A stretch of 31,959 nt of DNA from positions 1 through 31,959 of IMG/VR virus record IMGVR_UViG_3300044732_002850. One strand, written 5' to 3'. Below, piece after piece: positions 1 through 31,959 of the stretch; position 1 is the first letter of the stretch; each line of letters begins with the position of its first letter. This stretch comes from a virus. Position numbers and translations under genes: made by a program. The notes beneath the pieces are model-generated. The model was not told the origin of the DNA. It searched no databases and saw nothing but the letters and a program-made list of their open reading frames with translations.

Positions 1-2
1 AT

Positions 3-167
3 CCCAACACTCACATACTGTTTTTGGATGGTGAGGATCCACCCCGTATTCACAATTTGTTTGTGGGCAAGGGCCTTTATTTCAAAAGAGAACTGATATT
101 TGATCACAATCAAATCTTCCCCTTGACTATGGTTTTCCCCAAGAACTCATGCCATCACACAACATAA
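3..167 (+). CDS. Glycosyltransferase-like protein, fragment open at left edge
   Basis: Frame 3 is open from the window edge to a TAA at 165-167, giving about 54 residues with features such as FLDGEDPP and GLYFKREL. I recall the combination of a GED stretch and YFKREL from viral and bacterial glycosyltransferase-like proteins, upstream of the domain carried by the next frame. The fragment overlaps the ATG of the next reading frame by 19 bases, and reading through with one frame change gives a continuous sensible protein. It is therefore probably the first part of one gene broken by a frameshift near the TTTTCCCC run at 133-140. It could instead be a separate short gene. Family assignment is from memory of residue patterns and is tentative. 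Confidence 0.5.
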   Translation, partial: PNTHILFLDGEDPPRIHNLFVGKGLYFKRELIFDHNQIFPLTMVFPKNSCHHTT

Positions 168-628
168 GCAAAACCAAGCAACAGGCTTTTATAGATCCCA
201 GAGATAGAGCAACTTACATCTATGATACTCAAGATGAATATTATGCAGATTATAGGTCCAGTTTATGGGCCATTACAATGAAAAAAGTAGGGTGGGATTG
301 CCTCAGGCATTATGAAATCCTGGGCAACAATTGTATGCCCTATTTTTTAGATTTGGTAAAATGTCCACTTAGAATATGCACTAGTTTGCCCAAACAACAG
401 TTATTGCATCTGGCATATGTTATAGAAAATTATCCCAAGGACACTGTTCAAGACTGGCAGGATTGTGATATATTTTGTCAGCTGGTGGATGAAATATCCA
501 GCCATTTTGTAGCAAATTGCACCACCACTGCTGTTGCCAAATATGTGATCAACCAACCGCGAGCAATCCAGGATCTGCACACTACCTTTACCATACCTCA
601 GGGCAAGATTCCTCAAACATGGGGTTGA
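149..628 (+). CDS. Glycosyltransferase-like protein, central domain (probably frameshifted gene)
   Basis: This 159-residue frame carries AFIDPRDRATYIY, DEYYADYRSSLWAITMKK and GWDCLRHYEILGNNCMPYF. The pattern Y-x-x-Y-R-S followed by KK-x-GWD-x-x-RHYEIL-x-N-x-C-x-PYF is one I associate with glycosyltransferase-like proteins of large phages and viruses, whose role is sugar transfer, perhaps to virion or host surface components. No ribosome binding site precedes the ATG, and the preceding frame runs into it, so this is more likely the middle of a frameshifted gene than a gene with its own start. The frame closes at a TGA within TGGGGTTGA while frame 1 stays open to position 720. The substrate cannot be inferred. 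Confidence 0.6.
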   Translation: MPSHNISKTKQQAFIDPRDRATYIYDTQDEYYADYRSSLWAITMKKVGWDCLRHYEILGNNCMPYFLDLVKCPLRICTSLPKQQLLHLAYVIENYPKDTVQDWQDCDIFCQLVDEISSHFVANCTTTAVAKYVINQPRAIQDLHTTFTIPQGKIPQTWG

Positions 629-720
629 TCTACAGCATCCTGGATGAGTTTTTTGACATTCCTGATTGCATGAACAGTAACTTTTTCACTCAGCTGTATA
701 CAAAAGAAACCCCACAGTGA
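601..720 (+). other. Possible C-terminal continuation of the glycosyltransferase in a third frame
   Basis: Frame 1 stays open past the TGA at 626-628 and ends with a TGA at 718-720 that lies in the stem of the terminator hairpin, as gene ends do elsewhere in this window. It would add a tail of about 35 residues containing SILDEFFDIP and QLYTKETPQ. A one-base change in the GGGG run at 617-620 would join it to the frame above. It may equally be non-coding. Confidence 0.3.
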
Positions 721-738
721 ACAAGTCACCGCGGGGTT
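708..738 (+). terminator. Hairpin terminator after the glycosyltransferase region
   Basis: AACCCC at 708-713 pairs with GGGGTT at 733-738, and inside it GTGA (717-720) pairs with TCAC (726-729). It is followed by ATTATT rather than a clean T run, so termination strength is uncertain. Confidence 0.5.
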
Positions 739-1205
739 ATTATTGCAGCAGGAACCTTGCCATTTCGAATCGGTGGCGATAACAAGGAATCAAACGGTTT
801 GCCAAACCTACTCCCAGTGAGGATTATTGCACCTCTGCGCTTTTTCCTGGTTCCAGAAAGATGATCAGTAAGACTCTAGAGCTTAGTTGCCTCACAGCTG
901 GTAGCTCATATACGGCGATCATCCTACTGCGCTGTCCTGTTACTGCAATCTTCCAGACAAACAGGTGTGAGCCTGTGTGACTGTGAATTTTGAATGTGTA
1001 TTGACCAATGGGCCCCGCTGATAGGCAGCTAATTACTCCTCCGCCGGCCTACCTGAGGAGGATTGTCAGGCGATTGTCAACTGATTCAGCACACACTCAA
1101 AATGAGTAATTATCTGTCAATCTCCAGTTCTGGGATGCCCTTGGAACAAGACATTGTGGCAAAAGCATATCCATAATCCAGATTATACAGTCACATGGGG
1201 ATATG
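739..1205. other. Gene-poor interval, about 470 bases
   Basis: I found no reading frame with a start, ribosome binding site and plausible protein on either strand. There are modest inverted repeats, for example TCCTCC and GGAGGA around 1037-1062. No convincing tRNA cloverleaf is seen. It may hold a structured RNA or regulatory DNA, or be the remains of deleted genes. Confidence 0.4.
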
Positions 1206-1676
1206 TCAACCTACATATACAAATTCGTCCCAGCCTTCCTCTGCCTCAGGCTCTTGTAGCTGGGCTTTCATGCTGTTGAGCACAGCCACAGGAATGGTCT
1301 TGCCAGCACGGCTGAGCAGCCTGCGCTGATGTTCATCATCATCTGGTGTGCGAAAGAACACAGCCACCCGGCGATAATTTGCAGGGAACGCAGCCAGCTT
1401 GTTCTTGCGGGATTTCACCGTAGTATTGGTCTGATCATTTATGATGTTCAACCCTTTGGCCAAGGCATCACGCAAAATTTGATTCATTTCTGATGTAGCA
1501 CTCTTAATCTCCTTGTGGAAGACCTCTGAATAGGCCCTACCTTGCTCCTGAGCCCTACGTTCAATAATATTGTCTGTACTAACGATTACCGTATTAGTCC
1601 AGTCAATAGACTGTTTAGCCAGCCAAGTACTTTTGCCACTTCCTGGCACACCAATGAGCATGGTAAATGTGGGCAT
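1206..1676 (-). CDS. P-loop polynucleotide kinase-like protein
   Basis: The 156-residue product starts MPTFTMLIGVPGSGKSTW, a Walker A loop within the first 17 residues, followed by VIVSTDNI, the small acidic motif typical of the kinase domain of T4 polynucleotide kinase and related zeta-toxin/AAA-33 kinases, and then a lid-like RRLLSRAG. The likely reaction is phosphate transfer from ATP to a 5' nucleic-acid end or another small substrate. Its length matches a kinase domain alone, without the phosphatase domain of T4 Pnk. An ATG 21 bases upstream (1697) is in frame but overlaps the preceding gene and has no better ribosome binding site, so 1676 is preferred. The exact substrate is not determined by sequence. 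Confidence 0.75.
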   Translation of the reverse strand: MPTFTMLIGVPGSGKSTWLAKQSIDWTNTVIVSTDNIIERRAQEQGRAYSEVFHKEIKSATSEMNQILRDALAKGLNIINDQTNTTVKSRKNKLAAFPANYRRVAVFFRTPDDDEHQRRLLSRAGKTIPVAVLNSMKAQLQEPEAEEGWDEFVYVG

Positions 1677-1681
1677 GGGAT

Positions 1682-1861
1682 TTACTTGCTCACACATTTG
1701 GTGATGTATTGCACATTCACGTTGTTGGCAACATTGCTCTTGTTGATGCCATCCACCACCAGTTGCTCAGTGTAGCAGTTGCTGGTGACACTCTGCAATT
1801 CCATGGGCCGGCCCTGCGTAATACCTGCAACCATCACACTTACAATCAAAAAACTGGTCAT
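1682..1861 (-). CDS. Small exported protein with signal-like N terminus
   Basis: A 59-residue frame begins MTSFLIVSVMVAGITQGRP and has a strong ribosome binding site (AAGGAG about 6 bases before the ATG). The first 15 residues are hydrophobic, resembling a signal peptide or a short membrane anchor. The rest contains two cysteines (positions 29 and 56) that could form a disulfide bond outside the cytoplasm. It ends just before the kinase start and is probably co-transcribed with it. I do not recognise the family; similar small periplasmic proteins of phages can affect lysis or superinfection, but nothing here proves this. Confidence 0.6.
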   Translation of the reverse strand: MTSFLIVSVMVAGITQGRPMELQSVTSNCYTEQLVVDGINKSNVANNVNVQYITKCVSK

Positions 1862-1885
1862 TCTTGTCTCCTTGTTGTTGTTATA

Positions 1886-2194
1886 CTAGCGCCATCCGCG
1901 GCTTTCTGCAATCTCTTCACTAGTATATGCACCACCCATGCGATCAGGATTGGCGCGCCAGCTGTCTTGCTGTGCCTGGTTCTGGTCCAGGGCAGTGGTT
2001 TCTTTGACCAGTAGCAGATGTTCACGTATGTTGTTGAGCTCTGTGAGGTTGATGCGCAGGAACGCACAGGTGGACGTGACCACCATGTTGCGCACAGGGT
2101 CTCTCACAGGTGCTGCATTGCTGAACTCTGTGAGCATCTGCTGCTTGCCCTGGATGGTGGTGTCCAGGGTGGCGATAACCTCGTCCAAGGTCAT
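1886..2194 (-). CDS. Hypothetical protein, helical
   Basis: A 102-residue protein with a helical, coiled-coil-like pattern in the first two thirds (MTLDEVIATLDTTIQGKQQM, LTELNNIREHLLLVKE) and a Q-, N- and D-rich tail. The ATG follows the stop of the upstream gene by one base, which suggests translational coupling in a small operon reading leftward. I do not recognise it. There are no transmembrane segments or metal-binding patterns. Confidence 0.6.
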   Translation of the reverse strand: MTLDEVIATLDTTIQGKQQMLTEFSNAAPVRDPVRNMVVTSTCAFLRINLTELNNIREHLLLVKETTALDQNQAQQDSWRANPDRMGGAYTSEEIAESRGWR

Positions 2195-2195
2195 A

Positions 2196-2372
2196 TCAGA
2201 TCTCGTCTACCTGGATGCTACGCACCCCAGCACTGCCAAATTCAGCCATGCCGCCTCGCTCGCTCTCCAGGAGATCGCTGATCTCCACAGCCAGTTCCTG
2301 GTTGTTCATGATCTTCAACAGTTCGTCCTCTCCATCAAGAACAAACTCAATGGTCGCTGTAACTCGCTTCAT
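2196..2372 (-). CDS. Small hypothetical protein
   Basis: A 58-residue product starting MKRVTATIEFVLDG. The start at 2372 is chosen because AGAGGTGA lies 8 bases upstream; an in-frame ATG at 2399 has no such site. The beginning reads as a beta strand, followed by an acidic, helical region (LLESERGG) and a final strand (VRSIQV). It is the first gene of a leftward run of four (2372 to 1206). Small proteins with an N-terminal VTATIEF-like strand are common in T4-like phages, but no function is known to me. Confidence 0.6.
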   Translation of the reverse strand: MKRVTATIEFVLDGEDELLKIMNNQELAVEISDLLESERGGMAEFGSAGVRSIQVDEI

Positions 2373-2495
2373 GACTGTTATCACCTCTGTATATTGCATA
2401 TAGTAACATGAGACTGTATGATGTCAATAAATAAAGTGTGGATCGCGGTGCTACCAACACCCACCCACTCTAAACGCTTATTGGGAGCATTCAGC

Positions 2496-3272
2496 ATGAC
2501 TAACAATCTACAACCTATTCCTGCATATGTCTACAAGATTACTTGTCTACCCACAGGGGAATATTACTTTGGATTTAGAGCAGCACATATATTACTGGGT
2601 AGACGGCCCATCCAAGACCTATGGGTCAAATATTTCACAAGTTCAAAAATTATCAAACAACTGCTACAAAAATACACTCCGGATAATTTTGATGCTGTCA
2701 TAATTGCAGAATATCTAGATCCTGATGAGGCTTATTGGGCTGAACAAGATATAATATCCGCCCATTTGGGGGAATATAACTGCCTTAATAAGTGGTATAG
2801 ACGCCAAGGTGATAATGCAAAGGTCTTCCACAATTTAGGACAGAAATATACAAGGTCGGACAAGGCTATGGCCAACTACAAGGCAGCAGGTTTAAAAAAG
2901 AGAGGCAGAAAGATGCCTCCCAAATCCGATGAATATAGGAAAAATGCCAGTATACGTCAAACAGGCAAACGGCATAAACCGGAAACAATTGAACACTTGC
3001 GTCAAATAAAAACCGGTCTACCTAAATCACCAGAATCTATAGAGAAACATGCAGCTAAACTCAGAGGAAGACCTCAATCGTCAGATCATGTGAACAATAG
3101 GATTGAGTCCATGAAACGGACATTAAATGATCCTACGAGACTCTGGCTCACATGCTCTGCATGTGGATACCAGACACAAAATAAAACCACACATACAAGA
3201 TACCATGGTATCAATTGCACACCCAAATTACCCAAACGCAAATATACCAAACGCAAGTCCCATATAGTGTGA
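2496..3272 (+). CDS. GIY-YIG homing endonuclease with NUMOD3 repeats
   Basis: The 258-residue product has a degenerate GIY-YIG nuclease core near its start: AYVYKITCLPTGEYYFGFR stands where YIYKI...YYIG-R is usual. It is followed by basic repeats of the NUMOD3 type (PPKSDEYRKNASIRQTGKR, KSPESIEKHAAKLRGR) that bind DNA in Seg-like enzymes. A C-terminal CSACGYQTQNKTTHTRYHGINC segment (written as C-x2-C...H...C) looks like a zinc finger. The start at 2496 has GGGAG 8 bases upstream. The gene opposes the ATPase gene and shares a long hairpin with it, as expected for a free-standing mobile gene inserted between phage genes. Its target is unknown. Confidence 0.82.
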   Translation: MTNNLQPIPAYVYKITCLPTGEYYFGFRAAHILLGRRPIQDLWVKYFTSSKIIKQLLQKYTPDNFDAVIIAEYLDPDEAYWAEQDIISAHLGEYNCLNKWYRRQGDNAKVFHNLGQKYTRSDKAMANYKAAGLKKRGRKMPPKSDEYRKNASIRQTGKRHKPETIEHLRQIKTGLPKSPESIEKHAAKLRGRPQSSDHVNNRIESMKRTLNDPTRLWLTCSACGYQTQNKTTHTRYHGINCTPKLPKRKYTKRKSHIV

Positions 3273-3309
3273 TATAGTGAGCTAGGACCAAATCCTAGCT
3301 CACTATATC
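3271..3309. terminator. Bidirectional terminator with a 17-bp perfect stem
   Basis: Bases 3271-3287 pair perfectly with 3293-3309 around a five-base loop (CCAAA). The hairpin lies between convergent genes; the stop codon of the endonuclease gene overlaps its first two bases and the ATPase stop is five bases beyond it. Confidence 0.8.
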
Positions 3310-3313
3310 TTGA

Positions 3314-4360
3314 TTACTTGCAGAGGCTGCGGAGTGCAGTCTTGGCCCAGGTAGTGTGCATGGCCTTCTTGAGGTCACATGCCTTGAGCACGGCGCGCAG
3401 GGTCACTTCCCTGAGCTTGTTCAAATTGGCCATCAGGAAATTCATAACCTCATCAACCTCGTTCTTGGTGAAGTTATAGTCAGCCAGCATGTTGGTGGTT
3501 TCCACCACATTGCGCATGTGGATCACACGCTCACGCAACGTGTTCATGCTGATCCGGATATAGTGGCAACGGCTCATGATGGCCTGCAGGTGGTTGATAA
3601 TGCGGGCGCTCTTGCAGTTCTCAAAGTCAATATTGGTGAGGAAGATGATGCCGCCCTTGAATTCAAAAGAGCTGGGAACACCTTCCTTTTCCAGAATGTG
3701 GCTGTTGGTGCCCCAATGAATGCGACGCACCTTCTTGGTGTCCAAAGCGGCCTTCAAAATATTCAAGGCATCTTCATCATACAGCACACCATCACAATCA
3801 TCCAGCACCAGCACACTGCCTTCCTCGCTATACTTGTAGAGGGTCATATACAGCGTAATAGCACTCAAATTGCCCTTGAACACATCATACTGAGGCAGGC
3901 GGCTCATGAGCTTGGCCTGCACACCCAGGGTGTCATCCAGAGTGGATTCCACAGTGTGGCTTTTGCCCACGCCAGCGGGTCCGCTGACAACCAGGCCTTT
4001 CACCACACCGTTGGCCACGGCGCTGGTCATCTCGCTGAGGATGTCAAAAGTTTCCTTGAGGTCCGCAGCAATCTCATCGTCAGTGCGGCCCTGATCCTCG
4101 TCCTCATCAGCCTTGACAGCAGCGGCGCCAGTCTTGGCGTCCAGCATCTCATAGTCAGTAGGCTTGGTGAGGTAGATGCGGTTCTTGCCGTTGCGGATGC
4201 CATCAATGTTGACGTCCTTGCCGTCCACGGTGATGAACATGCCGATCTCGTTGCGCTGCAGGTGTCCCAGCAGGCGGAACACAGTGTCCCGAATTTCAAC
4301 GCCAGCCTTGGTAGCGCCAGTGTGGACGCGAACAAAAGCGTTATTGAGTTCCATGTGCAT
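3314..4360 (-). CDS. AAA+ family ATPase
   Basis: The 348-residue protein has a Walker A loop GPAGVGKS at about 127-134 and a Walker B strand VLVLDDCDG at about 183-191, with later TNIDF and R-rich segments compatible with sensor and arginine-finger positions. The N-terminal 100 residues (VHTGATKAGVEIRDTVFRLL) form a separate domain ending in an acidic linker. It is probably a nucleic-acid or protein remodelling ATPase used early in infection. Two sigma-70-like promoters lie upstream. The start at 4360 (MHMELNN) follows AAGGA; 4354 is the alternative, and the leader CATAGAGAGCAAGGA is shared with two plus-strand genes. The specific partner is unknown. Confidence 0.75.
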   Translation of the reverse strand: MHMELNNAFVRVHTGATKAGVEIRDTVFRLLGHLQRNEIGMFITVDGKDVNIDGIRNGKNRIYLTKPTDYEMLDAKTGAAAVKADEDEDQGRTDDEIAADLKETFDILSEMTSAVANGVVKGLVVSGPAGVGKSHTVESTLDDTLGVQAKLMSRLPQYDVFKGNLSAITLYMTLYKYSEEGSVLVLDDCDGVLYDEDALNILKAALDTKKVRRIHWGTNSHILEKEGVPSSFEFKGGIIFLTNIDFENCKSARIINHLQAIMSRCHYIRISMNTLRERVIHMRNVVETTNMLADYNFTKNEVDEVMNFLMANLNKLREVTLRAVLKACDLKKAMHTTWAKTALRSLCK

Positions 4361-4384
4361 GTGTTCCTTGCTCTCTATGTGGCC

Positions 4385-4413
4385 AATATAGCAGCGTTTG
4401 GGCGGGTTGTCTA
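4385..4413 (-). promoter_or_regulatory. Sigma-70-like early promoter, proximal to ATPase
   Basis: On the minus strand TAGACA (4408-4413), a 17-base spacer and TATATT (4385-4390) precede the ATPase leader. Confidence 0.65.
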
Positions 4414-4491
4414 CCAAAAAAGGTGTGTCTAGTCCACCTTTTTTCGTGCCCTGGTTGCTGTTTGGCCCCTTATCTGCCGTTGTATGGGCTG

Positions 4492-4519
4492 ATTATAGCA
4501 TCTACCGCCTCTGGGTCAA
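4492..4519 (-). promoter_or_regulatory. Sigma-70-like early promoter, distal to ATPase
   Basis: On the minus strand TTGACC (4514-4519), a 16-base spacer and TATAAT (4492-4497). It forms a tandem pair with the promoter at 4385-4413. Confidence 0.7.
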
Positions 4520-4586
4520 GCGTTTTCTAGATATAAAAATTGTGCATTTTTGCTCATTTGCGCAAGATTATTAGGTGATTTTTTGG

Positions 4587-4614
4587 TTGACTCAGGCTGT
4601 GATCATGCTATTAT
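4587..4614 (+). promoter_or_regulatory. Sigma-70-like early promoter for the rightward early genes
   Basis: TTGACT (4587-4592), a 16-base spacer and TATTAT (4609-4614). The upstream bases GATTTTTTGG and the leader CATAGAGAGCAAGGAGCAC are nearly repeated at the 5131 promoter. Confidence 0.75.
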
Positions 4615-4643
4615 GGGGTCATAGAGAGCAAGGAGCACAACAC

Positions 4644-4955
4644 ATGTTGACCTGGGATCAAGCTGCTGACCGTGCTGCTGCCATGCGCAAGGAAGATCGT
4701 CCCCGTGTGTATAACACTGTGGTGCAGAGCAAGGGCGATCATATCCTGGCCTTTGTGGCTGATGACATGCTGTATGTGCCCAATGAGGCTGCAGATGAAT
4801 ATCTGCGCGATTGTTTCAAGAGCCATGCACACATGGTGCAGGTGTTTGAACAGATCCGTGATCTGTGCAAGACCCGCAAGATGAATCTGCAGAGGCAAGA
4901 GCGGATGTGGCGGGAAATGGGCGCTGCGGTGCTGATGTTCCAGGCCCAGGGCTGA
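4644..4955 (+). CDS. Small early protein, unknown
   Basis: A 103-residue product starting MLTWDQAADRAAAMRKED. The ATG at 4644 has AAGGAG 8 bases upstream in a leader shared with the neighbouring early genes, so the longer frame starting at 4575, which runs through the promoter, is rejected. The composition suggests a mixed helix/strand N-terminal domain (VYNTVVQSKGDHILAFVADD) and a helical C-terminal half with many basic residues and methionines. It is first in the rightward early series and has its own strong promoter, as expected for a host-takeover protein, but I do not recognise the family. Confidence 0.7.
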   Translation: MLTWDQAADRAAAMRKEDRPRVYNTVVQSKGDHILAFVADDMLYVPNEAADEYLRDCFKSHAHMVQVFEQIRDLCKTRKMNLQRQERMWREMGAAVLMFQAQG

Positions 4956-5130
4956 GGATCCTCACAACAAGGGCGGGTCCTGCAGATATAATGAGATCAA
5001 TGGGTTAGCTTTCAAAAGATATCAACAGGTTAGCAAGAACCAGCCCATTCTCGTGGGGCTCGTTGGTGAAATGTGTGTGCGGATACTGCTCACAGGCTGA
5101 GATTTTTTTCACCATTGGGCGATTTTTTGG

Positions 5131-5159
5131 TTGACACTCAAGAGCCAACGTGCTATAAT
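5131..5159 (+). promoter_or_regulatory. Consensus sigma-70 promoter
   Basis: TTGACA (5131-5136), a 17-base spacer and TATAAT (5154-5159): both hexamers and the spacing are perfect. GATTTTTTGG lies just upstream, as at the 4587 promoter. Confidence 0.88.
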
Positions 5160-5184
5160 GCCCACATAGAGCAAGGAGCACACC

Positions 5185-5436
5185 ATGAAAGAGATTCGAG
5201 ATGCACTGGTGGGGATGGATGTCGCAATCGGCCGCAACAAGCAGGGCCAGATCGTGGTTCGCCGTGGCTTCTTCTACCGCCATGGCATGGACAGCACCAA
5301 GTTGGCTGCCGACGTGACGCAGGCTCTCGAGGCTGCTGGCGTCAGCTACCTGGTCCTGGACCAGGGTGAGAAATATGCTGGGTGCTGGGGCCAGACCGTT
5401 GCCCAGGGCAGCCACTGGTGGGTGATTTTGGGGTAA
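5185..5436 (+). CDS. Small conserved-type hypothetical protein
   Basis: An 83-residue product with IVVRRGFFYRHGMDSTKLA, then a segment ending in GSHWWVIL. The order basic strand, FFYRHG, helix, and final SHWWV strand is one I recall from short hypothetical proteins of several large phages, but no function is attached to it. The start has AAGGAG 6 bases upstream and lies directly behind the strongest promoter in the window, so high early expression is likely. It stands alone between two promoters and is probably its own short transcript. Confidence 0.72.
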   Translation: MKEIRDALVGMDVAIGRNKQGQIVVRRGFFYRHGMDSTKLAADVTQALEAAGVSYLVLDQGEKYAGCWGQTVAQGSHWWVILG

Positions 5437-5444
5437 GAAAGTGG

Positions 5445-5472
5445 TTGACATTTGGTCAGCCTGTGCTATATT
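5445..5472 (+). promoter_or_regulatory. Sigma-70-like early promoter before the SprT-like gene
   Basis: TTGACA (5445-5450), a 16-base spacer and TATATT (5467-5472), about 27 bases before the next start codon. Confidence 0.78.
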
Positions 5473-5498
5473 GATCAGGTAAGCAACGGAAACCAGTG

Positions 5499-6341
5499 AT
5501 GCAAGACCGTTTCGATGCTATCCGCAGCAAGACCGCCCAGGTGCTGGCCAAGGCTGAAGCCCTGTATGGCGTGAAAATTGAGCCGCAAATTTTGTTCAAT
5601 CTCACGGGCCGCACTGCTGGTTGGGCATCTTGCCGCTTCTGCATGTTCACCCGCAAAGCCCAGGACTTCAAGCTGAGGTTCAACCGTGAAATCATCCAGG
5701 GCAAGCATTTCCAGGACATGATGGACAACACTGTGCCGCATGAAGTGGCACACCTGGTTACCTATGCCCGTCCTGATCTGGGCCGCAAGCATGATGCAGG
5801 CTGGCGCCGCATCTGCACTGCGCTGGGTGGCAATGGCAACACCCGCCATGATTATGAAACCACCCCCAAGGGCGGTGGCATCACCTACCGCGCCACCTGT
5901 GGCACTGAGGTCACGGTGAGCAAGCTGATCCACACCAAGATCCAGGCTGGTCAGGGCCGTGTGCTCAAGAAGACTCGTGGGCGTGTAAATCGTTTTTGCG
6001 CCTGGGCTCCCCAGGGTCAGCCCTTGCCTGAGGTGCCGCAGATGCGCAAGATCGGCGAGATGGTGATTCCTGGCAACAAGATGCCTGTGCCTCCTGTGGC
6101 TCCTGCTCCTGCTGCTGTTGAGCGCAAGGTGGTGGTGGCTCCTGTGATTCCTGCCCGCAAGGAAGTGCGCATCACCAAGGACGGCGAGCTCACCTGGGCC
6201 GAGAAGGTGCGCCGTCTGATCCGTGCACACAAGGATCTGGGCCATGATATCAACAAGGTGATTGAACTGGCCATCCTGGACCTGGGCATGACCCGTGAGC
6301 GTGCCCGTAGCTGCGTGAAGGCACACTGGAACAAGGTTTAA
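5499..6341 (+). CDS. SprT-like zinc metalloprotease domain protein
   Basis: The 280-residue product holds PHEVAHLV at about residues 77-84, the HExxH zinc site of the SprT/Spartan family, followed by a downstream HDAGW histidine that probably supplies the third ligand. Before it lies RTAGWASCRF and a beta region, as is usual in SprT domains. After a Pro/Ala/Val-rich linker (about residues 190-215) there is a helical C-terminal domain starting ELTWAEKVRRLIRAHKDLG, perhaps for DNA or partner binding. Known Spartan-type enzymes clear DNA-protein crosslinks; whether the phage enzyme does this is inference. The ATG at 5499 is preferred over an adjacent GTG. It has its own promoter. Confidence 0.8.
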   Translation: MQDRFDAIRSKTAQVLAKAEALYGVKIEPQILFNLTGRTAGWASCRFCMFTRKAQDFKLRFNREIIQGKHFQDMMDNTVPHEVAHLVTYARPDLGRKHDAGWRRICTALGGNGNTRHDYETTPKGGGITYRATCGTEVTVSKLIHTKIQAGQGRVLKKTRGRVNRFCAWAPQGQPLPEVPQMRKIGEMVIPGNKMPVPPVAPAPAAVERKVVVAPVIPARKEVRITKDGELTWAEKVRRLIRAHKDLGHDINKVIELAILDLGMTRERARSCVKAHWNKV

Positions 6342-6344
6342 CAA

Positions 6345-6386
6345 TTGACATTGCACAGAGTGCATTGCACAGAGTGCATGTAATAG
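6345..6386 (+). promoter_or_regulatory. Promoter region with a 14-bp tandem duplication
   Basis: TTGACA (6345-6350) is followed by two exact head-to-tail copies of TTGCACAGAGTGCA (6351-6364 and 6365-6378) and then TG-TAATAG (6381-6386). Each copy contains the inverted repeat TGCAC-AGA-GTGCA. With one copy the -35 to -10 spacing would be 16 bases; with two it is 30. The site may be an operator pair or a disabled promoter. Confidence 0.55.
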
Positions 6387-6413
6387 TAACATATACAATC
6401 AAGGAATTTTACC

Positions 6414-6707
6414 ATGGACCCTGAGGAACAGGACCCCAACCCCTTTGAAAACAGGCGAGTGTTGTTTATACGCATCTCTGATGATCAGGATATCATGAAT
6501 TTTCTAGCACAATGGGCCGCAATGTTCATGAACAATCAGCCAGACGAGGAGGAAGATGATCCTGATCTTTCTGACGTCTGCTCTGAGCAAGTTGCAGAGG
6601 AAATGCTCAAGCTGGAGACTGTTGATGAGGATGTGCAAGATCACAGCTATCCTGAAATGGAGTCTCTGATCCTGGCAGCATATAGGAAGCACAACAATGC
6701 AGGTTGA
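6414..6707 (+). CDS. Acidic hypothetical protein
   Basis: A 97-residue, strongly acidic product (MDPEEQDPNPFENRRV..., with DEEEDDPDLSDVC in the middle). The ATG has AAGGA 8 bases upstream. It overlaps the next gene by 11 bases, so the two are probably translated together. Very acidic small phage proteins often act as DNA mimics or bind basic host proteins, but nothing specific shows that here. No family recognised. Confidence 0.65.
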   Translation: MDPEEQDPNPFENRRVLFIRISDDQDIMNFLAQWAAMFMNNQPDEEEDDPDLSDVCSEQVAEEMLKLETVDEDVQDHSYPEMESLILAAYRKHNNAG

Positions 6708-7134
6708 TCATTTGCTGGAAGAGCTGATGTTTGATGAACTAGGCAAGGTCAACAACAACCTTATGCCCTTGCTCAAACAGGTATTTGAATTGGGTCAGCG
6801 CACTCCAGTCAACGCCGAGGAAGTTCAGCTCTATACGCCTGACCAGCAACGTGTGGCAGATTTCCTGGTGCGGCGCATGGATGACGGGATTGGGGCTGGC
6901 ATGGATCCCATTGGATTTATGATTGCCAGTTATGAATACATGGGCAATATGCTCAAGAATGTGCAAAACAGTGATGCCCAAAAGCTGTGGCTCTATTGTG
7001 TGAAGTTTGTGCAGGATCAACGCATTCATTGTGCAGAAGACGTTTATCAGTCAGATCGTGTGATTGAGAACGCCTATGAATTTGTTGAAGGTGTTTGTGA
7101 TATTGTGGGTTATCAGGATATAGATAACCGCTAA
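6697..7134 (+). CDS. Hypothetical helical protein
   Basis: A 145-residue product beginning MQVDHLLEELMFDELGKVNN, mostly predicted helical, with acidic stretches and a C-terminal YEFVEGVCDIVGYQDIDNR. Its start lies inside the end of the preceding gene, indicating translational coupling, and the following gene begins 23 bases after its stop. It has no transmembrane segment or metal-binding motif. I do not recognise the family. Confidence 0.65.
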   Translation: MQVDHLLEELMFDELGKVNNNLMPLLKQVFELGQRTPVNAEEVQLYTPDQQRVADFLVRRMDDGIGAGMDPIGFMIASYEYMGNMLKNVQNSDAQKLWLYCVKFVQDQRIHCAEDVYQSDRVIENAYEFVEGVCDIVGYQDIDNR

Positions 7135-7157
7135 CATTGATCCAACTAGAGGCAACC

Positions 7158-7724
7158 ATGAGCGAACGGTTCAAAAACATTCTCACTCTAGCTCTCCGTC
7201 CTGAAACAGGCACAGGAGAGGCAGAGGCTGCCTTGCATGCTGCTAGGCGCATGGTTGCCAAAGAGGGCCTGGAGGGTCTTATGCCACAGGGCCGCACCCA
7301 GATCCAGGAACGTGTTGTCTACAAGGACAAGATAGTTTACAAGGATCGTGTGGTTTACAGAGACAGCAATCCTGCGCCCCGCAAAACATATGATCAACCC
7401 TTGTATCGTGGCACAGCCCGTGTGCAGCCACATCTATTAGCAGAGTTTCTGACAATAGCATTTGATTATGCCAAAAACAGGAATATTGCAGTTGTGATTG
7501 GCAATATCACCCAAGACCCACAATCCAGTCCTGCACGACTGTTGATTGTTTGGGAAGCCTATGGCGCCGCTGTGGACCTGTTGAGCTGGTATGAAATTGT
7601 GGAATCACGCATGAAGAAACTGGCTGTCAAGCCGCAGGAACCTCAGGTATCTCCGCGCAAGGCTGCAGAGCACAGGCAAGCCAACAAAAAGCGTGGTTTT
7701 TGGGCAAGGCTTTTTGGAAAATGA
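7158..7724 (+). CDS. DUF2786-like protein with a repeated YKD linker
   Basis: The 188-residue product starts MSERFKNILTLALRPETGTG and continues GEAEAALHAARRMVAKEG, which resembles the short helical DUF2786 domain (a leucine-rich helix, a turn with EAEAAL, and a second helix ending MAKxG). A linker of repeats, VVYKDKIVYKDRVVYRD at about 55-71, follows. The middle (PHLLAEFLTIAFDYAKNRN) is helical, and the basic C terminus (RQANKKRGFWARLFGK) looks like a membrane- or nucleic-acid-associated tail. AGAGG lies 5 bases before the chosen ATG; a frame start 21 bases upstream lacks this. Its end overlaps the next gene by 4 bases. Confidence 0.68.
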   Translation: MSERFKNILTLALRPETGTGEAEAALHAARRMVAKEGLEGLMPQGRTQIQERVVYKDKIVYKDRVVYRDSNPAPRKTYDQPLYRGTARVQPHLLAEFLTIAFDYAKNRNIAVVIGNITQDPQSSPARLLIVWEAYGAAVDLLSWYEIVESRMKKLAVKPQEPQVSPRKAAEHRQANKKRGFWARLFGK

Positions 7725-8179
7725 AATACTATCAAGAACTACCCAGATCCACTAAATTTTTGTTGGTATGGTGTGCAGCAACTGTGTTGAGCCTGCCACC
7801 TATTTTAGTCTCAGGTAGCCCAATTTTACTAGTATTGATTTGGCCCCCTCTTGTGGGTGGCGCACCTTTGGTTGCCCTGGTAATAAACAACAAATGTTGG
7901 ATGTTGAAGATTATTTGCTGGTTCAAAAAAGATCACCACGTGATCAATGATATGCAAAAGGACTGCTACTACACCATTGCCAGTGCCAATGCACAAGGCA
8001 TCTGGACTGCACCAGTGTATTGGTTCAATGAGGTGGGACATCTGATATTGCATCCCAATGGTGTTGTGGATCCCCTATGTCCCAGCAGTTATGTTTATTT
8101 TTGGGAATTTGTGGATCAGGAAAAAAGGCCATCATGCATCTGCAATGGCCAGAATTTCGTTCAATGGCAGATTACCTGA
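7721..8179 (+). CDS. Membrane protein, unknown
   Basis: A 152-residue product whose ATG overlaps the previous stop (ATGA). Two hydrophobic segments at about residues 12-32 (STKFLLVWCAATVLSLPPIL) and 34-56 (around ILLVLIWPPLVGGAPLVALV) make a likely helical hairpin in the inner membrane, with the remaining cysteine- and tryptophan-rich part (NKCWMLKIICWFKK, then CICNGQNFVQWQIT) on one side. Coupling to the DUF2786-like gene suggests joint function. No family recognised. Confidence 0.68.
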   Translation: MKYYQELPRSTKFLLVWCAATVLSLPPILVSGSPILLVLIWPPLVGGAPLVALVINNKCWMLKIICWFKKDHHVINDMQKDCYYTIASANAQGIWTAPVYWFNEVGHLILHPNGVVDPLCPSSYVYFWEFVDQEKRPSCICNGQNFVQWQIT

Positions 8180-8238
8180 AAATGGATGACGACAAGTTCT
8201 GGGATGAGCATATCCGGGCAATTGATTCTCTTACCTAA
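8134..8238 (+). CDS. Very small protein overlapping the membrane-protein gene
   Basis: A 34-residue frame starting MHLQWPEFRSMADYLKMDDD and ending IRAIDSLT. A purine-rich GGAAAAAAGG ribosome binding site lies about 5 bases before the ATG, and the frame fills the gap between the neighbouring genes, with the first 46 bases overlapping the end of the membrane-protein gene. The protein is amphipathic and acidic. It is too short to be certain. Confidence 0.42.
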   Translation: MHLQWPEFRSMADYLKMDDDKFWDEHIRAIDSLT

Positions 8239-8256
8239 ATTGTGTATATTTTTGGC

Positions 8257-8586
8257 ATGAGCCAAATTTTTGAAAACCCACAGGAATTCTATCTACACCT
8301 ACAAAGCAAAGTCAGCAATTGCGATGAGTTGAGTGATGATGTGAAAAAAAATCTGCTGCTGGCCAGTGTGCATGTGATTGAATATCTCCTGCAAAGCCAG
8401 AGTGTTCTCAGCGAGAAGATATACAACCTTGTAGACTGCCTCAACAACAATCATGAAACCTGGGGCCACAAATTGGCTGAGGTTTATACCATCCTGGAAG
8501 CCGCTGATGTCACTCCAGAGCAGATGAATAAAATTTTGTTAGATGAGATCTGCCACAACAAAGAGAATGATCATGGAGATATTTAA
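8257..8586 (+). CDS. Hypothetical helical protein
   Basis: A 109-residue product starting MSQIFENPQEFYLHLQSKVS, almost wholly helical with heptad-like leucines (LLLASVHVIEYLLQSQSVLSEKI). An in-frame GTG 15 bases upstream (8242) is a possible alternative start; neither has a clear ribosome binding site. It overlaps the next gene by 14 bases. Unrecognised. Confidence 0.6.
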   Translation: MSQIFENPQEFYLHLQSKVSNCDELSDDVKKNLLLASVHVIEYLLQSQSVLSEKIYNLVDCLNNNHETWGHKLAEVYTILEAADVTPEQMNKILLDEICHNKENDHGDI

Positions 8587-8905
8587 AAACACTTTGTGGT
8601 TTACCCAACATAGGGTTTTGATTGTTTTGAAACCTCATGTCATGGGACAAAACATCTACTATAGCAATGCTATTAATTGGGAGGCAAGAAAGAAAATAGC
8701 ACTGAGTGATTTGTGTGTGGTGCAAATAAAAAATGAGCCTTTGCATTTTTATGTTTGCAAAAACAGGATGTATCAACTATCTGATAACATCTCTATGCTG
8801 GATCAGATATTTGAATCCTATTCAATTGAAGGCCTTCCAGCTCTAGCTGATCAAAAACTAATAGTGTCAGAATCTGATTATACGTGGTTGAGAATGATGG
8901 TGTGA
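8573..8905 (+). CDS. Hypothetical protein, first of a tandem paralogous pair
   Basis: A 110-residue product starting MEIFKNTLWFTQHRV and ending SDYTWLRMMV. It matches the next protein in layout: a start M-x-I followed by an LWF motif, a middle strand region (LCVVQIKNEPLHFYV), a helix LDQIFESYSIEG, and a closing WL-x-MM. The ATG at 8573 is preceded by AAAGAGAATGATC. The two genes overlap by 4 bases. I read this as a diverged tandem duplication; the function is unknown. Confidence 0.6.
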   Translation: MEIFKNTLWFTQHRVLIVLKPHVMGQNIYYSNAINWEARKKIALSDLCVVQIKNEPLHFYVCKNRMYQLSDNISMLDQIFESYSIEGLPALADQKLIVSESDYTWLRMMV

Positions 8906-9234
8906 ACATACAGTCTCACAAAACTTGTTTGTGGTTTCCTGATCAAAAAATTTTCATGGATTTTGACAATACAACCAGGACAATAGGTACCATTGATTAT
9001 TGTCTGCTTAATCTCAAATCTGCTCTAATCGAGAAGGCCAGGCTGGGGTTTCACACACATCTGGGATCTCCATATACACTGAGTGTTATCAAGATGCACA
9101 CATGCAATTTGCAGGAATACAAATCCTTGTTGGATGAGATACTAACTGATTATCAGTTTGTGGAGGATGGTTGGAAGGGTGGCATAGAACTTGACCCAGG
9201 AGAGTGGGTGTGGTTGCAAATGATGACGCAGTAG
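8902..9234 (+). CDS. Hypothetical protein, second of a tandem paralogous pair
   Basis: A 110-residue product from a GTG that overlaps the previous stop (GTGA). This start is chosen because MNIQSHKTCLWF then aligns with MEIFKNTLWF of the neighbour; an upstream GTG at 8884 is possible. LDEILTDYQFVEDG and the end EWVWLQMMTQ match LDQIFESYSIEG and YTWLRMMV of the first copy. It is the last gene of the rightward early series and faces uvsY with only one base between the stop codons. Function unknown. Confidence 0.58.
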   Translation: MNIQSHKTCLWFPDQKIFMDFDNTTRTIGTIDYCLLNLKSALIEKARLGFHTHLGSPYTLSVIKMHTCNLQEYKSLLDEILTDYQFVEDGWKGGIELDPGEWVWLQMMTQ

Positions 9235-9235
9235 T

Positions 9236-9691
9236 TTACAATTCTGCGTCATTCATGCCAGCAATCCTGAGTCTTGTGATATTGCCCAAGCTGAATCCCT
9301 TGGCATCCAGGCCTTTCATGATGCCCAGATATTTGTTGCGAACCAGAGCAACCTCATTGATAAGGTTGTTCATGTCCACAATATCCGATTCACCATCAAT
9401 GTATTTTTCAATACTGCGATCAGAAAGCTCTCTGTTGTAGCGTTCCAGATAACGACGATAGTGGTCGCTTCTCATTTTGTCATATTTGACATTGAGGAAC
9501 TTGAGAACACTTTCAATTTCCTGCAATTGATTGAATCTATGGCTGACGATCCCAGGCAAGTCTTGAGAGTTTTTCTCAAGACTTCCACGGATTTTTGTTT
9601 CTGTTTGAGCGTCTGCAAGTTGTTTGTTGAAGAATTCCACCATGTCAGGTAGCAAACTCATGTCGTCTCTACATCTGTTATACCACTGCAT
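9236..9691 (-). CDS. uvsY: UvsY-like recombination mediator
   Basis: A 151-residue protein, the length expected for T4 UvsY (137 residues). The middle is helical and charged (YDKMRSDHYRRYLERYNREL), and the C terminus, IMKGLDAKGFSLGNITRLRI, follows the same plan as the LDAIKSRGFAIKHIQDMR end of T4 UvsY. In T4, UvsY loads UvsX recombinase onto gp32-covered single-stranded DNA; both partners are encoded nearby on the same strand. The ATG at 9691 follows GGAG just after the preceding stop; an internal ATG at 9661 is possible. Confidence 0.75.
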   Translation of the reverse strand: MQWYNRCRDDMSLLPDMVEFFNKQLADAQTETKIRGSLEKNSQDLPGIVSHRFNQLQEIESVLKFLNVKYDKMRSDHYRRYLERYNRELSDRSIEKYIDGESDIVDMNNLINEVALVRNKYLGIMKGLDAKGFSLGNITRLRIAGMNDAEL

Positions 9692-9705
9692 GTGGATTGC
9701 TCCAA

Positions 9706-9921
9706 TTATTCTTCGTCGTCAATTTCTTCGCCAAAAACTTCTGCAAGAGCAGTGTCCAGATTGTCATCTACTCCATTGAGATCTTCCATGTGTTCAATGT
9801 CAACGTCATTGTTCACAAACACTTCCAAAAAGCTCAAGGCCAGTTCTTCACGTTTGTTGGCTGGCACATATTCCTTGATGGTTTCCCACAAGTCAGCAAC
9901 TGTTTTTGCATCAATTTCCAT
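9706..9921 (-). CDS. Small acidic protein upstream of uvsY
   Basis: A 71-residue acidic product starting MEIDAKTVADLWETIKEYVP and ending in EEIDDEE. Small proteins of this shape (MEIDAK..VADLWETIK..IP) are, from memory, found beside uvsY in other T4-like phages, so the pair is probably a conserved unit, but the role is unknown to me. AAGGAAATC lies before the ATG. A late-promoter-like AGTAAATA lies about 30 bases upstream. Confidence 0.68.
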   Translation of the reverse strand: MEIDAKTVADLWETIKEYVPANKREELALSFLEVFVNNDVDIEHMEDLNGVDDNLDTALAEVFGEEIDDEE

Positions 9922-9950
9922 GATGATTTCCTTGGTTGAAAAGTTGATCC

Positions 9951-9959
9951 TATTTACTC
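9951..9959 (-). promoter_or_regulatory. T4-like late promoter candidate for the uvsY pair
   Basis: Minus-strand GAGTAAATA, 30 bases before the start at 9921. A small hairpin (CTCACAA/TTGTGAG at 9957-9973) sits beside it. Confidence 0.45.
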
Positions 9960-10030
9960 ACAACTTTTGTGAGCAAAGGAATATTGTATATTAGATGGAG
10001 TTTTGTGTTATATCAAGACTAAATGAATTA

Positions 10031-10054
10031 CTTCCTTCACTTTGGTGAAGGAAG
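10031..10054 (-). terminator. Hairpin at the end of the bL33 gene
   Basis: CTTCCTTCAC (10031-10040) pairs with GTGAAGGAAG (10045-10054), a perfect 10-bp stem with a four-base loop. The bL33 stop codon lies in the stem. A T-rich run follows on the plus side, so it may work better in that direction. Confidence 0.6.
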
Positions 10055-10222
10055 TTTCTTTTGCACAAACCAACAGTGCTTTTTTACAACTGGGTCATAT
10101 TTGCGAAAACGTAATTTATTCCCACTCTTGGTGCCCTTGGTGGGCACAGTGGTGAGATACTTGGTGGGGGTGTCATGTTCGTCATTTATCAGCATGACAG
10201 TTTGACTGGATGGTTTGGCCAT
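10037..10222 (-). CDS. rpmG: Ribosomal protein bL33 homologue
   Basis: A 61-residue protein beginning MAKPSSQTVMLINDEHDTP. The second half, KLRFRKYDPVVKKHCWFVQKK, follows the bacterial bL33 signature KLELKKYDPVVRKHVLFKEAK closely; the YDPVV-x-KH core is diagnostic. The first half keeps the strand-turn-strand (VMLI...YLTTVPTKGTKSG) of bL33. The usual length is about 50-55 residues, so this copy has a few extra. bL33 sits near the E site of the large ribosomal subunit. The ATG has AGAGGA 7 bases upstream. It lies just after an RlmN-like gene, so both may act on the ribosome. Incorporation into host ribosomes is inference. Confidence 0.85.
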   Translation of the reverse strand: MAKPSSQTVMLINDEHDTPTKYLTTVPTKGTKSGNKLRFRKYDPVVKKHCWFVQKKLPSPK

Positions 10223-10259
10223 GGGTGATCCTCTGGGTTTATCTTAAGACATATTTAAA

Positions 10260-11114
10260 CTAGGATTGGATGAAGGTTCCGCAACTTGCGGCTACATCTG
10301 TGCCCACACGACTGACGATCTTGCAGGGCATATACTCACCAATCACTGTGGCAATGGTGTCCAGATTGTTGCTTTCCCTACCCTGTTCACTGCTGAAGGG
10401 ATTGTATCGCACAATATTGAACTCGCCTCTGATGGTTCGATTTTGGATAGCCTCACACATGCGTCTCACCTGTGCAATGTCATCATTTTCTCCCTGGATA
10501 AACGCTCCATGGAACTTGATGATTTTTTTGCTCACATACTGATATTCATACAGCTGATCCAGTGCATGATCAACATTCATAGCAGCAGGCAACCATTTTT
10601 CTCTAAACTGAGCATCTACAGTGTAGATGCTATAGTAGAGTGTGGGAGTTATGATGGGAAACATTTCCACCAGTCTCTTGCGCATGGTCATGGGCATGAT
10701 GGTGCTGATGTTGAACTTGGGCAACAGATCATGCTCTCTGCACATCTGTCCCAATCTCAGCAATAGCTCAGTGCTGGTTTCTGTGAGAGTGGGATTGCTC
10801 AAGGGCTCTCCGCGTGCCATCCAGTTGAGATGTGCCACCACTGCTGGTGTATCTCTATGATAATGACTCAGCACTGTCTCCAACTGAGCAACGAAATCTT
10901 GCTGGTCGCAATTGGTGAATTGTGTTTGGCGGGTGGCTGTAAGATGACACATCCTACAGCCACGATTGCACCCAGTTTGGCTGCTGAGGTAGGCAATAAA
11001 ATACCTATCCTCACGCCTCACATATCTGCTCTCAATAAATCCTGTCAATTGCTGCTCAACAAAATTGACGCTGGCATCCAATTGACTGCGCAACATACGC
11101 ATGTGATCACTCAT
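10260..11114 (-). CDS. RlmN-like radical SAM methyltransferase, short form
   Basis: This 284-residue protein carries SSQTGC-x3-C-x2-C (Cys49, Cys53, Cys56), the iron-sulfur motif within the RlmN/Cfr-type context SSQ-x-GC. RGEPLSNP matches the GEPL-x-N SAM-binding motif, YNPFSSEQGRESN the NPF...GR-SN region, and AASCGTF at Cys278 the methyl-carrying cysteine of RlmN. RlmN makes 2-methyladenosine at 23S rRNA A2503 and tRNA A37. Two oddities: the N-terminal accessory domain is missing (only about 28 residues before the ES-x-YV strand), and there is no cysteine just before SSQ, where E. coli RlmN has Cys118. The start overlaps the uvsX stop by 8 bases. Substrate uncertain. Confidence 0.8.
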   Translation of the reverse strand: MSDHMRMLRSQLDASVNFVEQQLTGFIESRYVRREDRYFIAYLSSQTGCNRGCRMCHLTATRQTQFTNCDQQDFVAQLETVLSHYHRDTPAVVAHLNWMARGEPLSNPTLTETSTELLLRLGQMCREHDLLPKFNISTIMPMTMRKRLVEMFPIITPTLYYSIYTVDAQFREKWLPAAMNVDHALDQLYEYQYVSKKIIKFHGAFIQGENDDIAQVRRMCEAIQNRTIRGEFNIVRYNPFSSEQGRESNNLDTIATVIGEYMPCKIVSRVGTDVAASCGTFIQS

Positions 11115-12384
11115 CAGTTACTGTTACCTCAACTGGTGTATCATGAAACCGTTGATGGAATTCATCCATTATCCTATCTAGACATCCATCCTCATTGCGA
11201 TTCCAAGCTTTTTCAAATTGTTTGATTTGAGAACCATCCACACAAGTGTAGCACCATTTGTTGCCTTCTTTAGTGAGCAATCCTTTTTGCACAAACAGAT
11301 CATGTAACCCGCTGTAGGGATCCATGCCACGATCATATGGAATTTTGACTTCAACTGTCTCAAAAGGTTTGTTGTAACGTGTTTTAATCACACGGCATTG
11401 TGCTCTAATTCCACGTACTTCACTGATCTTGTTGCCCTCTTCGTCTTCCTTGAGCTTGAGCTTGCGTGTGGCAATCACAATACTTGAAGCGTAGATTTGT
11501 CCTTGGCCTCCATTGATGATAGGATCAGGGTTAAACATGTCTTGACTGGCATAACTATGATTTGTGCAAACCATTCCCACATCATATTCACCAAACATGT
11601 TAACGCAGTTTCTGACCAATGCTGCAAGTGCCCGTGGTTTTCTACCCATGTCTCCCTTGAGATCACCACTTTCAAATTGATTGACATCGGTGGGTGTTAG
11701 CAACATACCCAAGCTGTCTATCACAAACAATACTCTAGGACGTTCATCTTCAGGTAATATCCCATAACGAGCTTTGTAATCCTTCATAAAGTCACTGATA
11801 AGTTTGGCTACGTCGTCAACCATGGCCATGTTAGCCTTGAGCAGCTTTTCCTCACTAGTATCAACGTCCAACGCTTTGAGCCAACTTTCATCAAGTGCAT
11901 TCTCAGTGTCAATCAACACCACAAACACATCTTTCTTTTGGGCATTTGAGATAATGTTGCCTGATGCAAGAAAGGATTTTCCAGAGTTGTGACTGCTGAT
12001 TCCATCGCCCCAATAACGATGATTTTCATGACCAATCTCAAAGTCATAACAATCTTCAGTTGTTTGATCAATAATCTCTATCACTCTACCATACGGAGCG
12101 TGTGGGTCTAGAGTCAAAATTTGATCCCCCTGATCCAATTCGCTCGCAAGCTTCCAGATGGGTTCACCATCTTGAAGAGCTTGCACAAGATGGCTTGCTG
12201 CACAACGAGTGACTGCCCCATTGTCAAGCCTGACTTCAACTATAGGAAGGGGGCCTTTATCAAACCAATTTGTTACTGGTTGATATCCATCAGGAGTGTC
12301 CAGCTCAATATCATATTCTCCTGAGAACCATAATTCTCTTAGTTCTCCAACAGTGATTTCTTTTTCTTCAATCTGTTCTGTCAT
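11107..12384 (-). CDS. uvsX: UvsX recombinase C-half, preceded by a C-intein
   Basis: Residues 1-133 are a C-terminal split intein ending YWGDGISSHN, with the usual His-Asn pair and Ser134 as the first residue after splicing. Residues 134-425 are UvsX/RecA: SGKSFLASG completes the Walker A loop begun in the N-half, PRVLFVIDSLGML (about 216-228) is Walker B, and CTNHSY-containing and GGQGQIYASS-containing segments are as expected in this family. Splicing to the N-half (66 residues) gives about 358 residues, against 391 in T4. UvsX drives strand invasion in recombination-dependent replication. Its ATG overlaps the endonuclease stop by 17 bases, so translation is probably coupled. Confidence 0.88.
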   Translation of the reverse strand: MTEQIEEKEITVGELRELWFSGEYDIELDTPDGYQPVTNWFDKGPLPIVEVRLDNGAVTRCAASHLVQALQDGEPIWKLASELDQGDQILTLDPHAPYGRVIEIIDQTTEDCYDFEIGHENHRYWGDGISSHNSGKSFLASGNIISNAQKKDVFVVLIDTENALDESWLKALDVDTSEEKLLKANMAMVDDVAKLISDFMKDYKARYGILPEDERPRVLFVIDSLGMLLTPTDVNQFESGDLKGDMGRKPRALAALVRNCVNMFGEYDVGMVCTNHSYASQDMFNPDPIINGGQGQIYASSIVIATRKLKLKEDEEGNKISEVRGIRAQCRVIKTRYNKPFETVEVKIPYDRGMDPYSGLHDLFVQKGLLTKEGNKWCYTCVDGSQIKQFEKAWNRNEDGCLDRIMDEFHQRFHDTPVEVTVTDE

Positions 12385-13786
12385 TTAATCTTTCTTTCCT
12401 GTGTTGATTTATACATTCTACTGCGTATGCAACTGTATCGGCAGGGTTGTCTCTGAATTCACTTTCCCAAATTATGTAGACGTGAGATACGTCCTTATGT
12501 GAGTTTATAGCATGTATCCGTCTTTTGTCATCAAGCCAAACCAAACTAACTGACTTATCATATATTTTATCTGATGCCTTATATTTGCAAGGGTTGGCAT
12601 GCCAATAATCACCTAAAAACTCTATTACTACACTACTACTCGCATCAAAAAAATCCACACAAAATCTACTTAACTGGCGTTCATAATTGAGTGATTTATA
12701 ATATAATCCAGATTCGCCTATGCGATCCTTGATCATATCAAACATCTTCTGGCTTATCAGACTATGATTTTTCCTTTTAGAGAAGTAGGCTATACTCATA
12801 GATGTTGCTTGTTCTTCATCATATCCTCTTGCCATAATACCATCTATGGTGTGGCTGCGCTTCAAATTTATGAGTGCCTTCTCTTCAGAACTTTTGTTTG
12901 CTAAAGTTTTTAGCCATTGTGCGATACTTTCTGGTGTTTTATTATGGGATTGCACTCTACGCACCTCGGTTTCTGCCTGGGTTTGTGTATAACCTCTCTT
13001 CAACCAATAAGCCAAGCTTCTTACAGAATATTCGCTCGTCCCAGTGAGCAACTCAAGTGCACGTTGGTTTCTACCCTTTTGAACAAGACGCACTTGATGT
13101 TCAGCCCCTTGAAGGCTTAGCCCCTTATCAGTCCAATAGCCTAGTGTGTTTGTGAAGTGAGCTGTCTTCTTTCCGCATGCTGTATCATATAACTCTTTCC
13201 CCAAACGTGCACCATATCTGAGCACATATGAATAGAGACTTGTTTGCCCGGCTGATTTAATTCTTTTATATCTCCCCACATAGTTTGTGAGATTTTGTAT
13301 AATGAACCAGGATGCTGTATATCGCAAATAATGGTGTTTGTTACGATCAACATATTTTAGCAGTGCACAGATTCTGTCTTGTTGTAGACATGTTAACTTG
13401 TCCCAGGTGATGTTTCTCTCCTGGAGTAATTCTAGTGAGTTAACATACCCCTCTTCGTAGCTGCTTGCTTTTCTCTTTTTACTTGACAGAAACATCCCCC
13501 TATTATGGTGGATGCATTCGCCAATCTTATCACCATAGATATATACAAGGCTGCTTTTTAGTTTTACATCCACATTGCTAGTAGATAGCTCTTGATATCT
13601 GATCCATGATTTATAAATTGAGTTAGGCTGGTTTTTGATTACAGTTATCAACTGATCGACTTTACCAGCACTCATAGGGTATGACTCTGTTGCTATTTGT
13701 TCAATCTCTTCTATTTGTTGACTATTGAACATTGATTGATTGATTCCTGCTTCTTTGAAGTATTTTCTATCAAAAATTGATCGCAT
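12368..13786 (-). CDS. Homing endonuclease with Vsr-like nuclease domain, inside fractured uvsX
   Basis: A 472-residue protein whose last 90 residues include CVDFFDASSSVVIEFLGDYWH, VWLDDKRRIHAI and VYIIWESEF. This layout (an acidic residue in a strand, GDYWH, a basic DDKRR helix, a strand ending in IWE) is that of the Vsr/very-short-patch-repair nuclease fold, as described for endonucleases between split-intein gene halves. The middle holds repeats (GYWTDKGLSLQGAEHQV, AYWLKRGYTQTQAETEV, AYFSKRKNHS) that are probably DNA-binding. It lies exactly between the two halves of uvsX, has its own late promoter and overlaps the C-half. It probably cuts intein-less uvsX genes of rival phages. Confidence 0.8.
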   Translation of the reverse strand: MRSIFDRKYFKEAGINQSMFNSQQIEEIEQIATESYPMSAGKVDQLITVIKNQPNSIYKSWIRYQELSTSNVDVKLKSSLVYIYGDKIGECIHHNRGMFLSSKKRKASSYEEGYVNSLELLQERNITWDKLTCLQQDRICALLKYVDRNKHHYLRYTASWFIIQNLTNYVGRYKRIKSAGQTSLYSYVLRYGARLGKELYDTACGKKTAHFTNTLGYWTDKGLSLQGAEHQVRLVQKGRNQRALELLTGTSEYSVRSLAYWLKRGYTQTQAETEVRRVQSHNKTPESIAQWLKTLANKSSEEKALINLKRSHTIDGIMARGYDEEQATSMSIAYFSKRKNHSLISQKMFDMIKDRIGESGLYYKSLNYERQLSRFCVDFFDASSSVVIEFLGDYWHANPCKYKASDKIYDKSVSLVWLDDKRRIHAINSHKDVSHVYIIWESEFRDNPADTVAYAVECINQHRKERLNDRTD

Positions 13787-13808
13787 ACCATATCTCTCTT
13801 TTTCAAAA

Positions 13809-13817
13809 GTATTTATG
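13809..13817 (-). promoter_or_regulatory. T4-like late promoter for the uvsX endonuclease
   Basis: Minus-strand CATAAATAC, 23 bases before the endonuclease ATG, followed by AAAGAGAGAT as ribosome binding site. Confidence 0.65.
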
Positions 13818-13832
13818 TTATGCGATCAATCT

Positions 13833-13859
13833 GGATAAAAAATTATCTCTTTTTTATCC
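13833..13859 (-). terminator. Hairpin overlapping the stop of the uvsX N-half
   Basis: GGATAAAAAA pairs with TTTTTTATCC (10 bp, seven-base loop), with the TAA stop of the N-half inside. The T-rich arm would allow some termination between N-half and endonuclease, separating early uvsX transcription from the late endonuclease message. Confidence 0.55.
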
Positions 13860-14088
13860 TAGCCCGCACCTTGGCGATAGATGGTAAACAGCCACTTTCT
13901 CCAGCCAAAACAGCAACTTTGCCCAAGGGGATGCCGCCATCTCTGAACCTGCCGCTAATGGCATAATTGAGTGCATAGTTGCCTGTGCTGATCCACACCT
14001 TGGGATCTCTAAAGCCCACGCTCAAGCCAGGAATATTTTTGGTAATATCTTTTCTAAATTTGGTTAAATCTAATGTTTTGACTGTCAT
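13843..14088 (-). CDS. uvsX: UvsX recombinase N-half with a 15-residue N-intein
   Basis: Residues 1-66 match the UvsX N terminus and end KVAVLAGESG, the first half of the Walker A loop. Residues 67-81, CLPSIAKVRARIKKR, start with the Cys-Leu-Pro of intein block A and then stop. Joined to SGKS of the C-half, this gives GESGSGKS, a perfect Walker A. Neither half can bind ATP alone. N-inteins this short are rare: the atypically split VidaL family, which as I recall includes a UvsX member, has 16 residues. The ATG has AAGGA 5 bases upstream. The gene lies directly after gene 32. Confidence 0.88.
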   Translation of the reverse strand: MTVKTLDLTKFRKDITKNIPGLSVGFRDPKVWISTGNYALNYAISGRFRDGGIPLGKVAVLAGESGCLPSIAKVRARIKKR

Positions 14089-14129
14089 GGCTGTCCTTGT
14101 TATTGATCATATGTATATATAGACAGAAA

Positions 14130-14154
14130 GGGAGGGCCCGTCAAGAGCCCTCCC
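14130..14154 (-). terminator. Terminator after gene 32
   Basis: GGGAGGGC (14130-14137) pairs with GCCCTCCC (14147-14154). On the minus strand it is followed by TTTCTGTCT, giving a typical intrinsic terminator between gene 32 and uvsX. Confidence 0.75.
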
Positions 14155-14167
14155 AGGATAATTTTAG

Positions 14168-15199
14168 TTATCCCTTGGCCTGGTTGCGCTTGCGAATTGC
14201 AGCCAGGATGTCTTCTGGACTGGTAAGCTTCTTGGGAGCTTCCTCAGAAGCTGCTGGGGTGGCAGCAGCCTTGGTGTCCACATCAAATGGCACATCATCG
14301 GTGGTGGTTGCCACAGGTGCTGTGATTTTTACATTGCGGGGCACTTGTACACTGGTTTTCACAGTGTCCATGACCTGGTCATTTGTTTCATCAGTTTTAA
14401 GACCATAGGGCCTGTAGTATTGCGAATACTTGGTAGGATCATATGGTTTTTCATCCACGCTGTCATGGAACATGTCAATGATTGCTTGTAGATGATCTTC
14501 ATCTGGTTTCTTGGGTAGATAGTTGCTGAGGTGGAACAACCCAAACTTGTCAATGGCCTGAAGTTCTTCCGTGCTGAGAGCACGTTCCCTACGAGCCCAT
14601 GAGCTGCTGCCATAATCAGCATACTGCCCCTTGGTGCCCTTGACCAGACGGAAATCCAAACCATCTTCATAACCCACTGGGCTGTTTTCCACTTCCTGAT
14701 CCATGAACACAGTCTTGATGCGATCAAACACGCTGGGATTGATCACAAAACGGCGGATGGGGTTTTCAGGAACATTTGCAGCATCTTCTGGGTTGGGGTT
14801 CTGAACAACAAATCCCTGGAACAAAAAGCTCTTTTTACGCCAATACTTGCGAGCAAGATCTTCCATGTCCTTGCCACCTTTCCACCAGGGGCGGATTTCG
14901 GCATTGACGGGGCAACTGCCTGGTTTCCACATGTCCATGCAAGGAACTTGCACGTCTGTGGGACGGCTGCTGCTGTCACCTTTGATACCTGAGAATGGGA
15001 GTTTGATAATCAGTCGTTCTACCCAGAAGAAGTCATTGCTGGAATCTCCGTCTGGTAGGAAACGCAGTGTGGCTGTGGAACCATCTGGATTGGCCCAAAA
15101 CGGATAATTTGCATTATCTCCACCACCTGTGCGGGGCTTGTCTTTTTGTGCTTGTTGTGCGAGTAGCTTTTCTCTAATCTGTGCTAAATTAAGTGCCAT
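14168..15199 (-). CDS. 32: Single-stranded DNA-binding protein (T4 gp32-like)
   Basis: A 343-residue protein (T4 gp32 has 301) with the three-part plan of the family. The basic N terminus (MALNLAQIREKLLAQQAQ) should mediate cooperative binding. The core has FWANPDGSTATLRFLPDGD, VPCMDMWKPGSCPVNAEIRPWWK with zinc-type cysteines, and aromatic residues for DNA contact. An Ala/Thr/Asp-rich acidic region follows, and the protein ends in a short basic helix (LAAIRKRNQAKG). gp32 coats single-stranded DNA during replication and recombination, and works with UvsX and UvsY encoded downstream on the same strand. AAGGA lies 9 bases before the ATG. Confidence 0.9.
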   Translation of the reverse strand: MALNLAQIREKLLAQQAQKDKPRTGGGDNANYPFWANPDGSTATLRFLPDGDSSNDFFWVERLIIKLPFSGIKGDSSSRPTDVQVPCMDMWKPGSCPVNAEIRPWWKGGKDMEDLARKYWRKKSFLFQGFVVQNPNPEDAANVPENPIRRFVINPSVFDRIKTVFMDQEVENSPVGYEDGLDFRLVKGTKGQYADYGSSSWARRERALSTEELQAIDKFGLFHLSNYLPKKPDEDHLQAIIDMFHDSVDEKPYDPTKYSQYYRPYGLKTDETNDQVMDTVKTSVQVPRNVKITAPVATTTDDVPFDVDTKAAATPAASEEAPKKLTSPEDILAAIRKRNQAKG

Positions 15200-15311
15200 G
15201 ACATACTGTCCTTTCTATTGTGCCTATAAGGTTACGATACTATTGCACAAACATTGCTGCTTTGCATCAGTAACATTAATATGTTAGACAAAATTTCAAG
15301 AATAATCAATA

Positions 15312-15336
15312 GTGCAATCAATATTTTTGATTGCAC
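15312..15336 (-). terminator. Hairpin downstream of the 15408 gene
   Basis: GTGCAATCAA (15312-15321) and TTGATTGCAC (15327-15336) form a 10-bp perfect stem with a five-base loop. It is followed by an A/T-rich stretch, compatible with an intrinsic terminator. Confidence 0.6.
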
Positions 15337-15357
15337 CCACGCATTTTTCCACCCTCA

Positions 15358-15387
15358 ATCCTGGCACATGGATCCATGTGCCAGGAT
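15358..15387. repeat. 30-bp perfect palindrome
   Basis: Every base from 15358 to 15387 pairs with its mirror partner around the centre TGGATCCA. It starts 20 bases after the end of the 15408 gene. It may be the first hairpin of a double terminator or a protein-binding site. Confidence 0.7.
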
Positions 15388-15407
15388 ATACACGACACTG
15401 GCCAATA

Positions 15408-16637
15408 TCACATTTTGAGTTTTTTGAGTTTTTCCAGTGTTTTGGTAATCTGATCCAATGCTGCCTGAGGATCCTTCTCAAAAGTGTTGGTGAGACCCAT
15501 CACATCATCTTTGACATCCTGATACACTTGACGAGGATCTTCCTTGCCATGCTCCTCTTGGTTAACTGCAATAGTCTTTTCCAGCTCACTGGGTTGTTGT
15601 TCAAATATTTTGCTTACGTCAAATTGCCCAAACCACTCGTTGAGCTCTCTTGCTTCAGGAAAGGCCTGATCGTCCTGATCCATTTGATCCATATTGTGTT
15701 CCTCGGGTTCTAGGTAGTCCATGTGATCCATGGCAGTGGGCTGATGTTCATGTGGCAGATAACTGTGCAGCATGGAGACAGCCTTGTCCATGCCTTGTGG
15801 CCATGTGATATCTATGCTCACAGGCACTTGTTGCCAGGTGGGGTGCATCTGTTTGGCCTGGTCCACAGCTTGTGCATAACTGTTGGGTTGACTGATCTTG
15901 TGGAGTATGTGTTTGATGTCTCTTTGCAGATTGTGAATGGCATCCAAGCAGTTGGGTTGATTGTTCACAGCCCATCTCTTGAGCTTGCGAACCTGCATGG
16001 TGAGATCCAGGATATCCTGAAGTATGTTGCCAGTTTCATCCCAAGGGGCGCCTTGTTGGTCCAAGTGTTGCGCCATGGCCTTGGCTCCCAGGATGTGACG
16101 GTAGGGGAACTTGTATCTGCTGCCATCTGCACCATGGATGAAGATGTCAGCAATGCGTGTCCAGCGGCGAGGGTTCTCACTGTCTTCCAGACGTTGGTTG
16201 TGTCGGATCACCACTTCTGTGACACCTGTTTTCCATCTGCTGGTTCTTGTGCTGCCTGTCCAGGCACTTTCTGTTACTTCTGTTTTGTTCATGTTTTTGA
16301 AATTCTTGGGTTCGAGATTTTTACCATATGGCATGAGATTGAAACTGTGATCAAAGCTGTTGTGCTGACGCAAGGTGTTGCGAATTTCTTCCACATCTCG
16401 CAAGGGGGTTGTAGCACTTGTGTGAAAAGTCACACTGGGTTTTTGACTGCTGCCTTTGGTGTAGCCCAACTGCACCATCATGTTGAGGTCTGTGCAAAAC
16501 AATCTGTTGGCTTGTGAAGGGTCAAAAACTCTCTTGCCAGAGGGATCATACATGATCACTTTGTGATTCTTACCACTGAGAATGGTGAAAATCAGTTGCG
16601 CCATGGCAGCATTTTCTGGATCTTGTTGTTCAGTCAT
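15408..16637 (-). CDS. Hypothetical protein, late gene before the terminase C-half
   Basis: A 409-residue product starting MTEQQDPENAAMAQLIFTIL. The first half is mixed (FHTSATTPLRDVEEIRNTLRQH, FNLMPYGKNLEPK) with a basic patch NRRWTRIADIFI-type region. The second half is acidic and rich in Met, His, Gln and Asp, with a helical end (ALDQITKTLEKLKKLKM). No signal peptide or membrane segment is seen. A late promoter (AATAAATAC) lies 24 bases before the ATG, so it is expressed with virion genes. I do not recognise the family; a virion or packaging-associated role is inferred only from position and promoter. Confidence 0.7.
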   Translation of the reverse strand: MTEQQDPENAAMAQLIFTILSGKNHKVIMYDPSGKRVFDPSQANRLFCTDLNMMVQLGYTKGSSQKPSVTFHTSATTPLRDVEEIRNTLRQHNSFDHSFNLMPYGKNLEPKNFKNMNKTEVTESAWTGSTRTSRWKTGVTEVVIRHNQRLEDSENPRRWTRIADIFIHGADGSRYKFPYRHILGAKAMAQHLDQQGAPWDETGNILQDILDLTMQVRKLKRWAVNNQPNCLDAIHNLQRDIKHILHKISQPNSYAQAVDQAKQMHPTWQQVPVSIDITWPQGMDKAVSMLHSYLPHEHQPTAMDHMDYLEPEEHNMDQMDQDDQAFPEARELNEWFGQFDVSKIFEQQPSELEKTIAVNQEEHGKEDPRQVYQDVKDDVMGLTNTFEKDPQAALDQITKTLEKLKKLKM

Positions 16638-16660
16638 ATCATGTGCCCAATTTACTTGCT

Positions 16661-16667
16661 GTATTTA

Positions 16668-16669
<2 letters not shown>
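16661..16669 (-). promoter_or_regulatory. T4-like late promoter
   Basis: Minus-strand AATAAATAC, 24 bases before the start at 16637 and overlapping the terL C-half stop. Confidence 0.6.
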
Positions 16670-18966
<2,297 letters not shown>

Positions 18967-18975
18967 TTATTTATG
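18967..18975 (-). promoter_or_regulatory. Late-promoter-like sequence abutting the terL endonuclease start
   Basis: Minus-strand CATAAATAA ends one base before the ATG at 18966. A T4-type transcript would begin at or inside the start codon, unlike the 20-35 base spacing at the other sites. Confidence 0.45.
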
Positions 18976-18992
18976 ACGAAAGCCACGTTATC

Positions 18993-19619
18993 TCACGGTT
19001 TTTTCGAAGTTCTGTTATGCAGTTCTTTCAAAGCGAGTGTTTCAATCTCGCCAGTATGCTTGTTTCGTACGGTTACTTCGGTTTCTCCGGCCAAACAATA
19101 CAAGAGACTGATACTTTTGCCACGTCCGCTGTCAGGTGTTGTGGTGGTGCTTTCTATTTTGCTGCTATTGTCAAAAACAATCTTTTGCACGTTGTAGGTG
19201 GTAACACCCGGGCGCAACCAGTCTGGTAATTCTTCATAGGCAAATCTTATTCTGTCCATGATTTCTGTTGCTGATCTAAACTTGTTGGCAGCAATCAACA
19301 CATTCACAGTTTCTTGAAAAATGCTGAACCACAAAATATATGCAGCACTGGTGGCAGTTTTTCCCAATTGACGGCTGCACATAGCAATCACTTGTCTGTG
19401 ATTGTTGTAGGTGCTGATCATCTGTGTCTGATAATCAAACAGCTTGAATGGCACCTTGCCCTGTGTGGGATGTTGCACATACACATAATTGTTGGCAAAA
19501 TAAACAGGATCTATTGCACATCTGATAAATTCAGCTTGTTGCTCTTTGGTCAATGCAATTTTTTGATGAGGTGCTTTGACTAGATTCACCTCCTGCGCCA
19601 GTAATGGATTTTTTGCCAT
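18993..19619 (-). CDS. 17: Terminase large subunit N-half with a 34-residue N-intein
   Basis: Residues 1-174 match the ATPase N-terminus of T4 gp17-like terminases: FDYQTQMIS, the Walker A form SRQLGKT at about 82-88, and RGKSISLLY leading into Walker B. Residues 175-208 begin CLAGETEVTVRNKHTGEI, an intein block A, and end at TSKKP. Joined to CDELAFV of the C-half, Walker B becomes SLLYCDELAFV, matching the family. The split terminase intein AceL-TerL, known from a metagenome, sits in the same gene and as I recall at the same kind of site. The gene follows a small conserved-type gene by 2 bases. ATPase activity requires trans-splicing. Confidence 0.9.
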   Translation of the reverse strand: MAKNPLLAQEVNLVKAPHQKIALTKEQQAEFIRCAIDPVYFANNYVYVQHPTQGKVPFKLFDYQTQMISTYNNHRQVIAMCSRQLGKTATSAAYILWFSIFQETVNVLIAANKFRSATEIMDRIRFAYEELPDWLRPGVTTYNVQKIVFDNSSKIESTTTTPDSGRGKSISLLYCLAGETEVTVRNKHTGEIETLALKELHNRTSKKP

Positions 19620-19621
19620 GT

Positions 19622-19867
19622 TCAGTTTAAATTCAAAATTTGATCTACATTTGTGTAGCTGTTAAAACTGCGATGATTTATTCCCAGCACAATTTCCTTG
19701 ATCACTGCATCCACATTGTGTTTCCAATGCCAGAGAAATTTATGGGTGCGCTGAAGTTCAGGCACCCAATCATCACATGTCCAGATAAACTCTTGTAGCA
19801 GATTATGATAATCTGGCATATAATAAATGATGTTCAGTGTTACTATTTGTTGAGTTCTGATAATCAC
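19622..19867 (-). CDS. Small protein upstream of terL
   Basis: An 81-residue product from a GTG, starting MIIRTQQIVTLNIIYYMPDY and containing FIWTCDDWVPELQRTHKFLWHWK. Short proteins with the plan VTLNI-YY-PDY...LQEF-W...D--VPE...FL--WK are, from memory, found next to the large terminase in T4-like phages, so this is probably a conserved neighbour of unknown function. An internal ATG at 19819 (MPDYHNLL) is an alternative, but the upstream strand looks part of the protein. It fills the gap between two genes with almost no spacing. Confidence 0.6.
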   Translation of the reverse strand: MIIRTQQIVTLNIIYYMPDYHNLLQEFIWTCDDWVPELQRTHKFLWHWKHNVDAVIKEIVLGINHRSFNSYTNVDQILNLN

Positions 19868-19871
19868 TTTT

Positions 19872-20558
19872 TCAGTCCGGTAGTTTTTGTCTTTCTATTC
19901 TGCTCAGTGGACTTCTGCTGCCATCTGTTACAGCATCTTCACCAGCCAGTGGATCATGCAAAAATTCATTGCGGTTATCTGCTGTTAGAGGACTCAGTTG
20001 TCCTGCATCGTTTTCACTTTCCAGGAGGAATTGTTCATACATGTTGCGTAGATTTTCATAGCTTTTGCCTTCACGCATCTCACTGCGCAAGGGATTGCTT
20101 CCATATCTAGCACTGCTCAAACGTTCTGGTAGATCAGCTCGGCCTTTGAAGTTGTAGTCCTTGATATCAAATTCAATTTGTTCATCCGTGGCATCTTCAT
20201 GGCCATAATCATATTCAGCTTGTTGCTCCATGAGAGCATAGTCTGAGGATGCTTGGCAATCACATGCTTGTTCGCATCCGCAGGGTTTTACAGATTGTGG
20301 TGCAATGGCCTGAATTAAATCCTGCGGATCGTTGGTGGTGATTGTTGTGCAACTGTTGCTGTCCACTTTCAAGCCCACATCATGATCATGATGATTTTGT
20401 GTGATATTGAGGGTGTAAACACTGTCTTGGCCGCTCAATTGCAAGAGACGCAAAAGATCCTGGGGCATGTTGGTGTTGATTGTCATGGTGCTGCCACTTC
20501 CATCCACGAGATTCTTGGCAGTAACACTTAAATTATATGTTGTGTCCATGTGTGTCAT
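19872..20558 (-). CDS. Hypothetical late protein with a cysteine cluster
   Basis: A 228-residue product starting MTHMDTTYNLSVTAKNLVDG. A repeat-like element occurs twice, NMPQDLLRLLQLSG and NDPQDLIQAIAPQS, followed by a cysteine cluster CGCEQACDC at about 93-101 that could bind metal, and then an acidic, disordered-looking tail with FKGRADLPERLSSARYGSNPLRSEMREG. That tail resembles segments of uncharacterised proteins near terminase in T4-like phages. It touches the next gene upstream at its start. Function unknown; a structural or packaging role is inferred from position. Confidence 0.65.
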   Translation of the reverse strand: MTHMDTTYNLSVTAKNLVDGSGSTMTINTNMPQDLLRLLQLSGQDSVYTLNITQNHHDHDVGLKVDSNSCTTITTNDPQDLIQAIAPQSVKPCGCEQACDCQASSDYALMEQQAEYDYGHEDATDEQIEFDIKDYNFKGRADLPERLSSARYGSNPLRSEMREGKSYENLRNMYEQFLLESENDAGQLSPLTADNRNEFLHDPLAGEDAVTDGSRSPLSRIERQKLPD

Positions 20559-21379
20559 TATTTTTTGGCCTTCCCCAAATCTCTGCGAATTGGCTTGCTT
20601 TCAATACTGTTAACTTTTTTCTCACCTTTGTTGTTGCGGCTGACTTTGAAGTAACGTTTGGTATCATCATCAAAATTGCCATCGGGTCCCAAAAGGTTCA
20701 ATTCCACAGGTTCTCCCATGTCAACACTTTTGTAGACTGGTTTTACTCCTGATAGATGCGCATTGAAATCTGTTGTATCTTGTTTGGGCTGTTGTTCAAC
20801 GGATTGCATTTGTTCCACAGGATTCAAATCACTGGTGGTTTGGAATGTTTGTGTTTTTCTACTGCTGGCTATTTGTTGCAGCAGATTCAAAAACTTGCTG
20901 TTGTATTTGTCACCATAGGCATTATTAGTCAAAGGCTGTTCAGCATCCAAATAAAATCTATCTGTGCTCAGCAAGCTGCCCTTGTCAGTGTATCCTTCCT
21001 GTTTGGCTTTCTGGTCCAGAGTGCGCAACAATTGATTCTTGACGCTTTCCACTTCAATGGCTTCGTTGTCTGCTCTTACCACCAAAAACTTTTCAGGAAG
21101 GTTCAAAACTGCTCTCAATTCCTGTTGCAAGATGTATGCACTCATGGGCACACCAATCATAAAATCCACATAATAAACGTCAGCATTTTCAATATCACGG
21201 AATTCCAAACTGTCATCCTTGGCTGTAATCTTGTGAACTGACCCTATGTCCAGAAGATTGTAACGCTTGAGTAGACGCTCTAGATCGTCCATCTTTTGGT
21301 CATCCATGGGTACAACAGTTTTCAATCTATAACTGAAGTTCTTCTGGCTTTCATTTAGTAGTTTTTTGAAACTTGTCAT
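20558..21379 (-). CDS. Hypothetical late protein between small and large terminase genes
   Basis: A 273-residue product starting MTSFKKLLNESQKNFSYRLK. The N-terminal 120 residues form a compact domain (YRLKTVVPMDDQKMDDLERLL, then FMIGVPMSAYILQQELRAVL), followed by a Gln/Thr-rich linker and a basic C terminus (KPIRRDLGKAKK). The ATG at 21379 is preferred because a late promoter lies 25 bases upstream; the frame opens 42 bases earlier, over the promoter. The stop overlaps the next start by one base. I do not recognise a function, but the placement points to packaging or virion structure. Confidence 0.68.
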   Translation of the reverse strand: MTSFKKLLNESQKNFSYRLKTVVPMDDQKMDDLERLLKRYNLLDIGSVHKITAKDDSLEFRDIENADVYYVDFMIGVPMSAYILQQELRAVLNLPEKFLVVRADNEAIEVESVKNQLLRTLDQKAKQEGYTDKGSLLSTDRFYLDAEQPLTNNAYGDKYNSKFLNLLQQIASSRKTQTFQTTSDLNPVEQMQSVEQQPKQDTTDFNAHLSGVKPVYKSVDMGEPVELNLLGPDGNFDDDTKRYFKVSRNNKGEKKVNSIESKPIRRDLGKAKK

Positions 21380-21403
21380 TTTCTGTTCTCGTAGACGCAT
21401 ACT

Positions 21404-21412
21404 GTTATTTAG
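21404..21412 (-). promoter_or_regulatory. T4-like late promoter
   Basis: Minus-strand CTAAATAAC, 25 bases before the start at 21379, overlapping the end of the gp16-like gene. Confidence 0.55.
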
Positions 21413-21863
21413 TGTTATCAATGCGCAAATTTTTGATTTGCTCCAACACTTGATTGCGATCCAATACCATCACAGATTCCTGGTGTATGGTTTCTCCTGC
21501 ATCAGGATTGGTTCTATCCAATTTCAGCCTGTCCAGTTCCAATCTCAGCATCTTGAGTTTCTTTTCCATTTTGCTGTTTCTAGCATCCAGTGCAACCTTG
21601 AGCATGTTGCTGCTGGCGGTGAATATTTCTCCAGCATGTTTTACTTCCACATTCATGCCCAGCTCATGCAGGGTTTTGCCATATTCCACAGCCAATCCTG
21701 CTATTTCATCCATTTCTTCATCATGCAGTTCAAAATGATCCTGACTGTGAAAGTCCTTGGCAAGTTCCTGTGCTTGTTCCAGTGTTGTGTCTGTGAGCTC
21801 TTGCAAGCTGTCCTCCAATCTGGGCAGATCAAAAGTGTTTTCCAGTGTGTCAAATCTGCTCAT
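21405..21863 (-). CDS. 16: Small terminase subunit (T4 gp16-like)
   Basis: A 152-residue helical protein (T4 gp16 has 164). It has an acidic N terminus, a central helical hairpin (HAGEIFTASSNMLKVALDAR, then NSKMEKKLKMLRLELDRLK), and a C-terminal ESVMVLDRNQVLEQIKNL that parallels the NATVFMGSPTELMDEI segment of T4 gp16. Small terminase forms a ring that recognises DNA and regulates the large subunit. It lies upstream of terL on the same strand, with three genes between instead of direct contact as in T4. AAGGA lies 8 bases before the ATG. Assignment rests on fold plan, length and position. Confidence 0.72.
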   Translation of the reverse strand: MSRFDTLENTFDLPRLEDSLQELTDTTLEQAQELAKDFHSQDHFELHDEEMDEIAGLAVEYGKTLHELGMNVEVKHAGEIFTASSNMLKVALDARNSKMEKKLKMLRLELDRLKLDRTNPDAGETIHQESVMVLDRNQVLEQIKNLRIDNTK

Positions 21864-21913
21864 GCTTTCTTTCCTTTGGTCTGGAAAATGCTGTCCTCAT
21901 TGAGCATAATCAT
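21860..21913 (-). CDS. Possible 17-residue leader peptide before the gp16-like gene
   Basis: The frame MIMLNEDSIFQTKGKKA has an excellent ribosome binding site (GGGGAG 7 bases upstream), and its stop overlaps the gp16 start (ATGA). It could serve translational coupling. It is too short for a firm call. Confidence 0.3.
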   Translation of the reverse strand: MIMLNEDSIFQTKGKKA

Positions 21914-22171
21914 GTGATCACTCCCCATCCTTTATAGTTATCCTGTTTGCCCTGTTTAACATTGCACATACTTGCGGTTGAGAGATTATGTGTTATGCAA
22001 GCTTGTCTCATGGAAGAATGGTCAAATATCTCACCAGTAGGACTAATTATCATTACCCTCTGGGCAGTGTGTGTCAACTGTCCTGTCTGCTTTCCCTTAT
22101 TCCAGGGTGACTGGCCCTTTTTTTGGCTGATATTTTGTTACATGTTTCAGCATCGCGACCCGCATTTACAA
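21914..22171. other. Interval between gp4-like and gp16-like genes
   Basis: There is no convincing gene. The minus strand has a short frame ending NYKGWGVIT that overlaps the leader peptide start, and a weak late-promoter-like CTATAAAGG near 21929-21937. A plus-strand frame across here runs antisense over the gp4-like gene and is discounted. Confidence 0.4.
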
Positions 22172-22618
22172 TTATTTAGATTTTTTTTGATTAGCCTTTC
22201 CTACAAAGATATGATCTTCATTAAGAACTCGGAATTTCACACCATGTTTAGAGCAGAACTGGGCTGCCGCCACCCATTTTGCTGTGTTGAGGATAACAAA
22301 CATTTTGTCTCTGCGACTTTTGGCAGCCTCCATACAAGTTTCTTTCTTGGGTTTGATTTCCACAAGTTCCGCTCTCTGATTGCCATTTTTATCACTATAC
22401 TTGATCAAAAAATCAGGAATGTAAATTGTGCTTTTGCCTGTGAGAGGATTGGTATAGGGTATTTTCACACACTCGCTGCCCCATTGTATGACATTGGGAT
22501 GCTGGTCCAGGAAATTCATCATTCTTAATTCCCAGGATGACCTCGAAAAGGGGCGCATGTTACCTATTAGTTTTTGTGGATTTTTTGGCACAAACACCTG
22601 TTGACTATACTTGCTCAT
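22172..22618 (-). CDS. 4: Head completion protein (T4 gp4-like)
   Basis: A 148-residue protein (T4 gp4 has 150). Matches to T4 gp4 run along the length: VPKNPQKLIG for VPKN-x-x-KY-G, SSWELRMMNFLDQHPNVIQWGSE for the SNWE...LD-NPE-I-WGSE segment, VKIPY, then LVEIKPKKET (IEIKPKKET in T4) and KWVAAAQFCSKHGVKFRVLNED. The E...D...E-IKPK pattern is a PD-(D/E)xK nuclease-like core. gp4 is needed to complete DNA-filled heads before tail joining. GGAG lies 7-8 bases before the ATG at 22618. Confidence 0.88.
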   Translation of the reverse strand: MSKYSQQVFVPKNPQKLIGNMRPFSRSSWELRMMNFLDQHPNVIQWGSECVKIPYTNPLTGKSTIYIPDFLIKYSDKNGNQRAELVEIKPKKETCMEAAKSRRDKMFVILNTAKWVAAAQFCSKHGVKFRVLNEDHIFVGKANQKKSK

Positions 22619-22824
22619 GGAATTTCTCCAACAATTTTTCAAGAGTTATGTCGCATCGCATATGCTTTTGCAGATTTTGTGTTTTTGAGATAATACGCAA
22701 ATTATGCCTGCTTCCTATGATTTCTGGGCTTATATTATTTACAGCCTACACTTATGCAGTTTGGTATGTTACACATAACTCCTATTCAAGGTATAAGCAT
22801 CTATTAGATCCAGATGGTGAACTA

Positions 22825-22846
22825 CTGTTGGCTTTTAAGCCAACAG
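22825..22846. repeat. 22-bp inverted repeat, left copy (self-complementary)
   Basis: CTGTTGGCTT and AAGCCAACAG flank TT. The whole element is the exact reverse complement of 22892-22913. Each copy alone can fold into a 10-bp hairpin, and the pair can form a longer one. Confidence 0.75.
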
Positions 22847-22867
22847 CTTCCTGCTTCATTTGTGCGA

Positions 22868-22876
22868 ATATTTATG
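22868..22876 (-). promoter_or_regulatory. T4-like late promoter between the inverted repeats
   Basis: Minus-strand CATAAATAT. It is 250 bases from the gp4-like start, much farther than other late promoters here. Confidence 0.45.
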
Positions 22877-22891
22877 TCACTCGCTATCCAT

Positions 22892-22913
22892 CTGTTGGCT
22901 TAAAAGCCAACAG
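22892..22913. repeat. 22-bp inverted repeat, right copy (self-complementary)
   Basis: CTGTTGGCTT and AAGCCAACAG flank AA; exact reverse complement of 22825-22846, 45 bases away. Confidence 0.75.
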
Positions 22914-22984
22914 ACTTCCGCTCGAAAGGTAAATTGTCGTTGTGTGTATTTTGCCATGTTGATCAACCACCATTATGTAGGAGG

Positions 22985-23452
22985 TTAACCAGTTTGATTG
23001 AGTATTTTGGTTCCCAGCAGGAGATTGTGTGTCCAGGGTGGCTGTGTGCTGCCATTGTTGATGCCAATCTGACTGTGGGCTGTGCGAAAAAAATTCACAT
23101 TCTCCAACAATGCACTGCTCATTACGCCCTGATTGAACAATTGACGGGGACTTACTCCTTGTGACTTGCTGGTGACTGCTGTGATGGCACCAAATGTGTC
23201 ACTGAGCTTGGAGGGAACGCCACTTTGTTGGAAAAGATTTCTGCTGTTGTTGTAGACCTGAGGATCCAATTGAAAGCTGTTGTCCAGGGGACTGTTGTTG
23301 AGATCAAACGCATCTGGTGAGATTTTGCGGCTGATGATTGCACCAGTTTGTGGATCCACAAACTGCCTCAGGCCATTCACATTGCCTACCAGCGTTTCCT
23401 GACCAAAGTTGCCCACCTGATCTTTGAGGTTGCGTGTGATCAAATCGCTCAT
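22985..23452 (-). CDS. Probable virion (tail/baseplate) protein
   Basis: A 155-residue product starting MSDLITRNLKDQVGNFGQET. It is rich in Asn, Gln, Ser and Gly (PQVYNNSRNLFQQSGVPSK, TSKSQGVSPRQLFNQG), as is common in structural proteins. GGGGGAA lies 6 bases before the ATG, which overlaps the upstream stop by 4 bases (ATGA). It is third in the late operon tail tube, tube-like protein, this gene. The position suggests a baseplate or tail-completion protein, but I cannot match it to a T4 gene by sequence. Confidence 0.65.
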   Translation of the reverse strand: MSDLITRNLKDQVGNFGQETLVGNVNGLRQFVDPQTGAIISRKISPDAFDLNNSPLDNSFQLDPQVYNNSRNLFQQSGVPSKLSDTFGAITAVTSKSQGVSPRQLFNQGVMSSALLENVNFFRTAHSQIGINNGSTQPPWTHNLLLGTKILNQTG

Positions 23453-24501
23453 CGGAAATTCCCCCATCTACCCAATGTTGTACTGGCCAGGCCAGTTGTG
23501 ATTCTGGGAATAAATCCTCCCACTCCACTGGCTCTCACAGCACTGCTGCCCAGTCCACTCAGCACCTGTCCCACAAAAGGAATATTTCTTGCGCTGCCCA
23601 GGATGCCATCTATTGCACTTTCAAAACTGTCATTCAAATCCAAAAGGAAAGCATTCACACCACCAAAAAGATCTTCTGGTTCAAAATAATCACCACCATT
23701 CAAATTGAATTGTGTGATCAAAGCCCCATCCAAGGGCTGGGCAACAGCGGTATAGGCATATCCTTCATGTTGGATGGTCATGTCCACAGTCATGAGGTCG
23801 CTGCTGGTGGTATCCAACCCTTCCCAGCTGATGCCACTGATCTTGGGATTATACACAGTGAGTTTGGTGTATTTCTTGCCATAGAAAGTGTAGATGTCCA
23901 GTGTATCAAAGAAATTGGTATCCCAGCCTGTGGCAGGAGGACTGAATCCCCAACCGTTGCTGACACTGAAGTCGTCTTTCTTTTGAATAACAGGAGTTTT
24001 CCAACTGTCTGCACTATTTTTGGGTCTACCATCACCAAAATACCATTGGTAATAATCTCGCCAAACTCTCAAAACTCTGTCATCCACAGTGTCATGTAGG
24101 GTAATGGTGAGATCTCCATGATCAATACCTGTATGCACCAATCTTTTGCGATTGTATTGGTTGAGAGATTTGATCTGAGGAGTAGTTTTGGGCCTATCCA
24201 CTTTGGCAATCTGGAAGGCAAATCCTTGTTGCCAGCTGGTGAAATCAGGATGACGGCTGAGCTTGGTACCAGCATTGAAAGTGGCATAGAACATAAACTT
24301 TTGGCGAGGCATTGCCAAAATAGCTCTGCCTGCCTTGTTGTGAACAGTAGCATATCTGCTGGGTCTCAACATGAGAGGCAGTCCTCTCAGATAGCTGCGA
24401 TTGCCGCCGCTGGTACCAGATGAACCACCAAAAAGGTTGGCACCAATGGTGTTGACTGCACCCCCTGTCGTGGATGTCAAGAGGCCTGTTAATTCAACCA
24501 T
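23449..24501 (-). CDS. Tail-tube-like protein, probable baseplate tube initiator
   Basis: A 350-residue protein. After a Gly/Ser-rich N terminus it has FAFQIAKVDRPKTTPQIKSL, LTITLHDTVDDRVLRVWRDYYQWYFGDG, and WEGLDTTSSDLMTVDMTIQHEGY. The last segment matches YQDLDYTSSDPVTISMTIRFDNA of the tail-tube gene just upstream, so the two share a fold. In T4 the tube-fold paralogues gp48 and gp54 cap the baseplate and start tube growth, and their order next to other tail genes fits. The C terminus has a helical, Gly-rich segment (ILGSARNIPFVGQVLSGLG). It is a structural protein; gp54 or gp48 cannot be told apart here. Confidence 0.75.
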   Translation of the reverse strand: MVELTGLLTSTTGGAVNTIGANLFGGSSGTSGGNRSYLRGLPLMLRPSRYATVHNKAGRAILAMPRQKFMFYATFNAGTKLSRHPDFTSWQQGFAFQIAKVDRPKTTPQIKSLNQYNRKRLVHTGIDHGDLTITLHDTVDDRVLRVWRDYYQWYFGDGRPKNSADSWKTPVIQKKDDFSVSNGWGFSPPATGWDTNFFDTLDIYTFYGKKYTKLTVYNPKISGISWEGLDTTSSDLMTVDMTIQHEGYAYTAVAQPLDGALITQFNLNGGDYFEPEDLFGGVNAFLLDLNDSFESAIDGILGSARNIPFVGQVLSGLGSSAVRASGVGGFIPRITTGLASTTLGRWGNFR

Positions 24502-24511
24502 TGGTTACCCG

Positions 24512-25093
24512 TTAGCCTACTGTAACCCCAGATTTGGTCTGTGGATTCAACTCCATGAGTCCATCAGCCAATGTGGCATTATCGAATCTGATTGTCATGC
24601 TGATTGTCACAGGATCGCTGCTGGTGTAATCCAGGTCCTGATAATCTGTGCCACTGAGGAAACAACCTTCCAGTGTCCATTGTTCAAATACAGTTTCATT
24701 ACCACCATCCATGATTTCCAAAATAGTAGTAAATTTGTAGTTGATGCCTGCAGCCACGCTGGTTTGTTCAAAAAAGTTCATCTGTTTTTGCAACTGATGG
24801 CCCACCAGCTTGCTCACACTGTTGGTGATATCATCACGCACAGTGAGTGTGATTTCTGCCCATTCAGGCTTGCTGGCGTAGTACATCTTGCTGTTGTAAC
24901 TTTCAATAGTTACAGAACTGAATGTCACGTTGGGTCGGGTAACTGTCATCACTTGCTGTGTGAGTTCCAGTCCTCCAGCTATGGGCCCAAAATTGATCAC
25001 TCGCACACGGAAACGGTGCTTGATCTTGGGCATAAATTGACCAGTTCTTGTTCCGTTAATAGGAACGCCAAACTTGGAAAGTGTCTCTACCAT
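24512..25093 (-). CDS. 19: Tail tube protein (T4 gp19-like)
   Basis: A 193-residue protein, near the 163 of T4 gp19. The layout is that of tail tube proteins: RFRVRVINFGPIAGGLELTQQV, then YYASKPEWAEITLTVRDDITN (compare the D-W-x-V-T-V-x-ND region of gp19), a helix (KLVGHQLQKQMNFFEQ), and GCFLSGTDYQDLDYTSSDPVTISMTIRFDNA, in which the last strand pairs around the ring. It stacks as hexamers inside the sheath. GGAGA lies 7 bases before the ATG, and a late promoter (CATAAATAC) lies 32 bases upstream. First gene of the local leftward late operon. Confidence 0.82.
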   Translation of the reverse strand: MVETLSKFGVPINGTRTGQFMPKIKHRFRVRVINFGPIAGGLELTQQVMTVTRPNVTFSSVTIESYNSKMYYASKPEWAEITLTVRDDITNSVSKLVGHQLQKQMNFFEQTSVAAGINYKFTTILEIMDGGNETVFEQWTLEGCFLSGTDYQDLDYTSSDPVTISMTIRFDNATLADGLMELNPQTKSGVTVG

Positions 25094-25124
25094 ATAAAAG
25101 TCTCCACGAATGCTTTGTCGTTGA

Positions 25125-25133
25125 GTATTTATG
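25125..25133 (-). promoter_or_regulatory. T4-like late promoter for the tail tube operon
   Basis: Minus-strand CATAAATAC, 32 bases before the tail tube ATG. Confidence 0.68.
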
Positions 25134-25152
25134 TGGAGAGAGATAATTTGGA

Positions 25153-25974
25153 ATGGGTGCCCAAATCAAAGATATAGACTTTCTCTATGTCAACAATTTA
25201 CAATTACACATGAAAGTCAAAGTTTTCTATCATGTTTTCATACCCCCTGATATCAGAGCAGCATCATGGACCTTGTATGTGGATGAGCAGTTGGGTATGA
25301 TCAAAAACAGCAAGCTATCAGACTGTGCTGGTGTGTATGTAACATTTACAATGCCCAAGTTTTGGACCGGCTTTGGCAATCTCCCCTATACCAGTGAAGC
25401 AAATCCCAATAATTTTATAAATTTTGGCGAACGAGTTCATGAATACATGAGCAGGAGGTATCCCTGGGTAACTATCTTGGAAATAAGAGATATCAATGCA
25501 AATATTTTTGAAGGATTGACTCTCAAGTATTTGCATGATGCCAGCCAAAAGGAAGATTTTCTAGCATTGTATATTCATACCAAAGGTATCACCACTGCAT
25601 CTGAAACAGTGCTGGCCTGGAAACAGTTACTCAATCATTATCATATTAATCAATGGCCACAAGCAATCAGATTACTTGATGATTATCAGGTGGTGGGGAT
25701 GCAGGATGCACACTCTGTGAATCATCCTATTGTTAGTGGCAATTTCTTTTGGGCACGGTCTGATTATATCAGAGGCTTGGTTGAGCCCCTGGATACCAGA
25801 ACCTATACTCATGAACAGCAGTTGTGGCCTGGCAATCATGCCTATAGATATGGATTTGAACTGTGGATTTTAAGCCAAAATCCACAGGTTTATTATTGGG
25901 TTGATACTAAAATCAACCATTATGACAAATATTGTTTCTTGGAAGAGTTGCTCAAACAAAATCCCCCAAGTTAG
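25153..25974 (+). CDS. Glycosyltransferase-like protein
   Basis: A 273-residue product. MKVKVFYHVFIPPDIRAASW at about residue 20, then NSKLSDCAGVYVTF, WVTILEIRD, YEGLTLKYLHD-type and DFLALYIHTKGI, followed by WKQLLNHYHINQWPQAIRLL, YQVVGMQ, and HPIVSGNFFWARSDYIRGL. The order YHV...YIHTKG...W...NFFWA-YI is one I associate with glycosyltransferase-like proteins of phages and bacteria. GGAGAGAGA lies about 10 bases before the first ATG; the ATG at 25210 begins exactly at the conserved strand and is an alternative. It is a plus-strand accessory gene between minus-strand tail genes. A role in capsid or host-surface glycosylation is inference. Confidence 0.65.
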   Translation: MGAQIKDIDFLYVNNLQLHMKVKVFYHVFIPPDIRAASWTLYVDEQLGMIKNSKLSDCAGVYVTFTMPKFWTGFGNLPYTSEANPNNFINFGERVHEYMSRRYPWVTILEIRDINANIFEGLTLKYLHDASQKEDFLALYIHTKGITTASETVLAWKQLLNHYHINQWPQAIRLLDDYQVVGMQDAHSVNHPIVSGNFFWARSDYIRGLVEPLDTRTYTHEQQLWPGNHAYRYGFELWILSQNPQVYYWVDTKINHYDKYCFLEELLKQNPPS

Positions 25975-26285
25975 CCTGTGCCCACTTGGCCATAGGTAAT
26001 TTCAGCAATCATTTTTTGCTGACTGATGATACCTTGCAGCATCACCTGATGAGCAGTATCAATAACTTCAGTTTGGTGATCCTCTTTGACCAAGCTGATG
26101 AGATTGCCCAAAGTCTCACTAATAGATTCAATGGCTAGTCCTAGGGCAATATTTTTGCCCATGTTTGGGCTGTAATATTCCATGAGATCCACAGCATATT
26201 TGGTCATTACTCCAGCAGCCTGATACCTAGCACGGGCATAAATTACTTCTGGATCCTGATCCCAATCAATATCATCGTTGTCCAT
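25971..26285 (-). CDS. Hypothetical helical protein between tail genes
   Basis: A 104-residue product starting MDNDDIDWDQDPEVIYARARYQA. It is acidic at the start and then helical (MTKYAVDLMEYYSPNMGKNIALGL, MLQGIISQQKMIAEITYG). The ATG at 26285 is preferred over a TTG 9 bases upstream. Its end overlaps the glycosyltransferase end by 4 bases from the opposite strand. On the minus strand it lies between the sheath and tube genes, so it may be part of the original late operon, now separated from the sheath by two endonuclease genes. Unrecognised. Confidence 0.62.
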   Translation of the reverse strand: MDNDDIDWDQDPEVIYARARYQAAGVMTKYAVDLMEYYSPNMGKNIALGLAIESISETLGNLISLVKEDHQTEVIDTAHQVMLQGIISQQKMIAEITYGQVGTG

Positions 26286-26360
26286 TTTTACCAACTAATA
26301 GTGTTGTTATATTCATAATATACAGTGTAATGCTGTTGTGTCAAAGATTGATTCAAGAGC

Positions 26361-26390
26361 AAAAAAGCGGAGTTTGATGCTCCGCTTTTT
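26361..26390. terminator. Bidirectional terminator (oldest sheath terminator)
   Basis: AAAAAGCGGAG (26362-26372), loop TTTGATG, then CTCCGCTTTTT (26380-26390), with T runs on both strands. It lies directly after the remnant sheath 3' end when read on the minus strand. Confidence 0.85.
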
Positions 26391-26401
26391 GTTTGTGGCT
26401 G

Positions 26402-26449
26402 TTATGGCAGTGAATCACCAGTGTTCAGCACTTGTTTATGGATAGATAT
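26402..26449 (-). pseudogene. Diverged remnant of a tail sheath 3' end
   Basis: On the minus strand this reads ISIHKQVLNTGDSLP then TAA. The live sheath ends IYIPLRILNTGDPLIT, so LNTGD and flanking residues align, and the DNA block ATCACCAGTGTTCA is shared. The GCGGAG terminator follows it as in the other copies. It appears to be the original gene end, cut off by endonuclease-gene insertion. Confidence 0.65.
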
Positions 26450-26459
26450 TGCTATATAA

Positions 26460-26467
26460 CTAAATAA
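26460..26467 (+). promoter_or_regulatory. Late-promoter-like site for the first endonuclease
   Basis: CTAAATAA, followed by AGGAG at 26472-26476; 17 bases separate the core from the CTG at 26485. Confidence 0.5.
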
Positions 26468-26484
26468 GTTTAGGAGATACTCCC

Positions 26485-28125
26485 CTGCCAGTAATATGTC
26501 AATTATGCCAATCCAGTTTCAATAATCTCATATCTAGTTCACATTTGAAGACCGTTCATCAAACCACAAGTGCAAAATACAAACAAGATTTTGGTGATGA
26601 TAGTTTGGCTAGCGCAGAATATAGGGCTAGACGCAGTGAACAGAACAAGGGTGAGAATAACCCCAATTTTGGAAATAAAATGTCCCAACTGTCCAAAGAA
26701 GTTATTTCACAAAAGAACACTGGCCGAATACCAGTGAACAAAGGTGTCAAGGTGACAGATCCTATTATCTTGGATAAAATCCATAAAGCTGTGGACAAGA
26801 GAGAACAACGATACAAAGAGCAAGGGATTCATCCTCGCACAGGTAGCACTGTGAATGAACAAGCAAGAAATAAAATCGGTCAAGGTGTTAATGCATATGC
26901 ACAACAACATCCAGATCTTGTAAAACAACGTGCAGCCAAAGCCCAACAAACACTACGTGACAGAGGATATCTGTTTGGCAGCGGTATGAGAGGCAAAAAG
27001 CACACCCATGCAAGTCTGGAAGCTATGAGAAAGGCACGGGAAATTGCAAATCTTAAAAAGAGTTCCCAAAGCCTTGATAAATTACATCAAGCTGTCCAAT
27101 TATCTGGCCTAGAATTTATTAAATTGGAAGCAAATGTCGTAACAATTAAATGCGACTCCTGTGATAATCAATTTAATTTGACTAGACAGTATTTCACACC
27201 CAGCAAACTCCGATCTGATATGTGTCCTGTATGTAGGCCGGAAAAAGTCAAAAGTGATGCTGAACTTGACCTGTTATCATATGTGCGTGAGATTTTGCCC
27301 AATCAGCTCATCATAAGTGGAGATAGGAATCAGATATCTCCGTTGGAGTTGGACATTTATATTCCTCACAAACGGTTGGCTATTGAATATTGCGGGTTAT
27401 ATTGGCATAGTGAATTGCAGGGTAAACACAAAATGTATCACAAACACAAGATGCAAAACTGTGAATCCCAAGGTATAAGGTTGATCACTATATTTGAAGA
27501 TGAATGGATACTCAATCCAAATCTTGTGCGCAGCAGGCTGGCTGTTATATTGGGGCGTGCCATACATAAATTACATGCTCGCAAGTGCATGGTTAAACAG
27601 ATTGACTGCGCTCTGGCTAGAGATTTTTGTAGAATAAATCACATACAGGGGGCAGGTAGTGCTAGTGCAGCTATAGGATTATATTATGAAGATATGCTTG
27701 TGAGTGTGGCCACATTTAGCAAGCCTAACATCAGCAAGGGCGCTAAAAAATCCCAGGTCAATCATTGGGAACTTAATCGTCTTTGTAGTTTGGCGGATCA
27801 TGTTGTTAGGGGGGCAGCAAACAAGTTGTTTGCACACTTTGTCAAGACCCATGATCCAGATCAAGTGATTACTTATTGTGATTTAAGATGGAACACAGGC
27901 GATGTATATTCTCACATGGGATTTATACAACACAGTGTAGGTTTTCCCAATTACTGGTATATCCAGCTTCCTCAAATCAAGAGGATGCACAGATTCGGGT
28001 TAAGAAAAAACGCACAAGATGATCCTACCCTTACTGAATGGGAAAACCGTAAACTTCAAAGATTCAATCGAATTTGGGATTGTGGACACAGCAAATGGGT
28101 ATGGAACAACAAGAATGCGGAGTAG
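26485..28125 (+). CDS. Homing endonuclease with Vsr-like domain, CTG start (copy 1)
   Basis: Read from a CTG at 26485, 8 bases after AGGAG, the 546-residue protein begins (CTG read as Met) MPVICQLCQSSFNNLISS, a C-x2-C...H-type finger followed by GENNPNFG and NUMOD3-like basic repeats (GMRGKKHTHASLEAMRKA). A second zinc ribbon (CDSCDNQF...CPVCRPEK) precedes the nuclease domain: LELDIYIPHKRLAIEYCGLY, WHSE, and IRLITIFEDEW. The C-terminal third (WELNRLCSL, YCDLRWNTGDVY) is shared with copy 2. The first standard-type start in frame is TTG at 26545, which would remove the finger. It is free-standing, tail-on to a sheath 3' end copy; its end codons form part of the terminator stem. Confidence 0.78.
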   Translation: MPVICQLCQSSFNNLISSSHLKTVHQTTSAKYKQDFGDDSLASAEYRARRSEQNKGENNPNFGNKMSQLSKEVISQKNTGRIPVNKGVKVTDPIILDKIHKAVDKREQRYKEQGIHPRTGSTVNEQARNKIGQGVNAYAQQHPDLVKQRAAKAQQTLRDRGYLFGSGMRGKKHTHASLEAMRKAREIANLKKSSQSLDKLHQAVQLSGLEFIKLEANVVTIKCDSCDNQFNLTRQYFTPSKLRSDMCPVCRPEKVKSDAELDLLSYVREILPNQLIISGDRNQISPLELDIYIPHKRLAIEYCGLYWHSELQGKHKMYHKHKMQNCESQGIRLITIFEDEWILNPNLVRSRLAVILGRAIHKLHARKCMVKQIDCALARDFCRINHIQGAGSASAAIGLYYEDMLVSVATFSKPNISKGAKKSQVNHWELNRLCSLADHVVRGAANKLFAHFVKTHDPDQVITYCDLRWNTGDVYSHMGFIQHSVGFPNYWYIQLPQIKRMHRFGLRKNAQDDPTLTEWENRKLQRFNRIWDCGHSKWVWNNKNAE

Positions 28126-28142
28126 GTTGACCTACTCCGCAT
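28115..28142. terminator. Terminator hairpin, copy 1 end
   Basis: AATGCGGAGTAGG and CCTACTCCGCATT-type arms form a 12-bp stem with loop TTGA. The last codons and TAG stop of the endonuclease are the left arm. Confidence 0.75.
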
Positions 28143-28231
28143 CTTATACCCATTAGGTGATTAGTGGATCACCAGTGTTCAAAATTCTCAGTGGTATGTA
28201 GATGAATTCAATTGCCTTGGTGGGCTTGATA
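28131..28231 (-). repeat. 101-bp perfect copy of the sheath 3' end
   Basis: Identical base for base to 30008-30108. It holds half of the terminator hairpin, the sheath stop codon and the last 26 or so sheath codons (28153-28231), ending abruptly without the rest of the gene. It is a gene-end orphan, not a functional gene. Confidence 0.92.
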
Positions 28232-28277
28232 TCTTAAATATCGAGCCAAATAATTATGATTATGCTTTGTTCTGCGA

Positions 28278-28286
28278 CATAAATAC
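28278..28286 (+). promoter_or_regulatory. T4-like late promoter for the second endonuclease
   Basis: CATAAATAC, 22 bases before the ATG at 28308. Confidence 0.65.
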
Positions 28287-28307
28287 GCAGAACACAAGGA
28301 ACAATGC

Positions 28308-30002
28308 ATGCAGGATTTAAAAGAATCTCTTAATTCTATACCCAAAAACAAATGGAACTCTCAAGTTAAGAGAAATTCTACATGGCTCACCTATCTCAAA
28401 GAGACTTACCCATTCACAACCAGTGTGAATGAACAGATATACCTGTTCATGCATGACCTTTCCACCAGGCCCAATTGCGCTGTGAACACATGTGATAAAT
28501 CAGTCAATTGGATCAACAATAATCACTATACCCAAACCTGTTCAAGTTCCTGTGCACAGCATCTAAAAAAACAAACGGGCGAATTGACCATCATTCAAGA
28601 GAAAATCAAGGCCACTACCATGGCAAGATATGGGGTACCAAACGCCCTTCAAAATCCTGCTGTGCAGGCCAAGCGCAATCAGACATTACTGGAAAAATAT
28701 GGTGCACTGGTCAGTCCTAATACAAGAGCTAGTACAGTTGCAAGATCTCAAGTTATGAATAAAAAAGGAAGGCAAACACTAGAAACCAAATATGGGGTTA
28801 CCAATCCCAGCCAGATCCCTGGTGTTCATGAAAAAAAGACTGCCACCATGATGGCCAATCACGGTGTCTACCATCCCAGTCTTATCCCTCATGTGCAACA
28901 AGCTAGATTGGATAGAAGAATAAACAGGTATCAGCACCTAGTAGGAGATGTCGCCACGATTCTATCGTGGAACTCGCCATCACAATATTTGCAAGACGCA
29001 TATGATGATCCCAATCCTAGGATAGAGTTTCGGTGCACCGCTTGTGATAATGTGGAACAGTTGGCCATGGAAACATTCAGATGGCGCATCCACGCATGTG
29101 GAACACCCTGCATCAAATGTAGCCAAATAAACAAAGGCAGCTTACAGGAGCGTGAACTGAGAGAGTATGTGAAATCTTTGGGAGTGGCTATGATATCCAA
29201 TGACAGACAACAACTTCATCCACAGGAATTGGATATTCTGTTGCCTGACCATAATTTGGCTATTGAATATTGCGGATTATATTGGCATAGTGAACTGCAT
29301 GGGAAACACAAGTCCGTGCATTTAGACAAAATGAACAAATGTTCCAGCCAAGGCATCAGATTGGTTACCATATTTGAAGATGAATGGTTGCACAAATCTC
29401 AAGTGGTCAAAGATCGTATCAGAAATATGTTGGGGCGTAATACACAAAAAATAGGTGCAAGATCACTCATCTGTGAATCCATCACATCTGCACAAGCCAA
29501 CAAATTCTGTGCTGACTATCATATTCAGGGCGTGGGTAAGACAGTACATGCATATGGGTTATATCAAGATCAAGAGCTGTTGAGTGTGATGACATTCAGT
29601 GCTCTCACACCTGCCAAAGGCAGCTTGCCTCAACCCCAAGTGTGGGAACTGAATAGACTGTGTACAAGACCCAATTTAACCATATCTGGTGGAGCCAGCC
29701 GGATGTTCTGTAAATTTGTGAGAGACATAAACCCCCAACAAGTGATCAGTTATAGCGACAGACGATGGAATACCGGTCATGTATATGCACAATTGGGATT
29801 TGATAGGCACCATGATGCTCCTCCCAACTACTGGTATATAGATTTCAAAGCCATGTTGAGAATACACAGATACAATCTACGTAAAAATGCTCATGATAAT
29901 CCCGATCTAACAGAATGGGAGAATCGTAAATTGCAGGGGTGGAATCGAATCTGGGACTGTGGGAATACCAAATGGATATGGAAAAACAAGAATGCGGAGT
30001 AG
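28308..30002 (+). CDS. Homing endonuclease with Vsr-like domain (copy 2)
   Basis: A 564-residue protein. The N-terminal region has CAVNTCDKSV...CSSSCAQH zinc-type cysteines and repeats (MARYGVPNALQNP, LEKYGALVSP, LETKYGVTNPSQIPGV, MANHGVYHPSLIP) of about 35-40 residues, probably DNA-binding. A second zinc ribbon (CTACDNVEQ...CIKCSQ) leads to the nuclease domain LDILLPDHNLAIEYCGLYWH, IRLVTIFEDEW, and the C-terminal third, YSDRRWNTGHVY, as in copy 1. The two share clear identity from the nuclease on but not the N-terminal repeats. AAGGA lies 7 bases before the ATG. The gene ends in the terminator hairpin. Confidence 0.82.
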   Translation: MQDLKESLNSIPKNKWNSQVKRNSTWLTYLKETYPFTTSVNEQIYLFMHDLSTRPNCAVNTCDKSVNWINNNHYTQTCSSSCAQHLKKQTGELTIIQEKIKATTMARYGVPNALQNPAVQAKRNQTLLEKYGALVSPNTRASTVARSQVMNKKGRQTLETKYGVTNPSQIPGVHEKKTATMMANHGVYHPSLIPHVQQARLDRRINRYQHLVGDVATILSWNSPSQYLQDAYDDPNPRIEFRCTACDNVEQLAMETFRWRIHACGTPCIKCSQINKGSLQERELREYVKSLGVAMISNDRQQLHPQELDILLPDHNLAIEYCGLYWHSELHGKHKSVHLDKMNKCSSQGIRLVTIFEDEWLHKSQVVKDRIRNMLGRNTQKIGARSLICESITSAQANKFCADYHIQGVGKTVHAYGLYQDQELLSVMTFSALTPAKGSLPQPQVWELNRLCTRPNLTISGGASRMFCKFVRDINPQQVISYSDRRWNTGHVYAQLGFDRHHDAPPNYWYIDFKAMLRIHRYNLRKNAHDNPDLTEWENRKLQGWNRIWDCGNTKWIWKNKNAE

Positions 30003-30019
30003 GGCACCCTACTCCGCAT
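29992..30019. terminator. Terminator hairpin between endonuclease 2 and the sheath gene
   Basis: ATGCGGAGTAGGG (29992-30004) pairs with CCCTACTCCGCAT (30007-30019). It serves both convergent genes, and the endonuclease stop lies in the stem. Confidence 0.75.
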
Positions 30020-30108
30020 CTTATACCCATTAGGTGATTAGTGGATCACCAGTGTTCAAAATTCTCAGTGGTATGTAGATGAATTCAATTGCCTTGGTGG
30101 GCTTGATA
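30008..30108 (-). repeat. 101-bp repeat, live copy at the sheath 3' end
   Basis: Identical to 28131-28231. Here it is the real end of the sheath gene, including the stop codon at 30030-30032. Confidence 0.92.
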
Positions 30109-31959
30109 GCAATATCAATCCACAGTTCATTTCTGTCAATGCGAGTGGGTGTGTTATTGGTTTCATCACACACCACAGCAAAGTCATACACAGCACGCAA
30201 GCTCACCATGTCACCAAAGAAGCTTTCAAAGGTGCGGGTCACTGCATCTCTTGTATACTGATCATTGGGTTCAAACAAGAATGGTTTGGCCAAATTATCC
30301 AACTGATAGTTGAGGTAGCAAACCAATCTGGCCACGTTCACTCTGTTGAGAGCACTTTCCACAGGGCTGAGGGTCTTTTGACCATACACAACCAGTCCGC
30401 GACCAGGTATAAACGCAATGGGGTTGATGTCATTTTCATACAACACATCACGTTGTCCCTGTGTCAATTGGAGTGGAATGTATTCTTGTTCAGTATTGAG
30501 GTAACCCACGCTGGTGACTGCTGTGACAATACCACGTGTGAAGCCTGCTGGAGCAAACCAAGGGTAGGCCACTTGGTCGTTGAACGCTATGGTTCTCAGT
30601 GTCATCATGCTGGGTGGCACAAAGATTTCTGTTCCATCCAGGTTGGTGGCCAGACCCCAGGGATAGTAGATGCCTGCATAACGGCTGCGAGTGATCAATC
30701 CATCTTCACCATTGCTGGCTGAATTGTTGCTGTTGTTGGCCCAAGCCTGGATGCTGGTGCCATCTGGAGCCAGTCTGGCTGGAGGATCCACTACTACAAA
30801 TGCCACATCCTTTTTGTCTGTGTTCAAGGTCAGCATTTCATCAATCACCTCTGGATAACCAGGAGCACTGATTAGGTTGTAGTAGTTGGCTTCTGAACGC
30901 AGTTCCTGATTGCTGACAATTGCACCAGCCATGGCACGCACCACCATGATTCTCTGAGCCTTGCGGCCCATCAAAGGTGCACCATTTACAGCGTTGCCAC
31001 TGGCTGTTACCCAACGGTCTCTCCATACACCTGTGGTGAGATAATTGGGTCTCCATTCTTTGACATTGTTGGTGCTGTAACGTGTGTTGAACAACATAAA
31101 TCCATATGGATAGGCCAGTGCGCTGGGTGCATCGGGGTCCACATAATTGCTGATCAGCATATCCTGAATGTTTGTGCTGCCTGTTTGCAGCCCATCATCA
31201 TTGGGTCTAGCGTCAGCAAACAAAATACCCTTGCTGCTGGTTTGATCGGTGTTGTCCACTGGTTCCCAAACCACATTCAAACTGTCATATCTATACAGTT
31301 TGGGATAATTTTCCATGTCACTGGTGTCTATCCACAAATCGTTGTCAGCAAGTGGTGTTGAGCCATCGCTTTGATAACTGGGTTCTGTGGCACTGAGTAT
31401 CACCCCATTGGGGTTGGTGTTGGAATACATGTTCCGATAACCCATCCACTGAGTTCCATCACTCACCATCACATCCACTTGTAGGTCCTGATTAAACCAC
31501 AATGTGCCTTGTGTGGGCTCACCCAGTGGTTCCGTCAACCTCTGATAGTAGGGAACTGTTATGCCATTCACTGTGTAATCTTCACATGCAATCCAGGCGC
31601 TGCCATTCCAAATTTTCACTTGGAAAGTTGCATTTACTGGGCTGGCCAGCAATATATTATATTGCACATACAGGCTGCCCAGGGTTCGTTGACTGCCCAG
31701 TGCTTGAGTGGCACTGGCATCATTCAAGTATAGTGGAGCAGATTTAAGCTGCCATTGATCCAACCCACTGTTGTATCTCTTGGCTGCCCAGAAGCTGCCG
31801 CGATTGGCAGCAACCAAATTTACCCAAATATTGCCAGCAGCTATTTGACTGGGAGTTCTGGGTTGAGGATTATCCACACTGTAGCTTGCATATACCAGTG
31901 AGTTACCATAGGTGTCTCCAGTATCAATATTGGCCCATTCTAGGGGAAGTTGTGTTGTT
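30030..31959 (-). CDS. 18: Tail sheath protein (T4 gp18-like), open at right edge
   Basis: The frame stays open to the right edge, so the listed end is not the start of the gene; at least 642 residues lie in the window (T4 gp18 has 659). The C-terminal part is diagnostic: GRGLVVYGQKTL, SALNRVNVARLVCYL (tail sheath 'N-x-RR-hh-h' segment), FEPND-x-x-TRD, and the closing ELWIDIAIKPTKAIEFIYIPLRI with LNTGD. The N-terminal parts visible contain repeated Trp/Gly segments (LWFNQDLQVDVMVSDG, WVASE-type) that look like inserted domains. The sheath contracts to drive the tube through the host envelope. Its 3' end is the target of two endonuclease genes. Confidence 0.9.
   Translation of the reverse strand, partial: TTQLPLEWANIDTGDTYGNSLVYASYSVDNPQPRTPSQIAAGNIWVNLVAANRGSFWAAKRYNSGLDQWQLKSAPLYLNDASATQALGSQRTLGSLYVQYNILLASPVNATFQVKIWNGSAWIACEDYTVNGITVPYYQRLTEPLGEPTQGTLWFNQDLQVDVMVSDGTQWMGYRNMYSNTNPNGVILSATEPSYQSDGSTPLADNDLWIDTSDMENYPKLYRYDSLNVVWEPVDNTDQTSSKGILFADARPNDDGLQTGSTNIQDMLISNYVDPDAPSALAYPYGFMLFNTRYSTNNVKEWRPNYLTTGVWRDRWVTASGNAVNGAPLMGRKAQRIMVVRAMAGAIVSNQELRSEANYYNLISAPGYPEVIDEMLTLNTDKKDVAFVVVDPPARLAPDGTSIQAWANNSNNSASNGEDGLITRSRYAGIYYPWGLATNLDGTEIFVPPSMMTLRTIAFNDQVAYPWFAPAGFTRGIVTAVTSVGYLNTEQEYIPLQLTQGQRDVLYENDINPIAFIPGRGLVVYGQKTLSPVESALNRVNVARLVCYLNYQLDNLAKPFLFEPNDQYTRDAVTRTFESFFGDMVSLRAVYDFAVVCDETNNTPTRIDRNELWIDIAIKPTKAIEFIYIPLRILNTGDPLIT

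Follow-up and report, generated by a model that had tools for sequence, protein, structure and literature searches.

The 3' end of a phage tail sheath gene has probably been entered in succession by two Hef-type homing endonuclease genes (HEGs), with one-sided repair leaving scraps of the gene end behind, a reading that is built on sequence comparison. In the window, which is the whole stretch of 31,959 nucleotides of viral DNA analysed here, three copies of the sheath 3' end are separated by two plus-strand endonuclease genes, HEG1 and HEG2, that converge on the sheath gene (Table 1). The product of this gene is a contractile-tail sheath (PHROG 10581), and its open reading frame is unbroken, with the near 3'-end copy joined to the core of the gene in one open frame. 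The entry of free-standing homing genes beside essential phage genes without breaking them is rarely visible, and here the states before and after invasion are both available. The sequences suggest where such cutters may bind and how such genes might gain entry to an essential gene and leave the phage viable.

Table 1. Features of the sheath 3' region, listed from the sheath gene towards the downstream gene
Feature	Position	Strand	Evidence or remark
Tail sheath gene	30030..31959	-	PHROG 10581, E 1.6e-191; Pfam Phage_sheath_1C, E 3.5e-15; 5' end beyond the window
Sheath codons ELWIDIAIKP, candidate recognition site	30099..30128	-	101-bp repeat ends here; segment copied in HEG 5' flanks
Live sheath 3' end, adjoining HEG2	30008..30108	-	101-bp exact repeat
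GCGGAG hairpin, terminator-like, common to the convergent sheath and HEG2 ends	29992..30019		
HEG2, Hef-type free-standing homing endonuclease gene, DUF7487 N-terminal part	28308..30002	+	PHROG 3339, E 6.5e-112; Pfam DUF7487, E 1.1e-16
HEG2 5' flank	28232..28307	+	Late-promoter-like CATAAATA at 28278-28285 within an 8-bp inverted repeat
Displaced sheath 3' end, attributed to HEG2 insertion	28131..28231	-	Exact repeat; this second end and HEG2 both missing in L001
Hairpin 3' of the displaced end, overlapping the HEG1 stop	28115..28142		
HEG1, Hef-type endonuclease gene, zinc-finger/NUMOD3 N-terminal part	26485..28125	+	PHROG 3339, E 2.7e-91; NUMOD3
HEG1 late-promoter-like CTAAATA	26460..26466	+	
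Inverted copy of sheath LWIDIAIK codons 5' of HEG1, putative operator	26436..26459	+	18/24 match, 0/2000 shuffles
Older displaced sheath 3' end (LNTGDSLP-stop)	26402..26429	-	Comparison with sheath end; L005 alignment
Native sheath terminator	26361..26390		Aligns with the L005 terminator directly 3' of its intact sheath end
Downstream gene (26285 gene), directly after the sheath in HEG-free relatives	25971..26294	-	L005, L006

The live sheath end and the copy between the two HEGs are identical over 101 bp with zero mismatches, as a sequence-only reading of the same DNA had stated. This repeat comprises the last sheath codons and 22 bp past the stop, and it is embedded in a 251-bp stretch, 84% alike, that takes in the HEG 3' ends. 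For comparison, the longest flank match in shuffled sequence does not exceed 16 bp at 74 distinct HEG loci. The full array, with both HEGs and all ends, is present in five contigs, namely the window and L089, L093, L094 and L096, which differ from it by 4-12 bases over 6-11 kb. The exact sheath end occurs in six contigs besides the window in the collection searched, the sixth of which, L095, begins inside HEG2. Nothing was found in favour of an assembly artefact, which the sequence-only reading had named as a possible undoing of its proposal, or of a chance repeat. With the same structure in five contigs and a repeat far above the chance level, such an origin is scarcely credible, and an artefact of assembly is ruled out by the agreement of the five contigs.

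The third copy is shorter and older in appearance, with a scrap of only about 28 bp at the HEG1 event, whose core and the sheath end agree in 18 of 19 positions. It had earlier been described as a diverged copy reaching 26449; the part up to about 26429 is indeed sheath end, and the remainder, 26436-26459, repeats another sheath segment in inverted orientation. This inverted copy of the target codons had been missed. A GCGGAG hairpin follows each of the three sheath-end copies, in agreement with the terminators proposed before, and the two nearest to the sheath gene overlap HEG stop codons. With regard to the coding ends, the live sheath gene reads DPLIT-stop, and the old scrap, DSLP-stop, resembles the DPLP-stop of relatives.

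The endonuclease genes between the copies are related, as had been supposed. The C-terminal parts of HEG1 and HEG2 share 48% amino acid identity over about 326 residues and both genes match PHROG 3339; their N-terminal parts differ, with NUMOD3 in HEG1 and DUF7487 in HEG2. HEG1 probably starts at the CTG at 26485 instead of the TTG at 26545 of the listed open reading frame; AGGAG lies eight bases ahead of this CTG, and the L007 homologue has an ATG there. At the level of sequence, a HEG profile (A1) matches a mobile intron protein/nuclease (PDB 3r3p, E 9.4e-4), and the DNA-binding domain of I-TevI is matched as well (PDB 1i3j, E 0.0066). Hef-type genes are the only ones identified between the copies, where no integrase or recombinase was found. 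Within 25900-30300, no group I intron or structured RNA family reached its cut-off, and an intron was rejected on this result.

The inclusion of the HEG 3' ends in the 251-bp repeat would also fit a segmental tandem duplication of the sheath end together with HEG1, with the HEGs diverging afterwards, and nuclease-driven tandem amplification is known in phages from SegB (PMC13096335). Such a history is very improbable here: the HEGs are only about half identical and their N-terminal parts are unrelated, yet the sheath ends are identical. Furthermore, the N-terminal part of HEG2 matches HEGs of other phages (L023, L029) and not HEG1, so that HEG2 does not derive from HEG1 by tandem copying. Tandem duplication with divergence is disfavoured, and was rejected, on the mismatched N-terminal parts.

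The relatives of the window, viral contigs found by scanning with the sheath, include both empty and occupied sites. The single 5.9-kb contig L001 (IMGVR 3300044624_002630) is 99.8% identical to the window and shows a clean 1877-bp difference from it, with both sides matching; the sheath, one sheath end and HEG1 are present, and HEG2 and the second sheath end are absent. Compared with the window and the four other contigs that carry the full array, L001 reveals the presence or absence of HEG2 at one site among near-identical genomes. In L005 and L006, which lack a HEG, the sheath runs straight into the terminator and the 26285 gene, the arrangement that the sequence-only reading had predicted for such relatives. 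The L005 stretch aligns with the scrap, terminator and leader of the window at a score of 82, against a shuffle maximum of 34. One HEG is found at the sheath-end site in L007-L014 and others.

These comparisons support L001 as the HEG2-empty state and L005 as the HEG1-empty state. Because of the relatives' arrangements, HEG1 is taken to occupy the former native end of the sheath gene, and HEG2 the end that was brought by HEG1 or survived it. The earlier proposal of successive insertions that leave the sheath whole each time is thereby supported, with HEG1 entering before HEG2, and two further loci, L112 and L003, also speak for it. Recombination between the 101-bp repeats would yield exactly L001, a state seen in one contig only, which could accordingly be a deletion product or an assembly shortcut, with HEG2 older and gene conversion keeping its ends alike. 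We consider this unlikely, as the one-HEG arrangement is the rule in L007-L014 and identical copies are most simply recent. The order of insertion rests also on these one-HEG relatives, beyond the single contig L001.

Under successive entry with one-sided repair, each enzyme, in a phage that does not have it, would probably recognise and cut the sheath gene close to the 3' end, and the HEG2 cut site is predicted to lie within the codons ELWIDIAIKP. The sheath side would be repaired from DNA in which the sheath end already runs into the HEG, and the far side would be joined at the cut with little homology or none. The old end would then be pushed downstream as a scrap, which decays. Because the sheath side is repaired in this manner, the sheath would stay whole, with its end, the hairpin and the convergent HEG behind it. 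The HEG1 event would be recorded by the scrap at 26402, and the recent entry of HEG2 by the perfect 101-bp copy.

The origin of the live end can be approached through the HEG 3' ends, where the identity between HEG1 and HEG2, at first about 50-85%, reaches 100% on approaching the hairpin, of which the loop alone differs. The HEG2 crossover may have occurred in the conserved HEG end or in the hairpin, in which case the live sheath end would be the recipient's own and the perfect 101 bp would be explained. Both the identical ends and the similarity to HEG1, which reaches 100% within the HEG 3' end and hairpin, are reasons why the recipient may itself have supplied the new end of HEG2, through duplication in the course of break repair. 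The perfect 101 bp would be expected equally from a donor of the same species or from gene conversion at a later time. For HEG1, relatives and the short scrap end in LP-stop and the live gene in LIT-stop, a change that hints at the arrival of a different end.

This last difference would also be expected if a HEG and a replacement sheath end formed one mobile unit importing a foreign end, as in fungal mitochondrial mobile ORFs (mORFs), whose outcome is the same. The live N-terminal end at locus L035, about 50% diverged from the displaced one, points in the same direction. However, the two ends of HEG2 are identical over 101 bp, the identity on the HEG1 side starts inside the HEG 3' end, and the new end of HEG2 may stem from the recipient or a near-identical donor. 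An imported end is a serious candidate that we rather doubt. Of the earlier claim that the elements restore the gene they invade by carrying its end, the intact sheath is supported; the carriage is a candidate route beside duplication by repair, to which the identical HEG2 ends point, and no integrase is present.

With regard to the predicted target, the HEG2 breakpoint (30108/30109) falls inside the ELWIDIAIKP codons, a stretch with inverted-repeat character. In HEG1 and several relatives, a target-like copy, inverted relative to the sheath, is located 48-61 bases ahead of the start. Besides the HEG1 copy, matches of 19/24 are found in both L104 and L175 (0/2000 shuffles each), 18/24 in L028 (1/2000), in which the HEG is truncated, 17/24 in L194 (4/2000) and 15/24 in L107 (52/2000), statistics that are descriptive, since the idea was formed on these sequences and tested on an overlapping set. 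The site ranks first among 91 sheath offsets across 19 loci, several of which are related, so that they represent about four independent lineages. An initial scan of lower specificity showed the target copy clearly in few loci only; the claim relies on site-centred tests, and the site had been noticed before these were designed. In the 5' flanks of type-B HEGs (HEG2, L023, L192) and of distant type-A HEGs, the target copy is not significant.

The target-like copy stands directly ahead of CTAAATA in HEG1 and of TATAAATA in L104. The plus strand of the window has four TAAATA motifs, one of them 24 bases ahead of the HEG1 start and another 28 bases ahead of that of HEG2, and several minus-strand copies of the motif precede large open reading frames. 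By analogy with I-TevI, the copy that HEG1-type genes keep beside their promoter is probably an autorepression operator. As the promoter-side copy predicts the target of the enzyme, no screen is needed to test the recognition site.

Displaced gene ends also accompany Hef-type genes at other loci. In L112, the sheath gene ends in IMNTGAIAAGL-stop; its terminator comes next, and then a Hef-type gene that reads in the same direction. The last codons of this Hef-type gene are a copy of the sheath end (KWIMNTGAIAAGL, then stop), behind which the terminator recurs as well (91 bp, 97.8%). In L003, a relative of the window phage, a Hef-type gene lies after the head-tail connector gene (PHROG 211) and forms an in-frame fusion with a copy of the final 47 connector codons (exact over 142 bp); in L005, L006, L009 and L010, a deoxynucleotide kinase-like gene comes immediately after the connector gene. 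Judging from their sequences, L112 and L003 are independent events, with in-frame HEG-scrap fusions in both. Only short repeats near the terminator are seen in L126 and L111.

Direct repeats of at least 20 nt, spaced 0.6-3.5 kb apart, were sought in 2.1 Mb of DNA. The longest three, of 142, 101 and 70 nt, each flank a Hef-type HEG, a count that is biased because the loci had been gathered by searching for relatives of the sheath and the HEGs. Repeats of 57 and 35 nt correspond to neighbouring methyltransferase-like genes. Around a GIY-YIG nuclease in L035, a 48-nt repeat marks a mirror-image case at a 5' end. What has been displaced there is a 58-codon 5' part of a small-terminase-like gene, which has a start of its own and shares about 50% identity with the N-terminal part in present use. 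A gene-end scrap is absent at most Hef loci examined. Seven cultured Hef phages (RaK2, Acj9, phiR1-RT, LIMEstone1, CP220, PSTCR6 and FL23) presented neither a gene-end scrap nor a comparable target copy, and the pattern is therefore not universal. The Hef-type gene of CP220 is convergent with its sheath gene.

Phage homing endonucleases might include a general class of invaders of essential virion genes that restore the gene end, cutting in the last or first codons, leaving a working end and a scrap, and stacking at one target. HEG1-type members would keep an uncut copy of the target at the promoter as an autorepression switch that records the recognition site. We offer this generalisation tentatively, being slightly inclined to doubt it. 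Displaced gene ends would constitute a record of successive invasions, and searching for gene-end scraps beside nuclease genes is suggested as a way to trace past ones.

Integrase elements that replace the 3' end of a gene are known from phage 21 and e14 in icd. As with these elements, the gene end is restored after insertion and the old end is displaced; unlike them, the window has no integrase, and a nuclease and break repair would act instead. SegB likewise provides a nuclease-linked duplication in T4-type phages via short homology, but it amplifies existing segments and brings in no new nuclease (PMC13096335). Gene ends duplicated around endonuclease genes are known in fungal mitochondria, and no description of them in phages was found in the open-access literature, which is weak evidence of absence. 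In fungal mORFs (Allomyces, Glomus atp6/cox2/nad3), gene C-termini are duplicated around an endonuclease gene, the end brought in is foreign, and the native one can go untranscribed (PMC3630166). The window, L112 and L003 share the nuclease gene flanked by two host-gene 3'-end copies; as in the mORFs, the core of the gene runs on into the copy next to it, and the native end has been moved away. The mORF nucleases are of the LAGLIDADG or GIY-YIG type, whereas those of the window are Hef-type, antisense and in a phage tail gene; the inserted fungal end is foreign and diverged, whereas the HEG2 ends are identical and the HEG1 pair is short (PMC3630166).

The T4-type free-standing homing endonucleases, including Hef, resemble the genes described here in nuclease family, in their site beside essential genes and in their presence or absence, and differ in that the portion of the review drawn on here mentions no duplicated target-gene end for them (PMC2988022). 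Unlike I-TevI, the HEGs are free-standing and have a different nuclease domain, the one matching 3r3p, and repression is putative. They are like I-TevI in the match to its DNA-binding domain. According to that review, the I-TevI operator resembles the homing site and overlaps a late promoter, much as a target-like sequence lies at the late promoter of the nuclease gene in HEG1, L104 and L175 (PMC2988022).

Beside the stacked sheath ends, a gene end is duplicated at a nuclease gene in other places. Next to the head-tail connector gene of contig L003, a Hef-type gene is fused in frame with a 47-codon copy of the connector gene 3' end; at the same junction the single-HEG relative L007 carries a GIY-YIG-like ORF, around which, unlike in L003, no repeat was found. 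The arrangement in contig L035 is the mirror image of this duplication, with the 5' instead of the 3' end involved: a fragment of 58 codons from the 5' part of a small-terminase-like gene comes first, then a GIY-YIG nuclease gene, and last the full small-terminase-like gene, whose N-terminal part is diverged. Since a second nuclease-like ORF lies immediately upstream, two nucleases may be stacked here once more.

With regard to the window, a perfect 8-bp inverted repeat (GTTCTGCG/CGCAGAAC, flanking CATAAATA) precedes HEG2 and folds better than 200/200 shuffles; it could perhaps be a regulatory hairpin or operator. HEG1 seems to start with CTG, accompanied by a good ribosome-binding sequence; relatives have ATG there. 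The 273-aa ORF has no match in Pfam or PHROG and is present only in near-identical contigs, being absent from L005-L014, the relatives with one or no HEG. The two terminator hairpin copies of L112 are distinguished by the loop base, which looks as though one hairpin had been flipped with respect to its counterpart. In L007, L010 and L011, a pair of adjacent methyltransferase-like genes has a conserved 20-57 nt repeat in common.

Positions of the features discussed
Feature	Source	Position	Strand	Remark
273-aa ORF	window	25153-25974	plus	adjoins 26285 gene
HEG1 apparent start	window	26485		
Inverted repeat	window	28269-28293		
Terminator copies	L112	near 3400-3430 and 5145-5176		
Methyltransferase-like pair	L007	171-2524		
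Connector fusion	L003	1698-4242		
Small-terminase arrangement	L035	12692-14165		
Hef-type and sheath gene locus	CP220 (L234)	2174-5669		genes convergent

The cultured Campylobacter phage CP220 differs from the window in that the sheath end is not repeated at its Hef-type gene, but the layout of Hef-type and sheath genes is the same.
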